Below, one piece after another: positions 1 to 64,000 of a DNA stretch of 64,000 nt. The notes below the pieces were generated by a model. That model was given only the letters and a program-made list of their open reading frames with translations. It ran no database searches and had not been told where the DNA came from. Where the stretch lies: positions 1,612,001 to 1,676,000 of the forward strand of contig NZ_LVJW01000003.1 in NCBI RefSeq assembly GCF_001708965.1, given 5' to 3'. Made by a program: the position numbers and the translations under genes. Origin of the DNA: Candidatus Thiodiazotropha endoloripes. GTDB taxonomy: Bacteria > Pseudomonadota > Gammaproteobacteria > Chromatiales > Chromatiaceae. Positions within the stretch are counted from its first letter, which is position 1, and each line of letters starts with the position of its first letter.

Positions 1-422
1 CTTTTGAAGTCCGCCTCAAGTCGATCGAAATCCATCTTCGAAATATTGCCCTTTTTTATCAGTTCCTTGGCTCTGGTAAAGTTGCGCTTGGCCTTGTCAA
101 AATTGGCTTTGCGATCGTTATAGACGATCTGCAGATCGGTGGGATCGAGGGCAGCGACCTGTTGTCCAGCCTGAACCTGATCCCCCTCTTTGACCGCCAC
201 TTGCTTGAGTACACCGGAAACCCGAAAAGCGAGCTCCGCCTTACGGCCGGCATCGATTCGTGCCGGAAAGGTACGGATTGCACCGCTGGCTGTGGTTTCA
301 ATCAGAAAACTCTTTACCGGACGGACCGCGTCGGTCTGAATGGTGACAGGGGGTTCACTGCAACCACTGAGAGAGAGACAGACCAGGGCTAACCCGAAGA
401 CGGTACGATTGGACTGATACAT
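1..422 (-). CDS. RND efflux periplasmic adaptor (MFP/HlyD family), N-terminal part
   Basis: The gene runs off the left edge, so only about 140 N-terminal residues are visible. The start is the ATG at 422. The product opens with a lipoprotein signal ending in the lipobox LSGC (Cys about residue 22). It continues with the first beta strands and the biotinyl-lipoyl-like half of a membrane fusion protein (ELAFRVSGVL, VKEGDQVQAGQQVAALD), then the start of the alpha-helical hairpin (KANFDKAKRNF, AKELIKKG). Such adaptors link an inner-membrane RND pump to an outer-membrane channel. The pump gene is expected beyond the window and the substrate cannot be told. Family assignment is strong. Confidence 0.85.
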   Translation of the reverse strand, partial: MYQSNRTVFGLALVCLSLSGCSEPPVTIQTDAVRPVKSFLIETTASGAIRTFPARIDAGRKAELAFRVSGVLKQVAVKEGDQVQAGQQVAALDPTDLQIVYNDRKANFDKAKRNFTRAKELIKKGNISKMDFDRLEADFK

Positions 423-691
423 AGTTAGCTTGCACTCCAGCTGAATAGGCCCAGCAGGCTGGACTTTTTATATTCTTGGTTTAACCTGAATCTGTGGGTC
501 GATGACGGCATATGGCCCGAGTCGTGGCGATCGCTGGGGTACAAAATTGTCTGCTAAATCGATCAAGCGTGGATTTTTGATTCCAATGGGAATCCAATAA
601 TTAACACTTAGTCTCGCGTATGACCCCACAGGTTCAGCTTTAGCTTAACTTTAACGCCAATCAATAAAAATAGACAGCTGGTGACAGCACA

Positions 692-1978
692 ATGAAGCTT
701 GTAAAAACCCTTAATATCCTCGGTTTATTAGATCGGACAACCATTCCGTATTCACTGTTGAGCACACTGTTTACGATACTGCTTCTGAGCATCATGAGCA
801 GTGGCTGTTCACTGTTGGAGATCTCACAACAGAGCGAGGGTGTGAATAAGGCCGGGACCATCTCCGGTCGTGTCGTGATCGAGAGTGGCAGTGATGCGCC
901 GGTGACGATTCTGCTTTTTACCAAACAGGATTTCGCACCGGAGCTGGAACGTAAGTATATCTTGCAGGGGGACGGGGAGTTTCGTTTCTACGCAGAGGAA
1001 GGTAGCTACTATGTCGCTGCTTTTCAGGATACCAACCGGGATAGTCTCTATCAGCAAACCGAACCGGCGACCCTGTATGGTGGTAGTGATCTGTTCAATG
1101 CCACGCCGGTGGTGCTGCAGCCAAGTAACCATGTGGAACTGGATACGCTGATACTCAAGGGCCCGATTGCCAAAAAAATAAACCGGGACAATATCTCTTT
1201 TGAAATTGAACAGGACCATACCGGTGAAGTTGCCTCACTGGATGATCCCAGATTCTCCCGTGAGATCGGTTCACTGGGATTGTGGAAGCCGATCTCTTTC
1301 ATCGATCAGGTAGGTATCGGACTCTATATGCTCAGCTCACCGGAGGCGAAGCGGATCCCTGTGATTTTCATACATGGCGCTGGCGGGACACCCCTGGAGT
1401 TCGCCGATTTGGCAAAAAGCCTGGACAGCCAACGCTTTCAACCCTGGGTACTCCACTATCCAAGCGGTTTGCGATTGGACATCGTCAGCGACTATCTGGT
1501 GAAAAGCATCAATCAGCTGGAGAGTCAGTATCCGTTCGACAATTTCTATTTGATAGCCCACAGCATGGGTGGACTGGTGATGCGCTCAACGGTTAAGAAA
1601 TATACCGAGAGTGAACATCATCCAGTGATCGGCTTGACCATGACCATCAACAGTCCCATGGATGGGATGGCGAGTGCCAAATTTGGTGCCCGGTCGTCAC
1701 CGATTGTCATTCCCTCTTGGCGGGATATTGCACAGAACAGTGAGTTCCTCACCCTTATCAGGGGTTGGCCCTGGCCAGAGGAGATACCTTATCACCTGGT
1801 GTTCTCCTATCAGGGGGGTGATAGTGATGATGGGGTGGTTGATCTGGAGAGTCAGATTCCTTTGTCGTTGCAGGCTGAAGCAACACGGTTATACGGATTC
1901 AATGCCGGACACGCGACGATTCTAACCAATCCGGAGTTTATCCAGAGGTTTCAAAATATCCTCGACAGCAGCTTATAG
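692..1978 (+). CDS. Lipoprotein with alpha/beta hydrolase (lipase/esterase-like) domain
   Basis: 428 residues. The N-terminus has a hydrophobic stretch followed by the lipobox SSGC (about residues 36-39), so this is probably a membrane-anchored lipoprotein. Residues about 50-170 form a beta-rich region without a recognised family. The hydrolase domain begins with the oxyanion segment VIFIHGAGGTP. The nucleophile elbow is AHSMGG with Ser291. A likely acid lies in DSDDGVVD and the His in AGHATI near the C-terminus, so the triad looks complete. The ATG at 692 has GGTGA eight bases upstream. The closest enzyme type is a triacylglycerol lipase or PGAP1-like esterase. The substrate is unknown. The gene stands alone and converges on the aldolase gene. 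Confidence 0.75.
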   Translation: MKLVKTLNILGLLDRTTIPYSLLSTLFTILLLSIMSSGCSLLEISQQSEGVNKAGTISGRVVIESGSDAPVTILLFTKQDFAPELERKYILQGDGEFRFYAEEGSYYVAAFQDTNRDSLYQQTEPATLYGGSDLFNATPVVLQPSNHVELDTLILKGPIAKKINRDNISFEIEQDHTGEVASLDDPRFSREIGSLGLWKPISFIDQVGIGLYMLSSPEAKRIPVIFIHGAGGTPLEFADLAKSLDSQRFQPWVLHYPSGLRLDIVSDYLVKSINQLESQYPFDNFYLIAHSMGGLVMRSTVKKYTESEHHPVIGLTMTINSPMDGMASAKFGARSSPIVIPSWRDIAQNSEFLTLIRGWPWPEEIPYHLVFSYQGGDSDDGVVDLESQIPLSLQAEATRLYGFNAGHATILTNPEFIQRFQNILDSSL

Positions 1979-1984
1979 ACCAGC

Positions 1985-3037
1985 TCAGGCGATGGTAATG
2001 CTGTTATCGAGGTAGACATCCTGAATGCTGTTAAGCAGGGACACACCTTCACTCATAGGTCTTTGGAACGCCTTGCGCCCTGAGATCATGCCCATGCCAC
2101 CGGCCCGCTTGTTGATCACCGCAGTACGTACAGCCTGTGCCAGGTCCCCCTGGCCCGAGGAGGCACCGCCGGAGTTGATCAAGCCGGCGCGTCCCATATA
2201 ACAGTTGGCCACTTGATATCGCACCAGATCGATGGGGTGCTCCGAGGTGAGGTCACTGTAGACCTTGTCGTGAGTCTTGCCGAATTTAACCGCCAGATAC
2301 CCCTTATTGCCTTCGGCCTGTTTCTGCTTAACGATATCCGCCCCAATGGTGGCTGCCAGATGGTTGGCCTGACCTGTGAGGTCTGCCGCAGAGTGATGAT
2401 CCACTCCGTCCACCTTGAAGGCGCTGTTTCTCAAATAGGCCCAGAGTACGGTCACCATGCCCAGTTCATGAGCCTGTTGAAACGCTTCTGAGATCTCCAT
2501 GATCTGGCGGCGCGACTCCGGGGAGCCGTAGTAGATTGTGGCGCCAACCGCCACCGCCCCCATATCGAATGCCTGTTCCACAGATGCGAACAGGGTCTGG
2601 TCATAGATGGCCGGATAGGTGAGCATTTCATTGTGGTTCAGCTTGACCAGAAAGGGAATCTTGTGGGCATAGCGCCGTGACACCGAACTCAGCACCCCCA
2701 AGGTTGAGGCGACAGCATTGCAGCCCCCCTCGATGGCCAGTTCGACAATCTTTGAAGGATCGAAATAGATGGGATTCGGTGCGAAGGAGGCACCACCCGA
2801 ATGCTCAACTCCCTGGTCAACCGGCAGTATCGAGAGGTAGCCACTACCTGCCATTCGACCGGTATTGAAGAGGCTCTGCAAGCTACGCAGTACTCCGGGT
2901 TTGAGCTCCTTGTCGGCGACAACCCTGTCCACATAATCCGCACCGGGAAGATGCAGCATGGATTGGTGTATGGTCTCGCATTGGTGGCTCAACAGCTGTT
3001 CCGCCTCAGAGCCGAGTAGGGTGGTGATGTCGGTCAT
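1985..3037 (-). CDS. fbaB: Class I fructose-bisphosphate aldolase (FbaB/DhnA type)
   Basis: 350 residues from the ATG at 3037, which has a GGA-type ribosome site. The frame stays open to 3211, but that extension (a Lys/Arg-rich stretch) is unlike the family and was left out. The protein carries the DhnA-type TIM-barrel features: LPVDQGVEH near the N-terminus, VKLNHNEML, and ADIVKQKQ, whose Lys is the expected Schiff-base residue. The C-terminal GGASSGQGD and [19 protein letters not shown] form the phosphate-binding end. The enzyme cleaves fructose 1,6-bisphosphate to dihydroxyacetone phosphate and glyceraldehyde 3-phosphate in the cytoplasm, or condenses them in gluconeogenesis. It is a single gene, convergent with the upstream hydrolase. 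Confidence 0.88.
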
Positions 3038-3284
3038 GGTTTGTTCCAGGTGGTGATTCTGCACCATGAGTATAGATAGTTTGTGACGATATGTAAGTGG
3101 CCGGGTGGATCGTTTTTTCCATGCTGTGCAGCGGGCTTTTTGAAAGGGACCGGAAAGAACGGATAGAAGATTCGTTTTATTGGATGGCATGAATGGATAG
3201 TTATCTGTCATCTTCTGCCAGTGTGTGTCGTCTTCCGAATATCTAGACTGTTTACATCAACCTGAATAACAGAGGAGACGACTC

Positions 3285-4097
3285 ATGACACAGACGAATA
3301 CAGCTTTGATCACAGGGGCATCCAGCGGTATCGGTAAAGCGCTTGCCCGGATTCATGCAGACAAAGGCGGTAACCTGGTGCTGGTGGCCAGGTCAGGTAA
3401 TAAACTTGAAACATTGAAGAGTGAACTGGAGTCTGAACAAGGGATCAAGGTCACTGTCATCGTTGCGGACCTTTCCGATCCTGACGCCGCGTATGATATT
3501 TACAAGCGTACCGAAGAACTCGGCATCGTTGTGGATACCCTGATCAACAATGCGGGGTTTGGCGGTCATGGCCTTTTCCATGAGCGGGAACTGGCAGCAG
3601 AGCAGAAAATGATGCAGGTGAATATGGTCAGTTTGACCAATCTGACTCACCTCTATCTGCAAGGTATGGTGGCACGCCAACGAGGACGCATCCTGAATGT
3701 TTCATCCACAGCGTCCTTTATTCCCGGTCCGCTTCAGGCTGTCTACTATGCCAGCAAGGCGTACGTGACTTCGTTTACCCAGGCCATTGCGGAGGAGGTG
3801 GCCGAATATCAGGTCACCGCAACCGCCTTGTGTCCCGGTGCGGTGGATACAGGATTTGTCAAAGCCGGTAATCTGGAGGGGGTTGATGTATGGAAAAATG
3901 CCAAGTCCGCTGAATCGGTGGCAGAATATGGATATCGGGCTATGCAGAAAGGTCAGCTTGTTGCAATCAATGAAAAGGGCCTGGATCTGATGTTGAACTG
4001 GATTATTCCCCTATTACCGAGAAAGCTGGTACTGAAAATATCCCGCCAGGGAATGGAGAAAAAAGTACAACCTGTTGAGGCAAAAACCACGTCATGA
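3285..4097 (+). CDS. Short-chain dehydrogenase/reductase (SDR)
   Basis: 270 residues, the usual length of a classical SDR. The cofactor motif TGASSGIG is at residues about 10-17, NNAG follows, and the active site has a Ser in the NVSSTA segment plus YYASK (Tyr and Lys). The start has a strong Shine-Dalgarno GAGGAG. The absence of a signal peptide places it in the cytoplasm. The stop overlaps the start of the downstream AraC-type regulator by four bases (ATGA), so the two are co-translated. The substrate is not predictable. The DltE/YqjQ-like subgroup fits best (ALCPGAVDTGF after the active site). Confidence 0.88.
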   Translation: MTQTNTALITGASSGIGKALARIHADKGGNLVLVARSGNKLETLKSELESEQGIKVTVIVADLSDPDAAYDIYKRTEELGIVVDTLINNAGFGGHGLFHERELAAEQKMMQVNMVSLTNLTHLYLQGMVARQRGRILNVSSTASFIPGPLQAVYYASKAYVTSFTQAIAEEVAEYQVTATALCPGAVDTGFVKAGNLEGVDVWKNAKSAESVAEYGYRAMQKGQLVAINEKGLDLMLNWIIPLLPRKLVLKISRQGMEKKVQPVEAKTTS

Positions 4098-5089
4098 AAC
4101 GCGCCAGTAATTTTACTGTCTCCCCGAGTTGGGCGATCTTATTCAGGGACATGCAGGTTGATATGTCTGCTGTACTGAAACATGCAAATCTGCCTGCTGA
4201 TCTGTTCAACAGGGAAGATGCGACCCTTACTCCGGCCCAGTACTACCAATTCTGGCGTAGTCTCGAAGTGATTGTCGGCGAGCAAAGCATCGCACTGCTG
4301 CTTGCCAAGCATCTGAGTGTCGAGTCGTTTGATCCGGCAATCTTCGCCTCTATCTGCAGCCCGGACCTGAATACGGCTTTGAAACGACTGAAAGAGTACA
4401 AGCCGCTGATCGGCCCAATGATACTGAGCATCGAGATCTCACCCAAGCAGACACGACTGTCGATTGAGTGCTATGGACATGAAGAGAATATGCCAAGTTC
4501 GTTAGGTATAACCGAACTGGTGTTTTTCACCCAATTGGCTCGTATCGCTACCCGTTCCGAGATCAGACCATTGGCTGTGCAGCTACCCATATTGCCTGAA
4601 AATCTTCAGCCCTACGTGGACTATTTCGGTTGTCGATTGAAATCTGCTAAAGAAGTCGCAATCAGTTTCAGTGCGAAAGATGCAGCGATGCCGTTTCTAA
4701 CTTCAAATGCTTCTATCTGGTCATTTTTTGAAGGTAAGTTGAATCAACGTTTGAAAGACCTGGATGCTTCCGCCAGTTTCACACAACGGGTTAAATCGGT
4801 CCTTCTTGAGGCGCTCCCCATTGGTGAGAGTTCAATTGAGTCTGTCGCTCAACGGCTTGCCATGAGTAAACGGACCTTGCAACGAAAACTGAATGATGAA
4901 GCCGAGACCTATCAATCGGTACTGCAGAATGTACGATCTGAACTGGCAGATCACTACCTGAAAAAATCCCATCTCTCATTAGGAGAAATCTCTTTTATGC
5001 TGGGGTTTCAGGAACCCAACTCATTTATTCGCGCCTACAGTACATGGAAGGGTGTCAGTCCAGGGCTGTTCAGAGAACGGTTTCAGTAA
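4094..5089 (+). CDS. AraC-family transcriptional regulator (OruR/ArgR-like)
   Basis: 331 residues. The N-terminal two thirds resemble the arabinose-binding-like sensor of the OruR/ArgR subgroup (YYQFWRSLE and CYGHEE segments). The C-terminal 100 residues carry the paired helix-turn-helix of AraC proteins: SIESVAQRLAMSKRTLQRKL is the first, and LGEISFMLGFQEPNSFIRAY followed by WKGVSPG is the second. It is translationally coupled to the SDR and probably controls it together with the following hydrolase. The effector is unknown; a small hydrophobic or amino-acid-like ligand would fit the subgroup. Confidence 0.85.
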   Translation: MKRASNFTVSPSWAILFRDMQVDMSAVLKHANLPADLFNREDATLTPAQYYQFWRSLEVIVGEQSIALLLAKHLSVESFDPAIFASICSPDLNTALKRLKEYKPLIGPMILSIEISPKQTRLSIECYGHEENMPSSLGITELVFFTQLARIATRSEIRPLAVQLPILPENLQPYVDYFGCRLKSAKEVAISFSAKDAAMPFLTSNASIWSFFEGKLNQRLKDLDASASFTQRVKSVLLEALPIGESSIESVAQRLAMSKRTLQRKLNDEAETYQSVLQNVRSELADHYLKKSHLSLGEISFMLGFQEPNSFIRAYSTWKGVSPGLFRERFQ

Positions 5090-5112
5090 ATACCACAAAC
5101 ATTGATGGAAAT

Positions 5113-5841
5113 ATGAGACAAAAACTGATCCTTTTGACATTTTTTTCACTGATAATTCTCTTATTGGTGCCAGCCTGGGAAAACCAGGCTGAGTCCAGTG
5201 AGCCAGGTGAAAAGGAGGTCGTTGTACTGTTGCATGGCCTGGCCCGCAGTAATACGGCAATGTGGCTGTTAAAGCAGAGACTCGAAGAGGCGGGCTTCCA
5301 TGTGGAAGCCATTGACTATGCCTCGTTCAATCAAACATCTCAACAGATCATTGGGAATATCACGAATCAGATTAATGAGTGCTGCAAGTCGATCAACAAC
5401 CGGGTTCATTTGGTCGGTCACTCTCTGGGAGGCTTACTGATACGGGCCTATCTGGAGCATAATCAGATACAGAATCTGGGTAGAGTGGTATTAATCGGAA
5501 CACCAAACCAGGGCTCTGAGGTGGCTGACTATGCAAATCAGAAATGGTGGGGACAGTTAGCCGGTCAGGCTGCATTATCACTCGGAACCACTAAAGAGAG
5601 TTTTCCAAATACCTTGCCTGAGCCCGATTATCCAGTTGGTATCATTGCCGGGGTCAGGGAATCTGATAATGAAGAGTTGATACCCGGTCTCGATGACGGA
5701 TTGGTTTCAGTGGAATCGACCAAGCTTCGAAATATGCAGGATTTCATAGCCGTACCATCCGGACATTCCATGATGCGTTACAACAAAGTGGTTGCAACTC
5801 AAACCATTATCTTTCTGAAAAGTGGAAAATTTAATCACTGA
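5113..5841 (+). CDS. Exported alpha/beta hydrolase (lipase-like)
   Basis: 242 residues from the ATG at 5113, chosen because it begins a clean signal peptide (MRQKLI, hydrophobic core, then AWENQAES). The frame remains open upstream into the araC gene. The hydrolase core shows VVLLHGLARS (oxyanion hole), GHSLGG with Ser104 as nucleophile, LDDGLVS containing a likely acid, and SGHSMM containing the His. The small size and TPNQGSEVADY resemble the LipA/EstA lipase-like families. It lies 23 bases after the regulator on the same strand, so SDR, regulator and hydrolase probably form one operon. Substrate unknown; periplasmic or secreted. Confidence 0.75.
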   Translation: MRQKLILLTFFSLIILLLVPAWENQAESSEPGEKEVVVLLHGLARSNTAMWLLKQRLEEAGFHVEAIDYASFNQTSQQIIGNITNQINECCKSINNRVHLVGHSLGGLLIRAYLEHNQIQNLGRVVLIGTPNQGSEVADYANQKWWGQLAGQAALSLGTTKESFPNTLPEPDYPVGIIAGVRESDNEELIPGLDDGLVSVESTKLRNMQDFIAVPSGHSMMRYNKVVATQTIIFLKSGKFNH

Positions 5842-5944
5842 TACTCTGTATCAATAGTCCCTATTTGTGACTCCAACTCAGTCATACCCCATTTTTTTAT
5901 AAACTTTTTCTACTGCAACATCTTTTGCAACTCAGTTACGCTAC

Positions 5945-5999
5945 TTGACAAAATAAAACAGACTAACTAGTCTGAAATAATATCAGACTGAATAGTATG
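5945..5999 (+). promoter_or_regulatory. tetR promoter with tandem operator
   Basis: A TTGACA (5945-5950) lies 17 bases before TAGTCT (5968-5973), a plausible sigma70 pair. The -10 is inside a perfect 16-base palindrome at 5959-5974 (CAGACTA, AC, TAGTCTG without loss). A second, imperfect copy (CAGACT then AGTATG) occupies 5984-5999, 25 bases further. The two sites lie immediately before the regulator start at 6005, the usual layout for TetR autorepression. Confidence 0.65.
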
Positions 6000-6004
6000 A
6001 AATA

Positions 6005-6595
6005 ATGCCAAGACACAAAGAGTTCAGCGAAGAGGAGTTATTGCAAACGGCGATTCTGCTGTTTTGGGAAAAGGGCTATTGTGATGCTTCGGTTGATGAG
6101 TTGATCAAGCGATCCGGTGTGGCCAAATATGGTATCTATGCCACGTTCGGTTCAAAGCGAGCGTTGTTCAAAGCGGTCCTGAATCAGTATGCCGAGGACA
6201 GAAAAAAGGATATCCAGCGGCCATTGAGAAAGCCGTATGCCGCCTTACCGGAAGTTCTCTCATTCTTTACAGCGCTACCGACAAAATTAACCAAAAAGGG
6301 CTTTCAATATGGTTGTTTGATGGCCAATACCGGCATGGAGCTTGGTGTACAGGATCAGGAGTTCAGCAGTATGGTCAAAGCTTTTTTTGATGAGACAGCT
6401 GATACGATGAAGGCATGTCTGGATCGGGCCGTGAACTTACAGCAGCTTGACAGCCGTGCTGATACTGAAGTCCTTGCCAGGTTTTTGATCAATGAGTTCA
6501 GAACACTACTGATGTTGGCTGCCAGCGGTAATAAGAAGAGAGATCTTAAACTACAGATGGAAACTGCTCTGACGATACTGCAAGACACTCAATGA
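6005..6595 (+). CDS. TetR/AcrR-family transcriptional regulator
   Basis: 196 residues. The N-terminal helix-turn-helix is typical (LLQTAILLFWEKGYCDASVDEL, then SGVAKYGIYATFGSKRALF). The C-terminal ligand domain has CLMANTGMELG, reminiscent of TetR proteins that sense small electrophilic or aromatic compounds, but the ligand cannot be inferred. The start is poorly served by a ribosome site. The 55 bases before it hold two operator-like palindromes over a promoter, so it is probably autoregulated. The next gene, a membrane protein, starts 31 bases downstream and is the likely co-regulated target. Confidence 0.88.
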   Translation: MPRHKEFSEEELLQTAILLFWEKGYCDASVDELIKRSGVAKYGIYATFGSKRALFKAVLNQYAEDRKKDIQRPLRKPYAALPEVLSFFTALPTKLTKKGFQYGCLMANTGMELGVQDQEFSSMVKAFFDETADTMKACLDRAVNLQQLDSRADTEVLARFLINEFRTLLMLAASGNKKRDLKLQMETALTILQDTQ

Positions 6596-6626
6596 GTTAT
6601 CGGCTTAACCTACCATGGTGATCGAC

Positions 6627-7340
6627 ATGAATCTTTCGATAGTACCCATCTATCTTGCGATTGTTTTCCTCTTCTGCTTTCTGATAGTCAGACAGGCTTC
6701 GAAAAATGAGATTATCGCAAAAGCTGTTGAGCGAAAGATTCTCTTGCTACTGCTCGCATTTATCCTCTGGAGTGTATCGGTTGCACTGTTGGCGCTTGGG
6801 GATCAGCATGTCTCGCTTATCGCCACAATACCTCTGTTATGGCAGGCATTCGTACCTGTAGGGATCTGGATTACAGCAATTTTCCTCTCTGCTGATTTGC
6901 GCTCAGGCTTGCTTAAGATTGCCACCCATACACCGGCTCAATGGTTAGTACTGATCCAGGCACTGCGGCTTGGCGCAATCGGTGGCATTGTCAAAGGATT
7001 GAATGGTGAGATTGGCTCTGACTACGTCTTCTGGATCGGAGTTCCGGATTTCCTTTTTGGTTTGTCCGCTCTGCTCATTGGCTTGTTGATGTTCAATCGA
7101 GAGATCAATGTACGTCTGCTGATCGTCTGGCATCTGATCGGGTTTTCACTGATATTTTTCCCCACCTTTCTGATCATGAGCTATTGGATGAATGAACCCG
7201 GGTTTGTCTTTATCTTTGAATATCCGATGATACTTGCGCCGGGGATGTTGGTTCCTTTGCTGATCTCACTTAATCTGTTACATGCCTGGGGATTGTTTCA
7301 GAAACAGAGACATTCACATCCGCAAGGCCTGCAGACCTGA
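6627..7340 (+). CDS. Multi-spanning membrane protein of unknown function
   Basis: 237 residues from the ATG at 6627, preferred over the in-frame ATG at 6615 because GGTGAT lies five bases before it. About seven hydrophobic segments can be counted (IVPIYLAIVFLFCFLIV first; MILAPGMLVPLLISLNLL last), with short polar loops. No enzymatic motif was seen and I do not recognise the family. It follows the TetR gene closely and is probably its regulatory target. Confidence 0.6.
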   Translation: MNLSIVPIYLAIVFLFCFLIVRQASKNEIIAKAVERKILLLLLAFILWSVSVALLALGDQHVSLIATIPLLWQAFVPVGIWITAIFLSADLRSGLLKIATHTPAQWLVLIQALRLGAIGGIVKGLNGEIGSDYVFWIGVPDFLFGLSALLIGLLMFNREINVRLLIVWHLIGFSLIFFPTFLIMSYWMNEPGFVFIFEYPMILAPGMLVPLLISLNLLHAWGLFQKQRHSHPQGLQT

Positions 7341-7411
7341 TATCCACTCCAGTTCATACTGGGACACAATTCAGCCGAGGGTGATTCCTGCGGTTTGGCT
7401 TAAGACACCAT

Positions 7412-10318
7412 TCAGGACTGCTCACTTTCTACAGTGGCTGGTTCTGTTTCGGCTGGTGGGCTGGCAGAATTTTCAGTTTGTGATTCCGTTTCTGACTCAC
7501 TGGATTGATCGGATGGGGGTTCATCACCAGCCGTATCCTCCGGCATGCTGACATCAAGCTCTTCCGTCTGTTCACTGCTCTCGGCGGCTGCCTTGCAATT
7601 GGCTTGATCTTCAGCAGATCCACAAGATGATTTTTGATCGGCCTTTTGCTTTGACTCGGCATCCATATTGGCCATCCTCTCCCGCTGCTCCTCGGCTCTT
7701 GCGCGTCCATACTTTCGCAGATTGATCTCGAATACCTGGAGACCGGAGGAACCGCTCTCTCCGGAGCCTCTGTTTTCCTGGCGACCAGAACTGCTCTGCT
7801 GACCAAACTGAGAGCTATTGGATGAGCCAATGGTTGAACTTGGTGTCGGGGATTGAATGGAAACAAAGGGCAGGGCATCATCATCGATGATGCGGATAAT
7901 GGCTGTGCTCGGATCGGAAATCACTGCACCGCCACCTGCGTTGGAGAGTATCAAAGTAAAACTGCTCTCTTGTTCATAAATCGTATCATTGATGATATCG
8001 ATCGTCAGGGTTCGACGGCTGAATCCTGCCGCAAAGGTCAAGGTACCACTGATTGCATGATAGTCCTCATTCGCATTGGCTGAGCCGTTCAGAGTGTTGT
8101 ACTCAACGGTGGCATCGATATCGAGATTACCCTCACGAAATAGAGTCACCCTGAGTTGACCGGCATTCTCTCTGACTTCGTAGCTGACGGACTCCAGTGA
8201 TATGGTCGCAAAATTGGTGTCAGGATCATCATTCAGGATAGAGATGGTTGTTGACGCCGGCGATCCAATATCCGCATCACCATCCAACTCTGTGATCATG
8301 AGCTGAAATCGTTCGCTCTCTTCGAAAAGATCATCGTCGATCAGTTCGATGGAGATCTGCTTTTCAGTCTCTCCCGGTAGGAACCGTACCGTCGACTCAG
8401 TCTCGACAAAATCAACTTCTGCCAGTGCCGTATCAGCAACTGTCCGGTAGCCGACTTCGATCGTTCCTGCTGTGCCATCTGTACGAACCAGACTGACAAG
8501 AGCCTCACCACGGGATTCGTTAACCGCTACAGAGACGGAGCTGAATGCAACAGTGCCGGCACCATCATCATCCAGAATGACTACCTCAACCTCATCCTGA
8601 TGCCCGAGAGCGGCATCACCCCTGACATCGCTCAACACTATCTGAAAAGCTTCATTCTCTTCGTCGTCCCGGTCATTGATAATCGGTATTTCAATTGTGC
8701 GCAGTGTCTCCCCATCCGCAAAGGTCAATCTGCCGGACTGACTGAGATAATCACTGCCGGCTACGGCGTCATCATCACTGGTGGTGAATTCAACGGAGAC
8801 TTCACCTTCACTGCTGCCCACCCGTCTGACGGTAACGATCAAACGGGAAGTGTTTTCATCGACTGAGTATTGGCTTTCATTGAATATCAGCAAGCTTTCA
8901 TCAGCGGAGCCCGAATTGCTCAACAGCAGATCATAGGCGGCTGAGACATCGGCCAGGCCATAACCATATTGATCGTCGACTCCAGTTTCGCCAAGATCGA
9001 CTGCACTGTCGTAGAGTGCGGTCTCAATCTGCGAGATCGGGGTGTCGGGAAAGGCGCTCTTGAGCAGCGCCAGGGCGCCGGTAATGTGCGGGGCTGCGAA
9101 AGAGGTACCGGAAACCACGTTATAGGCAACCGGCAGTCGATCGGTGGTATAGACTTGTGAGCCAGGCGCCACCAGTTTCGGGTAGATTCCGCCATCACAG
9201 GCGTTGGGGCCTCGACTGCTTTGAAACTCGATCTCATCCAGCAGATCGATCGCACCAACCGAAAGCGAACCTGAGTTGTTGGCCGGACTGATACTGGTCT
9301 CTGCAAACGGACCATAATTGCCTGCAGAAAATACCACCCCGATACCGGCTTCCCGTAACAGCCGAATATCCTCATCAAACTCCTGATAACACTGGTTGAT
9401 GGTGTTGGCGAACCCCCAGGAGTTGTTGACCAGGTGAGGGGCGTCATCAGTCAGTGGGTCCCCATCGGGATCGAGCAACCACTGAAAAGCCAGATGGATG
9501 GCGCTGAGAGTGGTCTGATTCGCATTATCAAAGATTCGTGCAGCGATCCATTTTGCTTCAGGGGCCATCCCGACCTGATAGCCGCTCTCATCACCAGCGA
9601 GGATCAAGCCGAGTGCCTGTGTACCATGTCCTACCAGGTCGATTGGCAACTGCTGATCACCATAGTAGGGATCGAACCAGCTGTTGTCACCACCTCGCCA
9701 GCGGTCAGCCAGATCCGGATGATTCACATCGACACCGGAATCCATGATCCCGACAACGACCCCTTCTCCCCGAATCTCCCGTTCCCAGAGTCTCGCCGCA
9801 TTGAGCTTCTCGATATTCCACTGGGGCTGACTGTCAACATCCTCCACTTCCGGGGTATTCATGGTCAGGCGCATGTCAGCGGTTACCCGCTCGACCCCGG
9901 GCAGTGCCGAGATCGCATCGATCATCTCGGGGGGGACATCCAAAGCGATGCCATTGATTGTCCAGAGAGATTTCAGCCTTGTTTTTACGCCATGCTTTCT
10001 GAGCAGCTCGGACAACCTGGCTGAGGCTTCCCGGGTTTGTTGTTGCAGGCTGCTGAAGACGTTTTGACGAAACTGCTTGCGTTTCAGCGTTCGGCTCTCT
10101 TTGCGGCTGCGAAATTGCTCGGATTTCTGGTGCTGCTCTTTCAGCTCGCTGATGCTGTATTCTTTAGCAAACCGAACAATCACAGGTACCCGATCGAGTC
10201 TTGTCGCATCCGAAACCAGCTTTTCAGCGTCTGCGGTCAGTGCCGCCGCTGCGAAGAGCATCGGTTGGTAGATGGTGAGTGCCGCCAGAACTACAGCGGT
10301 TGTAAATCGGTTTAGCAT
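7412..10318 (-). CDS. Secreted subtilisin-like serine protease (S8) with Calx-beta repeats
   Basis: 968 residues. A signal peptide (to about residue 26) is followed by an I9-like propeptide (about 45-150) and an S8 catalytic domain. The triad is Asp193 (GIMDSGVD), His231 (GHGTQ) and Ser406 (SGTSFAAP), with the oxyanion Asn334 in SAGN. Residues about 480-800 hold three Calx-beta repeats, each with an SVDEN or VREN-type opening and an acidic DDD close; such domains bind calcium. The last 150 residues are low-complexity, rich in Ser, Gln and Glu. The gene is divergent from the type II secretion operon beginning at 10801, so the protein is a natural candidate cargo. It lacks an autotransporter barrel and any obvious sortase-like tail. 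Confidence 0.9.
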   Translation of the reverse strand: MLNRFTTAVVLAALTIYQPMLFAAAALTADAEKLVSDATRLDRVPVIVRFAKEYSISELKEQHQKSEQFRSRKESRTLKRKQFRQNVFSSLQQQTREASARLSELLRKHGVKTRLKSLWTINGIALDVPPEMIDAISALPGVERVTADMRLTMNTPEVEDVDSQPQWNIEKLNAARLWEREIRGEGVVVGIMDSGVDVNHPDLADRWRGGDNSWFDPYYGDQQLPIDLVGHGTQALGLILAGDESGYQVGMAPEAKWIAARIFDNANQTTLSAIHLAFQWLLDPDGDPLTDDAPHLVNNSWGFANTINQCYQEFDEDIRLLREAGIGVVFSAGNYGPFAETSISPANNSGSLSVGAIDLLDEIEFQSSRGPNACDGGIYPKLVAPGSQVYTTDRLPVAYNVVSGTSFAAPHITGALALLKSAFPDTPISQIETALYDSAVDLGETGVDDQYGYGLADVSAAYDLLLSNSGSADESLLIFNESQYSVDENTSRLIVTVRRVGSSEGEVSVEFTTSDDDAVAGSDYLSQSGRLTFADGETLRTIEIPIINDRDDEENEAFQIVLSDVRGDAALGHQDEVEVVILDDDGAGTVAFSSVSVAVNESRGEALVSLVRTDGTAGTIEVGYRTVADTALAEVDFVETESTVRFLPGETEKQISIELIDDDLFEESERFQLMITELDGDADIGSPASTTISILNDDPDTNFATISLESVSYEVRENAGQLRVTLFREGNLDIDATVEYNTLNGSANANEDYHAISGTLTFAAGFSRRTLTIDIINDTIYEQESSFTLILSNAGGGAVISDPSTAIIRIIDDDALPFVSIQSPTPSSTIGSSNSSQFGQQSSSGRQENRGSGESGSSGLQVFEINLRKYGRARAEEQRERMANMDAESKQKADQKSSCGSAEDQANCKAAAESSEQTEELDVSMPEDTAGDEPPSDQSSESETESQTENSASPPAETEPATVESEQS

Positions 10319-10800
10319 GCCTGGTTCGCCACAAAAGACGATTAATTCCTCGAATGCGTGGATACCTGTTATATAAGGTTCATACTGACAGTGAATTAAC
10401 TATATTCTCTGTACATATCGGGCGATATGCTGACTACTACTACCAGTGGATGAGGTCTATTACTACCTTGGGTGCAGTGAATGGGCTTCCTAGTTTATCA
10501 GACTTGGTTCTTAAGGTACTGTAATTGTTGAATATTGTCGATTTAAGGATCACCCTGGACAGTAGCTGTCTTGGTAGGGTATTTATGCATCAAAGGTAAG
10601 GAGTTACCCCATATGCAAATACACCCTCCCATCAATCATACTATTCTCTGATTTCTGCTGAGATAGTGTAAGGAGATTTCTGATCAGGTCGGAGGCAATG
10701 GATTGAGTTGATTCTGCTGCTGTGCATTTGCATTGAATGGCTGCAGAATTCAGATTTACGAATAGTTGCGATAGTTTAGGAATTGATCACAGGAAAGCCA
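10319..10800. other. Divergent intergenic region between protease and gspD
   Basis: 482 bases with no gene. It must hold the start signals of both the S8 protease (minus) and the secretion operon (plus). I saw AT-rich stretches near 10370-10410 and 10500-10545 but no convincing promoter or operator. Confidence 0.4.
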
Positions 10801-13026
10801 ATGGGTAACAGATTTAACAGATTTTCGGTAGTTTTGCTGTCAGCAGTTATGACAATGCTACTGGCTTCCTGCGCCCAGCAACCCAAGGTGGATGAGTCTG
10901 CCGAAGGTAATGGGGTGACTTACTACAATCAGCAACGTCCCGAACTGTCCACCTCAAGTGCTGGTGATCAGAATGAGCTGGTGCTTTCCCAGGAGGTGAA
11001 ACGGGAACCGGAGTTTTTTGTCCGTGAGGGCAGCGGTGAGTTCATCAACCGTAAGGCTCAGGCGAGATCACAGAGTCAACCTGCGAAAGGGGACATCACC
11101 CTGAACTTCGAGGCGGTCGACCTGCGGGAAGTGGTGAAAGTGATCTTCGAAGAGATTCTGCGTGAAAACTATCTGATCGACGATAAGGTTCAGGGAAAAG
11201 TCACCATCCACACCACCTATCCGGTCACTACAGAGTCCGTATTGCCGATTCTGGAGAATATCCTGCAGATGAACGGTGCGGTGATGGTGCGTAATGGTGC
11301 CCTCTACAAGATTCTTCCCGCAGCTGATCTCAAAGGCATGGCAATGAAACCCTCAGTAGGACAGGGCCAGGCAAAAATGCGTGCGGGTCAGGGCGTACAG
11401 ATCGTTCCACTGAAATACATCTCTGCTGTGGAGATGAAAAAGATTCTCGAATCGTTCACCACGAAATCGGAACAGATTCGTATCGATCCAGGCAGAAATC
11501 TGATGATCATCAGCGGCTCTTACCAGAAGATCAACAATCTGCTGCAAACCATCAAGATGTTCGATGTGGATTGGCTGAGCGGGATGTCCTTCGGTCTGAT
11601 CCCACTGAAATACACCGATGCGAAGACCCTCACCGATGAGTTGAAAAATATTCTCGGGGATGGTGATGCCTCACCCCTGGGTAATATGATCAAGTTGATC
11701 CCGGTTGAACGGCTGGGTGCGGTGATGGTGATCAGTCAACAGCCCAGATATATCGACGAGGCACGACGTCTGATTGCTCAATTCGATCAGGGGAGTGACA
11801 AGTCGCCTGACCGCAGGCTCTATGTTCACCATCTGAAAAACGGCAAAGCGGAAAATATCGCCGCCATCCTGCAGAGCATATTCGGCAATGAGGTGGCTGC
11901 AACCGATTCCGCCGGTCCTCTCAGCCACAGTGATCCATTGCTGCGTTCCAATGTACGCTCACCGACAACCACCGGTATCGATCTGAAAAACAGCAATGCG
12001 GATCGGGAAGCCGCCTTGACCAAGGATCAGCCGACGCTGGCTGCCGCCGATGATCCATCCGCTGATCGATCCGAGACCACGAAACCTGGGGGCGGTGCCG
12101 CATCGACCGCGACGATCATCGCCGATCCAGACAACAATGCGATCCTGGTTATGGCCAGCCCCAAGGATTACCAGAAGATCAAAGCAACCATCACCCGGCT
12201 CGATGTGGCCCCCAAACAGGTGATGATCGAGGCGACCATCGCCGAAGTGCAGCTGTCTGACAACCTCAGCTACGGTGTGCGCTGGTTCTTCAACGGTTCC
12301 ACCGGTGGTGGGCGTCCCTACCAGGGTGGTCTGGGCTCGCCACTGCCCGACAACGTTGGTGGCGATGGATTTGCCCTGGGGCTGTTCAACAGCCTGGATG
12401 ATCTGAAGGTGTTTTTCGATATTCTGGAGAATGAGTCTTCGGTCAAGTTCCTCTCTGCCCCGCAGATCATGGTGATCGATAACCAGACCGCCAGTTTCCG
12501 GGTTGGTGATCAGATTCCGATCGTTACCCGCTCTTCACAGAGCACCACAGATCCTAACGCACCGATCGTCTCTGAGGTTCAGTTCCGGGATACCGGTACC
12601 CTGTTGCAGATCACACCCCGTATCAACGAGGGTGGCATGGTCACTCTGGAAGTCAGCCAGGAAGTGAGTACACCCGGCTCGGCACCAGCGATCGGCGGTG
12701 GCGGCAATGTGGCAATTTCACAACGGACAATTGAGAGTACGGTTGTGGTCCATGACGGTCAAACCGTGGTGCTTGGTGGCTTGATCAGAGAGAACACCAG
12801 CAGTGGCCAGGCCGGTATCCCCGGTTTGATGCATATTCCGCTGCTTGGCAGTCTGTTCAGCAGTACGACAAAGGATATCAGCCGTACAGAACTGATAATC
12901 ACCCTGACACCAAAAGTGGTACGGAATCCGCAGGAAGCCTTCGATATCTCCCAGGAACTGAGAGAGAAAATCAAAGAAGCCACACTGTTTCAGGATGACT
13001 TCTACCGGCGTCGGGCGGTGCAGTAA
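10801..13026 (+). CDS. gspD: Type II secretion outer-membrane secretin GspD
   Basis: 741 residues from the ATG at 10801, which has AGGA six bases upstream; the TTG at 10783 in frame was not used. The signal ends in the lipobox LLASC, so this is a lipoprotein secretin. N0 (ITLNFEAVDLREVVKVIF) and the N1-N3 ring domains (repeated IPLKYISA, IPLKYTDAKTL, VHHLKNGKAENIA) occupy about 95-470. A Ser/Asp-rich insertion splits N3. The secretin core (QVMIEATIAEVQL, VGDQIPIVTRSSQ, RDTGTLLQITPRI, VVLGGLIRE) fills the remainder. It forms the outer-membrane pore of the system and is the first gene of a ten-gene run. Confidence 0.95.
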   Translation: MGNRFNRFSVVLLSAVMTMLLASCAQQPKVDESAEGNGVTYYNQQRPELSTSSAGDQNELVLSQEVKREPEFFVREGSGEFINRKAQARSQSQPAKGDITLNFEAVDLREVVKVIFEEILRENYLIDDKVQGKVTIHTTYPVTTESVLPILENILQMNGAVMVRNGALYKILPAADLKGMAMKPSVGQGQAKMRAGQGVQIVPLKYISAVEMKKILESFTTKSEQIRIDPGRNLMIISGSYQKINNLLQTIKMFDVDWLSGMSFGLIPLKYTDAKTLTDELKNILGDGDASPLGNMIKLIPVERLGAVMVISQQPRYIDEARRLIAQFDQGSDKSPDRRLYVHHLKNGKAENIAAILQSIFGNEVAATDSAGPLSHSDPLLRSNVRSPTTTGIDLKNSNADREAALTKDQPTLAAADDPSADRSETTKPGGGAASTATIIADPDNNAILVMASPKDYQKIKATITRLDVAPKQVMIEATIAEVQLSDNLSYGVRWFFNGSTGGGRPYQGGLGSPLPDNVGGDGFALGLFNSLDDLKVFFDILENESSVKFLSAPQIMVIDNQTASFRVGDQIPIVTRSSQSTTDPNAPIVSEVQFRDTGTLLQITPRINEGGMVTLEVSQEVSTPGSAPAIGGGGNVAISQRTIESTVVVHDGQTVVLGGLIRENTSSGQAGIPGLMHIPLLGSLFSSTTKDISRTELIITLTPKVVRNPQEAFDISQELREKIKEATLFQDDFYRRRAVQ

Positions 13027-13236
13027 GCGATCCATGAACAGGGCTCATGGCCTTGAATTGTCTGCCGACAGATCTCGAGGTTAAGATTCAGCAGATACCC
13101 AGGGCAACTGCCTATTTATCCCCGCTGTCTGGCGTTTGTAATGTGGCGCTCAAGGATCTATCCCATTGTTACGCTACACTAGACGGTAGCGATACAATGA
13201 GTGTCAAATTTTCTGCAGTCCGAACACAGGCATGGG

Positions 13237-14985
13237 ATGAATACAACGAGTCGCAGCATCAATAACGAAACCCTCTCGGCAGACGATCCTGATCAACTGG
13301 AACCGGTCTATACCAGTCAGCCTATCTGTGTTGCACTGGTGGCTTCCGGGCGTTTGGGCATGGCGGATGCGGATCGGGCGGTACGTCTGAAGGAGAGTCA
13401 GCAAAGCGACGAGTCGATCGGCAATATTCTGCTGCAACTGGGGCTGATTTCCGATCGTGATCTGGCCCAGGCTCTGGCGGAAATCTGCAGTGTGCCTCTG
13501 GCCGAGCGGAAAGACTATCCGGAACTGGCCCATCTGAGTGAGAACATCTCCGCCAACTTTCTGAAACAGCACCGACTGGTGGTGTTCGACGATCAGGAAG
13601 AGCACATTCTGGCGATCATGGTCGATCCCAGTGATCGCTTTGTCGTCGAAGCCCTGGAGCTGATCAGTGGCAAGTCAGTAAAACTGCTTACCGGTATCGC
13701 CAGTGAGATCGATGAGACCATCCAGGAGCATTTCAATGAGCTGCAGAAGAGCAGTTCAGCCGAGGAAGGGGATGGACTTGAGCACCAGTTGCTGCTGGAT
13801 GATGTCGAGCAACTCAAAGAGCTGGCCAGCGAGGCGCCGGTTATCAAGATGGTCAACCAGATCATCCAGAGAGCGGTTTCCAGCAAAGCCTCGGATATCC
13901 ACATCGAACCCTTCGAGCAGGTGCTGAAGATCCGCTATCGGGTCGATGGCCTGTTACGTGAAACAGAACACCCATCGATCAATATGGCGCCGGCGCTGAT
14001 CTCCCGTATCAAGATCATGGCCCACCTGAATATCGCTGAACGCCGTCTGCCCCAGGATGGACGCTTCAAGATCCGTGTGCATGGCGCCACCCTGGATCTG
14101 CGTGTCTCCACCGTACCGACACTGCATGGTGAGAGTATGGTACTCAGGCTGTTGCAAAGGGATGAGCTGAATCTGGATTTTGCCAGCCTTGGTTTTGAGA
14201 GCGCTACCGAGCAGCGCCTGCTGGAAATTCTCGATCGTCCCCACGGCATCGTCGTCGTAACCGGGCCCACCGGCAGTGGTAAAACCACCTCTTTGTATGC
14301 CGCGCTGAACTATCTCAACCGCCCTGAAAGAAAGATCCTTACTGTTGAGGATCCGGTTGAATACAATATCGAGGGCGTCAACCAGATACAGGTGAAATCG
14401 AGTATCGGGCTCGGCTTCAGTGAGGCTTTGCGGTCTATCGTACGACAGGATCCGGATGTGATCATGATCGGTGAGATCCGTGATCAGGAGACCGCCAAGA
14501 TAGCGGTGCAGTCTGCACTGACCGGACATCTCGTGCTTTCATCCCTGCACACCAATGATGCCGCCGGCAGTATCACCCGGTTTCTCGATATGGGGATCGA
14601 GGCATTCCTGCTTACCTCGACTGTGAATGCGGTTGTCGCCCAACGACTGGTGCGTAATCTTTGTCCCCATTGCAAGCAGTCCTATACGCCGCCGGCGGAG
14701 ATTCTTGCCCGTTTTGCCGCTATCCAGGAGTCACCTACCTTATACAATGCTGTCGGCTGTGATCAATGTGATGGCAGTGGCTATCGTGGGCGAAGTGCAA
14801 TTATTGAGATGATTGAGCTGAGTGAAGCGATGCAGTCTCTGATACTGCAGGGCAAAGACAAACATGCCCTGGCAGCCTGCGCCAAACAGGAAGGGGCGAA
14901 ATCCATGTATGAGGATGGTCTGCATAAAGTGGCCCGGGGCATTACCACACTGGAAGAAGTATTAAGAGTCACCCAGGAGAGTTGA
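13237..14985 (+). CDS. gspE: Type II secretion assembly ATPase GspE
   Basis: 582 residues from the ATG at 13237 (AGG six bases before). A GTG at 13201 is an in-frame alternative. The N-terminal MshEN/N1E region is followed by the ATPase core: ASDIHIEPFE, Walker A GPTGSGKTT (about residue 343), the Asp box VEDPVEYNIEGVNQIQV, Walker B IMIGEIRDQETA and the His box TGHLVLSSLHTNDA. The zinc-binding insertion has two Cys pairs (CPHC about 475; CDQC about 508). It powers pseudopilus assembly from the cytoplasmic face through GspF and GspL. It shares one base with the gspF start (TGATG). Confidence 0.95.
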   Translation: MNTTSRSINNETLSADDPDQLEPVYTSQPICVALVASGRLGMADADRAVRLKESQQSDESIGNILLQLGLISDRDLAQALAEICSVPLAERKDYPELAHLSENISANFLKQHRLVVFDDQEEHILAIMVDPSDRFVVEALELISGKSVKLLTGIASEIDETIQEHFNELQKSSSAEEGDGLEHQLLLDDVEQLKELASEAPVIKMVNQIIQRAVSSKASDIHIEPFEQVLKIRYRVDGLLRETEHPSINMAPALISRIKIMAHLNIAERRLPQDGRFKIRVHGATLDLRVSTVPTLHGESMVLRLLQRDELNLDFASLGFESATEQRLLEILDRPHGIVVVTGPTGSGKTTSLYAALNYLNRPERKILTVEDPVEYNIEGVNQIQVKSSIGLGFSEALRSIVRQDPDVIMIGEIRDQETAKIAVQSALTGHLVLSSLHTNDAAGSITRFLDMGIEAFLLTSTVNAVVAQRLVRNLCPHCKQSYTPPAEILARFAAIQESPTLYNAVGCDQCDGSGYRGRSAIIEMIELSEAMQSLILQGKDKHALAACAKQEGAKSMYEDGLHKVARGITTLEEVLRVTQES

Positions 14986-16205
14986 TGGCCTCTTTTCTCT
15001 ATAAAGCAGTTTCATCGGATGGTGAGATCATAGAAGGGGTGCTCGAAGCGGTAAGCCGGGAACACGCGGTGAACCAGATACACCTCAATGGTCAGGTGCC
15101 AATCCGTGTAGAAGAGAGTCAGCAGAAGAGTCATCAAACCTCCCGCAAGCTTTTTAAACGCAAAAAGATTGCCCAGAGTCAGGTGGTCGCCTTTACGCGT
15201 GAATTGTCGACACTGCTGCACTCCGGGCAACCCCTCGATTCAGCGCTTGGTATCCTCGTTTCGATCTCCGGAGACGACTCCCTGTTCAGCCAGCACCTGA
15301 TGAGTATTCGGGACAGCCTGAAGAGCGGTCACTCGTTCGCCGATGCCCTGGCCAAGGAGGAGGGGGTATTCAGTAACTTTTATATTCAGATGGTACGGGC
15401 CGGCGAAGCAGGTGGTGCTCTGGAGAGTGTGCTCTCAAGACTCTCGGTTCATATGGAACAGGCCCAGGAGGTCAGAAGTTCACTGATTTCAGCACTGATC
15501 TATCCGGCGATCCTGTTATTTGTCGCCATCACATCGATCCTGATCCTGCTGACCTACGTTATTCCCCAGTTCAGTGAACTGTTCATGGACATGGGGGAGG
15601 CGCTGCCTCTCTCCACACAGATCACCATGGGTCTTGCGACTTTTCTGCAGGATTATGGCTGGGTGCTGGCCCTGGGGGTGATCCTGGTGGTTTTCTTTTT
15701 CAAGTGGCAGATGAGTCGTAGACGGTCGGCAAAACGCTGGCATGCTCGATTACTCAACCTGGGAGTGATTGGACCAATCGTCAAGCAGGTGGAAGCGGCC
15801 CGCTTCTGCAGAACCTTGGGGACGCTTTTGGAAAATGGCGTACCTTTGTTGAAATCTGTGGCGATCGTTAAGGATACCATCGGTAATTTTGTGATTGCCG
15901 ATGGGATGGATCAGGTCATCAAGAATCTGCGCTCCGGTCAGAGACTGGCCGATCCACTGGCCGAATATGCTCAGTTTCCTCAATTTGCCCTGCAGATGAT
16001 CCGGGTTGGTGAAGAGTCGGGTCAGTTGGAACCGATGTTGATGCAGACCGCAGAGATCCTCGATATGGAGACCCAGACGCTGATCAAGCGGGCGCTCAGC
16101 CTGGTTGAACCGGTGATGATTCTAGTGCTCGGTTTGATCATTGCCGGTGTTGTGATGTCCATCCTGGTGGCCATCCTGGGGGTTAACTCACTGGTTGCCC
16201 TATGA
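14985..16205 (+). CDS. gspF: Type II secretion inner-membrane platform protein GspF
   Basis: 406 residues from the ATG at 14985, which overlaps the gspE stop. Two T2SSF domains are visible, each with a conserved FxRxLxTLLxSGxPL type opening (AFTRELSTLLHSGQPL; RFCRTLGTLLENGVPL) and a MVRAGEAGG or MIRVGEESG element. Three membrane segments are present: about 170-200, 220-240, and the last 30 residues. It is the polytopic core of the inner-membrane platform. Confidence 0.95.
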   Translation: MASFLYKAVSSDGEIIEGVLEAVSREHAVNQIHLNGQVPIRVEESQQKSHQTSRKLFKRKKIAQSQVVAFTRELSTLLHSGQPLDSALGILVSISGDDSLFSQHLMSIRDSLKSGHSFADALAKEEGVFSNFYIQMVRAGEAGGALESVLSRLSVHMEQAQEVRSSLISALIYPAILLFVAITSILILLTYVIPQFSELFMDMGEALPLSTQITMGLATFLQDYGWVLALGVILVVFFFKWQMSRRRSAKRWHARLLNLGVIGPIVKQVEAARFCRTLGTLLENGVPLLKSVAIVKDTIGNFVIADGMDQVIKNLRSGQRLADPLAEYAQFPQFALQMIRVGEESGQLEPMLMQTAEILDMETQTLIKRALSLVEPVMILVLGLIIAGVVMSILVAILGVNSLVAL

Positions 16206-16687
16206 GTAGATTAATTTTTCAAAGCCGGGGTTTCACACTGATCGAAATGATGCTGGTGCTGGTATTGATGGCGATGATGTTCACCCTGACACCACCGTTG
16301 ATGCATAAAGCTTTTCCGGCACTGAAGTTGAAGGCCGCCGCCAGGGATCTGGTTCAGGAGATTCGCTTTGTACAACAATCCGCAATCATTTCCGGTAGCG
16401 AATCGAAGATCAGTTTTCAGCTGCAGACCGATCAGTATCAAAGTGATCTGGTAAATCAGGGCGCAGTCAGACAGCTGCCAGAGGGGATCAGTTTTATTGC
16501 AGATGCTAGTGTAAGCCGTGAACAGATTCTGGTCCTGCACTTCTATCCCGATGGCAGTTCAAGTGGTGGGTTAATCCGCCTCGGTAACAAGACACGAGGC
16601 TTTGTCATTACCGTGGACTGGTTGACCAGCCGGGTAGAGATACTCGACAGCAGTGATTTTAACGAAGATGCGTCATTCAAAGTCTGA
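16202..16687 (+). CDS. gspH: Minor pseudopilin GspH
   Basis: 161 residues. The prepilin peptidase site is SRG followed by FTLIEMMLVL, and the N-terminal hydrophobic helix is unbroken. The body has the GspH pattern ARDLVQEIRFVQQSAI followed by strands (ISFQLQTDQYQ). It lacks the calcium-loop layout and length of GspG, so the major pseudopilin is not encoded here. It overlaps gspF by four bases and gspI by twenty. Confidence 0.85.
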   Translation: MSRLIFQSRGFTLIEMMLVLVLMAMMFTLTPPLMHKAFPALKLKAAARDLVQEIRFVQQSAIISGSESKISFQLQTDQYQSDLVNQGAVRQLPEGISFIADASVSREQILVLHFYPDGSSSGGLIRLGNKTRGFVITVDWLTSRVEILDSSDFNEDASFKV

Positions 16688-17063
16688 GGGAATGTCACTG
16701 ATCGAAGTGCTGGTGGCCTTCGTCATTCTCGCCATGACGATGAGTGTCATTCTGCGAATTAACTCCGGTGCGGTAAGAAATCATCAGGTTGCCTCACACT
16801 ATTTTGAAGCTGTCGCTATTGCTCAATCCCGGCTTGAGCAGATGAGTGCGGAGGTCGATACGGACAGCTACAGTGAACAGGGGGTCGATCTGGATACCTA
16901 TACCTGGACCTACCTGCGCCAGCCCTACAGTTGGAACGATGCGAAACTTGTGGCACTGCCATTGATTGGGATCGAGGAGAGTTTGAAGATCAGCTGGGAT
17001 GCCCCTGGCGGTACCCGGGAATTGTCCTTTACTCGAATCGGGGTGATTCGTGACAAACCCTGA
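16668..17063 (+). CDS. gspI: Minor pseudopilin GspI
   Basis: 131 residues from the ATG at 16668; a GTG at 16653 is an alternative. The prepilin motif is EG followed by MSLIEVLVAFVI, with Glu at position +5 after cleavage. A GspI body follows: AIAQSRLEQM, then the Trp-rich TYTWTYLRQPY, then LKISWDAPGG. It sits within the overlapping pseudopilin block H-I-J-K, whose products form the pseudopilus tip complex. Confidence 0.88.
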   Translation: MRHSKSEGMSLIEVLVAFVILAMTMSVILRINSGAVRNHQVASHYFEAVAIAQSRLEQMSAEVDTDSYSEQGVDLDTYTWTYLRQPYSWNDAKLVALPLIGIEESLKISWDAPGGTRELSFTRIGVIRDKP

Positions 17064-17721
17064 AGTTGGTCATTCCGCTTTTCGAGTCAGGCTAGATCAA
17101 TACCACCGCTGTGGTGGCTTTACACTGCTGGAGATCATGATCGCCTTGCTGCTGCTGACGGTCATTACCACCACCTCTGTCTCCATGTTGTTCCTGAATA
17201 TCAAAGGTTGGGAGCGGGTCTCGGATAGCAGCGACAGACAACTGGCGGAGTTGCTTACCACAGCGAGAGTGGAGCAGATCATCCGCAATATCATTCCCCT
17301 GACTTGGCAACAAAAAAATCGTGCCCGCCTGTTGGCCTTCATGGGTGATGCCCAGCAGGTTCAGTTTATAGCTCCGGCTCCACAGCAGTATCAGCCAGGC
17401 GGATTGTTTGAATATCGCCTCTCTCTGGAAGATGACTTCGAACAAGGCAGGATGCTGCTGCTTCACTACACCCCACACAATCCGAAGCAGAGTCAGTTTG
17501 TTCTGCCTCAAGAGGGGCGCAGGCGCATACTCCTGTCCGGTCTGGAGCATGTCGAATTCAGTTTTTTCGGATTTCTGCCCAATCGCAACGAAGCGGAATG
17601 GACCGATCGATGGGAGCCACTCAATAACAACTATCCCGAGCTGGTGAAAATCAGTTTTACTGAGATGGGCATGACTATTCCCCATGAAAAGATTGTGAGA
17701 ATAAGGCGCAACGACTCATGA
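17050..17721 (+). CDS. gspJ: Minor pseudopilin GspJ
   Basis: 223 residues from a GTG at 17050 that overlaps the end of gspI by 14 bases. The prepilin cleavage site is CGG followed by FTLLEIMIALLLL. The remainder is a GspJ-like body ending in FFGFLPNRNEAEWTDRW and a late beta strand. Start choice is reasonably safe because the leader would otherwise lack its positive charges. Confidence 0.88.
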   Translation: MTNPEVGHSAFRVRLDQYHRCGGFTLLEIMIALLLLTVITTTSVSMLFLNIKGWERVSDSSDRQLAELLTTARVEQIIRNIIPLTWQQKNRARLLAFMGDAQQVQFIAPAPQQYQPGGLFEYRLSLEDDFEQGRMLLLHYTPHNPKQSQFVLPQEGRRRILLSGLEHVEFSFFGFLPNRNEAEWTDRWEPLNNNYPELVKISFTEMGMTIPHEKIVRIRRNDS

Positions 17722-18629
17722 CCCGGCAAACCGCTCATAACAGCAGAAGAGTCAAAGGAAGTTTTGCTGCTTCCCGGCACAATCGCGGTGTTGCGCTGAT
17801 TCTGGTGCTTTGGCTGGTTGCCTTGCTGACCATTATTGCGGCCAGTTTTTCCACCCAATCGAAAGTTGAAAGCAGGCTTGCGGGTAATGCAAAGGATGCC
17901 TTGCAGGCAAAGCTATTGGCCGAGAGCGGCTTCAGTCGTGCGGTGATGGAATTGATGGTTATCAGTCCACAGCAACGATGGAATTTCAACGGTCAGCTCT
18001 ATCCGTTGCAGACATCCCAGGGGGATCTGGAGATATCAATACGGAATGCTTCCGGCCTGTTGGATCTTAACAAGGCTTCCGGTGACCAGTTGAACAGATT
18101 GTTTGTGCTGATTTCAGATAATCCAGAAGAGAGGGAGGCCTTGGTCGACCGGCTCAATGACTGGCGGGATGCGGATGACCTCAGAAGACTGAATGGTGCG
18201 GAAGACAAGGATTACCGTGCCGCAGGGTATGATTACACCACCGCTGGCAAAGATCTGACCAGCCTTGAAGAGCTGGCCTATGTGATGGGCTTTGATGCCG
18301 CCCGGGTGAATCGTCTGCGTCCCTATGTCACACTCAATTCTGATGCCGCCACTGTGGATTTCCGCTATGCCTCCCAGCAACTGACAGCCCTGTTGACCTC
18401 GAGCGATCAATCTGGCTCAGAACTGACCGAGGCTCTGGATCAACTGGATAGTGAATTGGCGGATCTTGACCTCTCCCAGGGTGGGGGAAGCTCACAAAGC
18501 AAAGTGTTTCGTATCGAAGTCAGTGCCAGGACAAAACAGGGAGGGCATGCCAGAATAGTGGCAGATGTGGGTTTAAAAAACCGGGGCAGAAAACCTTATT
18601 CGATTCATTCCTGGTATGAGTCGTTATAA
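17718..18629 (+). CDS. gspK: Type II secretion tip pseudopilin GspK
   Basis: 303 residues. The prepilin segment is NRG followed by VALILVLWLVALL, the GspK form lacking Glu5. GNAKDALQAKLLAESG and NASGLLDLNKA follow, then two SAM-like helical domains (LVDRLNDWRDADD, LEELAYVMGFDAARVNRL), which cap the pseudopilus. It overlaps gspJ by four bases. The usual ending TRVNxNTA is less clear here. Confidence 0.9.
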   Translation: MTRQTAHNSRRVKGSFAASRHNRGVALILVLWLVALLTIIAASFSTQSKVESRLAGNAKDALQAKLLAESGFSRAVMELMVISPQQRWNFNGQLYPLQTSQGDLEISIRNASGLLDLNKASGDQLNRLFVLISDNPEEREALVDRLNDWRDADDLRRLNGAEDKDYRAAGYDYTTAGKDLTSLEELAYVMGFDAARVNRLRPYVTLNSDAATVDFRYASQQLTALLTSSDQSGSELTEALDQLDSELADLDLSQGGGSSQSKVFRIEVSARTKQGGHARIVADVGLKNRGRKPYSIHSWYESL

Positions 18630-18655
18630 GTGCAAAAACCGGATAGAATCTTTAA

Positions 18656-19735
18656 ATGGCCGTACAAACATTAAAATATCAATGGCTGGGTTTCTGGAGC
18701 TGGTGGAGTGGCGAAATCAGTTCGTTCATGCCGGAGGGCTTGCGCGCGTTGTTCAGTGGCGGCAGACCGGCGCAGTTGCTCTATGAGGATGAGTCGCTTC
18801 GGATCGTCAACCATGGTCTCAGTGGTGAAGAGGTTGAGCAGAATTATCTGAAGGTCATCGATTTTGATAATCCGGACCAGAAGCGGTTGCTGGCTTCTGC
18901 GAGTGAGATACGCCTCTGTCTGGAAAGAAAGAAATATTTGTTCAAAAAGGTCACTCTGCCGATCGAGGCGGAAGAGAATCTGAGAGAGGTGCTGGCATTT
19001 GAGATGGATCGCCAGACCCCCTTCAATGCCAGCCAGGTCTACTATGACTATGTGATCAATGGGCGGGACAAGCAGAATCGCACACTCGATATCACCCTGA
19101 TACTGGCCCCGGTGGATAAAATCTCACATGCCCTGGAGCAGTTGGATGAAAACAACGTCAGGATCAACGCAATCTCACCCTGTGAGGAGACCGACCCTAA
19201 ACTCAATGCAGTCAATTTACTGCCTCCGGAAAAGCGGGAAAAACCCCGCAAGCGCTACCGGCTAATCAATCTGTTACTTTTTTTCATACTACTGGTGGTG
19301 CTGATCGGTAATCTGGTGCTGCCGGTATGGCAGAAATCCAAACTGGCGGCTCAGCTGGAAGATCAGCTTAAACAGAGTCAGCAGCAGGCCAATGAGGTCT
19401 CGAAACTGAGGGATTCGGTTGCCAATGCCGAGTTGGAAAACAGATTTCTAGAGGATAAGAAAAGATCCTCGATGCAGATACTTGAGGTACTCAATGAGCT
19501 GACCCTGCTGCTGCCGGATGATACCTGGGTGAACCATTTCGAAATCCGTGACGATAAGGTGCACATTCATGGGCAATCTGTCGCTTCCGCGGTACTGATA
19601 CCACTGATCGAATCATCCAAGCTGTTTCAAAACGTCTCCTTCCGTTCACCTGTAACACAGAACAAAAAGAACAAAACAGAGCGCTTTCATATCTCAGCTG
19701 AGTTGATCTCCAGCCAGGCGGGGGAAGAGACATGA
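18656..19735 (+). CDS. gspL: Type II secretion protein GspL (PilM/PilN-like)
   Basis: 359 residues. The cytoplasmic part (to about 200) is a reduced actin-like/PilM-type domain (LKVIDFDNPDQ, IRLCLERKKYLFKKVTLP, EMDRQTPFNASQVYYDY). A single membrane helix (LINLLLFFILLVVLIGNLVL) is followed by a coiled coil and a PilN/GspL ferredoxin-like domain (LLPDDTWVNHFEI). It tethers GspE to the membrane and pairs with GspM. The 26-base gap after gspK makes it part of the same transcript. Confidence 0.85.
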   Translation: MAVQTLKYQWLGFWSWWSGEISSFMPEGLRALFSGGRPAQLLYEDESLRIVNHGLSGEEVEQNYLKVIDFDNPDQKRLLASASEIRLCLERKKYLFKKVTLPIEAEENLREVLAFEMDRQTPFNASQVYYDYVINGRDKQNRTLDITLILAPVDKISHALEQLDENNVRINAISPCEETDPKLNAVNLLPPEKREKPRKRYRLINLLLFFILLVVLIGNLVLPVWQKSKLAAQLEDQLKQSQQQANEVSKLRDSVANAELENRFLEDKKRSSMQILEVLNELTLLLPDDTWVNHFEIRDDKVHIHGQSVASAVLIPLIESSKLFQNVSFRSPVTQNKKNKTERFHISAELISSQAGEET

Positions 19736-19776
19736 TCGATGCAACCGCAACCGCAACAGCTGCTGGGGAGGGGTGA

Positions 19777-20373
19777 ATGATAGAATCCCTGACACCCACA
19801 CAGAGTCGCCTACTGGCATTGGGGCTGTTGCTGTTACTGGTCGGCTTGAGTCTGTTTGCAGTGATCTATCCGGCCTGGACACTGAACAGTCACTATGATG
19901 AAAAGATCAGCAATCATCAGCATCAGATTCAGCTCTATCAGCGGATCTATTCACAAGCGGACCATTATCAGTCGGAAGCGGCCCGTCTGAAACGCGTCCG
20001 TCAGTCGGATCGTCGCTATCTGCAGAGCAAAACCGATTCCCTGGCGAAGGCTGAACTGCAGCGCCGGGTGAAGGGAGTTGTCTCATCCAAGCAGGGTGAA
20101 ATTCTCAGTACCCAGATTGTAAGTAACGATCAGGAGGATGGCTTCAGTCGGGTGGCGATTCGTGTGCGCATGAAAAGCACTCTGGAGAACAGTGTCTCGA
20201 TATTCCACAAACTGGAGAGTGAAAAACCTTTCCTGTTTGTCGATGAGATCGTGATTCGAAGTCGTCCGATTGCCAGACGCCGGTTGCCGGCAAACAAAAA
20301 GATCAAAAAAACCCTCGAACTGCTGGATATCGACTTTAAATTAGTGGGGTATTTGAAGGGGCAGGATTCATGA
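19777..20373 (+). CDS. gspM: Type II secretion protein GspM
   Basis: 198 residues, with a strong GGGGAGGGG ribosome site just before the ATG. One membrane helix near the N-terminus (LLALGLLLLLVGLSLFAVIY) is followed by a coiled coil (about 40-90) and a ferredoxin-like periplasmic domain that closes with SRVAIRVRMKS and FLFVDEIVI. This is the GspM/PilO architecture. It overlaps the next gene by four bases. Confidence 0.85.
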   Translation: MIESLTPTQSRLLALGLLLLLVGLSLFAVIYPAWTLNSHYDEKISNHQHQIQLYQRIYSQADHYQSEAARLKRVRQSDRRYLQSKTDSLAKAELQRRVKGVVSSKQGEILSTQIVSNDQEDGFSRVAIRVRMKSTLENSVSIFHKLESEKPFLFVDEIVIRSRPIARRRLPANKKIKKTLELLDIDFKLVGYLKGQDS

Positions 20374-20924
20374 GTCCCTGGAAAACATTTTTCAACTTTC
20401 TGACCCTGCTGCTGTTGATCGTCATCGGTCTGGCATCCGCGATGTTTGTCTATCAGTGGAGTAATCCGGTAGAGGTGAATGCATCGGAGAATCTTCCGGC
20501 CAGCTCCGCTTCGAACCAGACAGCCAAAAAAGCCTCACTCACCCGTTTTAACCCTCCATCAGTGACTGTCTATCAGGAGATCATGGATCGCCCCCTGTTC
20601 AGGGAGGGGCGGGTACCTCCAGCGGAGCCAGAGAAGGAGGTCAGCAAGCCTGTCGCACGGCAGATACCATTGAAACTCCGACTGGAAGGGGTTGTGATCA
20701 CGCCGAAGAACAGGGTTGCCGTGATCCGGGATCTCAATACCAACCGCTTACTACGGGTTGCCCAGGGTATGAGTCAGAATGACTGGAAGCTGGAATCCGT
20801 GGATCATTCCACTGCGACGGTTGTACGACGTGGCAAAAAACACAATCTCGAGTTGAAAGTTGATAAGGTCAAAAAGGGCGGGCTGCCCAAGAAGGGGCTG
20901 CCATTCAGGCCTTCCAATAGATAG
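20370..20924 (+). CDS. GspC-like/GspN-like inner-membrane protein (HR domain only)
   Basis: 184 residues. A membrane helix (FLTLLLLIVIGLASAMFVY) and a linker precede the homology region of GspC: RPLFREGR, IPLKLRLEGVVITPKNRVAVI, then WKLESVDHSTATVV. GspC normally continues into a PDZ or coiled-coil domain for cargo and secretin contact; here the protein ends in a basic tail. It therefore fits a short GspC or the GspN-type protein of Pseudomonas-like systems. Placement last rather than first in the operon also differs from the enteric order. Confidence 0.75.
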   Translation: MSPWKTFFNFLTLLLLIVIGLASAMFVYQWSNPVEVNASENLPASSASNQTAKKASLTRFNPPSVTVYQEIMDRPLFREGRVPPAEPEKEVSKPVARQIPLKLRLEGVVITPKNRVAVIRDLNTNRLLRVAQGMSQNDWKLESVDHSTATVVRRGKKHNLELKVDKVKKGGLPKKGLPFRPSNR

Positions 20925-21112
20925 TGGATAATTCCGGATTGGGGATTGGACAGATTCCAACCGGCCTCTCAATCATCATCAATCAGTAATATCTTTCCTT
21001 GGTAATCAAACCGGACTCTGCCGAATAGGGTAGACTATCCCAATTTGAATAGCGCCATGATGGCAGCTGGCTGCAGGCGTCGTCACCCGATTAAAGGTAT
21101 GAGAATAGCGAT

Positions 21113-21607
21113 ATGACAGGTAGTGAAAGAATCGAGGTTCTGTTCGTTTGCATGGGCAACATTTGTCGATCCCCAACCGCACAGGGTGTCTTCCGGGATA
21201 TTGTGGAAAAGGCAGGTTTGAGTGACAGAATCATTACCGATTCTGCCGGTACCATCGACTACCATGCGGGTGGCAAACCGGATCGGCGTGCTCGGGAAAC
21301 CGCGAACAAACGGGGTATCGATCTGAGTGATCTGCGTGCCCGCCAGGTGAGGCTGAGCGACTTCGATCAATTTGACTATGTGTTGGCCATGGATCGCTCA
21401 AACTTTGAGGACTTGAGTGCTCTCTGTCCGTCAGGGGAGGAGCATCGGTTGCATCTGTTTATGGATTTTGCCCCCGGTCGAAAAGAGCAGGAGGTGCCTG
21501 ATCCTTATTATGGAGGTGCCGCCGGTTTCGAAAATGTCTTTGATATGGTTGAAGAGGCCTCCCGCGGACTGCTTGAACATATACGTCAGCAGCATCTTAT
21601 ACGCTAA
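21113..21607 (+). CDS. Low-molecular-weight protein-tyrosine phosphatase
   Basis: 164 residues. The P-loop is intact, FVCMGNICRSP with Cys13 and Arg19, and the general acid is in VPDPYYGG near residue 130. Two Tyr follow the Asp-Pro, as in active enzymes. It is a cytoplasmic phosphatase acting on phosphotyrosine or related phospho-substrates; the target is unknown, and no tyrosine kinase or polysaccharide genes are adjacent. It provides an internal contrast to the degenerate copy fused to PhoU at 62259. Confidence 0.93.
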   Translation: MTGSERIEVLFVCMGNICRSPTAQGVFRDIVEKAGLSDRIITDSAGTIDYHAGGKPDRRARETANKRGIDLSDLRARQVRLSDFDQFDYVLAMDRSNFEDLSALCPSGEEHRLHLFMDFAPGRKEQEVPDPYYGGAAGFENVFDMVEEASRGLLEHIRQQHLIR

Positions 21608-21714
21608 GCCTGGAGAGGTTTCAGTCTGGATTGATCATCGATCCAATATCCCCGGATATACTTTGCAAAATCCCTGAATGGTTTCTGTTTGAATTGAGCT
21701 TGGCTCAGGCAGAA

Positions 21715-21733
21715 GGAGGGGCTCAGCCCCTCC
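21715..21733. terminator. Hairpin between convergent LMW-PTP and rne genes
   Basis: GGAGGGGC (21715-21722), loop TCA, then GCCCCTCC (21726-21733): an eight-base GC-rich perfect stem. It lies between two convergent genes. No long T-run follows on either strand, so it may act as a 3'-end stabiliser as much as a terminator. Confidence 0.55.
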
Positions 21734-21754
21734 CTGACCTTCACAACTTAAGAA

Positions 21755-24700
21755 TCAATCTCCACTGGCGTCAGCAACTTTGACGTCGGTATTGGCTGCA
21801 GGCTTCTTGGTCTCAACCTGAACGGTTTTGGATGCTGGCTGAGCACGGCTCTCCTGAGCCTTTTCAATGGTCGCCCTGGCTTCCGGTTTCGCTGCTTGTG
21901 GTCGAGGTGTGGCCCTGGCTTCCGGCTTTGCTGCTTGTGATTCAGGTGTAGCCTTGGCTTCCGCTTTCGCTATTTGTGTTTCGGCAGTGGCATTCGTTTT
22001 CGGTTTTTCAACCTTGGCGCTTTCCGCTTTGCTCTCTTGAGCGATCGGTTTGGTCTCAACCTGCTGCAGCTTCACCGCTTTGGGTTTTGGCTTTGGCTTT
22101 GGCTTTGGTTTCACAGCGTTCTCGACAGGCTCTTTGCGGGCAGAGGTCTGTGTTGCTTTGGTTTCCGCCGGCTTCTCCTTAATCTCGGTTTTAGCCTTGG
22201 TTGTCTCAACCTGCCCGGCAGGTTTCGCCGGTTTGGCTTTCTGCTCACTCGGTTTCGATTCAGCTGTGGTTGTTTCACGCTTTTTCGCCGGCTTGAGACC
22301 AGCCTCCGGCTTGCTCTCTGAGCTTGCCTGGGATTCTACCGGTTTGGCTGTTGCAGGCTCAGACTGGGCAGATTTGGCTTGTTGCTCGGGTTGAGGTTTG
22401 GCCTTTGGCTTCTCTTTTGGCCCAGCTTCTGCTCTCTCAGCAACGCGATCAACCTGTTGAGGTTTCTGTTTTGCCTCAACCCGGCTGTTGTCATCCCGCG
22501 ACTCGGTCTCTTGTTTTGCCTCAGTCGATGTTTCAACTTTAGCGGCCCTGGGCGAGGCAGGTTTCTTCTGTGCCCTGGGCTGTTGTCGCTTCGGTTTCTC
22601 CTGACTCTTCTCTTGAGACTTCTCCTGAGCTGGCGCTTCCGAAGTCGCTTCGGTTGCGCCATTGTTTACAGTGGTCTGCTCATTGTTCCGTTCAGCGGCT
22701 GAGCGTCTTCTGCGGCCACCGCGACGTCCCCGTCTCGACTTCGGCTTAGTCGTGGTTTCCGTGTTGTCACCTGCAGCAGCTGCCGTGGCCGGTGCGGCCT
22801 GCTCCTGGGGCTTTTTCTCCTGTGTGGCGCGCTTGTCGGCAGATCCGCCTGCTTTGTTGCCGCCACGCCGTCTGTTGGACGGTTTGTCCTGGTTTCTGTT
22901 GTCACCGCGACGCTCACCGCCGGCGGATTTTACATTGCGCCCACCAGGCTGAGCGGCGCGTCGGCCTCGACGGTTATTCGAATTGGATCCGGACTGTTGA
23001 CGGGCGGGGGCCTTTTTCTCTTCAGCTTCAGGCTGTACAGGTTCTGCTTCCTTGGAGGAGAAGATACTGAAGATCTTTTTCAGAAAACCGGTCTCGCCAG
23101 TCTGGCTATCGGTTGCTGCCGGTGCAGGTGTCGGTGCCGGTGCCTCCGCTCTCTGTGGTGCCGGGCTGGCCGGTGCGATGGATTTTACTGCCGGCTGTTC
23201 GGATTTAACCTGCTTTGCGGTGATGTACTCTGCAGTTTCAGTCGTTTCATCGGAGACCATCTTATAGCTGGAGACGGTATCGTCTTCGTCCGGCAGATCG
23301 CTGGCGCGGATCCGGTCAATCTGGTAGTTGGGTGTCTCCAGATGGATATTGGGAATGAGAACAACCTCAATCGACTGGCGCTTCTCGATGTCATGAATCA
23401 TCTGGCGCTTTTCATTCAGCAGGAAGGTGGCCATATCCACCGGCAGCTGGGCCATGATGCGACCGGTATTCTCCTTCATCGCCTCCTCTTCGATGATTCT
23501 CAGCACCGAGAGGGAGAGGGATTCCACGCCACGCACTGTGCCGTGTCCTTTGCAACGGGGACAAGCCTGTTCACTGGCTTCTCCAAGGGAGGGACGCAGG
23601 CGCTGCCTCGACATCTCCAACAGGCCAAAGCGGGAGATCCTGCCGATCTGAACCCGTGCACGGTCCTGTTTCAGCGCCTCTTTGAGACGATTTTCCACTT
23701 CACGCTGATTTCGGGAAGGGGTCATATCGATGAAATCGATGACAAACAAGCCCCCCAGATCACGTAGTCTGAGCTGACGGGCAACCTCATCGGCTGCTTC
23801 CAGGTTGGTGTTCAGCGCAGTCTCTTCGATGTCGGCGCCTTTGGTTGCCCGGGCGGAGTTGATATCGATAGAGGTCAGGGCCTCGGTATGATCGATTACA
23901 ATCGCGCCACCGGAAGGCAGGCTGACTTCCCGTTGAAAGGCAGATTCGATCTGGCTTTCGATCTGGTAGCGGCTGAACAGGGGTACTTCATCATCGTAGT
24001 GGCGCAGCTTTTTGCTGTATTGCGGCATCACCTGGTTGATGAAACGCTCCGCTTGGCCGTATACATCCGCGTCATCGATGACGATCTCGCCGATATCCGC
24101 CCGCAGATAGTCCCGAATGGAGCGAATGATGACATTGCTCTCCTGGTAGATCAGAAACGGGGCGGGTTTCTCAGCAGAGTGCTCGATGGCAGTCCAGAGC
24201 TGGATCAGATAGTCCAGATCCCACTGCAACTCTTCGCTGTTTTTGCCGACACCGGCAGTGCGTACGATCAATCCCATATCTTCCGGGATCTGCAGTTCAC
24301 TCATCGCTTCCCGCAGTTCGGTACGGTCCTGACCCTCAATTCTGCGGGAGACGCCTCCAGCTCTGGGGTTGTTTGGCATCAACACGAGATAGCGTCCGGC
24401 CAGAGAGATGAAAGTGGTCAGCGCAGCACCTTTATTGCCACGCTCCTCCTTCTCGACCTGAACGATGACCTCCTGACCCTCTTTCAACGCCTCCTGGATA
24501 TTGACGCGCCCTGATGACTCCCTGGCTTTGTTGGTGAAGTAACTTCTGGAGATCTCTTTGAGGGGTAAAAAGCCGTGGCGTTCTGCACCGTAGTCGACGA
24601 ATGCGGCCTCCAGGCTGGGTTCGACACGGGTGATACGCCCTTTGTAGATGTTGGCTTTTTTCTGTTCCCGGCCGGGAATTTCGATATCGAGATTAAAGAG

Positions 24701-24769
24701 TTTTTGGCCATCGACGATGGCAACACGCAACTCCTCAGGTTGAGTTGCGTTGATCAACATACGTTTCAT
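21755..24769 (-). CDS. rne: Ribonuclease E
   Basis: 1004 residues. The catalytic half begins [10 protein letters not shown] with the S1 domain ([31 protein letters not shown]), followed by the RNase H-like and DNase I-like parts ([19 protein letters not shown]). The Zn-link CPRCKGHGT lies near residue 405. The C-terminal half, from about 530, is disordered, Lys/Glu/Ala/Pro-rich, with an Arg-rich segment ([20 protein letters not shown]) that would bind RNA and degradosome partners. It initiates mRNA decay and processes rRNA and tRNA at the inner membrane. The upstream leader is unusually long, as in enteric rne, where it serves autoregulation. Confidence 0.96.
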
Positions 24770-25314
24770 ATTGTGTTATCCGTACAGCCGCCCGACGTCC
24801 CATCCCAATGAGCAAAGCGACACACCTTCATGAACAGGCATAACAAATGCCTGCTCAGTTCTGGAGCATCACTCAGCAACCTCCGGGGCTGGGAGGGTGT
24901 TCCAAACCAGAAAACTAGCTCGGACGGCTGAAAAACTGTTAAAGTTCGCCGCTCGGGATCTGCTATTGACCGAACTGATCAAGGCGCTCAGAGCTGGGAG
25001 TGTGACATGGATTTTTCTATATGGCCCGGTAATCGCTTCCAGGGCCTAATCCGAATTCGTCGGATTGACACTCGATATTCACTCTGGCGCGGCTGTGAGG
25101 GTTCAGATTAAGAGCCAGGTCCCAACGGCACCTGTACGCTAAGCTGGTAATCCGGGTTGCACAAACGAAAAATCGGGCTGCAACATCGCTTACTGACCGC
25201 GTGGGCGTCGGCTGTATTGAGGTTCATAAACTGGCCGGCGCCTGAAAAACTGAATTGAATATAGCAATCTTCACACCGAACATCAATCTTACAATGCAAT
25301 TAAATCGGCGCTAA
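24770..25314. other. rne-rluC divergent region with probable long rne leader
   Basis: 545 bases without a credible gene, between rne (minus) and rluC (plus). The E. coli counterpart contains a leader of several hundred bases that RNase E itself cleaves. An imperfect inverted repeat (AATCCGA and TCGGATT) at about 25047-25067 could form a hairpin. I could not place the promoters with confidence. Confidence 0.4.
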
Positions 25315-26271
25315 ATGTCAGAATCAACAAAGAATTCTTCAACGGTTAGATTCATCGACATCACTCAGGAGGAAGCCGGGCAGCGAATAGACAACTACCT
25401 GATGCGCCAGCTGAAAGGGGCGCCGAAAAGCTATATCTACAGAATCCTGCGAAAAGGCGAAGTGCGGGTCAACAAGGGGCGTGTGAAAGCGCACTATAAG
25501 CTCAATCGTGGTGATTCGATCCGCCTGCCACCGATGAGGCTCTCCACGAAACCAGGCCAGGGAGGCAGGATTTCGGAAAACCTGATGGATCTGCTGAGAA
25601 ATTCCGTAGTCTATGAAGATGAACGGATTTTGGTGGTCAATAAACCTTCAGGTCTGGCGGTTCATGGAGGCAGTGGTGTCAATTTCGGTGTAATCGAGGT
25701 ATTGCGCCAGCTCAGGCCCGAGGATCGGCACCTGGAGCTGGTCCACCGACTCGATCGGGATACTTCCGGGTGTCTGTTGATCAGTAAGAAACGCAGTGCC
25801 TTACGCACGCTGCATGAACTGATTCGTGAAAATAGGATCGATAAACGGTATCTCGCCTTGCTCCATGGCAGTTGGCGCAAAGGTGTGCAGACGGTGGATA
25901 TGCCGCTGAAGAAGAATACACTGCAGGGTGGTGAACGTGTGGTGCGTGTGGATGCAGAGGGGAAACCCTCTCAAACCATCTTCAGGCGGATAGAGCGTTT
26001 TACAGAGGCGACCCTGGTTGAAGCGGAACTGATTACCGGCCGAACCCATCAGATCCGTGTTCACAGTCAATGGTTGGGGTCGCCGGTCCTTGGTGATCAG
26101 AAGTATGGTGATGCGGCTGCCAATCGGGCTTTCAGAGAAAAAGGTTTGAAACGACTGTTTTTGCACGCCTTCAAACTCGGGCTGCGTTGGCCTGGTGAGA
26201 AGAGGCAACTGGTCATCGAGGCGCCACTTCCGGATGCCTTGTCCCAGGTTCTGGCAAGACTTAAGGGTTAG
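25315..26271 (+). CDS. rluC: 23S rRNA pseudouridine synthase RluC
   Basis: 318 residues. An N-terminal S4 domain (RIDNYLMRQLKGAPKSYIYRILRKGEVRVNKGR) precedes the RsuA/RluA catalytic domain with ELVHRLDRDTSG, whose second Asp is the catalytic residue, and GRTHQIRVH plus GDQKYGD. The S4-plus-catalytic layout and its place next to rne match RluC, which modifies 23S rRNA at 955, 2504 and 2580 in E. coli. The HAD gene begins two bases after its stop. Confidence 0.93.
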   Translation: MSESTKNSSTVRFIDITQEEAGQRIDNYLMRQLKGAPKSYIYRILRKGEVRVNKGRVKAHYKLNRGDSIRLPPMRLSTKPGQGGRISENLMDLLRNSVVYEDERILVVNKPSGLAVHGGSGVNFGVIEVLRQLRPEDRHLELVHRLDRDTSGCLLISKKRSALRTLHELIRENRIDKRYLALLHGSWRKGVQTVDMPLKKNTLQGGERVVRVDAEGKPSQTIFRRIERFTEATLVEAELITGRTHQIRVHSQWLGSPVLGDQKYGDAAANRAFREKGLKRLFLHAFKLGLRWPGEKRQLVIEAPLPDALSQVLARLKG

Positions 26272-26272
26272 C

Positions 26273-26932
26273 ATGAAATTTGAGTTGTTAATATTTGATT
26301 GGGATGGGACTTTAATGGATTCTGAGGCCCGAATCATCTCCTGTGTCGAAGCTGCTGTGCGGGATTTGGGGATGCCGGTACCGGACACTGATTCAATCAG
26401 CAACATCATCGGCCTGGGTTTGAAGGAGGCCGTCCATCAACTTTTTCCCGATGCGGATGATCAACTCCATCTGCAGATCGCAGCCCGCTATCGGGTACAC
26501 TTTTTCAGCGACGAGGAAGCACCGTCTCAACTGTTCGACGGGGCCAGAGAGACGCTGCAGGAACTTACCGATCGCGGCCATATGCTGGCTGTGGCAACGG
26601 GCAAAGGTCGGCAGGGATTGGATTATGCGCTGGAGACAACCGGATTGGGTGATTTCTTCCATCTGACCCGATGTGCGGATGAGACTTTCTCCAAGCCCCA
26701 TCCGGAAATGCTTAATCAGATTCTTGAATTGAGTGGCATGAATCCCCATCAGGCGCTGATGATCGGTGATACGGAATATGATATGGAGATGGCAGTGAAT
26801 GCAGGCATGTCCTGTTTGGGGGTAACCTACGGTGTGCATGCGGCAGAGCGTCTGCGGAAACATAAACCGCTCGATTGTATCGATCATATTGCCATGATAC
26901 CCAACTGGCTTGATGACTACGTAAAAAGCTAG
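26273..26932 (+). CDS. HAD-superfamily phosphatase, Gph-like
   Basis: 219 residues from the ATG at 26273, two bases after the rluC stop. Motif I is FDWDGTLMDS (nucleophile Asp plus acid Asp), motif II is VATGK, the Lys is in SKPHPEM, and motif III is GDTEYDMEMA. The alpha-helical cap sits after motif I, as in phosphoglycolate phosphatases. Genes of this type commonly follow rluC in gammaproteobacteria. The physiological substrate is not settled by sequence. Confidence 0.9.
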   Translation: MKFELLIFDWDGTLMDSEARIISCVEAAVRDLGMPVPDTDSISNIIGLGLKEAVHQLFPDADDQLHLQIAARYRVHFFSDEEAPSQLFDGARETLQELTDRGHMLAVATGKGRQGLDYALETTGLGDFFHLTRCADETFSKPHPEMLNQILELSGMNPHQALMIGDTEYDMEMAVNAGMSCLGVTYGVHAAERLRKHKPLDCIDHIAMIPNWLDDYVKS

Positions 26933-26981
26933 AGAATTTATCTAAATTAATTATTTATCAATAGCATGTAAGGTTTTTTTA

Positions 26982-27971
26982 ATGTCAGATAAAATGCAAG
27001 AGGAATCGCGTCACCAATCTGAACCCAGCCAATGGGAGAGGGATCTGCTCAACCGTATGGTGATGGCGACCGTGGCGGAAAACCGTAAGAGTCGCCGCTG
27101 GGGTATATTCTTTAAATTTCTCACCTTTGCCTATCTGTTCATCCTTCTGGGGATGTTTCTCTGGTCAGATAAACTCGAGGTGGACCAGATCACAGCGTCT
27201 GAGCACACCGCGCTGATCAATGTGAAGGGGCTGATCTCCTCCGAGACCAAAGCCAGTGCCGACAAGGTAGTGACAGCGCTGCGCAAGGCCTATGAGGATG
27301 AGAAGACCAAGGGGATTATCCTGCGCATGAACACGCCGGGTGGCAGTCCGGTTCAATCCCGTTACATCAATCGGGAAATCGGCAGGCTGAAAGAGAAGCA
27401 TCCAGATATTCCGGTCTATGCGGTTGTCTCCGATATCTGCGCCTCAGGCGGCTACTACATCGCTGCGGCGGCGGATAAGATCTACGCAGACGAGGGCAGT
27501 CTGGTTGGCTCCATCGGTGTACTGATCAATGGCTTCGGTTTCGTCGATGGCATGCAGCAGCTTGGCATTGAGCGACGCCTGATTACTGCGGGTGAGAACA
27601 AAGGGCTACTCGATCCATTCTCCCCACTGGAACAGTCTGACAAAAGCCATATCCAGCAGATGCTCGATCAGCTGCACAACCAGTTCATCGAGACGGTCAA
27701 AGAGGGACGAGGCGATCGTCTCAAAGTCGATCAACACCCGGAAATATTCAGTGGTCTTTTCTGGAGTGGGGAAGAGGCGCGCAAGCTCGGACTGATCGAT
27801 GAGTTCGGCAGCAGCAGTTACGTGGCCAGAGAGGTAATCGGAGCTGAAGAGATTGTCGACTTTACTCAGAAGGAGGAGGTCTGGGATCGCCTGGCGCGCA
27901 ACCTGGGAGCAGGCGCCGCCTCGGTTCTCGCCAGTATGGCCGGGCTTGGGGAGGGCCTTACGATACGCTGA
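26982..27971 (+). CDS. sppA: Signal peptide peptidase SppA-type (S49 peptidase)
   Basis: 329 residues. A membrane anchor (FFKFLTFAYLFILLGMFLW, about 36-54) precedes a single S49 domain. MNTPGGSPVQS is the oxyanion loop, SDICASGGYYIAAAAD holds the catalytic Ser, and GENKGLLDPFSPLE follows with a Lys that would complete the Ser-Lys dyad. The half-size form works as an oligomer, degrading cleaved signal peptides in the membrane. It follows the rluC-HAD pair after 49 bases and probably shares their transcript. Confidence 0.92.
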   Translation: MSDKMQEESRHQSEPSQWERDLLNRMVMATVAENRKSRRWGIFFKFLTFAYLFILLGMFLWSDKLEVDQITASEHTALINVKGLISSETKASADKVVTALRKAYEDEKTKGIILRMNTPGGSPVQSRYINREIGRLKEKHPDIPVYAVVSDICASGGYYIAAAADKIYADEGSLVGSIGVLINGFGFVDGMQQLGIERRLITAGENKGLLDPFSPLEQSDKSHIQQMLDQLHNQFIETVKEGRGDRLKVDQHPEIFSGLFWSGEEARKLGLIDEFGSSSYVAREVIGAEEIVDFTQKEEVWDRLARNLGAGAASVLASMAGLGEGLTIR

Positions 27972-27988
27972 TCTCAGTACTGATCACT

Positions 27989-28013
27989 GACCTGCCCAGT
28001 GAAAGGGCAGGTC
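27989..28013. terminator. Hairpin between convergent sppA and DUF364 genes
   Basis: GACCTGCCC (27989-27997), seven-base loop AGTGAAA, then GGGCAGGTC (28005-28013): a perfect nine-base stem at the convergence of two genes. T-runs are weak on both sides. Confidence 0.6.
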
Positions 28014-28016
28014 TGG

Positions 28017-28976
28017 TTAACAGTTTAAACCATCCCACTCTTGTTTATAGCGGCTATCCAGTCGGGACAGCTGCTGATCCAGTTGCAGCAAGTTCTGTTT
28101 ACCCGGGTAGGGTTGATTGTGCTGCTGGTACCACGCCTCCATCTCCTTTTTCAACCCTTCCCGCTGGTTAAAGATCGATCCGATGGCACCTTTCAGGCGG
28201 GTCAGCTCATCGCTCTGGAGATCGGCGATGGCGTAGCGCACGCCGGTCTCAAAGATTCGGGTCCCGCCGCCTTCACGTGCTGTCTGCCAGAGTTGCTCGC
28301 AAGCGTGGATCTGTATGCCGGCAAGATAGTCGATACCATAATCCTTGAAAATCTCTAGCCAGGGGGTGGTGGGTCCCATCAGCACCACTTGTGCCTCCCT
28401 CGACAGTTCCGCCAGACGGGGGAAGGTCTTATTGATCAATGTGGTGGCACTGAGAAAGACCCACTCCGCATCCCTGAGAAGAAATTCTGCCGCCGGATCC
28501 GGCAGATCCTCTGAGGTCGGATTGCGCTCCAGAATGGTCAGTTCAAAGTCACCATCGAGCAGATGTTCGATACCTGGGTAACGCCCTATCACCACCACCT
28601 TTTTTCCCGTCAGCTGAGGTTTGAAATGCTCAAACACGGCAAGATTGGCGGAGCCTTTCGGGAATAGGGGGGTGGCGGATTCAGTCAGTGGGTTGTTGCT
28701 GTTGATCTCCGCGTTGAGTGCCGCCATACCAATTGCCGCTTCATGCTGATTCCAGGATTTAACCCAACCGGCCAGCTGTTTCAGGTTGCGACCAACCAGC
28801 GTGCCGGACCAGGGCAGGATTCTGGTCATGCGCCCGGGACTCATCGCCAAACCGGTTGATGAGCGGTCTCGCACCAGTGTCCAGGTAAGTCCTATCTGGA
28901 CCTCTTCGACTCTGCCATCATCAGTAAGCTGATCGAGAAGCTGCTGATAGAGTGACCAGGGGTGATGAGCATTCAT
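28017..28976 (-). CDS. DUF364/DUF4213 protein (putative metal or cofactor-related)
   Basis: 319 residues. The N-terminal DUF4213-like part includes VQIGLTWTLVRDRSSTGLAMSP. The C-terminal Rossmann-like DUF364 part includes GKKVVVIGRYPGIE, WVFLSATTLINKTFPRL and VVLMGPTTPWLEIF. The family is linked by structure to enolase-fold and Rossmann domains and by context to metal or molybdenum/nitrogenase-related loci, but no reaction is established. Here it lies next to hypE on the same strand, separated by 289 bases holding a repeat, so a role in metalloenzyme maturation is a possibility only. Confidence 0.8.
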   Translation of the reverse strand: MNAHHPWSLYQQLLDQLTDDGRVEEVQIGLTWTLVRDRSSTGLAMSPGRMTRILPWSGTLVGRNLKQLAGWVKSWNQHEAAIGMAALNAEINSNNPLTESATPLFPKGSANLAVFEHFKPQLTGKKVVVIGRYPGIEHLLDGDFELTILERNPTSEDLPDPAAEFLLRDAEWVFLSATTLINKTFPRLAELSREAQVVLMGPTTPWLEIFKDYGIDYLAGIQIHACEQLWQTAREGGGTRIFETGVRYAIADLQSDELTRLKGAIGSIFNQREGLKKEMEAWYQQHNQPYPGKQNLLQLDQQLSRLDSRYKQEWDGLNC

Positions 28977-29117
28977 GGAGGCTCCTGTAATAAAACTCCG
29001 CTATTGAGTGAACCGTTGCTGTTGCTCGCAGCAAAGCAGACGGCTGGTTGATGCATTGAATGCAAATATCAATCCAGTGCTAACCTGTTGAATCAGCAAG
29101 AGGATGCCGTGAATATA

Positions 29118-29144
29118 ATGTCGGCTTACCTACAAAGCCGACAT
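29118..29144. terminator. Hairpin in the hypE-DUF364 intergenic region
   Basis: ATGTCGGCTT (29118-29127), a seven-base loop, then AAGCCGACAT (29135-29144): a perfect ten-base stem. No T-run follows. It lies downstream of hypE and upstream of the DUF364 gene, so it could be a terminator of the former or a leader structure of the latter. Confidence 0.45.
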
Positions 29145-29177
29145 CTGTGTCAGTCTGCTTGGGGTAACGGTGATGTC

Positions 29178-29212
29178 CTGGGGCCTATTGGATTCGTGTT
29201 AACAGGCCCCAG
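29178..29212. repeat. Palindromic repeat, copy 1 (REP-like, conserved loop)
   Basis: Left arm CTGGGGCCTATT (29178-29189), loop GGATTCGTGTT (29190-29200), right arm AACAGGCCCCAG (29201-29212). The arms pair with one mismatch. The loop and inner right arm recur exactly at 32940-32959 and, partly, at 59609-59626. Confidence 0.75.
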
Positions 29213-29265
29213 GCAGGGGATTCTTCAACAGCGCTTCCGTTGTCACAAGGAGATCTGTCAACTGC

Positions 29266-30279
29266 TCAGCAGATCCTGGGCAGTGGATCATCCTCAAGCT
29301 CGTCAAGAATGCGCGATCCACCAAGTTCGGTATGCAGTACAACAAAGGGGTCGTTGCTTTCTGTTTCTCCAATGATTCGGGCCAGTTCTCCCCCGGGCAG
29401 CGCCTGCCAGCGCTGGAGTGCCTGATCGGCCTGATCGGCTGCGATGACAGCAACGACACGTCCTTCACAGGCCAGATAGAGTGGGTCGTAGCCCAACATA
29501 TCGCAGACAGAGACGACTGGATCGCGTAATGGAATGGCCGATTGATCCAGATTGACCCGCAGGCCGGTGCCACGACAGAGCTCATGGGCCACTGTGGCCA
29601 AACCGCCACGAGTGGGATCACGCATGAAGCGAAGTCCAGGCAAGTCCAACAACGCCTGGGTGAAGGGTAAGACACTGGCCGCATCCGACATGAGATCGCC
29701 ACGCAGACCAAACTGCTCTCGAGCCAGCATCACAGCGATACCGTGATCGCCCACCGGTCCACTGACCAGCAATCGGTCTCCCGGCTGAATCTGTGACATG
29801 CTCAGATTGATCTCGGTAGTCTTGATACCGATGCCGGTAGTCGCCAGATAGACACCGCCGCCTTCACCCCGTCTTACAACCTTGGTATCTCCCGCCACAA
29901 CGGCCACATCGATGGCCTTTGCCGCCTGGGCGATGGAGATGATGATTCGCTCCAGGGCAGCTACTTCAAAGCCCTCTTCAATGAATGCATTCAGACTCAG
30001 GTATTTCGGTATGGCGCCGGATACTGCCAGATCATTGGTCGTACCATGCACCGACAGCGAGCCGATGTTACCACCAGGAAATTCGAGTGGCTGTACGGTG
30101 AAGCCATCGGTGGTGAAGAGCAGTTCACCATGACGTTCAAGGGGCAGGGTGACCGCATCAGCCTGAACATCCAGGGTCGGGTTTTTCAGGTGTTTGGCAA
30201 ACAGCAGTTCGATCAGTTCGCGCATCAGCCGGCCACCATTACCATGGGCCAGAGAGATGTGTCTATCAGGTAGGTTCAT
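29266..30279 (-). CDS. hypE: NiFe-hydrogenase maturation protein HypE
   Basis: 337 residues. It begins with the HypE opening ISLAHGNGGRLMRELI and shows the PurM-type ATP site (FTTDGFTVQPLEFPGG, GTTNDLAVSGA, VAGDTKVV). It ends in the signature DPLPRIC, whose terminal Cys carries the carbamoyl group that is dehydrated to the thiocyanate used for the CN ligands of the hydrogenase active site. It works with HypF and the HypCD complex in the cytoplasm. No other hyp or hydrogenase gene is in this window, so it is either the edge of a dispersed set or an orphan. Confidence 0.95.
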   Translation of the reverse strand: MNLPDRHISLAHGNGGRLMRELIELLFAKHLKNPTLDVQADAVTLPLERHGELLFTTDGFTVQPLEFPGGNIGSLSVHGTTNDLAVSGAIPKYLSLNAFIEEGFEVAALERIIISIAQAAKAIDVAVVAGDTKVVRRGEGGGVYLATTGIGIKTTEINLSMSQIQPGDRLLVSGPVGDHGIAVMLAREQFGLRGDLMSDAASVLPFTQALLDLPGLRFMRDPTRGGLATVAHELCRGTGLRVNLDQSAIPLRDPVVSVCDMLGYDPLYLACEGRVVAVIAADQADQALQRWQALPGGELARIIGETESNDPFVVLHTELGGSRILDELEDDPLPRIC

Positions 30280-30375
30280 AGGGTCAGCTCAGAAAGCAGC
30301 GTGTCAGATATAGGTCTGGGGAAGGGAATAGGGTGGGAACCTTAAATTGTTTTTTGGATTTGAGCAAAGTGTGGT

Positions 30376-30402
30376 GAAAAAACCCCGCCACAATGGCGGG
30401 GT
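30376..30402 (-). terminator. Rho-independent terminator of the sulfur globule gene
   Basis: On the minus strand, ACCCCGCCA (30402-30394), loop TTG, then TGGCGGGGT (30390-30382) is followed directly by a run of T (A-run 30376-30381 on the plus strand). It is 22 bases after the stop of the 104-residue gene and is the clearest intrinsic terminator in the window. Confidence 0.9.
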
Positions 30403-30424
30403 AAGTAAAAATTAATCGATTCTA

Positions 30425-30739
30425 TTATTCGGCTGGTGCTGCGGGAGCCGCCGGTGCAGCAGGTGCAGCGTAGGGATAGCCGTAGCCATAGCCTGGATAG
30501 CCATGGCCGTAGCCAGGATAGCCGTAACCATAGCCGGGATAGCCATAGCCGTAGCCAGGATAGCCATAGCCGTAGCCGGGATAACCGTAATAGCCAGGAT
30601 ATCCCCAAGGACCCGGGCCATACCAATCATCATCATCAAACCAATCAAAAGGTCCCCAGAAAGCCTGGGCAGGCAGTGTGATAAGCAGCGCAGAACCGGC
30701 AGCAGCTGCAATCAAAGCGGTTTTTAAGGTTTTTTTCAT
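30425..30739 (-). CDS. sgp: Sulfur globule protein-like, Gly/Tyr/Pro repeat
   Basis: 104 residues. A Sec signal peptide ends at LPAQA, giving a mature protein that starts FWGPFDWFDDDDW. The centre is a run of PGYGYGY heptads (residues 54-88), and the tail is an Ala/Pro repeat. Small, exported, Gly- and Tyr-rich proteins with this repeat form the envelope of periplasmic sulfur globules in Chromatiaceae (SgpA, SgpB, SgpC of Allochromatium). The gene is monocistronic: a strong terminator follows and a structured promoter precedes. Composition-driven similarity is the main caveat, but the organism's other sulfur genes support the assignment. Confidence 0.8.
   Translation of the reverse strand: MKKTLKTALIAAAAGSALLITLPAQAFWGPFDWFDDDDWYGPGPWGYPGYYGYPGYGYGYPGYGYGYPGYGYGYPGYGHGYPGYGYGYPYAAPAAPAAPAAPAE
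30476..30580 (-). repeat. 21-base tandem repeat encoding PGYGYGY
   Basis: Five in-frame 21-base units, encoding PGYGYGY four times and PGYGHGY once (residues 54-88 of the sulfur globule protein). A degenerate unit PGYYGY precedes them. Unit number is likely to vary between strains. Confidence 0.85.
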
Positions 30740-30824
30740 GGCGATTCTCTCCTTCGTTACTCATCTGTTATGTTTGGGAAGAACGGGCCGTCGACTCCCA
30801 AAATGACTTTTTCGTTGGTTGAAA

Positions 30825-30906
30825 AGGTTCAATACCTATCCGGTACCTCTTTGAACCTGATTATTACTATATGCCAGAAGGAAAAAAATTGGTTGATCTA
30901 AATCAT
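30825..30906 (-). promoter_or_regulatory. Candidate FNR-type promoter and 5' hairpin of the sulfur globule gene
   Basis: TTGAT-CTAA-ATCAT at 30893-30906 differs by one base from the FNR consensus. A -10 candidate TATAGT (minus strand, 30871-30866) would put +1 near 30859 and the box centre near -41, the class II activator position. The transcript would then open with an eight-base hairpin, AGGTTCAA (30858-30851) and TTGAACCT (30832-30825), of the kind that stabilises abundant mRNAs. The remaining leader is about 85 bases. Confidence 0.5.
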
Positions 30907-30934
30907 AAAATTACCGACTATTAATATAACGATT

Positions 30935-32050
30935 TTACCGTAGCACTTTCAGTTGTTTGAAGGCTGCCGTGATCTGTTCCTGGGTATTATAAAAATGGGG
31001 TGAAAAGCGGATCCCGCCACCACGGTAGGCGCACATCACTCCCTGCTCCATAAGTGATTGATAAAGTAACTGATTGTCCTGATCAGGCACGATAAAAGTA
31101 ACAATTCCACCACGCTGATCTGAAGCTCTTGGAGTGATCAGCTGATAGTGGTTGGCATCCACCTGATCGATAGTGAAATCGGTCAGACTCTGAATGGCAG
31201 TGGCGACCTCATCCAATCCTTGGTTGAGCAGCAGCGAGAGACTGTTGTGCAGGGCATGCACACCCAGCATATTCGGGCTGCCACATTCGAATCGACGGGC
31301 TGATTCGTCAGCTTGCCACTCTGTCTGATCAAAATCCCCCACCTCCTCGACCATGTGCCAGCCGTACTCGTTCAGTTTGAGCTGCTCTCTGAGTGCTGGT
31401 CGGCAGTAGAAAAGCGCCAGCCCCTCAGGGCCGAGCATCCACTTATGTCCATCGGCCACCACCACATCGGCCTGACAGCTTTGTACATCGAACGGCATGG
31501 CCCCGAGACTCTGAATCGCATCGACGACAAAGACAATATCCCTGGCCTGACAATAGTCACCCAAGGGTTCCAACTGCATGCGCCTGCCGCTCGCATATTG
31601 AATGGAGCTGACAGAGAGCAGTTTGGTGCGACTGTCACAGAGGGCGAGCAGATCTTTCTCAGGCTGTTCACTGCCGGCCAGATCGAGTAAGCGGACTTCC
31701 ACACCCTGGTTCTGCAGGGATTGCCAGACAATCCGGTTGGAAGGGAACTCCTGAGCAATGGAGACGATATTGTCACCAGCCTGCCATGTCAGGCCATAGG
31801 CAACAAAAGAGAGTCCTTCGGAGGTGCTCTTCAACAGAGCAATATCCTCTGCGTTTGGTGCATTGATGAGTTGTGCCATCAGCTGGCGCAGGGAGCTCTC
31901 TTTGGCCAGCCAGTGGGGATAGTTTTGTGAACCATGGAGGCCATTTTCCCGGGCAAACGCCTCCACAGCGGCAACCGTCGACTGGGGCCAGGGGGCCACC
32001 GCCGCATGGTTTAGGTAGATAAGGGCCGGATCTAATGCAAACTCTGCCAT
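30935..32050 (-). CDS. Class V aminotransferase (cysteine desulfurase-like)
   Basis: 371 residues from the ATG at 32050 (GGGGTG five bases before); a GTG at 32056 is an alternative. The PLP-binding region has VDAIQSLGAMPFDV, whose Asp contacts the pyridine nitrogen, and ADGHKWMLGPEG with the Schiff-base Lys. ALIYLNHAAVAP and the late CAYRGGGIRFSPHFYNT fit the isopenicillin-N-epimerase-like / SufS-like branch of the fold. No Cys at the usual desulfurase loop was recognised, so the reaction could be a desulfurase, lyase or epimerase. Nearby sulfur genes make a sulfur-related role attractive but unproven. Confidence 0.8.
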   Translation of the reverse strand: MAEFALDPALIYLNHAAVAPWPQSTVAAVEAFARENGLHGSQNYPHWLAKESSLRQLMAQLINAPNAEDIALLKSTSEGLSFVAYGLTWQAGDNIVSIAQEFPSNRIVWQSLQNQGVEVRLLDLAGSEQPEKDLLALCDSRTKLLSVSSIQYASGRRMQLEPLGDYCQARDIVFVVDAIQSLGAMPFDVQSCQADVVVADGHKWMLGPEGLALFYCRPALREQLKLNEYGWHMVEEVGDFDQTEWQADESARRFECGSPNMLGVHALHNSLSLLLNQGLDEVATAIQSLTDFTIDQVDANHYQLITPRASDQRGGIVTFIVPDQDNQLLYQSLMEQGVMCAYRGGGIRFSPHFYNTQEQITAAFKQLKVLR

Positions 32051-32056
32051 GTTCAC

Positions 32057-32496
32057 CCCTGAGTCGGTATTGGGTATTTGGCTGAGTAGGCCGTCAAATG
32101 CCTACCCCATGCCTATGGAGTCAATTTTCGATTATGACCTGAAACGGTATGGGAATGGAGCTAAAAACCTGAATTGTATGACCATTGATCAGAGCCATTT
32201 TTACAAGGCTGGATATGTCTTGAAAAATGAAAAATAGTAATAAATATAATAAAAACAATAAAATAAAATAGAAAATTAAAGTAACTTGGATGATATGAAA
32301 TAGTAAAAATATTTGAACTTGTGCATAATTTACTAGTTTAAAACTTTAGAACTTATTAATATTGCCGCTATCTAAGGATAGAAAGGGACTTTATAGGTTT
32401 TTCCGGTTTTGGTGTCGATTGAGGATTGTCAGTGCCAAAACCATATTTAAACGACACTATGTATTTGTGACTAATACGCGAGTAGTGAGGTGTACT
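32057..32496. other. Very AT-rich intergenic stretch
   Basis: 440 bases without a credible gene. The part from about 32220 to 32370 is strikingly AT-rich compared with the neighbourhood. It precedes a small membrane-protein gene and may hold its promoter. No specific site was recognised. Confidence 0.45.
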
Positions 32497-32727
32497 ATGT
32501 CATTTCTCAACTGTAAGCTCTTGCGCCGCTTTGTCTCTTTGGCTGGCGTTCTCCTGATCGGTGGTATGTTACTCGAAGTGATGGCTCATCTGTTGATGAG
32601 TGACGTCAACCTGCTGCTCATTCAACCGCTCGCACTGGGTATGGTATTGATCAGCCCCGTGATCATGCTGATGACCGTTGTGATTGCACTGATCCCCGGG
32701 GTCAGACTGAACGACTGCATTCATTAG
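32497..32727 (+). CDS. Small membrane protein, unknown
   Basis: 76 residues from the ATG at 32497, with GAGG seven bases upstream. Two hydrophobic helices (FVSLAGVLLIGGMLLEVMAHL and LALGMVLISPVIMLMTVVIAL) are separated by a short polar loop. The family is not recognised. Its codon use looks normal and the ribosome site supports expression. It is not obviously linked to a neighbour. Confidence 0.55.
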   Translation: MSFLNCKLLRRFVSLAGVLLIGGMLLEVMAHLLMSDVNLLLIQPLALGMVLISPVIMLMTVVIALIPGVRLNDCIH

Positions 32728-32929
32728 ATAGAACCTGAAAGACAACAACGCATAGATGACTCTTTTAGGTTCGGAAGGGAAGCCAATCATTCTATATGGC
32801 TGACAGGGTATCCTTTGGCCACCATTTCCCTCCCAGTATAAAAACACCCCCTTCAAAATATACGACATCAGGGTTGTAGGCTATCTTGTGCGCTGAAAGC
32901 CAATGCTGCGACCTGACATCGATTGTCCC

Positions 32930-32960
32930 AGGGGCTGTTGGATTCGTGTTAACAGGCCCT
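32930..32960. repeat. Palindromic repeat, copy 2
   Basis: Left arm AGGGGCTGTT (32930-32939), loop GGATTCGTGTT (32940-32950), right arm AACAGGCCCT (32951-32960), pairing with one mismatch. The loop is identical to copy 1 at 29190-29200. Confidence 0.75.
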
Positions 32961-33057
32961 AACCTGGTTGGTTAAAAGAGTTACATTCAACAGGGAAATG
33001 GTCTGGCAGGCTTTGATCTATAATCGAATTTTTAATGTATAAGTATAGGGGAGCTCT

Positions 33058-33462
33058 ATGTCGATTTCGTTCAGAGGTGTGTTTCTATCTGCCGTGATTG
33101 CTTGCCTGATTCTGTTCCATCCTACGGCATCTGCCGCCAAGGCCTGCAAAGGAATGAGCAAGTCAGCCTGCTCAAGCAACGCAAACTGCAGTTGGGTGAA
33201 GAGTTACACCACCAAGACCGGCGCCAAGGTCAATGCTTACTGTCGAACCAAATCCGGCAAGAAGAGCAGCAGCAAGAGCACATCCAGCAAACAGAAGACG
33301 GGCAAAGACTCGGCTAAGAGTGTCAACAAGGATAAAAAGAAGAAGAGCAGTAGCGAGAAGAGCAAACAGTCTAAAAACAAGGCTAAAGTGACAGATAAAA
33401 AGAAAAAAGAGAGCAGCAAAGAGAAAAAGAAGAAGAAAGAGAAAAAGAGCAGTAAGAGCTGA
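33058..33462 (+). CDS. Exported Lys/Ser-rich protein with a small Cys motif
   Basis: 134 residues. The start has GGGGAG upstream. A signal peptide ends near ASAA, then comes a four-Cys segment of about 35 residues (CKGMSKSAC, NANCSW, NAYCRTK) that could hold two disulfides. The remaining 70 residues are almost entirely Lys, Ser and Glu (KKKK, SSKS). The mature protein would be highly basic. Such tails bind nucleic acid, cell wall or anionic polymers. I do not recognise the family; the Cys part resembles short domains seen in exported proteins of sulfur and methane bacteria. Confidence 0.6.
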   Translation: MSISFRGVFLSAVIACLILFHPTASAAKACKGMSKSACSSNANCSWVKSYTTKTGAKVNAYCRTKSGKKSSSKSTSSKQKTGKDSAKSVNKDKKKKSSSEKSKQSKNKAKVTDKKKKESSKEKKKKKEKKSSKS

Positions 33463-34039
33463 GTTGTAGAAATCTGGACTTGATCTGGCAAGTATGGAAA
33501 TTGAAAGCCAGATTATCTGATAGTGGAGAAAGAGGAGACCGATGATCGGCAACCACAGAACAGAGCGAATGTGAAAGTGGTCGTAATGGCAGGAATCGGC
33601 CAATCATTGACATCACAGTCGAGGTTGCTGGGGTGTTATGGTGAAATCGGCTCAATTCCGCTGCATGACCTGGTTACTCATCCCGAGCCCGACCAAGTTT
33701 TAATCGAATCCTGGATTGGTGAGCCGTATCCGATCTCATTACGATCACCACAAAGTCGTTATGGCAGCGATTTTATTGCAGCCTGAGCTGCCAGTTGGCA
33801 GTTATCGGCAAGCCAGGGATGCTGTTGGTTTTGAACGCGTAACCTGTTGCCGTTTAGGGCGCTGTTCGCTGCTTTTTCCGGAAATTCTCGGGAGCCTGAA
33901 AAGGAGCCTCGGAGAAACGGATAACTCTTAATATATCTCCCCTAGTGCCGATAAAAACAACAGTGCCGGTACCGGTTCGGCTGTCGTGTTGTTTAAACCT
34001 GATCGGCTACCATCGGTTCCCTGAAAGGAGGAAATACAG
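33463..34039. other. Intergenic region without a recognised gene
   Basis: 577 bases. Short open frames occur (for example 33523-33786) but none has a ribosome site, a recognisable motif or good codon use. The last 100 bases presumably contain the promoter for the binding-protein gene at 34040, which has a strong GAAAGGAGG ribosome site. Confidence 0.4.
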
Positions 34040-35080
34040 ATGAGTTATTTGCTGGTAAGTCGCAGGTGGCGCTGGATTGTGGCTCTCTTGATCTATTCGG
34101 TAATGAGTGGCTCGCAGGCTGTGGATGTGTTGCTGATAAGCAGTTACCACAAGACTGACGCCTGTGGTCAGCCCCAGTATGAGGCGGCCCTTGATGCCCT
34201 GGAGCAGGGTGGTTTGTCCGGGTTGACGACAAAGGCTTACTACCTCGATGCCCGTATTCGGTCACGCGAAGAGATGTTGGAGACTGTTGGGCAGATCAAG
34301 CAGGAGATTCGTGGTGATCGGCCGAAACTCGTGTTTACCTTCGATGATACGGCATTCGCCCTACTTTATGAGGATGTGCTTGCCCAACCTGAAACAAAGA
34401 TGGTTTTCTCCGGACTGAACCGTGACCTCAGTTACTATGACAGCCGAGCGGACTTCATCGAGGATCGAACTCCCGTCGCCAACATCACCGGTATCTTCGA
34501 ATACCTTTTCATGCGAGAACAGTTTTCGATACTGGAGGCGATACTTAACCGACCAGTGAAACGGGTGGCCATACTTTACTCCACTGATACGGTGGGCCAG
34601 ATCCTCAAAGATCAGATCCTCGACGAACTCAAGGGCACACCCTATGCTCAGCGCATTGCCTTGTTCCCTGCCGAGGATGTACCGGCCATGCAGCAAAAAG
34701 CCCGTGAAATTAACGATGATCCGGATATCGATGCCTACATCCCGGTCACTATGTCGGTGCCGGACCCTGCTGATGGAAAGCGCAAGACCATGGATCAGCT
34801 GGCACCGCTGCTGACAAAGAGCATTCGCAAGATTGATCTCACCTTGAACTCATCCTTCACCGAATATGGTTTTTTTGGCGGGGTCAGCATCGATTTCTAT
34901 CAGATGGGCTTTCAGACCGGCTACCTGGCAACCAGGCTGCTCAAAGGAGGCGCAATCGAGGGGGCTCAGGTTGAGAATGCCAGGCGATCGATCATTGCCA
35001 TCAATCGTCATCGCATGGGAGAGTTAGGTATCAGCCTCAGCCCCGATTTACGCAGCATAGTCGATAAGTGGGTCGATTGA
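34040..35080 (+). CDS. Periplasmic ABC-type substrate-binding protein (ABC_sub_bind family)
   Basis: 346 residues. A signal peptide (ends near SGSQA) precedes a two-lobed binding protein (VDVLLISSYHKTD, KLVFTFDDTAF, KRVAILYSTDTVGQ, NSSFTEYGFFGGVSIDFYQMGFQTGYLA). The family belongs to the PF04392-like group. No permease or ATPase gene is present. The next gene, 26 bases downstream, is a sensor-like GGDEF/EAL protein. The likely job is therefore to deliver a bound ligand to that receptor rather than to a transporter. Ligand unknown. Confidence 0.8.
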   Translation: MSYLLVSRRWRWIVALLIYSVMSGSQAVDVLLISSYHKTDACGQPQYEAALDALEQGGLSGLTTKAYYLDARIRSREEMLETVGQIKQEIRGDRPKLVFTFDDTAFALLYEDVLAQPETKMVFSGLNRDLSYYDSRADFIEDRTPVANITGIFEYLFMREQFSILEAILNRPVKRVAILYSTDTVGQILKDQILDELKGTPYAQRIALFPAEDVPAMQQKAREINDDPDIDAYIPVTMSVPDPADGKRKTMDQLAPLLTKSIRKIDLTLNSSFTEYGFFGGVSIDFYQMGFQTGYLATRLLKGGAIEGAQVENARRSIIAINRHRMGELGISLSPDLRSIVDKWVD

Positions 35081-35106
35081 GCCGATGAATCCTTCACTGC
35101 TATACG

Positions 35107-38100
35107 ATGGATGATTCAGAACTACTTTCATTGATACCTGATTTGGTCAGACTGGGCCTGATCAGCGGACTTCTGCTGTTGGGCCTAAGTGCGGTAAGTT
35201 CGCACCGTTTCCGTCGCCAAGGCTCTCTGGATGCACTGCAGGATACCACTTTCTCAATTGTTTTCGCTGTGGCCTGGGCCCTTGTCGGCATGGGACCGAA
35301 GTTACCTGCCATGACCGTCCTACCCGTTAGTTTGGCTGATTTTGGACTGGCTCTCTCCATTGCTTCGCTTGTTCTACTGGGATGGGGAAAGCAAGGTCGA
35401 AGGTGGGTCTGGCTCTACCATCTGGCACTTGTCGTCACAGCCTTACTAGCACTGTTCACAGGTGAACGTTACACGGATGTGCTAACTCCGTTCGTGGCCA
35501 TACTGGCCTTGTGGCATGGTTGGAATGCCTCAGGCTTGCAGCGAAGGTTGGCATTAGGAGCCGGTATCCTGTTCCTGTTTGTGACTGCGACGTATTGGGG
35601 GGTTTCGGCCTGGATGGCCAACATGACGGCGACCTTCATCATCGCCTGGATGGTCTATTCAATTTGGGCACATGCCGGTTTGCCACTTCAGAAACGCCGC
35701 TTGCTGCTTATCGCGCTGGTGGCTTCACCAATACTTTTGATGCTGGCTGGACAATATGTTGAGAAGGATGAAGATGAGTTTCGTCATAGCCTGTTAGAGG
35801 AGGCTTATGCACGGTTGGATCTCGCCCGGCACCGGATGGAGGTTCTTGAAAGGTATGGCCTTGATATGTTGAAGATTGGTGCATCGGATCCGATCACGCT
35901 ACGTGCGTTGGCTGGCGTGCCAGGCCAACATAACTTGCAGTTCCGAGTGCTCAACCGCAAGATGGGTGCCGATACCAGCCTGTTGTTGGATACCGATGGG
36001 CAGGTGATCGTCTGTTCTGATCCGGCGATTATCGGAAAGAATTTTGCCTGGCGTCCCTTCTTCAAGGCAGCCATGGCCGGTGACACCTCAGGCTACATGG
36101 CGCGTGGCTCTGTAACCGGCCTCCCGAGGGTCTTCTTCGCGCGACCGGTGGTTGATGAATCGGCGACGACCAGGGCCGTGATGGTCGCCGGTTTCAACCT
36201 GGATACTTTGCTGGGTGATAACGTCCGTATGGATGATGTGATCCTGAATCGGCAGGGCGTGATTTTGTTTGGTCCGCCTCCTTTCGATCGAGGGGCATTG
36301 TTTCCTATCGGAGCCGAGGTGGAGTCTCTGGTGCATGAGCGCCTGTTTGATGAGCAGGACCTGCAGCACCTGGGATTCCAGCGTTTCGCAAACGACTGGG
36401 TACGTGACAGTTCAGGCCGTCCTTGGCTCTGGGCATCAAGCCCCCTTCCGGGTGGCGACTGGGAATTGAGTAAGTTGTTGTCGATCGAACCACTGCTCGA
36501 CCACCGGGCACGCCAACTAACCCAAGTGTCACTGTTTATCGCTATCTTGGTATTGCTGGCCGTGCACTATCTGCAAAGTAGCACCTTTGTTGCCGTCCTG
36601 TTGGGGGAGGTCGATAAGCGGCGACAGGCCGAGATGACTCTTCACCAGGTCATTGACACGGTGCCGATCAGAGTGTTCTGGAAGGACCGGGAGTGTCACT
36701 ACTTGGGATGCAATCCGCCTTTTGCCCGTGATGCCGGCAAGGCGTCGCCGGATGAGATGATCGGTCTCGATGATTTTTCCATGGGATGGGCAGAGCAGGC
36801 TGAAGTCTACCGTGCGGACGACAAGCAGATTATGGAGACGGGTCAGGCGCGTCTTGACTATGAAGAACCCCAGAGTACGCCGGATAATCGATTAATCATC
36901 CTGCGTACCTCCAAGATGCCGTTACGTGATGCATCGGGGAAAATATACGGCGTGCTCGGTATCTACGAAGACATCACCACACAGAAACAGATAGAGGCAC
37001 AGCTGAAGGATGCGGCCAGTGTGTTTGAACACGCCACCGAGGGTATCATCATTGCCAGTCCGGCAGGAGTTATCCTTGACGTAAATGCCGCCTTTACCCG
37101 CATTACTGGTTATCGCCGCGATGAAGTGCTGGGTCAAAAACCAAGCATACTTAAGTCGGGAAAGCATGCCCCTGAATTCTATGAAGATCTGTGGCGCTCA
37201 CTACACGAGGAAGGCAGTTGGACCGGCGAGATATGGAACCGCCGCAAGAATGGTGAGATCTACCCAGAATCATTGACCATCAGTTCGGTACGTTCATCTG
37301 ATGGCCAAGTGCAGCGTTACGTGGCACTCTTCTCTGATATCAGAGCGCAGAAGGAGCACCAGAGCCAGTTAGAGCACGTTGCGCATTACGATGCCCTGAC
37401 CGGATTGCCCAATCGCGTGTTACTGGGTGACCGCCTACGCCAGACTATGTTGCAAGCATCACGGCGCGATTCGCAGCTCGCCCTGGTCTATCTTGACCTG
37501 GATGGTTTCAAGGAGGTCAATGACGATTACGGTCATGATGTCGGTGACCGTCTGCTGGTGATTCTTGCGGATCGCATGAAAAAGGCTGTACGTGAGGTCG
37601 ATACCCTGGCTCGACTGGGGGGGGATGAATTCGTCGCGTTGTTAGCAGATCTGCCGGATGTCGACACGAGTCTACCCTGGTTGCAAAGGTTGCTGCACGC
37701 CATTGCCGAACCTGTGCATGATGAAGTCGGATTACTACAAGTTTCGGCCAGCCTTGGGGTTAGTTTCTACCCCCAGGCGGAACCCATCGACGCCGATCAA
37801 TTGCTGCGCCAGGCAGATCAGGCAATGTATCAGGCGAAACTCGCCGGCAAGAACCGCTACCACCTGTTCGATGCGGTGCAGGACAGGGATCTGCGTGGTC
37901 AGCATGAAAGCGTGGAACGCATCAGGGCAGCCCTTACAAAGCGCGAATTCGTATTGCATTACCAGCCCAAGGTCGATATGCGCCAGGGACGTGTGATCGG
38001 CGTCGAGGCACTGATACGTTGGCAAAATCCAGAAGAAGGACTGCTATATCCTAACAGCTTTCTGCCAACCATCAGCGATCACCCTCTGATGCTCGAATTG

Positions 38101-39033
38101 GGTGACTACGTCATCGAGAGCGCCTTGGCGCAGATTGTTGACTGGCGTGCAGAGGGCATTGCACTACCGGTGAGTGTCAACCTGGATGCCATGCAGTTGG
38201 ATCAGACCGATTTCACAGACAAGCTGCGTGCTGCTCTGGCACGTTACCCGAAAGCAGAGCCTGGAGATCTCGAATTGGAAGTGCTCGAGACAAGTGCGCT
38301 GGAGGACATCAATCGAGTGTCCCAGATCATACGTGAAGTCCAGGAACTGGGGGTTGGTTTTGCGCTAGACGATTTTGGCACCGGTTACTCATCGCTCACC
38401 TACCTAAAGCGCCTGCCGATCCAGACCCTGAAGATCGACCAGAGCTTCGTGCGTGACATGCTTGATGACCCTGAGGACCTGACCATCCTGGACGGTACGC
38501 TCAGTTTGGCTATCTCGTTTCGTCGGCAAGTCATTGCCGAAGGCGTAGAGTCCGAAGCACATGGAGAGCTGCTGCTACAACTCGGCTGTGAGTTGGGACA
38601 GGGCTACGCCATTGCACGCCCCATGCCGGCAGACCAGATACCTGCATGGATGGCCAATTGGCAGCCGAAGCCTGCTTGGAAGAAGGCCCAGAAGGTGGAT
38701 CGCAATTCAGTGTCGGTTCTTTTCGCCATGGTTGAGCACCGTGCCTGGATACGACAGATACGCTGCCACCTTAATGACGAACAGGCCGCACCACCACTTG
38801 ATGTGCATCGGTGCAACCTCGGGGTCTGGCTCGATGCGTTAGTAGCGAAAAATGGTGCAGATGAACCAGCTATTACTGAAATTGTGACTCTACATGAGTC
38901 CATTCATCGGAAGGCGGCTGAGTTGGTCGATCTTAAGCTGCATGAAGGGAAGTCCACTGCGATGGCGCGCATCGAGGAGATTCAACCTCTCCATCAGGCA
39001 TTAATTGCAGCGTTGCGGATTTTAATTGAATGA
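35107..39033 (+). CDS. Membrane sensor with PAS-PAS-GGDEF-EAL and C-terminal CZB domain
   Basis: 1308 residues. About eight membrane helices fill the first 215. A Cache-like periplasmic domain follows (about 220-470), then a helix. Two PAS domains lie at about 505-755. GGDEF is intact (RLGGDEFVAL, about 839), and EAL is intact (EALIRW about 966; LDDFGTGYSSL; KIDQSFV; VIAEGVE). The tail, from about 1205, is a CZB zinc-sensing domain: EHRAW, the HRCNLGVWL Cys motif, and LHESIHRKA. It can both make and break cyclic di-GMP. Pairing with the binding protein upstream suggests a ligand-plus-zinc (or hypochlorite) regulated switch. Confidence 0.92.
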   Translation: MDDSELLSLIPDLVRLGLISGLLLLGLSAVSSHRFRRQGSLDALQDTTFSIVFAVAWALVGMGPKLPAMTVLPVSLADFGLALSIASLVLLGWGKQGRRWVWLYHLALVVTALLALFTGERYTDVLTPFVAILALWHGWNASGLQRRLALGAGILFLFVTATYWGVSAWMANMTATFIIAWMVYSIWAHAGLPLQKRRLLLIALVASPILLMLAGQYVEKDEDEFRHSLLEEAYARLDLARHRMEVLERYGLDMLKIGASDPITLRALAGVPGQHNLQFRVLNRKMGADTSLLLDTDGQVIVCSDPAIIGKNFAWRPFFKAAMAGDTSGYMARGSVTGLPRVFFARPVVDESATTRAVMVAGFNLDTLLGDNVRMDDVILNRQGVILFGPPPFDRGALFPIGAEVESLVHERLFDEQDLQHLGFQRFANDWVRDSSGRPWLWASSPLPGGDWELSKLLSIEPLLDHRARQLTQVSLFIAILVLLAVHYLQSSTFVAVLLGEVDKRRQAEMTLHQVIDTVPIRVFWKDRECHYLGCNPPFARDAGKASPDEMIGLDDFSMGWAEQAEVYRADDKQIMETGQARLDYEEPQSTPDNRLIILRTSKMPLRDASGKIYGVLGIYEDITTQKQIEAQLKDAASVFEHATEGIIIASPAGVILDVNAAFTRITGYRRDEVLGQKPSILKSGKHAPEFYEDLWRSLHEEGSWTGEIWNRRKNGEIYPESLTISSVRSSDGQVQRYVALFSDIRAQKEHQSQLEHVAHYDALTGLPNRVLLGDRLRQTMLQASRRDSQLALVYLDLDGFKEVNDDYGHDVGDRLLVILADRMKKAVREVDTLARLGGDEFVALLADLPDVDTSLPWLQRLLHAIAEPVHDEVGLLQVSASLGVSFYPQAEPIDADQLLRQADQAMYQAKLAGKNRYHLFDAVQDRDLRGQHESVERIRAALTKREFVLHYQPKVDMRQGRVIGVEALIRWQNPEEGLLYPNSFLPTISDHPLMLELGDYVIESALAQIVDWRAEGIALPVSVNLDAMQLDQTDFTDKLRAALARYPKAEPGDLELEVLETSALEDINRVSQIIREVQELGVGFALDDFGTGYSSLTYLKRLPIQTLKIDQSFVRDMLDDPEDLTILDGTLSLAISFRRQVIAEGVESEAHGELLLQLGCELGQGYAIARPMPADQIPAWMANWQPKPAWKKAQKVDRNSVSVLFAMVEHRAWIRQIRCHLNDEQAAPPLDVHRCNLGVWLDALVAKNGADEPAITEIVTLHESIHRKAAELVDLKLHEGKSTAMARIEEIQPLHQALIAALRILIE

Positions 39034-39148
39034 GGCCAGAAAGAGTATCTGCTAAGGTCAATTACGATATCAAATAGTAGTCTGGAAGAAGTGAGAAATG
39101 AGCATTCGTCCTATCTCGAAATAGTAAGCTTATTTTTTCTGGGTATCT

Positions 39149-39176
39149 GTAACCCCCTCATGATCGAGGGGGTTAC
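39149..39176. terminator. Bidirectional hairpin between the sensor gene and dsrE2
   Basis: GTAACCCCCTC (39149-39159), six-base loop ATGATC, then GAGGGGGTTAC (39166-39176), a perfect eleven-base stem. It lies between convergent genes. On the minus strand a T-rich stretch follows after about ten bases (AGAAAAAATA). Confidence 0.75.
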
Positions 39177-39205
39177 AAAGAGATCGAGATCAACAAGGTG
39201 AGATT

Positions 39206-39811
39206 TCAAATAAACAGATTCACATCGGCCTTTGACGCCCTGGGCAGGAAGCTGGCAGCGCCCACCCACTCTTCAATCTCAGGTATAAAATCCTCTTTGC
39301 CGTAGTCGAACAGATCCACTGTCATCTGACAGGCAATCAACTTGACTTCTGCCTCGATACACAGCTCACGTAACTGATCGATGCGGGCAATCCCTTTCTG
39401 GTCCATGGTCTTTTTCATCATGCCGGTGGCCATGTTTTCAAACCCTGGAACCAGTGTCATGATTGAGGTCGGCATCGGAATCTCTTTACCCTTGATCCAG
39501 GTCGGTCCTTCCGGCAGCTTCATCGGCATGGCCGGATTACCCAAGGGGCTGACCTTCAAATCGAGATTCTGTTTCAGCAGACTCAGACCGTAAAAGGTGA
39601 AGAAGATCGACACATCCCAACCCAAAGCCGCTGCAGTGGAGGCAAGGATGAATGGGGGATAGGCCATATCCAGTGTGCCTTTGGTGGCAATGATGGTCAT
39701 CGAGGGAATATGATTCGCTTCCCTTTCAGACATCTTTTCGGCAAAACGTTGGTCGAACCACTGGTTCATCTGTTCGTTGGAAAGTTCGGAAACAGGTGCT
39801 GCACTACTCAT
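39206..39811 (-). CDS. dsrE2: DsrE2-type sulfur-carrier protein (DsrE/F/H-like)
   Basis: 201 residues, with a AGGAG ribosome site. The DsrE-like fold is visible (PSMTIIATKGTLDMAYPPFILASTAAALGWDVSIFFTFYGL), and the conserved Cys sits in LIACQMTVDLF, the usual position of the persulfide-carrying residue. Long DsrE2 proteins are membrane-associated in Allochromatium and are encoded with rhodanese and TusA, passing sulfane sulfur towards the reverse Dsr or Hdr pathways. Here the gene follows tusA by 68 bases and no rhodanese gene is adjacent. Confidence 0.88.
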   Translation of the reverse strand: MSSAAPVSELSNEQMNQWFDQRFAEKMSEREANHIPSMTIIATKGTLDMAYPPFILASTAAALGWDVSIFFTFYGLSLLKQNLDLKVSPLGNPAMPMKLPEGPTWIKGKEIPMPTSIMTLVPGFENMATGMMKKTMDQKGIARIDQLRELCIEAEVKLIACQMTVDLFDYGKEDFIPEIEEWVGAASFLPRASKADVNLFI

Positions 39812-39879
39812 TTTACAACTCCTAACTCATTCGGAAATTACAGTTCAGGAAGATTGGTTAACCACCTTATAGTAGATGA

Positions 39880-40110
39880 TCAAGCCTTGCGGATTCTGAA
39901 AAAGAAACCATCTTCGATGGATTCGCTTGCGATCATTTCATTGCCCGTCTGTTGGCAGAAAGAGTCCAGATCCTTAACAGAGCCTGGATCCGTTGCTGTG
40001 ATTTCCAACACCTCTCCCGAAGCCAGGGCCGAGATGGCCTTTTTTGTCTTCAATATGGGCAGTGGACAACTCAAACCACGGGTGTCCAGGGTGTGTATGT
40101 TTTCAGTCAT
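39880..40110 (-). CDS. tusA: Sulfur carrier protein TusA
   Basis: 76 residues with a GGAG ribosome site. The catalytic motif is LDTRGLSCPLPILKTKKA, with the sulfur-carrying Cys in CPLP. Residues SGEVLEITATDPGS and the C-terminal FFFRI strand complete the IF3C-like fold. TusA carries persulfide sulfur in the cytoplasm. It is first in a tusA-dsrE2 operon with a TetR-type operator at 40149-40160 in its promoter, so expression is probably regulated. Confidence 0.95.
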   Translation of the reverse strand: MTENIHTLDTRGLSCPLPILKTKKAISALASGEVLEITATDPGSVKDLDSFCQQTGNEMIASESIEDGFFFRIRKA

Positions 40111-40148
40111 GACTTCTCTCCTCTAAGTTACTGTCAATCATACAAGAT

Positions 40149-40160
40149 GACCGGTCGGTC
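40149..40160. promoter_or_regulatory. TetR-type operator in the tusA promoter
   Basis: GACCGGTCGGTC on the plus strand, followed by AAG; the same 15 bases occur at 40811-40825 in the tetR promoter. On the minus strand this reads CTTGACCGACCGGTC, so TTGACC is part of the site. A TATGAT lies 14 bases beyond it. The core is close to a NemR/RutR-like palindrome. Confidence 0.65.
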
Positions 40161-40191
40161 AAGAGTGAGGTTAAAAAAATGGACCTCAAAT

Positions 40192-40794
40192 TCAGTGTTT
40201 ACGCTCGATCCGAATGCTTTTGATTGCCGGACCCAAATTCCGTACTACTTCAGGATCATTACGTGTTTTGGCCAATAGAATGACGCCTTCGAGATAGGCC
40301 AGCATCGCCGTTGCCGTGGCTTTGGTATCCAGAGGCGGGATCTCACCCTGTTCGATAGCCTGTGCCAGTGCCTGATGGAATCGGCCGCTGGCCTTGTCGA
40401 AGATGGCATTCAACCGGGCTCTGATCACCTCATCCCGTGTACTTACCTCCAGGGCCAGATTGCCGAACAGACAGCCGGGCATGCGTCCTTCCAGGCTTTT
40501 TGCCGCCTTTTGCCAGAAATAGACTGCATCCACCATATAGTCCAAGCGCTCCATAGGGGGCAGGGCATCATCGAATGCCTCGGCGACAAAGCCATTGGCC
40601 CAGTCGTCCGACATATCATCGATCACCGCCATGGCCAGGTCCTGCTTGGACTGGAAGAAGTGGTAGAAGCTGCCTTTCTGCACATTTGCCATGGAGCAGA
40701 TCTCTTTGATACCCACATCCGCATAGCTGCGCCCGTGAAACAGTTCACGGGCCGTGGCCAGAATTCGCTCTTTGGTGTCCATTTCGATGCTCAT
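40192..40794 (-). CDS. TetR-family regulator of the tusA-dsrE2 locus (predicted)
   Basis: 200 residues from the ATG at 40794; the ATG at 40782 is an equally plausible start. The frame is open to 40869, but a promoter with an operator lies at 40802-40829, which rules out a longer protein. The helix-turn-helix is TKERILATARELFHGRSYADVGIKEICSMANVQKGSFYHFFQSK. The C-terminal part has MPGCLFGNLALEVS, a motif of NemR/AcuR-type regulators sensing thiol-reactive or small ligands. It is read in the same direction as tusA and shares an identical operator with it. Confidence 0.88.
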   Translation of the reverse strand: MSIEMDTKERILATARELFHGRSYADVGIKEICSMANVQKGSFYHFFQSKQDLAMAVIDDMSDDWANGFVAEAFDDALPPMERLDYMVDAVYFWQKAAKSLEGRMPGCLFGNLALEVSTRDEVIRARLNAIFDKASGRFHQALAQAIEQGEIPPLDTKATATAMLAYLEGVILLAKTRNDPEVVRNLGPAIKSIRIERKH

Positions 40795-40801
40795 GTGACT
40801 C

Positions 40802-40829
40802 AGTATATTAGACCGGTCGGTCAAGTCAA
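40802..40829 (-). promoter_or_regulatory. tetR promoter with operator inside the spacer
   Basis: Minus strand: TTGACT (40829-40824), 16-base spacer, TATACT (40807-40802). The spacer contains GACCGACCGGTC, identical to the tusA operator. Transcription would start close to the ATG at 40794, so the mRNA may be nearly leaderless or the ATG at 40782 may be used. Confidence 0.65.
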
Positions 40830-40922
40830 GTTTTTTTGCCCTGATTTGAGGGGTGCTTGAAAAATTCACAGGTCATCCCTATCTATCAATCAACGCAAAA
40901 ACAGATTTCAGGAGTTTTAACA

Positions 40923-41261
40923 ATGTTCGCAAGATTAAACGGTTTTGACCGAAGCCTGACAGACAATTTCATGCATCTTGAGAGTGAGATGGAACGCCTG
41001 TTTGAGGTTGCAGGCCTGAGAGGTCTGCATCATGCAGCCAAGCATTCCGTACAGCCGCAGATGCATATCGGTTCCACTCCGGAGCAGGTGGATATCTATC
41101 TGCCGGTTGCCGGCATCGATCCCAAGGCCGTGAACATTTCACTTGAAAGAAATCAAATGACCATCAGCGGTCAACGTGATGTGGAAAAGAGTGACAGTGC
41201 CAAATTGGTTAAAAAGGAGCGGTTTGACGGTGAGTTCCGCTATCAGATCAATCTGCCTTGA
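40923..41261 (+). CDS. Hsp20-type small heat-shock protein, C-terminally short
   Basis: 112 residues from the ATG at 40923 (AGGAG eight bases before). The alpha-crystallin domain starts at about residue 40: PQMHIGSTPEQVDIYLPVAGI, then VNISLERNQMTISGQR, then KKERFDGEFRYQINLP, where it stops. Typical members continue for 30-40 residues through the last beta strands and an IxI tail. No continuation was found in other frames downstream. It may be a truncated, non-assembling chaperone or a pseudogene. Confidence 0.75.
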   Translation: MFARLNGFDRSLTDNFMHLESEMERLFEVAGLRGLHHAAKHSVQPQMHIGSTPEQVDIYLPVAGIDPKAVNISLERNQMTISGQRDVEKSDSAKLVKKERFDGEFRYQINLP

Positions 41262-41636
41262 GTGTGTGATGAATTTAGAACAATCGCTCAAATTATCAGA
41301 TGGTTACCATCCCTTTTTGAAATGCTCCTCATGATGAGATTGCATGCTCCAATCAAGTGGTAATGTTTCATCTCAACCCCATGCCTGATTCAGGCTAAGT
41401 GCATTACACTGCTTGTATTTATCGATACTGAGTTCAAGCTGCCCTCATTTTTGCCGCTATTCTCCTTATGGAATCTGTGAACAAGCCAATCTCTTTTTTG
41501 TAGACAACGCCTATGACAACTGAATGTTGTCGGCTAGCTCAACATGATTGGTTATGAATTTTCACGATTACCGGTGTAATCGGAGAAGTTGATTTGGCGG
41601 GATGCCTGAATACACCATCAGTGGTTCGAGCCTGCA
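41262..41636. other. Intergenic region without a recognised gene
   Basis: 375 bases between the hsp20-like gene and the diguanylate cyclase. No open frame with a ribosome site was found and no promoter stands out. Confidence 0.4.
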
Positions 41637-42953
41637 ATGAAACTAGAATCTGAGGCTAAAGAGACTCTGCAGGATAAAAATACGCCCCACAAACCTGCGG
41701 TAATCATGGGGGCCTTCTTACTTGCCTTTGGCTTGATGGCATACCTGTTTCACGGCTACACGGAAGAGTATGCGATTGGTGAGGCGGAGAAGCTTGTTCG
41801 CGATGCTTTGCTGACACATAAAGCGATTCACAAGTACGTTAACACCGAATCCAGGCCTGAACTGTACCGATTGAAGAGTGAAGGCGACCTCTACGAAGGC
41901 TATTTTTCTCCCAAAACCATGTCGTTTACCTACACGGCGAGAGGGATAAAAAGTTTTTTGAACGAGGAGCGAAAAAAAGTTGGTTTGCCTGAGGTCTATT
42001 TCAAATTGGCAACCACCAATCCCCGTAATGAAATCAATCAGGCAGATACTTTTGAAAGCAATTTGCTGAAGCGCATGAATGCGGGTGAATTCAGTGAGTA
42101 CAAGGAGATCACCAGAAATAAAGATGGTGAAAAATCGCTGTACTTTTCGATGGCAACCAAACCGATCACAAAAGGTTGTTTAAAATGCCACGGCGATCCT
42201 GCAGATGCACCAAAAGAGATGGTCGATCAGTATCCAAAGGCTTCTGGTTATTATGAGAAGGAAGGGGATATTCGTGCCCTTATCTCTATCAGGATTCCCC
42301 TGGAGCCCTATCTGGAAGAAGGGAAGGCGGTCTGGAACGCTCTCACCGCTGTCACCTTCGTTGTTCTGGCTATCATCTACACACTTATCTATTTCTTCAT
42401 GAAAAGGTCAGAGCAACAGAACAGAGTGATCGTGCAACAAAACAGCGCACTGGAATTGGCTTCAATGACAGACTATTTGACCGGTGCTTATAATCGAATG
42501 GGCTTTATTAAATTTGCCGAGCATGATTTTGATGCTGCGCGACGTTACCGTAAACCATTCAGTCTGATTATGTTCGATCTGGATTTCTTCAAGCAGGTTA
42601 ACGATGAATCGGGTCACGCTGTGGGAGACTTGGTTCTCCAGGAACTCTCCGAGATTGTCCTGGAGCGTATCCGAGGGTCAGATACCTTTGGTCGATATGG
42701 TGGAGAGGAGTTCATGATTGCTGTACAGGAGCAAGGCATTCAGGGTGCCACCTCATTGGCTGAGGAGTTGCGTGCAGCAGTTCAGCATAAGGTGTTTACC
42801 AATGGACACAAAGTCACTCTCAGTTTAGGCGTGGCAGAATTGACTTCCGTAGTAAGCCTGAAAGAGCTTATCGACAATGCGGATAAGGCTCTGTATGAGG
42901 CAAAAAGGCTGGGTAGGAATCGCGTTGCTGTGTATTCTCCTCAAGCTGGCTGA
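41637..42953 (+). CDS. Diguanylate cyclase with heme-type DUF3365 sensor
   Basis: 438 residues. A membrane helix (about 23-40) is followed by a periplasmic DUF3365/Tll0287-like domain to about 225, a second helix (about 235-258) and a GGDEF domain. The sensor contains CLKCH (Cys181, Cys184, His185), a c-type heme attachment motif, as in DUF3365 proteins that bind heme. The GGDEF half has DYLTGAYNR and YGGEEF (about 355), so synthesis should be active. No inhibitory RxxD was recognised. It likely converts a redox or gas signal into cyclic di-GMP. Confidence 0.88.
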   Translation: MKLESEAKETLQDKNTPHKPAVIMGAFLLAFGLMAYLFHGYTEEYAIGEAEKLVRDALLTHKAIHKYVNTESRPELYRLKSEGDLYEGYFSPKTMSFTYTARGIKSFLNEERKKVGLPEVYFKLATTNPRNEINQADTFESNLLKRMNAGEFSEYKEITRNKDGEKSLYFSMATKPITKGCLKCHGDPADAPKEMVDQYPKASGYYEKEGDIRALISIRIPLEPYLEEGKAVWNALTAVTFVVLAIIYTLIYFFMKRSEQQNRVIVQQNSALELASMTDYLTGAYNRMGFIKFAEHDFDAARRYRKPFSLIMFDLDFFKQVNDESGHAVGDLVLQELSEIVLERIRGSDTFGRYGGEEFMIAVQEQGIQGATSLAEELRAAVQHKVFTNGHKVTLSLGVAELTSVVSLKELIDNADKALYEAKRLGRNRVAVYSPQAG

Positions 42954-43288
42954 ATCTAGGGATCGACACTTCGATTCACAATGGATTACCGATCTATAAA
43001 ACATAGTTCAGCGCTTCCGGATCAACGCCTCTACCGCAGCACCTGCTTGAGTTTGATTAACTCGTTGAGCCTTTTTCGTCAACCGTAATGGTAATAATAC
43101 CATTTTCCTGTTTTTACTCTTGATAGTGACAAAACTCCGGTTAATAGTTCTACTGGCGAATGCAGTGTTTTTCTGAAATCAGGAATAGATAAGGATGTTG
43201 ATACTACTGCCATCAGCAGATGTTTATTAATTTAATGGAGTAGTCCCCGCCTTTATGGATTCCTACCAATCATCAAGGAGTGACGGAT
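42954..43288. other. Intergenic region upstream of the 775-residue protein
   Basis: 335 bases without a gene. It carries the strong ribosome site CAAGGAG before 43289. AT-rich segments near 43080-43150 may hold a promoter. Confidence 0.4.
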
Positions 43289-45616
43289 ATGGCAAGTGAG
43301 CAGAAAGGTTCAGGTAGTGGCAAGGGCATCAATTCAAAACTCGTTCTTCGAGGACTCAACAAAGAAGATGAAAAACCTCAGGTCGAGATCACACTGATCG
43401 ACCGGCAAGGTAAGGTATTTGAGACAGTACAGATCGCTGAAGATGGCGCCTTTGGCTTGCCGCTAGGTGTCATTGAAAAAGCCCATCGTATACGGGTTGG
43501 TCCCACAGAAACCGAGAGTGGCGAGGCGCCAAGCTCCCTGTTTCTCAACTACCGGGTTGCTGATTTTGTAGCACGCTTGGAGCAGGGCGTGTTGGACATT
43601 GGACGCAGTGTGTGGCGGGAGTGGCTGTTTCGCTACCGCTGTGTATCGGGAAGTGTCCGTCGTTGTCGACCCTCTCCCTGGTGGTATACACAGCTGGCGG
43701 AGGCCATCAGATACCCTCTGAGTCAATCGGCCAGAGGATTCAAGTTAAATCGCCTTGCCAGGGCATCCATACAACCCACAGCGGTAGCAAGACTGCCTGG
43801 AACCTTGGAATTGGGTGAACTTATCGCCTGGCCGATCAGGTGCACCCCCATCTGTCTGGGCACGATAGAGGTCTATCGGCGAATCTGCTGCTGTGAACCC
43901 TGGGTATTCACCGATCATCGACTGGAGCGCTTGATCAGAGAGCTTGAAAGGCTACTCGAAAGGATTCCAGAAGTGCCCGACTTTCCCGATCCCCCAGGGC
44001 CCGGTCCCGATCCGGCACCTTTCCAGCGGGCTATTTTGCATGAGGGTGCTCTGGACGAACGTGCCTTGCATGTTGGAGAGGATCTGCACGCCTTACGTAC
44101 CCTTCCGGTGGAGCGGATTGCCGAGTATGTCAACGCCAGACCGTATCTGCTGTGTCGACGCTATGAGTGCAGCGAACCGGTAAAAGTGGCTGAAGGTACG
44201 ATTGGTGCCGATGGCCGCTTCAATATCTGTTGGCGCGAGTTTCCTGTATTGCTGCGCAGAGGATGCCATGAAGAGTTTGCCTACAAAGTGAAGCAGCGTT
44301 TCGGTCCATTTACCATCACCATCTACAATGGTGTGAATGCCGGTCATTGGTACGATGCCGATGACAATCCAATACTTCGCTCCTACCATCCCCTGGCCGT
44401 TGCCTGCCGCGACAACGGTGGAGAAGGCGATGCCTTCGTCTATCTGGATGAAATTGGTGATACGGATTCATCACTGCTCAATACACCCGATCAGACATCG
44501 GCCACCTCGGTTGCATCACCAGGCATGAACGGTGGTGTGGCTTTTCCCAGCGGCGGCCCGGATGGTAACGGGGTTCATGACCGAAACTGGGGTGGCACCC
44601 TTAAGCTGGCCATCATGTTCTCCGAGAGCATGCGCGATACAGGCGCCAAATATTATCGGGTGAGTGTGACTGAGGCCGATAGCAATGGTAATCCGGTTGG
44701 ATCGCCCGAATATGTCACCAGCGGGCTCTCTTGGAATAAAGCGGTTGCCGTGCCCGGTGGTGTGGATGTGGTGTCTGAAAGCCTGGGGCCTGTCAGCACA
44801 TCGGCACCTGACGAACCTCAGGACAGCCTCTATCTGATCCCGTTTGATGGGGATCTGGGGTCCAATGCGGACTGGGAAGCGGATCAGTACCATGCCTACC
44901 TCAACACCCGGGACCTAACCAAACAGTGGAGCGATCCCGATGCGGATAACGGCCAACCTGCCAAGCGGCATCTGGTCACCATCGAGGTGTTCAACGCTGC
45001 CGGAGAACGTCTGCGACCTAACGGTACCCCGCCATCGGGTCTGCCGGGGGCAGAGGTCGAAGCAGCCTTTACCTATCGTAGAAAGATCCAGGATACAGGC
45101 CCCACCAATATGGTGCCCTATGGTACCTTGAGCCATCTGTTCTGGTGGGATAACAGAGACGTGGTCGCCAGCATCGAGGATCTGAGAATGAACGGTGTCG
45201 CCTCGGATGAGGAGTGCCAGTTCATGAATGGTACAGAGAGTTCCACATTCGGCATCGGATACCGTGCCTACCACCCCTGGGAGATGTTCCAGAAAAACCA
45301 TGTGATCTCCTGGAGGAGGGGGTTGAGTGGCGGTAGCGATACGATGCACAACAGCACGAATAATGTGGGTGCCCCCCCTGGGGCAGAGGGTGCGAGCCCA
45401 ACCCATACGTTCGGCCATATGTTGAACCATCCCACACCTTCAATGCCACCACGAACCAAGTGTGCCTTCACGGTGTTCCTGACAACCTACAACAAGCGCA
45501 CCGATGGCGATGATCTGAGCTTCAGCTGGGATCACGACAACGCCGCATTTGCTTTGGATGTGGCACCTGTGGTTTGTGCACCTTGTAACGGTGATGATGA
45601 GGAGGATGATGATTGA
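43289..45616 (+). CDS. Large protein of unknown function
   Basis: 775 residues from the ATG at 43289, eight bases after AAGGAG. No signal peptide or membrane segment is seen. Residues about 15-75 look like a beta-sandwich (VEITLIDRQGKVFETVQIAEDG). A Cys/Trp/Arg-rich part (about 105-215) and a Pro-rich linker (PDPPGPGPDPAP, about 230-245) follow. The second half is predicted beta-rich, with AIMFSESMRDTGAKYYRV, LFWWDNRDVVASIEDL and FTVFLTTYNKRTDG. The protein ends in CAPC followed by an acidic DDEEDDD tail. I do not recognise a family. Length and lack of a leader suggest a cytoplasmic or non-Sec exported structural protein. Confidence 0.7.
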   Translation: MASEQKGSGSGKGINSKLVLRGLNKEDEKPQVEITLIDRQGKVFETVQIAEDGAFGLPLGVIEKAHRIRVGPTETESGEAPSSLFLNYRVADFVARLEQGVLDIGRSVWREWLFRYRCVSGSVRRCRPSPWWYTQLAEAIRYPLSQSARGFKLNRLARASIQPTAVARLPGTLELGELIAWPIRCTPICLGTIEVYRRICCCEPWVFTDHRLERLIRELERLLERIPEVPDFPDPPGPGPDPAPFQRAILHEGALDERALHVGEDLHALRTLPVERIAEYVNARPYLLCRRYECSEPVKVAEGTIGADGRFNICWREFPVLLRRGCHEEFAYKVKQRFGPFTITIYNGVNAGHWYDADDNPILRSYHPLAVACRDNGGEGDAFVYLDEIGDTDSSLLNTPDQTSATSVASPGMNGGVAFPSGGPDGNGVHDRNWGGTLKLAIMFSESMRDTGAKYYRVSVTEADSNGNPVGSPEYVTSGLSWNKAVAVPGGVDVVSESLGPVSTSAPDEPQDSLYLIPFDGDLGSNADWEADQYHAYLNTRDLTKQWSDPDADNGQPAKRHLVTIEVFNAAGERLRPNGTPPSGLPGAEVEAAFTYRRKIQDTGPTNMVPYGTLSHLFWWDNRDVVASIEDLRMNGVASDEECQFMNGTESSTFGIGYRAYHPWEMFQKNHVISWRRGLSGGSDTMHNSTNNVGAPPGAEGASPTHTFGHMLNHPTPSMPPRTKCAFTVFLTTYNKRTDGDDLSFSWDHDNAAFALDVAPVVCAPCNGDDEEDDD

Positions 45617-45660
45617 TCGTAGGGTGGTCTTGAAAAGTAAACAGTCATAAAACGACAAGT

Positions 45661-45692
45661 TGGACAACCCGGCCAACAGGCCGGGCTGTCCA
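45661..45692 (+). terminator. Strong hairpin after the 775-residue gene
   Basis: TGGACA and CCCGGCC on the left (45661-45674), loop AACA, GGCCGGG and TGTCCA on the right (45679-45692), a 14-base stem with one mismatch. It begins 45 bases after the stop. No T-run follows. Confidence 0.6.
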
Positions 45693-45999
45693 GTTCCTGC
45701 CTGTACTGCTATCTACGAAGTTGCGAGCTCATCGGTTGTCTTGCCATCTATCAGGTAGGCCCATTCTTGTAAGGAACAGGTATAAATCGACCTGACTTGA
45801 ACTCCACTGCAGTGCTACACCACATAAGGCTAAATGAGCGTCCTCTTTCAGGAATTATCTACTTCGGCTATCGGCCAATAGCGGAAGTTCTTTTAGGATG
45901 CAATCTGATATTGAACTCACCTGATAGCAGACATCTTGAATAGGCCTACATGAGCATCGATCTGTCCATCAAAGATGGGCCGATCGAGAGGATGACCAA

Positions 46000-46206
46000 T
46001 TATCGAAGACCCTTTATCTGGACAAGCGGACTGCTCACATTTTTATGATCAGGCGTAACGTGTGTATAAATCATAGTGGTTTCGACGTTTTTGTGCCAAA
46101 AAGTGTCTGAATTGTTCTGATATCCGTACCAGCTGCCAACAAGTGACTGGCAAAACTGTGTCTGAGCGTACTCGGAGATGCATGCCAACGTGCCATATAA
46201 CCGGTA
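46000..46206 (-). pseudogene. Tyrosine recombinase (integrase) C-terminal remnant, frameshifted
   Basis: Read on the minus strand, the first frame gives [20 protein letters not shown] and then IQTL. The next frame gives [13 protein letters not shown] followed by NVSSPL and a stop at 46000. Together these match the R-H-x-x-H ... GH ... Y active-site end of integron- or phage-type tyrosine recombinases, with a one-base frameshift in the TTTTTGG run near 46105. The N-terminal two thirds are absent. It lies at the boundary between the 775-residue gene and the metal-resistance block. Confidence 0.8.
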
Positions 46207-46492
46207 TCAAGCCAGGGGCGAACCAGTGTGGAGGGGAAGACATATTACCATTCTCATTAGATCAGGGAGTAAAGAGTATGACTCCCTCTTTGCTCAGGAA
46301 TGAGGGAATCCTACCAAGGCTTTGATAATCACCGACAGAAACAGGCAGAAGACCAAAGAGCATGATTCGAAACAGCAACCAGAAGGAGTGGTACTGCCAC
46401 GATGCTAGCCGAGGAAGTGGCCAGAACTGGAATCTTCCAGTATCAACTGATGCTGTGGAATGCACCACTATAAGAGCACCAACCACATGCAT

Positions 46493-46522
46493 TTGACCGA
46501 CCGACAGAGTCGGTGACAGAAT
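46493..46522 (+). promoter_or_regulatory. Candidate metal-responsive promoter of the efflux operon
   Basis: TTGACC (46493-46498) lies 18 bases before CAGAAT (46517-46522). A perfect dyad, ACCGAC-AGA-GTCGGT, fills 46500-46514, overlapping the spacer. The layout is like MerR/CueR-type promoters, though those have a 19-20 base spacer. It is immediately upstream of the 46530 gene. No regulator gene was found nearby. Confidence 0.4.
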
Positions 46523-46529
46523 AGCGGGC

Positions 46530-46958
46530 ATGGTCCTGCTCCACAAACAAGTCAGTGTCACGTTAGCCTTGGTGATGTTTTTCACCTCGGTCATCAATAC
46601 TCTGCTTGTCTCCTGCACCTCGGGCAGTGACCACCATGCCATTGAGCTGATCGGACACCAGGCAGGGTTGACTGATCATTCTGCCATCACGCTAGCTGCT
46701 GCGATACACACGCCCGAACACGAGGTGCATCCAAAGACTTGTGCAGATACCGCACTGTTGGCCGATATGCTGATTCTGCGGGACAACCTGTCCGCCCAGT
46801 GGGAAGCCGATACACCGCCGGTATACCTTGCATACCCTCTCGATGACCCCACCGCACCCAGCGTGGCGCTCAATTCTCACCACTGGCCCGCCTATCTCGA
46901 CACACCGCCAACATGGTCGTCAATCGATGACCTTTCCACAATTCGCCTCCTGATCTAA
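46530..46958 (+). CDS. Small His-containing envelope protein heading the efflux operon
   Basis: 142 residues. The N-terminus is a lipoprotein-like signal (LALVMFFTSVINTLLVSC, Cys about 29). The remainder has spaced His (SDHHAIELIGHQ, HTPEHEVHPK) and ends TIRLLI. It lacks a recognised domain. Short proteins of this type often precede metal-efflux RND genes and may bind metal in the periplasm. Ribosome site is weak, and the start is uncertain. Confidence 0.55.
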   Translation: MVLLHKQVSVTLALVMFFTSVINTLLVSCTSGSDHHAIELIGHQAGLTDHSAITLAAAIHTPEHEVHPKTCADTALLADMLILRDNLSAQWEADTPPVYLAYPLDDPTAPSVALNSHHWPAYLDTPPTWSSIDDLSTIRLLI

Positions 46959-47030
46959 GCACTCCCTTCGAGCAACGGCCGGCTGCACCGGTTGCAGCCG
47001 AATCGATCTCTTTGGCCTGGGAGCGTTTCC

Positions 47031-48389
47031 GTGACTATAACCAAGCGAAGTCATGCGCACACTTGTAATAATCTTGCTGGACGCCATATAAACCCGTTAT
47101 CCGCGTTGTTGGTGGCTGCACTCGTGGTGCTTCTGCTCGCCGGATGTAGCGCACCCACCGATCCGGCAGCCACGGACAAAGCCGCTGATCCTGAGCGGGA
47201 AACTGTAGAGCCGCCTCCATCCAATCGCACCCCGCTAACGCCGGTGGTAAGGCGCAATTTGGGCATCACCTTCGCCAAGGCGACCTACCGCCCGGTTCAA
47301 TCGACCATCGCCATTCCCGGCCATTTCGAATTACTTACTTCCGCACAGCACCATTATCCCGTGCCGGCCTCTGGCCGGGTCAAGGTACATGTTGCTGCCC
47401 TTGATCAGGTCACACGCGGACAGATGCTGCTTGAACTCGACGCCCCCGCCTGGCGCGAGCTGCAGCGCGAGTTGGCCGAGACCCAGGCCAGTCGTGAACA
47501 GGCACGAGCCAAATTCTCTCGGGCAAGCGCAACCCGCAAGATCGCCGACAACCTCGCGGGCACTGAAAAACCTAAAGGGGGCGTATTCGCTGCCGATGAA
47601 AAAGCAGCCCAGGCTGCAGTTAATGCCGCTTCAGAACGCTTGAACCGACTACTGGCTGAGGCCGCCACCTTGACGGGTGTTGCCGAGAACAGGTTGCGAA
47701 AAGTCACGGACGGGCAACCCTACTGGAGCGAACTCAACCATATTCCCATTCGGGCTGTTGAGGATGGCGTGGTACGCGAGGTGGACGCAGCCAGCGGCAC
47801 CTGGGTTGTCGAAGGCACGGAGGTGGTCCATGTCGTTTATCCCACCGAGCTTCGGTTCCGGGGCAAAGCGCTTCAGGCAGACCTCGTTGACCACCTGCGT
47901 GACGGGCAGTCTGCATACATCCACCCGCCCGAAGGGCGCGGCACTACGCGTCGCAGCGACCCCATACCCGGCCGCCTTCGCATCGGTGTTACTGGTGATC
48001 CGGACACCCGCACTGTTGACGTATTCATAGATCTTGATGAGGCGCCACAACAGCCTTGGATACGTCCCCAGGTGGGTGCGATGGCCGAAATCGTTGTCGC
48101 CGGTGACCCAGACATGGAAGAACTGGCCATCCCCTTGCGGGCGGTGATACGTGACGGACTCGAGACTGTGTTCTTTCGTCGTGCCCCCGACGACCCGGAT
48201 ACTGTGATCCGCACGGTGGCCGATCTGGGCTCGGATGACGGGCGCTGGGTCACTGTGTACTCGGGCCTTGGCGAGAATGACGAAGTGGTCGTCGATGGCG
48301 CCTATCAACTCAAGCTGGCGACCACGGGGCAGAAAGTAAAAACCGGGCACTTTCACACCGACGGCACCTTCCATGAGGGAGAAGACTGA
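47031..48389 (+). CDS. RND metal-efflux periplasmic adaptor (CusB/CzcB-like)
   Basis: 452 residues from the GTG at 47031, which has GGGAG eight bases upstream; a TTG at 46992 is an alternative. A lipobox (LLAGC) lies near residue 38. The adaptor core follows: HYPVPASGRVKVHVAALDQVTRGQMLLELDAPAW, a short coiled coil (about 145-235), and the beta-barrel and membrane-proximal domains ending YQLKLATTG. The Arg/Gly-rich insertion RGTTRRSDP is unusual. Its stop overlaps the pump start. No outer-membrane channel gene follows, so TolC or another channel must be supplied elsewhere. Confidence 0.88.
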   Translation: MTITKRSHAHTCNNLAGRHINPLSALLVAALVVLLLAGCSAPTDPAATDKAADPERETVEPPPSNRTPLTPVVRRNLGITFAKATYRPVQSTIAIPGHFELLTSAQHHYPVPASGRVKVHVAALDQVTRGQMLLELDAPAWRELQRELAETQASREQARAKFSRASATRKIADNLAGTEKPKGGVFAADEKAAQAAVNAASERLNRLLAEAATLTGVAENRLRKVTDGQPYWSELNHIPIRAVEDGVVREVDAASGTWVVEGTEVVHVVYPTELRFRGKALQADLVDHLRDGQSAYIHPPEGRGTTRRSDPIPGRLRIGVTGDPDTRTVDVFIDLDEAPQQPWIRPQVGAMAEIVVAGDPDMEELAIPLRAVIRDGLETVFFRRAPDDPDTVIRTVADLGSDDGRWVTVYSGLGENDEVVVDGAYQLKLATTGQKVKTGHFHTDGTFHEGED

Positions 48390-51300
48390 TGTTCGCGCGG
48401 TTGATCGCCTTCTCACTACGCAATGCTGCCCTGGTCACTCTGGCCTCCGCCCTGCTGGTGGGCCTGACCTGGTATGCGCTGCAACACCTGCCAGTGGATG
48501 TTTTCCCGGAACTGAACGCGCCCACTGTTACCGTGATCACGGAGTCTGGTGGGCTGACTGCGGAAGAGGTCGAGCAATACATCTCGTTTCCGGTGGAAAG
48601 CGCCATCAACGGCCTACCTGATCTGCGCCGAGTACGTTCGGCCAGTTCACTCGGCCTCTCCATCGTCTGGGCCGAATTCGACTGGGGAGTGGACATCTAC
48701 CGCGCACGCCAGATGGTGTCCGAACGTTTGGACACGGTGAAAGCCGACCTGCCGCCTGATGCACATATGCAGATGACCCCGGTCTCCTCGATCACCGGTG
48801 AGATCATGCTGATTGCGTTGCACAGCGAGGACTCGCGCGTCACCCCGATGGATCTGCGTTCCTATGCGGAATTCGACCTGCGTAACCGTTTGCTCACGAT
48901 CTCGGGCGTGTCGCAAGTCGTTGCCATCGGTGGTTACCTGCCGGAGTACCAGGTTCAGATACGCCAGGAGGCACTGCAAATCTACGGCCTGACCACCGCT
49001 GAAATAGCCGAAGCCGTCAGCAGGGCGCACAACCTCAACACAGCCGGCTTTCTGGTCAACGTTGAGGGCTTGGAACTGCCGATGCGCCAGAGCGGAAGGG
49101 TGCGCGGTATTGCCGATATTGAACAGACCGTTGTGGCGTACCGCTTCGGGGCCCCGGTTACTGTGGCTGAGGTTGCGGATGTCCGTCTCGGTGGAGCCTT
49201 CCGACGTGGCGCCGCCTCCGACAACGGTGAGCCTGCAGTGGTCTTGTCGATCCAGAAAGCACCTGGCACCAACACGTTGGAACTGACTCACCGCGTGGAC
49301 GCTTTACTCGATCAGATTGAGTCAGGCCTTCCCAAGGGCATGAAGCTGAACCGCGACGTCTTCCGCCAGGCGGGCTTCATTGGGCGCTCGGTTGACAACG
49401 TGACCCGGGTGCTCTACGAGGCGACGATAATCGTTACTGTGATCCTCATCCTGTTCCTGATGAACCTGCGAACCACTTTGATCACCTTGGCAGCCCTGCC
49501 TATTTCTTTGGGCACGGCACTGCTGGTGATGTGGGCGGCAGAGATGAGTATCAACGTGATGACCCTGGGAGGGCTGGCTGTAGCCATCGGTATCCTGGTG
49601 GACGATGCCATCATCTACGTGGAGAACGTTTATCGGCGCCTGGGCGAAAATGCCGGGCTGCCGGAGCAGGAACGCAGGCACCGAATGCGGGTAATTTTCG
49701 ATGCTTGCAAGGAGATCACCCAATCAGTGGTCTTCGCCACCCTTATCATCTGTATCGTTTTTGTACCGCTGCTGTTTCTGCAAGGGCTGGAAGGACGCTT
49801 CTTTCAGCCCCTTGGCGTCACTTACATCATCTCCGTGATGGCATCACTGGTGGTTGCCATGACCCTGACGCCGGCCATGTGCTGGTACCTGTTACGCGGT
49901 CGCCTGGCCGAAGTACATGGCGACACCCTGCTGGTTCGCGGCCTAAAACATACCTATCGGCCACTGCTGAACCTGTGCCTGCGTTTTCGACGTACCACGC
50001 TGGTCCTGGCTCTGATGCTGACGGCATTGACGCTTTTATTTGCCAGCACATTCGGCTCCAGTTTCCTGCCCAAATTCAACGAGGGAACCTATACCGTGTT
50101 TCTGATGATGCCACCGGGTACCTCGCTGGAGGAATCCGAACGGGTTGCCTTGGGCGTGGAACAGCGCCTTTTGGAGATAGAGGGCATCGAGCATGTGGTG
50201 GCACGCAGCGGACGGGCCGAACGCGACGAACACGCGGAGCCCCCTTCGAGTTCAGAGGTTGAGGTACGCATCGCCGACGATGCCGATCCAGGCGAAATAT
50301 TGGCTCAGATAGACCGGGTGCTTTCCGGCCTGCCCGGGGTGACTATCAACATTGGACAACCGATCTCTCACCGTCTTTCGCACGTGCTCTCCGGCACCAA
50401 GGCGCAGATCGCCATCAACGTGTACGGTCATGACCTGCCAGTGTTGCGCAAACTGGCCAAAGACATTGAGATAGCCCTTGTCACGGTTCCAGGCACACGT
50501 GACGTAAGCGCAAACCGCGAGGTATTGGTGCAGACCCTGGGGATCAATTTCCGTCTGCGTGACCTGGCCCGTTACGGACTCAGTGCAGAAGACGCCGGGG
50601 CACAGGTCAAACGGGCCCTTTTTGGCGATACTGTCGCCATAGTCAACCAGGGTGTGCGACGTTATGACCTGGTATTGCGCCTGGTCGAGGAACAGCGTGA
50701 ATCAGTCAAGGATGTTCGAAACGTGATCCTGACTGGCAGGGCCGGCGCCCTGGTGCGCCTGCACGAAGTCGCCGACATTGGCCCAGAGCAGACATCCAAC
50801 CTGATCTCACGCCAGAACGCACAACGCAAGACGGTGATCGCCACCAATATCTCCGCTGGCTACAACCTGGGTGACACCGTGCAGGCGATACGCGCAGTAG
50901 TCGATCCCATCGTTCACGCGGCCGGTTACACAGTCGAGTACGGTGGACAGTTTCAGGCCCAGCAATCGGCCAGTCGGACTATCCTTGGCATGGGAGCTCT
51001 GGTGCTCTTAATCATGCTCATGTTGCTGCAAATGGCCATGGGCAGCCTGCGTCCCGCATTGCTGGTCTTGATCAACCTCCCCCTGGCCATGATTGGAGGG
51101 GTAGTCGCCATGTTCCTTGCCGAGTCAGCCAACCCGGTCGCCAATCTGACGGCGCTGTTGGGACAAGGAGGGCGATACATCCCCCCGGTAATTTCCATTG
51201 CCAGCATGGTGGGTTTCATCACCCTGTTTGGCATAGCGGTGCGCAACGGCATCCTGCTTGTCAATCATTTCCGCTGGTTGATAGAGAGTGAGTCGCTTGA

Positions 51301-51574
51301 GTTGGTGCAGGCGATCAAGCGTGGCAGCGAAGAACGCCTTGTTCCGGTACTTATGACGGCACTGTGTGCTGCTTTGGGCCTCATCCCGCTGGCAATGAAG
51401 ATGGGCGAACCAGGTTCCGAACTGCTGGCACCACTGGCCGTGGTGGTGCTCGGCGGCCTGATGACATCAACCTTGCTCAACATGCTCGTCGTCCCTGTCG
51501 GCTATCTGATGTTCTACTCCAAATCGACAGCGAGTACCGAGCGAACAGACCCATTGGCAGAGGCCGGTGTATGA
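48389..51574 (+). CDS. RND metal-efflux pump, heavy-metal type (CusA/CzcA family)
   Basis: 1061 residues, the typical HME-RND size. The N-terminus (LVTLASALLVGLTWYAL) and porter domain begin normally (VDVFPELNAPTVTVITESGGLTAEEVE). TM4 has GILVDDAIIYVEN, with two Asp and a Glu for proton coupling. Further marks are MTLTPAMCWYLL, FLPKFNEGTYTVFLMMPPGTSLEESE and FNHFRWLIE-type C-terminal helices. It pumps a cation (copper, silver, zinc, cobalt or cadmium) from the periplasm or cytoplasm through an adaptor and channel. The neighbouring copper genes favour Cu(I). Translationally coupled to the adaptor. Confidence 0.93.
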   Translation: MFARLIAFSLRNAALVTLASALLVGLTWYALQHLPVDVFPELNAPTVTVITESGGLTAEEVEQYISFPVESAINGLPDLRRVRSASSLGLSIVWAEFDWGVDIYRARQMVSERLDTVKADLPPDAHMQMTPVSSITGEIMLIALHSEDSRVTPMDLRSYAEFDLRNRLLTISGVSQVVAIGGYLPEYQVQIRQEALQIYGLTTAEIAEAVSRAHNLNTAGFLVNVEGLELPMRQSGRVRGIADIEQTVVAYRFGAPVTVAEVADVRLGGAFRRGAASDNGEPAVVLSIQKAPGTNTLELTHRVDALLDQIESGLPKGMKLNRDVFRQAGFIGRSVDNVTRVLYEATIIVTVILILFLMNLRTTLITLAALPISLGTALLVMWAAEMSINVMTLGGLAVAIGILVDDAIIYVENVYRRLGENAGLPEQERRHRMRVIFDACKEITQSVVFATLIICIVFVPLLFLQGLEGRFFQPLGVTYIISVMASLVVAMTLTPAMCWYLLRGRLAEVHGDTLLVRGLKHTYRPLLNLCLRFRRTTLVLALMLTALTLLFASTFGSSFLPKFNEGTYTVFLMMPPGTSLEESERVALGVEQRLLEIEGIEHVVARSGRAERDEHAEPPSSSEVEVRIADDADPGEILAQIDRVLSGLPGVTINIGQPISHRLSHVLSGTKAQIAINVYGHDLPVLRKLAKDIEIALVTVPGTRDVSANREVLVQTLGINFRLRDLARYGLSAEDAGAQVKRALFGDTVAIVNQGVRRYDLVLRLVEEQRESVKDVRNVILTGRAGALVRLHEVADIGPEQTSNLISRQNAQRKTVIATNISAGYNLGDTVQAIRAVVDPIVHAAGYTVEYGGQFQAQQSASRTILGMGALVLLIMLMLLQMAMGSLRPALLVLINLPLAMIGGVVAMFLAESANPVANLTALLGQGGRYIPPVISIASMVGFITLFGIAVRNGILLVNHFRWLIESESLELVQAIKRGSEERLVPVLMTALCAALGLIPLAMKMGEPGSELLAPLAVVVLGGLMTSTLLNMLVVPVGYLMFYSKSTASTERTDPLAEAGV

Positions 51575-51615
51575 GCGTCGGTACCTTGTTTTAAATTGAC
51601 AGATAGGAATCGAAG

Positions 51616-52056
51616 ATGAAAAAACTACTACTTACTATCGCAGTTGCCTTGATGGCGGCCACCAGTCTGGCGGCGCAGGATGACCACGCTGACCACGACC
51701 ACACATCCGGTCACGCCAGCGAAGGCGAAGAGTACCACTTGGGCCAGACTTCGCTAGCCGGTACACACTACCAAGTGACCTTGTATGATGAGATTAACCC
51801 GGGCACAGAGGCTGTGATCAGTATCGAAGTGGAACAAGGCAAGGCACCAAGCGAGTTGCGCACCTGGGTGGGTGTGAAGAATGGCCGTGGAAGTGTGAAA
51901 ACCCTGCTGCAAGCCGATTCATACGGACATTACCACGGTCACCTGGAAGTGCCGGCGAAACTACCGGAAGGGAGCGCCATCTGGATCGATGTGCGAACTG
52001 AATCTGGGCGCAAGCGCGGCGCCGTGCGTATTCTCGAGACGGATCATACACATTAA
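51616..52056 (+). CDS. His-rich periplasmic protein of the efflux operon
   Basis: 146 residues. A Sec signal peptide ends at LAAQ. The mature N-terminus is a metal-binding His/Asp run (DDHADHDHTSGH), followed by a compact beta-rich domain (YQVTLYDEINPGTEAVISIEV, SYGHYHGHLEVP) and a His-containing end (TDHTH). It probably buffers or delivers metal to the adaptor-pump pair. It lies 41 bases after the pump gene. The domain resembles FixH/copper-chaperone-like immunoglobulin folds, but I could not name a family. Confidence 0.7.
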   Translation: MKKLLLTIAVALMAATSLAAQDDHADHDHTSGHASEGEEYHLGQTSLAGTHYQVTLYDEINPGTEAVISIEVEQGKAPSELRTWVGVKNGRGSVKTLLQADSYGHYHGHLEVPAKLPEGSAIWIDVRTESGRKRGAVRILETDHTH

Positions 52057-52074
52057 AATCACACAGTGTGATTT
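52056..52074 (+). terminator. Palindrome after the His-rich gene
   Basis: AAATCACAC (52056-52064), A, GTGTGATTT (66-74): a perfect 19-base palindrome beginning at the stop codon. It could terminate the efflux operon or serve as an operator; no T-run follows. Confidence 0.45.
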
Positions 52075-52582
52075 GTCTGCGGATAAACAATGCATTACAA
52101 GAATAACGTCTGCTTCCGCCGGGGACAGTAGCAGATGTTGCCCATCTTGAACTTCGGCCTTGGTCGTTTAGCAGGCGTCTAAGCTGAAACCTCGCAATGT
52201 CCGCTTTTACCCGGACGGAAGCTATGACTGCCAAATGACATCAACATTAGACCTTCAATCTATCAGATCAAGTTCAGACTTCTACACCTGGGATGTGTTA
52301 CAAATAAAGGGCTATGGTTGGATTTTTCTATTACGTTGGCGCCATTCCTGTTTGGATTATCACCGTTGGTCGACTACCGTGGTGAAATTGGACGAAATAG
52401 AGTTCAGTCTATCTGGAATAAGTGCATAGAGCTGGCTCACCTTAAAGCTTGGGTTGCTAACTAATTGGAATAGAGGGGCATGTAGTAGAAGCCTTGCTCC
52501 ATCGTGTCTATGTTCTTTTCGCCAGATCGATTCAACTAGTGCAACAATCGCCTGGTTCACTTAACTCATAGAAGACCTTAGG
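52075..52582. other. Intergenic region between the efflux and copper operons
   Basis: 508 bases without a credible gene. Short frames (52235-52429 plus, 52360-52560 minus) have no ribosome site or motif. The region separates two operons of the resistance block. Confidence 0.4.
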
Positions 52583-52630
52583 TTGACTAATTTGGGATGC
52601 TTGCTCCTATACCCCTACCTTAGGGGTATA
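52583..52630 (+). promoter_or_regulatory. CsoR-like copper operator and promoter
   Basis: A perfect palindrome with arms TATACCCCT (52608-52616) and AGGGGTATA (52622-52630) around ACCTT. This is the A/T-flanked C-tract/G-tract form recognised by CsoR/RcnR-type repressors. TTGACT (52583-52588) lies upstream, with TATACC or CCTATA as -10, so bound repressor would cover the promoter. It is upstream of the copper-protein operon starting at 52763. No csoR-like gene is in the window. Confidence 0.65.
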
Positions 52631-52762
52631 TAACACATTGTATTTTGGGGAATGTTCTATTGTCGGAGTCATAGTTACCTGAAAACAAGGAACTTTTTAT
52701 GGTAATGAGGTGCCTATAGCAACATATTGAATTAAGAATTGATCTCAGCAATATTTCTGACT

Positions 52763-53137
52763 ATGTATCGACTTCCTGAAAAACTGCTCGCGGTTCTGCT
52801 CTCTGTACTGTTGGGATTGATCCCAATGCAGGGTGCTGTGGCCGGTGTCGACTTTCAGCAGGATGGCGATGTGCATCAGCATCTGATGGATTCTAACCAT
52901 TCTAATATCATGGTATTGATGGAAGATCATGCAGCAATGATGGATTGTGACGAATGCAATACCACTATTATTTGTGGTAACAGCTGTTCTTCAGGTCATT
53001 GCATCTCCTGCATTCTGGCATTATTGCCTGAAATTTTAATTCCTACACTCCAAATTTCCGTCTCTATAGTTACACAGTTAAACACCGGCTTCATACACCA
53101 ACCGCCCTCATCACACTTTCGTCCGCCCAGAGCTTGA
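52763..53137 (+). CDS. Small exported Cys/His-rich protein of the copper operon (CopL-like)
   Basis: 124 residues from the ATG at 52763; the TTG at 52739 is an alternative. A signal peptide ends near GAVAG. The mature part has His/Met pairs (DVHQHLMDSNHSN, MVLMEDHAAMMD) and a Cys cluster (DCDEC, ICGNSCSSGHCISC). It ends FRPPRA, a common ending of CopL/DUF2946-type small proteins found ahead of copper oxidase genes. It probably binds copper in the periplasm. It lies directly after the CsoR-like operator. Confidence 0.65.
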   Translation: MYRLPEKLLAVLLSVLLGLIPMQGAVAGVDFQQDGDVHQHLMDSNHSNIMVLMEDHAAMMDCDECNTTIICGNSCSSGHCISCILALLPEILIPTLQISVSIVTQLNTGFIHQPPSSHFRPPRA

Positions 53138-53259
53138 TCTCTTCTGTCTGTGATCACTGAGTCCAGTGATCGCACCTCAATATTTTTCAACAGGTAAGTC
53201 TGTTGATTATTACCAGCGACGTTTGTCGGTGGTCTGATGTGCAGAGGAAGAAAAATACG

Positions 53260-55155
53260 ATGAGTGAGAATCATAATTCCATACATAACGGTGGTGGTTT
53301 TAATTTGTCACGCCGCCGCTTTGTCAAAGGTCTGGCCTTGGGCGGCGCCTTCACTGGGCTTGGCTTCGGTGGATCTGTGTTCGCTGCCACCATGAAACAA
53401 GCGAGACCACTAGCGCTACGGGGTACCGAATTCGACTTAACCCTGGCAGAACAGGCAGTCAACTTCACCGGGGCTCCCCGTGTTGCCACCACAGTGAACG
53501 GCTCCCTGCCAGCGCCGCTCCTACGCTGGCGCGTCGGTGATACGGTCACCCTTCGGGTGACCAATCTGCTGCCGGAAACCAGCTCCATCCACTGGCACGG
53601 TATCATCCTACCGAGCGCCATGGATGGCGTACCGGGTATCGCCGATGACTTTCAGGGTATCCGCTCCGGAGAGACTTTCATCTACCGTTTCCCAGTGACT
53701 CAGAGCGGTACCTACTGGTATCACAGCCACTCCGGTTTCCAGGAACAGACTGGTCTTTACGGTCCCATCATTATCGATCCCCGTGAATCGGATCCTGTCG
53801 AATACGACCGGGATTATGTGGTGATGTTATCCGACTGGACGGACGAAGACCCCAACGATGTCTACCGCAAGCTGAAGAAACTCAGCCACTACTACAACTT
53901 CAATGAGCGCACCCATGCCGATCTGGTGAGGGATTTAAAGGCAAAGGGACTGAAAGCCACCTGGAACGACCGCAAGATGTGGAATCGGATGCGTATGAGC
54001 CAGCGCGATCTCTCCGATGTCACCGGATATACATATACCTTCCTTACCAACGGCTTCACACCAGCTGAAGGCTGGAGCGGCCTGTTCAGAAAGGGCGAAA
54101 AAGTGCGTCTGCGCTTCATCAACGGATCTGCCATGACCTTTTTCGATGTTCGGATACCCGGCCTGAAAATGACGGTGGTGGCTGCTGACGGACAGAACCT
54201 CGAGCCGGTTACGGTAGATGAGTTCCGTCTCGGCGTAGCGGAGACCTACGATGTCATCGTTGAACCCAAACACGACATGGCCTACACGATTTTCGCCCAG
54301 GACATTGCACGCACCGGCTTCGCTCGGGCTACGCTGACACCGGACCCATCGATGGCCGCTGAGATTCCCGAAATGGATCCGGTGCCCGATCTCGGTCACA
54401 ACGACATGGGCATGGGTGTGCACGGCATGGAACACGCGGGGCATGACATGAGCGCGATGAATCACGCCCAGCATCAGATGCCCGATGGGCAGATGATGTC
54501 GGGTATGGACCACAGTAAGCATCAGATGCCCAATGCACAGATGATGCCCGGCATGGATCACAGCCAGCATCAGAGGACGATGAGTGGTGGAGTGGATAAA
54601 GCAACGCTTAAGCCCAATCCCTCCGATTTCACAGCAGGTCCTGTCACCCATGCGATGACCGAATATGGTCCCCACGTCGATATGCGCGCCGACGCACCCC
54701 AATACCGGCTGGATGATCCCGGCGTCGGTCTGCGCAATAATAGTCGTCGTGTATTGACCTATGCTGATTTGCGCAACCTGCGGGTCTCAGCCGATCTGCG
54801 CGAGCCAGACCGGGAGATCGAACTTCACCTCACCGGCAACATGGGACGCTACATGTGGTCGATCAACGGGGTCAAGCATGCCGACGCCGAGCCCTTGCGC
54901 TGGAAGCTAGGCGAGCGCCTGCGTATCACTTTCATCAACGACTCCATGATGAACCATCCGATGCATTTACACGGCATGTGGAGCGACCTGGAGACGGGCG
55001 ACAACAACTTCCTTCCGCGTAAACACACGGTGGTTGTGCAGCCAGGATCGCGTATCAGTTACCGGGTAACCGTGGACGCTGAAGGGGGATGGGCCTACCA
55101 CTGCCATCTTCTCTACCACATGCTCGGTATGTTCCGCACCGTGATCGTCAGTTGA
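53260..55155 (+). CDS. copA: Multicopper oxidase CopA (copper resistance)
   Basis: 631 residues from the ATG at 53260 (AGGAAG upstream); a TTG extension to 53203 was excluded. A Tat signal (SRRRFVKGLALG) exports the folded protein. Copper motifs are complete: SIHWHGI, WYHSHSG, HPMHLHGMW and the T1/T2/T3 site YHCHLLYHMLGMF. A Met/His-rich insertion (about 380-443) repeats MPDGQMMSGMDHSKHQ-like units and will bind Cu(I). It oxidises Cu(I) to Cu(II) in the periplasm. It is followed by copB. Confidence 0.95.
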   Translation: MSENHNSIHNGGGFNLSRRRFVKGLALGGAFTGLGFGGSVFAATMKQARPLALRGTEFDLTLAEQAVNFTGAPRVATTVNGSLPAPLLRWRVGDTVTLRVTNLLPETSSIHWHGIILPSAMDGVPGIADDFQGIRSGETFIYRFPVTQSGTYWYHSHSGFQEQTGLYGPIIIDPRESDPVEYDRDYVVMLSDWTDEDPNDVYRKLKKLSHYYNFNERTHADLVRDLKAKGLKATWNDRKMWNRMRMSQRDLSDVTGYTYTFLTNGFTPAEGWSGLFRKGEKVRLRFINGSAMTFFDVRIPGLKMTVVAADGQNLEPVTVDEFRLGVAETYDVIVEPKHDMAYTIFAQDIARTGFARATLTPDPSMAAEIPEMDPVPDLGHNDMGMGVHGMEHAGHDMSAMNHAQHQMPDGQMMSGMDHSKHQMPNAQMMPGMDHSQHQRTMSGGVDKATLKPNPSDFTAGPVTHAMTEYGPHVDMRADAPQYRLDDPGVGLRNNSRRVLTYADLRNLRVSADLREPDREIELHLTGNMGRYMWSINGVKHADAEPLRWKLGERLRITFINDSMMNHPMHLHGMWSDLETGDNNFLPRKHTVVVQPGSRISYRVTVDAEGGWAYHCHLLYHMLGMFRTVIVS

Positions 55156-55168
55156 GGAGGTAGAGATA

Positions 55169-55867
55169 ATGAAAAGAACAACACTATTCCTTTTGGCGAT
55201 GGCTCTGTCGCTACCGCTGTTTGCCGGTGGTAAGGACGATCCGCTGGTCTACAAAGTGATGATCGATCAGTTGGAGACCCGCATTACCGACGGCTCCAAT
55301 CCTTTGGTGCTTGAGGCGGACGCGTGGGTTGGTTACGACCTGCATAAATTCTGGTTCAAAACCGATGTGGAGCGAGTAGACGGCGAAACCGAGGAGGCGG
55401 AAATACAACTCCTATACAGTCGTGCGATCTCACCATTCTGGGATATCCAGGCCGGCTGGCGCCGCGATATCAAACCGAAGCCGGATCGGGACTATCTGAC
55501 TCTCGCCTTCAAAGGATTGGCACCCTATCTTTTTGAGGTAGATGCCGGCCTCTTTATTGGTGAATCGGGACGAATCAATGCACGTCTGGATGCGGAGTAC
55601 GAGTACATGCTTACCCAGAAGTGGGTGTTGTCACCTGAGCTTTCGATGAACCTCTACAGTAAAGATGACGAAGAGCGTGGCATCGGTTCCGGACTCTCCG
55701 ATATGTCGCTGGGACTGAGGTTACGGTACGAAATCCGGCGAGAGTTCGCACCCTACATCGGCGTCAACTGGCGCAAACAGTTTGGCGATACCGCCGACTT
55801 CACCGAAGCCGAGGACGAAGATACCAGCGATACTCAATTTGTGGTCGGAATTCGTGCCTGGTTCTGA
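55169..55867 (+). CDS. copB: Copper resistance outer-membrane protein CopB
   Basis: 232 residues. A signal peptide ends at LFAGG. The body matches the C-terminal barrel of CopB/PcoB (LEADAWVGYDLHKFWFKTDVERVDG, IQAGWRRDI, FEVDAGLFIGESGRINARLDAEYEYMLTQ, PYIGVNWRKQFG). It lacks the Met-rich N-terminal extension of the long forms. It is the outer-membrane partner of CopA and starts 13 bases after it. Confidence 0.9.
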   Translation: MKRTTLFLLAMALSLPLFAGGKDDPLVYKVMIDQLETRITDGSNPLVLEADAWVGYDLHKFWFKTDVERVDGETEEAEIQLLYSRAISPFWDIQAGWRRDIKPKPDRDYLTLAFKGLAPYLFEVDAGLFIGESGRINARLDAEYEYMLTQKWVLSPELSMNLYSKDDEERGIGSGLSDMSLGLRLRYEIRREFAPYIGVNWRKQFGDTADFTEAEDEDTSDTQFVVGIRAWF

Positions 55868-55914
55868 CCATATCAACCATGTCCATCTCATGAATCCAGG
55901 GAAGGAGTCGAGTG

Positions 55915-56442
55915 GTGGTAAAAAAGAGCATCAACACAATGAAGAGAAGACAATTATTTGTAATTACACTGCTGACGATCGGGTTGGTGAGTTGTAGTGA
56001 CCAGAAGAACGCAAACACAATAAGTAGCAGTGATCCAGAGCCAAGATTACTAACTATTCAGTCAGCACGTTGGTATACACAAACGCAAGTCACACGGGGG
56101 CAGGGTTTATACCAAATGCACTGTGCCGAATGCCATAAACCGGACGCTTCAGGTACGACTGAGTGGCGCACCTTGGACGCCAATGGAAAACTGCCCCCAC
56201 CACCACTCAATGGCACGGCTCACACCTGGCATCACCCCCTGTCCGTTCTGCGCCGTACTGTCAGACACGGCGGTGTGCCATTAGGAGGAAGCATGCCGGG
56301 TTTTTCCGACAAGCTTTCAGCTGAACAGATCGATGCCATTCTGGCATGGATACAAACTCATTGGTCGGATGAGATCTACCGCATCTGGCATGAACGCGAT
56401 AATCAAGCCAACACAAGATTACAGTCCATAAAAAAGGGCTAA
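55915..56442 (+). CDS. Lipoprotein c-type cytochrome
   Basis: 175 residues from the GTG at 55915, seven bases after AAGGAG; GTG 55912 and ATG 55939 are alternatives. A lipobox (LVSC) ends the signal. The single heme site is CAECH, near residue 66, with a probable axial Met in GGSMPGF. LSAEQIDAILAWIQ is the usual class I end. Placed between CopB and DUF411, it may exchange electrons with the copper oxidase. Confidence 0.88.
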   Translation: MVKKSINTMKRRQLFVITLLTIGLVSCSDQKNANTISSSDPEPRLLTIQSARWYTQTQVTRGQGLYQMHCAECHKPDASGTTEWRTLDANGKLPPPPLNGTAHTWHHPLSVLRRTVRHGGVPLGGSMPGFSDKLSAEQIDAILAWIQTHWSDEIYRIWHERDNQANTRLQSIKKG

Positions 56443-56466
56443 AACTTTATTTATAGGGAGTACCCA

Positions 56467-56964
56467 ATGGCAAAGAAACAAGCAGAGAGATTAAAGCAAA
56501 CCGTTACCCGCACAACACTGGCAGGTTCACTCCTTGTGGGAGTGATGCTGCTTATCGGGGGACTGTTACTCGATCAGCGACCTGCAAAGGCTGACGATGT
56601 GGTTGTCTACAAAAGCCCGACCTGCGGATGCTGTAAAGCGTGGGTCAGCCACCTGCGGGAGAATGGATTTAAGGTCACCGTCCACGACAGGCGCAATATG
56701 GACCCCATCAAGCGCAAAATGGGTGTTCCCCGGCGGCTACAGTCCTGTCACACCGCACAAGTGGGTGAGTACGTGATAGAAGGTCACGTGCCCGCCGCCG
56801 ATATCGTCCGTTTGTTACGGGAGAAACCACTGGTTAAGGGACTGACTGCACCCGGCATGCCCATGGGTTCTCCGGGAATGGAAGGGCCGAGAAAAGATCC
56901 CTATGAGGTACTGACGTTTCAGCCGGATGGAAAGACAAGTGTTTATGCCCGTCACAATCAGTAG
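56467..56964 (+). CDS. DUF411 metal-binding protein
   Basis: 165 residues. A single hydrophobic signal or anchor (about 20-42) precedes the DUF411 domain: VVYKSPTCGCCKAWVSHL, then LQSCHTAQVGEYVIEGHVPA. The CGCC and SCHT motifs are the candidate copper ligands. GMPMGSPGME near the end adds Met residues. DUF411 proteins occur widely in copper and silver resistance loci and are thought to bind copper in the periplasm. Confidence 0.92.
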   Translation: MAKKQAERLKQTVTRTTLAGSLLVGVMLLIGGLLLDQRPAKADDVVVYKSPTCGCCKAWVSHLRENGFKVTVHDRRNMDPIKRKMGVPRRLQSCHTAQVGEYVIEGHVPAADIVRLLREKPLVKGLTAPGMPMGSPGMEGPRKDPYEVLTFQPDGKTSVYARHNQ

Positions 56965-56972
56965 GAAATGTT

Positions 56973-57401
56973 ATGAACAATAAATTACATCCCTTCATCA
57001 GCCTGATACTGCTGATGGTGCCACTCACGATCACAGCCCACACGCCACCGCCTGGTGCCCAGGTCTTTTTCATCGGCATCAAGGACGGTGCGGTGGTCGA
57101 CAGCCCCTTCAAGGTCAGGTTCGGTATCAAGGGCTTCGGTATCACACCGGCAGGTACGAAAGGCAAGATCCGCCACCTGGCGGGGCATCACCACCTGTTG
57201 ATCAATGTGGATCAACTGCCCGATCTGGACAGTCCCATTCCCCGAGATGAGGCCCATCTGCATTTCGACAACGGTGAGACGGAAGCGGTACTGGACCTGC
57301 CACCCGGCACCCACACCCTGCAACTGCTGTTAGGAGACGAAGACCACGAACCGCAAGATCCGGCGCTGATGTCAGAGAAGATCACTGTGAGAGTTAAGTA
57401 A
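56973..57401 (+). CDS. DUF4399 exported protein
   Basis: 142 residues. A signal peptide ends near ITAHT. The DUF4399 marks are GAVVDSPFKVRFGIKGFGI, AGHHHLLINVDQLPD and LPPGTHTLQLLLGDEDHEP. The His-His pair could bind metal. The domain is usually found in periplasmic or outer-membrane associated proteins of unclear role. It starts eight bases after the DUF411 stop, so it belongs to the copper operon. Confidence 0.9.
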   Translation: MNNKLHPFISLILLMVPLTITAHTPPPGAQVFFIGIKDGAVVDSPFKVRFGIKGFGITPAGTKGKIRHLAGHHHLLINVDQLPDLDSPIPRDEAHLHFDNGETEAVLDLPPGTHTLQLLLGDEDHEPQDPALMSEKITVRVK

Positions 57402-57442
57402 ACAAACAGACTAAACGCAAAAACCACAGGAGGACTTTACAA

Positions 57443-57664
57443 ATGCATGACGGATTTGGATTCGGAGTTAGCGGAGGCTTCATGTGGCTGTTCTGGATTG
57501 GATTGATTATTCTCATAATCTGGGCTGTGAAAGCGACAGCTAGCGGCAAGAGTACACCTTCAGAACGGCATAAGTCAGCGATAGAAATACTCAAGGAGCG
57601 TTATGCCAATGGCGAGATTGATCGAGAGGAATTCGAACAGAAGCGTAAAGACTTAACCAGTTGA
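57443..57664 (+). CDS. SHOCT-domain small membrane protein
   Basis: 73 residues with a strong AGGAGG ribosome site. One membrane helix (GFMWLFWIGLIILIIWAV) is followed by a SHOCT domain (IEILKERYANGEIDREEFEQKRKDL). Such proteins commonly close copper and heavy-metal resistance operons; the role is unknown but probably involves oligomerisation. Confidence 0.9.
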   Translation: MHDGFGFGVSGGFMWLFWIGLIILIIWAVKATASGKSTPSERHKSAIEILKERYANGEIDREEFEQKRKDLTS

Positions 57665-57761
57665 TTCGTGACTGAAGCTACTGATAACTAGGCTAACTTC
57701 ATTGAAGTTATCAGAGTACTGGGAAGTCAGGTGTCAGATCTGATCGTGACTAATCCAACCC

Positions 57762-57902
57762 ATGCCATACTGGGCTGCTCTGATCTTGCTCGTAGCATTT
57801 GGGCTGCTCGTGTATTTTGAGTATGGTCCACAAAGTCTTCCTTTTGGAGTATTCATTGGTGGGTTTGCATCAACTCTGGGCTACATCATGCGAATCAAGT
57901 AA
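57762..57902 (+). CDS. 46-residue membrane ORF
   Basis: An ATG at 57762 opens a 46-residue frame (MPYWAALILLVAFGLLVYFE, ending GYIMRIK). Two hydrophobic stretches are joined by a short PQSLPFG loop. No ribosome site was found, so expression is uncertain. Too short for most gene callers. Confidence 0.4.
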   Translation: MPYWAALILLVAFGLLVYFEYGPQSLPFGVFIGGFASTLGYIMRIK

Positions 57903-57969
57903 AATCTCTCAACGGATTTACGCTACATAAATTGGGTAGCAGTTAATGAGGCGCTGAGTGAAGAAGCAC

Positions 57970-58048
57970 CTAACTAGTAGCTCTAGGCGTTCGTCGCTCT
58001 GCTCCTCACTGGAACGCTTCGCTGTGCGTCCCATACCATGGTAGTTAG
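57970..58048. repeat. Inverted-repeat element before the 58059 gene (cassette-site-like)
   Basis: Outer arms CTAACTA (57970-57976) and TAGTTAG (58042-58048); inner arms GCGTTC (57987-57992) and GAACGC (58012-58017). The nesting recalls integron attC sites. The core triplet context deviates from GTTRRRY on the plus strand, so the assignment is tentative. Confidence 0.35.
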
Positions 58049-58058
58049 AGCAGAAAAA

Positions 58059-58463
58059 ATGATCTCTAAGCTGAATTCAAAAGCCATAGTTTATGGAGTT
58101 ATCACGTACCCAATTGTGTATGTAGCATACGTGGCCTTTCTCAACGTATTGCTTCCTGATGATCCAGGTCCTTACATTGATTGGATTTATGCATTATTCA
58201 ATATCGTCAGCTGGATTGGTTTGCTGTTGCCTGGATATTTCGCAGGCAGGATAGCGCAAGAGAAAGGCATTCTCCATGGGTTTGTAGTCGGAATATTGGC
58301 TGGGGCAGGATCTTCTGCATTTTTTGCTTTCGTCTTGAGTGAGCAATGGCTGGGAGAGTCCGCTGTTCTGAATATCGTGTATTACATGGCATTCATTACG
58401 TTCACTGCATCAGTTGGCGGTGGCCTTGGGCAACTTCATGCGAAGTATCGGTTGGCGGCGTAA
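58059..58463 (+). CDS. Four-helix membrane protein, unknown
   Basis: 134 residues from the ATG at 58059; the ATG at 58038 would add seven residues. Four hydrophobic segments (AIVYGVITYPIVYVAYVAFL; ALFNIVSWIGLLLPGYFAG; HGFVVGILAGAGSSAFFAFVL; NIVYYMAFITFTASVGG) are visible. Resembles small proteins often found as integron cassette products. The flanking inverted repeats at 57970-58048 and 58461-58554 support a cassette origin, without proof. Confidence 0.55.
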   Translation: MISKLNSKAIVYGVITYPIVYVAYVAFLNVLLPDDPGPYIDWIYALFNIVSWIGLLLPGYFAGRIAQEKGILHGFVVGILAGAGSSAFFAFVLSEQWLGESAVLNIVYYMAFITFTASVGGGLGQLHAKYRLAA

Positions 58464-58554
58464 CGCTCAACAATACAAACTTAGTCGACCATCAATAGCT
58501 GTGTCGTTCCCACTTCGTTTTGGAGGTTTTTTTATACGAGGATCTGCAGCGTTA
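58461..58554. repeat. Inverted-repeat element after the 58059 gene (cassette-site-like)
   Basis: TAACGC at 58461-58466 overlaps the stop codon, and GCGTTA at 58549-58554 is its complement. A stop codon inside the first core site is usual for integron cassettes. Inner arms were not convincing. Confidence 0.3.
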
Positions 58555-58806
58555 GTGTCCGCTTGTCAGAAAGTACTTCAATACATTCTCAATGTCAGCT
58601 TCGGTCGCTCAACAGACAGCCGCAGTCTTGCCGAAGGCGAATGCTAGCTTTCCGCATATCGTGCTAAGAATTAGTCCCATCCCGTGACAATTTTTCGTAC
58701 TAAACTACTAGCTAGAAATTGACTACTTCCAAATAACCTAATTGCGTCAATTAGCGTTCATTTGCGGACTTTTCATTAACAGCAGTAGATTAATAAAGCC
58801 GGCCCA

Positions 58807-59598
58807 TTAACCATACCGACCTTCAATATAATCCGCCGTCTCCTTCTGCTCCGGGGTAACAAACAGATCTTCTGTCGCTTGATGCTCGATCACTCTACCC
58901 ATCAGCATGAAGATACACTCTTCACTGGCCCGTCTGGCCTGAGCCATGTTGTGGGTCACAATCAGGATGGTGTATTCACCACGCAGTTCCCAGATCAACT
59001 CCTCTACTGCGGCGGTTCCCTTCGGGTCCAAAGCAGAGCAGGGCTCATCCATCAGCAGCACGCTGGGTTTCACCGGCAGCAGCCGGGCGATGCAGAGTTT
59101 CTGCTGCTCCTCCAGTGAGAGTTCGGTGCCTTTGTTATTCAAACGATCTTTGACCTTCTCCCAAAGCAGCACCTGTTTGAGCGCGGACTCGACGATCTCA
59201 TCCTGATCCGCTTTGGAGCCCTTGTTGTGCAGGCGATGGCCGAACAGAATGTTGTCGCGGATAGAGATCGGCAGTGGGTTGGGGCGTTGGAATACCATGC
59301 CGATCTGCTTTCTGACCTGTACCAGTTCGACAGCTGGATCGTAGATATTGTTGTCCAGGACATTGATGTCGCCTTCGATACGCACATAGCCCAGACGCTC
59401 GTTGATGCGGTTGACACTGCGCAGAAAGGTCGATTTACCACAGCCGGATGGACCGATCAGCGAAGTGATCATGCCATTTCGAATACTCAGGTCCACATCG
59501 AAAAGGGCTTGAAATGTGCCGTACCACAGATTCAGCTTCCGGGTATGAATGGCATACTCTGGGGATTGGTTGTCGTCTTGATCTATTATGGCATTCAT
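58807..59598 (-). CDS. pstB: Phosphate ABC transporter ATPase PstB, degenerate signature (PstB1)
   Basis: 263 residues. Walker A (GPSGCGKS, 49-56), Q-loop Gln104 (VFQRPNPLP), Walker B (MDEP, Asp184, Glu185), D-loop (SALDP) and H-loop His216 (VTHNM) are all present. The ABC signature, normally LSGGQ, reads LSLEEQ (160-165). It is the last gene of the pst operon, after a second, different PstB. With the partner's intact signature it could form one complete ATP site. Alone, it could not form a normal homodimer. Confidence 0.95.
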   Translation of the reverse strand: MNAIIDQDDNQSPEYAIHTRKLNLWYGTFQALFDVDLSIRNGMITSLIGPSGCGKSTFLRSVNRINERLGYVRIEGDINVLDNNIYDPAVELVQVRKQIGMVFQRPNPLPISIRDNILFGHRLHNKGSKADQDEIVESALKQVLLWEKVKDRLNNKGTELSLEEQQKLCIARLLPVKPSVLLMDEPCSALDPKGTAAVEELIWELRGEYTILIVTHNMAQARRASEECIFMLMGRVIEHQATEDLFVTPEQKETADYIEGRYG

Positions 59599-59608
59599 GT
59601 TGGTTTTT

Positions 59609-59629
59609 GTATTCGTGTTAACAGGCTCT
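59609..59629. repeat. Palindromic repeat, copy 3 (half only)
   Basis: GTATTCGTGTT followed by AACAGGC and TCT: loop with one change and the right arm of the repeat seen at 29178 and 32930. The left arm is missing. It lies in the 42-base gap between the two pstB genes. Confidence 0.5.
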
Positions 59630-59640
59630 AAGCATCGGCA

Positions 59641-60456
59641 TCAACCGAACTTACCCTCGACGTAATCGCGGGTTCTCTGGTCCTTCACCTCGCCAGTGAA
59701 GAGATCTTCCGTATTGCCTACCTCGACACATTCGTTTTCGAGGAAAAAGGCGGTTCGGTCGGCCAGACGTCTCGCCTGTTGAACCAGATTGGTGACCAGT
59801 ATGATGGTCATATCCTTTTTCAGCTCTTTGAGCACATCTTCGATGCGCATGGTGGTGACCGGATCGACGGCAATCGAGAATTCGTCCAGCATCAGCAGGT
59901 CCGGATCCTGTGAGAGCGCTCTGGCGATGGTCAGGCGCTGTTGCTGTCCACCGGAGAGCAAGCTGCCGAGTGAGTTGAGGCGATCTTTCACCTCGTCCCA
60001 AAGGGCGGCACGGGTCAGACAGCGTTCAACGATGATATCCAGTTCGCTCTTACTGTTGATGCCTCGCAGCCTGGGTGACAGGGCAACGTTTTCATAGATT
60101 GTCAGTGGCAAACCCACCGGCAGGGGAAACACCACACCGATGCGGCTGCGCAGGGCGTAGATATTCTGCAGATTCTGAATATCCAGTCCATTGAATTTGA
60201 TCTGTCCCTCAACCGACATGTTGGTGTCGAAGGTGTCCATACGGTTGATTGATTTCAGGAACGAGGTCTTTCCCGCATTGGCCGGGCCGATGATGCCGAA
60301 CACCTCGTGCTCACGTATTTCCAGGTTTACCCCTTTCAGTGCGGTGTGTTGGCCATACTTAATGGTCAGGTCATTGATTTCCAGTTTGACCGGGGCCTCT
60401 TCCGCGACGGCAACCTGTTCTGTCTCGACTATGAGATTGGTATTGGGATTTACCAT
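59641..60456 (-). CDS. pstB: Phosphate ABC transporter ATPase PstB, degenerate Q- and H-loops (PstB2)
   Basis: 271 residues. Walker A (GPANAGKT, 57-64), the signature (LSGGQQQ, 167-173) and Walker B (MLDE, Asp191, Glu192) are present. The Q-loop Gln is Pro111 (VVFPLP), the H-loop His is Asn223 (VTNLV), and the D-loop reads SIAVDP rather than SALDP. These changes are opposite to those of the other PstB. It overlaps pstA by seven bases and so is co-translated with it. Confidence 0.95.
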   Translation of the reverse strand: MVNPNTNLIVETEQVAVAEEAPVKLEINDLTIKYGQHTALKGVNLEIREHEVFGIIGPANAGKTSFLKSINRMDTFDTNMSVEGQIKFNGLDIQNLQNIYALRSRIGVVFPLPVGLPLTIYENVALSPRLRGINSKSELDIIVERCLTRAALWDEVKDRLNSLGSLLSGGQQQRLTIARALSQDPDLLMLDEFSIAVDPVTTMRIEDVLKELKKDMTIILVTNLVQQARRLADRTAFFLENECVEVGNTEDLFTGEVKDQRTRDYVEGKFG

Positions 60457-61319
60457 TTCTTTTTACCTCGCAGATACATGCGGAAGGCGATCGAGATGCT
60501 GTTCATGATCAGTACCATGGCGATCAGTACCAGCGCCACACCAAAGGGCAGCTCTTCCGGTACGCCTGGTACTTGGGTTGCCACCACAAACAGATGCAGC
60601 GACATCGCCATGGTCTGATCGAATACGCCCTGAGGCAGGAATGGCAGGAAGAATGCCGCACCGGTAAACATGATCGGTGCGGTCTCGCCTGCGGTGCGGG
60701 AGACTTCGAGAATCACACCGGTCAAAATGCCGCTGATCGCATTCGGCAGCACAATCCGTCGGATGGTCTGCCATCGGGTCGCACCCATATTCCAACAGGC
60801 TTCACGAAACGCCTGTGGCACCGCTCTCAGTGACTCACGGGTTGATACGATGACGATCGGCAGGGTCATGATGGCCAGAGTCAGGCTGGCGGCCAGTATG
60901 CTGGTGCCAAAGCCGAAAAAGATGACGAAGGCACCGACACCGAAGAGCGCGTGAACAATGGACGGAACACCGGCCAGGTTGATGATGGCCAACTGGATGA
61001 TGCGGGTAAACCAGTTGTCCCCCGCATACTCATTCAGATAGATGGCTGCCGCTACACCCAAGGGCACAGAGGCGAGCAGGGCAACGGCAACGATCCATAC
61101 GGTTCCCAACAGGGCGGGGAAGATGCCGCCGGCGGTCATCCCATCGGTGGGATTGGTAAACAGGAAATCGATTGAAATAACACTGCCGCCTTTTGAAACC
61201 AGGGTGAACAGAATAATCGCCACCGGCACGATCAGCAGTATGGTCATCATGAGAAAAAGCATGCGAAACAGGCCTTGTACCCGTTTGTTTCTGGCATTCA
61301 GATCGGATTCTGCAAACAT
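60450..61319 (-). CDS. pstA: Phosphate ABC transporter permease PstA
   Basis: 289 residues. Membrane helices start at LFLMMTILLIVPVAIILF. The ABC permease coupling motif (EACWNMGATRWQTIRRIVLPNAISGIL) and FTGAAFFLPF are PstA-like. The start at 61319 lies five bases before the pstC stop. Its partner in the membrane is PstC. Confidence 0.95.
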   Translation of the reverse strand: MFAESDLNARNKRVQGLFRMLFLMMTILLIVPVAIILFTLVSKGGSVISIDFLFTNPTDGMTAGGIFPALLGTVWIVAVALLASVPLGVAAAIYLNEYAGDNWFTRIIQLAIINLAGVPSIVHALFGVGAFVIFFGFGTSILAASLTLAIMTLPIVIVSTRESLRAVPQAFREACWNMGATRWQTIRRIVLPNAISGILTGVILEVSRTAGETAPIMFTGAAFFLPFLPQGVFDQTMAMSLHLFVVATQVPGVPEELPFGVALVLIAMVLIMNSISIAFRMYLRGKKKW

Positions 61320-61324
61320 CTGCC

Positions 61325-62257
61325 TTACCCCTTACGGATGCCACGGACAATCAGATCCGCAGTCAGGTTGATCAGAAAAGTAATGATGAAGAGGAAGATG
61401 CCGATGGTGAACAACGCCTGATAGTGAGGCGAACCCACGGCGGTTTCACCCAGCTCTGCGGCAATGGTGGCGGTCAATGCCCTCACCGGATCGAACAGAC
61501 TGCCCGGAATATTCACCGCATGGCCGGTGGCCATCAGCACAGCCATGGTCTCACCGAAGCCACGGCCGACACCGAGCAGTACCGCGCCCAACAATCCATT
61601 TTTCGCAGCTGGCAGCACGGTCTTGAAGATCACCTGCCAGCGGGTTGCCCCAAGGGCCTCTGCGGCTTCCCGGTAACGGTCTGGCACCGCTTTTAGCGCA
61701 TCTTCCGCGATCGACGTCATGATTGGTGCCGCCATCAGTCCGAGGATGATGCCGGCATTCAACACATTCAGGCCGACCGGCACATCGAACAGATCGATAA
61801 TCAGCGGATTCATGATCGACAAGCCGATGAAGCCCCAGACGACTGATGGAATGGCGGCCAACAGCTCAACCAGTACCTTGAGTGTTTCGCGGACTTTTCC
61901 TGTAGCGAACTCACCGATATAGATGGCGGCGCCAAGAGAAAAGGGGATGGCGACGATCATTGCCAGACCGGTGACACTGGCGGTGCCGGCAATCAGTGCC
62001 AGGATACCGTACTCCGGTGCATCTTCATCAGAAGGTTCCCAGAAAGGTGAGAGGAAGAACTCCCTGAAGGTGAAATCCTCAAACAGAAACCCAAGTCCCT
62101 CCATGGTGATGAAGACAAAGATACCGATAATGAAGATGATGGCGGAGATGCCGGCAAAGAAGACAATAAGCTGAACAAACTTATCAATGTACCAATCTAG
62201 GTCCCGACGGTCGAAGTCCTCGGTTTTGGTTACCTTCATAGGAATGGCTTCGGGCAT
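61325..62257 (-). CDS. pstC: Phosphate ABC transporter permease PstC
   Basis: 310 residues from the ATG at 62257, with an excellent GGAGGG ribosome site; the frame is open to 62275 but that start overlaps the phoU-fusion end. Marks are SPFWEPSDEDAPEYGILALIAGTASVTGLAM, VELLAAIPSVVWGF, the EAA loop (EALGATRWQVIFKTVLPAAKNGLL) and VGRGFGETMAV. It imports phosphate together with PstA. The start follows the phoU stop by one base. Confidence 0.95.
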   Translation of the reverse strand: MPEAIPMKVTKTEDFDRRDLDWYIDKFVQLIVFFAGISAIIFIIGIFVFITMEGLGFLFEDFTFREFFLSPFWEPSDEDAPEYGILALIAGTASVTGLAMIVAIPFSLGAAIYIGEFATGKVRETLKVLVELLAAIPSVVWGFIGLSIMNPLIIDLFDVPVGLNVLNAGIILGLMAAPIMTSIAEDALKAVPDRYREAAEALGATRWQVIFKTVLPAAKNGLLGAVLLGVGRGFGETMAVLMATGHAVNIPGSLFDPVRALTATIAAELGETAVGSPHYQALFTIGIFLFIITFLINLTADLIVRGIRKG

Positions 62258-62258
62258 T

Positions 62259-63332
62259 TCAGGCACCCTCCCCACGAAGCAGTTCCATCAGGTCCTTAAT
62301 CAGTACGGCAAGCTGGTGGTAGAGATGATCAAAGTCATGACTGTCCTCATCATGGGGGATTTCGCCAAGCTCCCACTCCAGTGCAGAGGTATGGAACGGC
62401 AGTTTCGGCAGATAGGATTCAATATTGCCTTGCAGGCTGATGATTACATGTTGATCTGAGATCTCTTTTTCAGTCATCTGCTCGAGGCTGTTGATGCCCG
62501 CCTGACTATAGTCGATACCCTTGCTTTGCAGAAATGTGGCAAGATTACTGTTGATCTCTGCGGCTGCAACACTTCCCGCGCTGCTGTATCTGCCCACATC
62601 GGGGTGGTTACGACGGGCAATTGCTTCGGCCAGTTGGGAGTGACTGCTGTTGTCCTCATCGACAAACAGGATGTTGAAGATTTTAGGTTTCTTCTGCTCA
62701 CCGGTGACGGCAAATATCGTATCCTCACAGAGGTTTTTTGATTGATCGGCGATACGCTTGAGCTGGGTGAAGACGACAAAGATCGCCAGCACTTCAGCCA
62801 CCCGCTGACGATCGTCATTGGCCATCATCTCGGTATAGACGACGTCAAGATTGTGTTCCAGTTCATCCGCCATGACCATGGTGCTTTTTGCCAGTTCCGC
62901 ATTCAGTTCGGTGAATGCCTTGATCGACTGTTTCAGCATCAGCATGGTTTCACCCGCAACCCGGTCCAATTCTCTGCTGAGATTGCCACTGGGCGGTTCT
63001 GAGAGCTGCGCGGATTCACGGGCTATGGTGACTGCATAATCACCAATACGTTCCAGCTCGATATTGGCGCGGATCACCGATGAGAGCAGACGTAGATGGC
63101 CACCGCTGGGGATATGAATAGCAAAAAAACGGTGACAGATCCGATCGATTTCCCGCATACAGCGATTGATCGGGTTGTCATTCAATACCGTGGTAAAGGC
63201 GAGTTTTCGATTACCGGTCTGTAAGGCGTAAACCGAGTTCTTAACAGCCTCCTGAACCTGTGCCCCCATTTTGGCGACTCGGTCGTGTAGATCTTTGAGG
63301 TCTCGTTCTAATCGTTCTTCAAGATGGGACAT
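62259..63332 (-). CDS. phoU: PhoU fused to a catalytically degenerate LMW-phosphatase domain
   Basis: 357 residues. Residues 1-215 are PhoU, with two three-helix repeats (IELERIGDYAVTIA; LKRIADQSKNLCEDT). Residues 219-357 align with LMW-PTP/arsenate reductase folds: FNILFVDEDNSSHSQLAEAIARR, then YSSAGS. The P-loop Cys is replaced by Asp225 and the Arg by His231, and the usual Asp-Pro acid segment reads GEIP. The domain should bind an anion poorly and cannot act by the known mechanism. PhoU normally transmits transporter state to the PhoR kinase. The gene sits between pstS and pstC rather than last. Confidence 0.9.
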   Translation of the reverse strand: MSHLEERLERDLKDLHDRVAKMGAQVQEAVKNSVYALQTGNRKLAFTTVLNDNPINRCMREIDRICHRFFAIHIPSGGHLRLLSSVIRANIELERIGDYAVTIARESAQLSEPPSGNLSRELDRVAGETMLMLKQSIKAFTELNAELAKSTMVMADELEHNLDVVYTEMMANDDRQRVAEVLAIFVVFTQLKRIADQSKNLCEDTIFAVTGEQKKPKIFNILFVDEDNSSHSQLAEAIARRNHPDVGRYSSAGSVAAAEINSNLATFLQSKGIDYSQAGINSLEQMTEKEISDQHVIISLQGNIESYLPKLPFHTSALEWELGEIPHDEDSHDFDHLYHQLAVLIKDLMELLRGEGA

Positions 63333-63384
63333 TGATTAATGCTCCGTGGGTAGACCGTTTATTATCTTGGCTATGCCGTACACA

Positions 63385-63434
63385 CCGGATTGGTTGGTCT
63401 GACATTCTGGAAATCAGACCACCAACCAATCCGG
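63385..63434 (-). terminator. Hairpin between pstS and phoU
   Basis: A long imperfect stem: CCGGATTGGTTGGTCTGA on one side and TCAGACC then ACCAACCAATCCGG on the other, with a three-base bulge. It starts 25 bases after the pstS stop. Such stems raise binding-protein expression over the rest of the operon by protecting its mRNA or by partial termination. Confidence 0.65.
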
Positions 63435-63459
63435 GATTATGTTGAGTCGGGTCTGAGTA

Positions 63460-64000
63460 TCAGTTGCAACTCACATCTCTGGTCGGGGCGTAGCCTTTTT
63501 TCTTCAGGATGCACTGGCCCACATCACTCTTTACCCAGTCCATATACTCTTTGATTTTGCCTGCAGGCTCACCATTGGTGTACATCAGCAGGGGACGGGC
63601 AATTGGGTAGCTGCGATCGCTGGCGGTTGAAACGCTGGGATTGACACAGGTTTCACCTGCCTGCTTGGCGATACAGGCCATTTTGATATGATCAGTCGCA
63701 TAGGCCAGACCGCTGTAGCCGATAGCGCATGGGGTTTTCTCTACCAGGTCGACTACATCTTTAGAGCCGTGCATGTCGAGGGTTCCCTGACGGAATTTGC
63801 CTTTTTTGCCGAGCACCGCCTTTTTAAAATAGGCGTAGGTACCGGAGTTGTTCTGCCGACTGACGACCACAATTTTATCACTCTTACAGCCCGGTACACT
63901 CAGGCCGAGATCAGACCACTTGGTGGCTTTACCGCCACGGGCAAATACTGCTTTCAGTTGATCGTAATTGAATTCAGTTGCTGGATTGTTGCTGTGAATG
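63460..64000 (-). CDS. pstS: Phosphate-binding protein PstS, C-terminal part
   Basis: The gene enters from the right edge; about 179 C-terminal residues are visible. VVVSRQNNSGTYAYF is the PstS phosphate-contact segment. CAIGYSGLAYA and YPIARPLLMYT are typical of the second lobe, and the ending VGQCILKKKGYAPTRD fits long PstS forms. Several Cys could form disulfides. It is the periplasmic receptor feeding PstCA, and the first gene seen of the operon. Confidence 0.93.
   Translation of the reverse strand, partial: IHSNNPATEFNYDQLKAVFARGGKATKWSDLGLSVPGCKSDKIVVVSRQNNSGTYAYFKKAVLGKKGKFRQGTLDMHGSKDVVDLVEKTPCAIGYSGLAYATDHIKMACIAKQAGETCVNPSVSTASDRSYPIARPLLMYTNGEPAGKIKEYMDWVKSDVGQCILKKKGYAPTRDVSCN

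Follow-up and report, generated by a model that had tools for sequence, protein, structure and literature searches.

Two adjacent PstB-like ATPases with reciprocal motif losses: a predicted asymmetric phosphate importer

The operon and its two PstB-like ATPases

The window, as we call the whole 64,000-nucleotide stretch of DNA analysed here, lies within contig C3 of the 4.46-Mb genome of Candidatus Thiodiazotropha endoloripes and carries a six-gene operon, pstS–phoU*–pstC–pstA–pstB1–pstB2, where phoU* stands for phoU fused to a second domain. The operon and all of the features described below are on the minus strand. The gene for the phosphate-binding protein PstS (63460..64000) runs for 344 bases further past the window end (7460-8344 in our locus L009), and phoU, fused to an ArsC/LMW-PTP-fold domain, occupies 62259..63332 (phoU_full, 135.9 bits, cut-off 130.25). 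The permeases PstC (61325..62275; TIGR02138, 280.5 bits, cut-off 196.45) and PstA (60450..61319; TIGR00974, 261.3 bits, cut-off 193.45) both score above their curated equivalog cut-offs. The two PstB-like ATPases, PstB1 (59641..60456) and PstB2 (58807..59598), score 279.2 and 329.1 bits against TIGR00972, which is still the best curated match of both, and neither reaches the curated cut-off of 343.2 bits. A second, canonical set, pstS-C-A-B-phoU, is found elsewhere in the same genome (L010), and the canonical PstB of this genome (C6:1454015) scores 403.3 bits. The closest named records to PstB1 come from Candidatus Thiodiazotropha and other clam symbionts (L059, 98% identity; L060 and L061, 97% each).

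PstB1 (271 aa) and PstB2 (263 aa) are 40% identical to each other, and internal stops are absent from both reading frames. Read in order, the PstB1 motifs are GPANAGKT, VVFP111LPVGLP, LSGGQQQRL, LMLDEFSIAVDP and VTN223, and the PstB2 motifs are GPSGCGKS, MVFQ104RPNPLP, LSLEEQQKL, LLMDEPCSALDP and VTH216. PstB1 has an intact ABC signature, LSGGQ (residues 167-171; 59944..59958), with Pro replacing the Q-loop Gln at codon 111 (60124..60126), Asn replacing the H-loop His at codon 223 (59788..59790) and a changed D-loop (IAVD). PstB2 has intact Walker motifs, Q-loop Gln104 (59287..59289) and H-loop His216 (58951..58953), together with a degenerate signature, LSLEEQ (residues 160-165; 59104..59121). 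The original prediction had listed the same residues for the upstream and the downstream PstB, including Walker A/B of the latter and the altered D-loop of the former, and they agree with the two reading frames.

Conservation and ancestry of the pair

The Q-loop, signature and H-loop pattern was the same in 36/36 operons from surveys of relatives, the order and the class; these operons were read out of 53 genomes with a PstB1 match in the order and class surveys, the H-loop of one PstB2 (L047) coming from a separate read. Scanning named genomes with the PstB1 alignment, we obtained at least 487 related stretches at a loose limit (E<=1e-3), which are relatives at that limit and not necessarily members of the asymmetric PstB1 family. 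The best 80 loci were kept, so that counts on this set, which overlaps in part with the 36 operons, describe the most similar loci. Among these best 80 of at least 487 loci, PstB1 has Pro at the Q-loop and Asn at the H-loop in 80/80, and the A-loop-type Tyr, Walker A Lys/Thr and Walker B Asp/Glu are likewise present in 80/80, the catalytic Glu being E192. LSGGQ was also seen in 80/80, a count that, like that for Walker A, is biased because the scan patterns IIGPANAG and GGQQQRLT favour PstB1 proteins that carry the PstB1 form of Walker A and an undamaged signature; this bias does not touch the counts for the Q-loop, the H-loop or PstB2. PstB2 is present in 79 of the best 80 loci, two of them being cut there, and where it is readable it has LSLE in 77/77, the Q-loop Gln in 78/78 and the H-loop His in 76/76, with E (71), Q (4), K (1) or A (1) at position 164. 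About 40% of the columns are invariant over the best 80 loci (102/258 in PstB1 and 101/262 in PstB2), with a lowest between-locus identity of 66% for PstB1 and 64% for PstB2.

Nine more loci from the phylum survey agree in their PstB1 pattern, and the eight of their PstB2 sequences that reach the later motifs all have Gln and His, with LSLEEQ (2), LSLEER (4) or LSLEEM (2) as signature; LSLEER or LSLEEM is the PstB2 signature at L141, L142, L144, L147, L148 and L149. As a control, we searched 25 other PstBs (without L162, which is itself a PstB2): the H-loop His was matched in all 25, the Q-loop Gln in 24 and LSGGQ in 23, and the three shortfalls come from the search expression.

Record titles among the best 80 of at least 487 loci include Gammaproteobacteria, Accumulibacter, Dechloromonas, Alphaproteobacteria, Planctomycetota, Acidobacteria, Gemmatimonadetes, Nitrospirales, SAR324, deltaproteobacteria and Bacteriovoracaceae, nearly all of them MAGs, so that single phylum labels may be binning errors. 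Matches in 29/247 genomes of the phylum of the Acidobacteria-titled genome argue against binning error in general; in the class of the Planctomycetota-titled genome just 2/14 genomes have a match, that genome included.

Within the order, PstB1 is found in 47/210 genomes and PstB2 in 48/204, and by coordinates PstB2 adjoins PstB1 in all 47 genomes that have PstB1, which bears out the original proposal that the two lesion patterns would co-occur in neighbouring genes of other genomes. We also looked in the order for either degenerate PstB alone in a functional operon. The sole genome with a PstB2 and no intact PstB1 (G115) has an open PstB2 beside a PstB1 in pieces across several frames, and pstS, phoU, pstC and pstA matches, sought in the 9 kb read, were not found, so this lone PstB2 is the remnant of a decayed operon. 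In one further genome (G057) PstB1 is split between two frames, on a short contig piece with eight undetermined bases. Beyond the order, PstB1 was seen in 8/369 genomes of the class sample and 24/349 of the phylum sample (the window's genome counted in each), and the pair family is present in 19/28 genomes of the genus of the Accumulibacter-titled genome.

Copy number was read in two hand-chosen rather than randomly drawn sets of pair-bearing genomes. Seventeen such genomes include six with no other PstB at E<=1e-65, four with a third PstB below the cut-off and seven with one over it, and each of four genomes without the pair has one PstB over the cut-off. Among 24 named genomes, ten have the pair only, two have another PstB below the cut-off and twelve have a PstB over the cut-off too; the ten include two MAG records titled chromosome, Dechloromonas sp. 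SSD3 and Thiotrichales bin102 (L075 in G906 and L121 in G916). One of the other genomes of the 24, G922, has PstB1 and another PstB-like match, its PstB2 being cut by a contig end.

Both genes are under purifying selection, with a median dN/dS among ten genus members of 0.066 for PstB1 and 0.040 for PstB2 (dS near-saturated; 32/45 and 25/45 usable pairs). Their mirror-distance correlation is 0.70, a value to be expected whenever two genes share an operon. A mobile origin was considered and rejected: matches in the plasmid collection (3/3) and the phage collection (22/22) were all under 60% identity, those listed (3 and 5 records) fell at 44.8-48.2%, and the two that were read are canonical.

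Down to the limit of 1e-72, the order, class and phylum-sample surveys returned no full-length match below 67% identity, and a search at 1e-50 found the next PstBs at 46% identity or less. This gap below 67% is filled in the Acidobacteria-type phylum only, where 16 of the 29 matching genomes reach at least 67% identity, 11 fall at 53-60% and the other 2 at 49-50%; we read 16 loci from 15 genomes of this phylum. Three nested clades can be distinguished. Clade I combines Pro in PstB1 with LSLEE and its kin in PstB2. In clade II (L196-L207, 12 loci, 53-60% identity) all 12 PstB1 sequences combine a Q-loop Pro and an H-loop Asn with LSGGQ, and PstB2 has LQLEQ, LTLEQ or LQLDE as signature, Gln in 11/11 readable sequences and His in 10/11, the exception being a Tyr that replaces the H-loop His at L205. 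In both loci of clade III (L208 and L209) the first gene has Ala at the Q-loop, Asn at the H-loop, an intact LSGGQ and a nearly canonical D-loop, and the second gene has Gln, His and the signature LSLEEK or LSLEQK. The asymmetry therefore persists across clades I-III while the residues that make it up change.

In a tree built without very distant outgroups, which had given unusable branch lengths, the clade III genes are sister to the corresponding B1 (100/99) and B2 (100/96) clades. From this position and the clade III motifs, both losses seem older than the Walker-B and D-loop changes of PstB1. B1 and B2 still form single sides of a branch once the motif columns are left out (SH-aLRT 90 and 94, in a quick tree with lower support). 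B1 falls together with 13 canonical PstBs (95/82) and away from B2. The two are thus not sister clades, which leaves a simple one-gene duplication unsupported; judging from the tree, the pair need not derive from a single duplication.

Predicted substrate and the PhoU fusion

Several observations bear on the substrate. The candidate Pi-contact residues of PstS, assigned after E. coli PstS, are conserved over an alignment of 65 rows: D110 in 62/62 readable sequences, and R163, S167, G168 and T169 in 63/63. Upstream of pstS in the window's genome lies CTGTCATATAGCTGTAATATTT, one mismatch from two Pho-box units, a candidate mark of Pho regulon control. Allowing up to three mismatches, a Pho-box-like site lies no more than 300 bases from pstS in 26/61 asymmetric operons, the window included, versus 1.7% of mononucleotide shuffles; 10 of the 26 positives, again including the window, are Thiodiazotropha-type kin, and at the same limit no such site was found in the other 35/61. 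The canonical pst operon of the window's genome has a Pho-box-like site with two mismatches. Genes next to individual asymmetric operons encode PhoB (L137; 338.3 bits, cut-off 296.2), a polyphosphate:AMP phosphotransferase scoring over its cut-off (L124), a Pho4-family transporter (L118) and, at L099 and L102, 2-phosphoglycerate-kinase-like and phosphoglycerate-mutase-like proteins below their cut-offs. Operon context, PstS contacts, Pho-box-like sites and neighbours together make phosphate the likely substrate and phosphate import the predicted job of the operon. As a separate observation, single-linkage clustering of the neighbours at 77 loci joined the 2-phosphoglycerate-kinase-like and phosphoglycerate-mutase-like genes via a fused protein, and it also joined a hybrid kinase with PhoB-like genes.

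The structural model of the PhoU fusion (pLDDT 90.9) has a PhoU domain like 4q25 (TM 0.94) and a C-terminal domain like the ArsC/LMW-PTP protein 1jf8 (0.87 by target). Its match to arsC_pI258_fam, at 26.9 bits, is far under the cut-off of 174.3. At the position of the catalytic Cys (225), Cys is found in 0/70 aligned relatives and Asp in 65/70, and at the position of the loop Arg (231), Arg is found in 0/70. Arsenate reduction by the fusion was therefore rejected, with catalytic Cys and Arg absent from 70/70 aligned relatives; our best guess is that the fused domain is a pseudoenzyme that is coupled to the transporter and binds phosphate or a protein. At several clade II loci (e.g. L198 and L205) the PhoU matches extend into a second domain, and the PhoU proteins of L208 and L209 have a normal length (217 and 230 residues, counted from where the match starts), which suggests that the fusion may be younger than the PstB asymmetry.

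An asymmetric ATPase model and its alternatives

An ATP site of an ABC dimer is made of Walker A/B, the Q-loop and the H-loop of one subunit and the signature of the other, as set out in PMC7756269. By sequence, either homodimer of the two proteins would be without a complete site (two impaired sites), and the reciprocal losses are not compatible with two canonical sites from a PstB homodimer. The motifs of a heterodimer, on the other hand, would give one composite site that is intact and one that is impaired, as originally predicted, at the best 80 of at least 487 loci and in clades II and III. We consider it probable that phosphate import is powered by an obligate PstB1-PstB2 heterodimer in which one ATP site hydrolyses and the other is degenerate, where we infer the dimer, the division between its sites and the substrate. 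PstS, PstC, PstA and the two different ATPases would make up a high-affinity phosphate ABC importer, with each ATPase docked to one of the two different permeases. The active site would combine Walker A/B, Gln104 and His216 of PstB2 with LSGGQ of PstB1 and hydrolyse ATP; the degenerate site would combine Walker A/B of PstB1, with its Pro111 and Asn223, and LSLEE of PstB2. The latter would probably still bind ATP, since PstB1 retains its A-loop-type Tyr and the Lys/Thr and Asp/Glu of Walker A and Walker B, respectively, with hydrolysis absent or slow, and one ATP would be hydrolysed per cycle.

Some observations speak against so simple a division. The conserved nucleotide-binding residues of PstB1 mean that its site may retain some activity; with E192 retained, this site would be degenerate via the Q-loop, the H-loop and the partner's signature and not via the glutamate. 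The altered PstB1 D-loop, IAVD, presumably sits at the dimer centre on the consensus-site side, so the consensus site would not be strictly textbook either, and at L205 in clade II Tyr replaces the H-loop His of PstB2. A PstB over the cut-off is also present in 7/17 and 12/24 pair-bearing genomes.

Canonical Pst transporters use a PstB homodimer, and the E. coli PstSCAB entries 9k3s and 9k3x each contain two PstB chains. These are the closest structures to our PstB1 model (pLDDT 91.0; TM 0.93 and 0.96 by target), and the window operon shares with canonical PstSCAB-PhoU its PstS, PstC, PstA and PhoU homologues, the PstB ABC fold, a Pho-box-like site and the predicted substrate. The alignment shows one PstB with all motifs in the canonical system, whereas the window has two diverged PstBs with reciprocal losses, both below the curated cut-off, and a PhoU fused to a pseudo-ArsC domain. 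Two adjacent pstB genes within one pst operon are also known from Firmicutes, but in the tandem pairs checked (E. faecalis, from PMC12096839, and L180) both PstBs are canonical. For E. faecalis the same paper describes pstB2 as required and pstB1 as accessory, with excess PstB2 able to take over the accessory role of PstB1; in the window pair, such substitution of one PstB by an excess of the other would not be expected. A model of the B. subtilis complex that contains both PstBA and PstBB exists (PMC11466899).

The pair also resembles TAP, TM287/288, BmrCD and TmrAB in pairing two unlike NBDs whose combined lesions leave one consensus and one degenerate site, and in the order the two genes are inherited side by side in 47/47 genomes, a trait of heterodimeric transporters. 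Those systems are exporters, whereas the window pair belongs to a binding-protein-dependent importer with separate subunits. The degenerate sites of heterodimeric exporters mostly, though not universally, have the catalytic Glu replaced, according to PMC7756269, whereas E192 of PstB1 is retained in 80/80 of the best 80 of at least 487 loci. The likeness to TAP and TM287/288 in the original prediction thus holds for the division into one consensus and one degenerate site and fails for the glutamate. Among importers, RbsA and NupO also have one predicted degenerate ATP site (PMC11466899), but these are type II importers whose NBDs are fused in one chain, with lesions in Walker A, Walker B and the signature of the fused halves. 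No description of an asymmetric PstB pair was found in the literature searched, which covered few subscription journals.

The presence of a canonical PstB in the window's genome (C6:1454015, 403.3 bits) and of a decayed operon in one relative (G115) might suggest that the losses arose by decay or sequencing error, or that redundant copies diverged by chance next to a canonical Pst. This we find highly improbable, given the invariance over the best 80 of at least 487 loci, the low dN/dS of 0.066 and 0.040, and the 6/17 and 10/24 pair-bearing genomes in which no other PstB was found. Drift, error and a pseudogene were rejected in view of conservation, purifying selection and the genomes with the pair as sole PstB. 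The original prediction had named sequencing error as an alternative, which the recurrence of the pattern argues strongly against (36/36 operons; 80/80 PstB1 and 77/77 readable PstB2 signatures among the best 80 loci), and had considered drift hard to accept, a judgement borne out by the same invariance, the low dN/dS and the deeper clades with other residues; drift is very unlikely as the origin of the reciprocal pattern. It is quite unlikely that PstB1 and PstB2 act separately, one homodimer powering transport and the other serving a signalling or regulatory role. The unequal pstB1 and pstB2 phenotypes in E. faecalis (PMC12096839) and the unusual PhoU fused to a pseudo-ArsC domain would fit such a division, but neither protein has all motifs alone and the pairs read show reciprocal losses, to which L205 adds a His-to-Tyr change.

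The heterodimer might instead hydrolyse ATP at both sites, with Pro or Ala, Asn and LSLEE as compensated variants rather than marks of a switched-off site. Walker A, the Walker B Glu and the A-loop-type Tyr of PstB1, present in 80/80 of the best 80 of at least 487 loci, would be consistent with this, as would MRP1 site 2, where an H-loop His-to-Asn change left transport wild-type-like, so that Asn is tolerated there (PMC7756269). We nevertheless regard two working sites as unlikely: three motif elements of one composite site are lost jointly while the other keeps Walker A/B, Q, H and LSGGQ, and the clade III Q-loop residue is another non-Gln, Ala, which favours loss over one specific replacement chemistry. 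Going beyond the heterodimer with one hydrolysing site, we offer tentatively, as a possibility, that the pair belongs to an ancient separate importer lineage, spread over several phyla and often the only Pst found, with one catalytic site, and that the PstB1 site is an ATP-occupied sensor signalling to PhoU with its pseudo-ArsC domain, the relic of an anion pocket.

Whether an ABC transporter must hydrolyse two ATP per cycle, and what purpose a degenerate site serves, is debated mostly on exporters. In the present case the importer handles one small ion and exists in a symmetric form, the canonical Pst, and in what would be a naturally asymmetric form, sometimes in one genome (7/17 and 12/24), and phosphate uptake offers an obvious growth assay. 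Accumulibacter-type organisms, used for wastewater phosphorus removal, are concerned as well (19/28 genomes of the genus). If the heterodimer reading is true, their pump and that of the window's genome would probably be run by one working ATP site instead of two.

The PhoU fusion and the surroundings of the operon

In the window, phoU (62259-63332, minus strand) is fused to a domain that, judging from a fold match, has the ArsC/LMW-PTP fold; the catalytic Cys and Arg are absent from this domain in 70/70 of the aligned relatives. Just past the window end, 5' of the pstS of the asymmetric operon, lies a Pho-box-like direct repeat, CTGTCATATAGCTGTAATATTT (8345-8644 of L009, the extended operon region). 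On the plus strand, 53203-57401 holds putative copper-handling genes, judged by eye: their products resemble a multicopper oxidase, a cytochrome c, an outer membrane protein and proteins of the DUF411 and DUF4399 kinds.

In loci fetched from other genomes, 2-phosphoglycerate-kinase-like or apgM-like genes adjoin the asymmetric operon (L099:11744-12958, L102:719-1957 and L114:3364-5892). The kinase-like protein carries an ATP-cone, both it and the apgM-like phosphoglycerate mutase score below their curated cut-offs, and at L114:3364-5892 ATP-cone and mutase are united in a single protein. A second pstS-like gene sits just 3' of pstB2 in L063, L066 and L067, with an open frame starting at the end of pstB2 and 50-52% identity to the window's PstS.

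Further PstB-like ATPases and exceptional operons

Reading of the clade II locus L196 revealed a third ABC ATPase immediately 3' of pstB2 (600-1484, minus strand), about 40% identical to canonical PstB and with several motifs degenerate. The PstB model search also returned an additional PstB-like class (G006:C53:12483-13226, G017:C85:8239-8982 and G922:C457:2281-3018), matching model positions 4-246 at 293-320 bits, below the PstB cut-off.

Among the PstB2 proteins read, only that of L205 (G983:C164) has its H-loop His replaced by Tyr; the close relative L206 retains the His. One operon is decayed (L139; G115:C1:2873000-2882000): its PstB2 frame is open, PstB1 is broken into pieces, and no match to pstS, phoU, pstC or pstA was found in the 9 kb read.

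PstB genes in the phage collection

PstB genes were also seen on contigs labelled Listeria phage (OR846873.1, our L180, and similar records). The tandem PstB pair of OR846873.1 is canonical, and this contig is probably bacterial chromosome.
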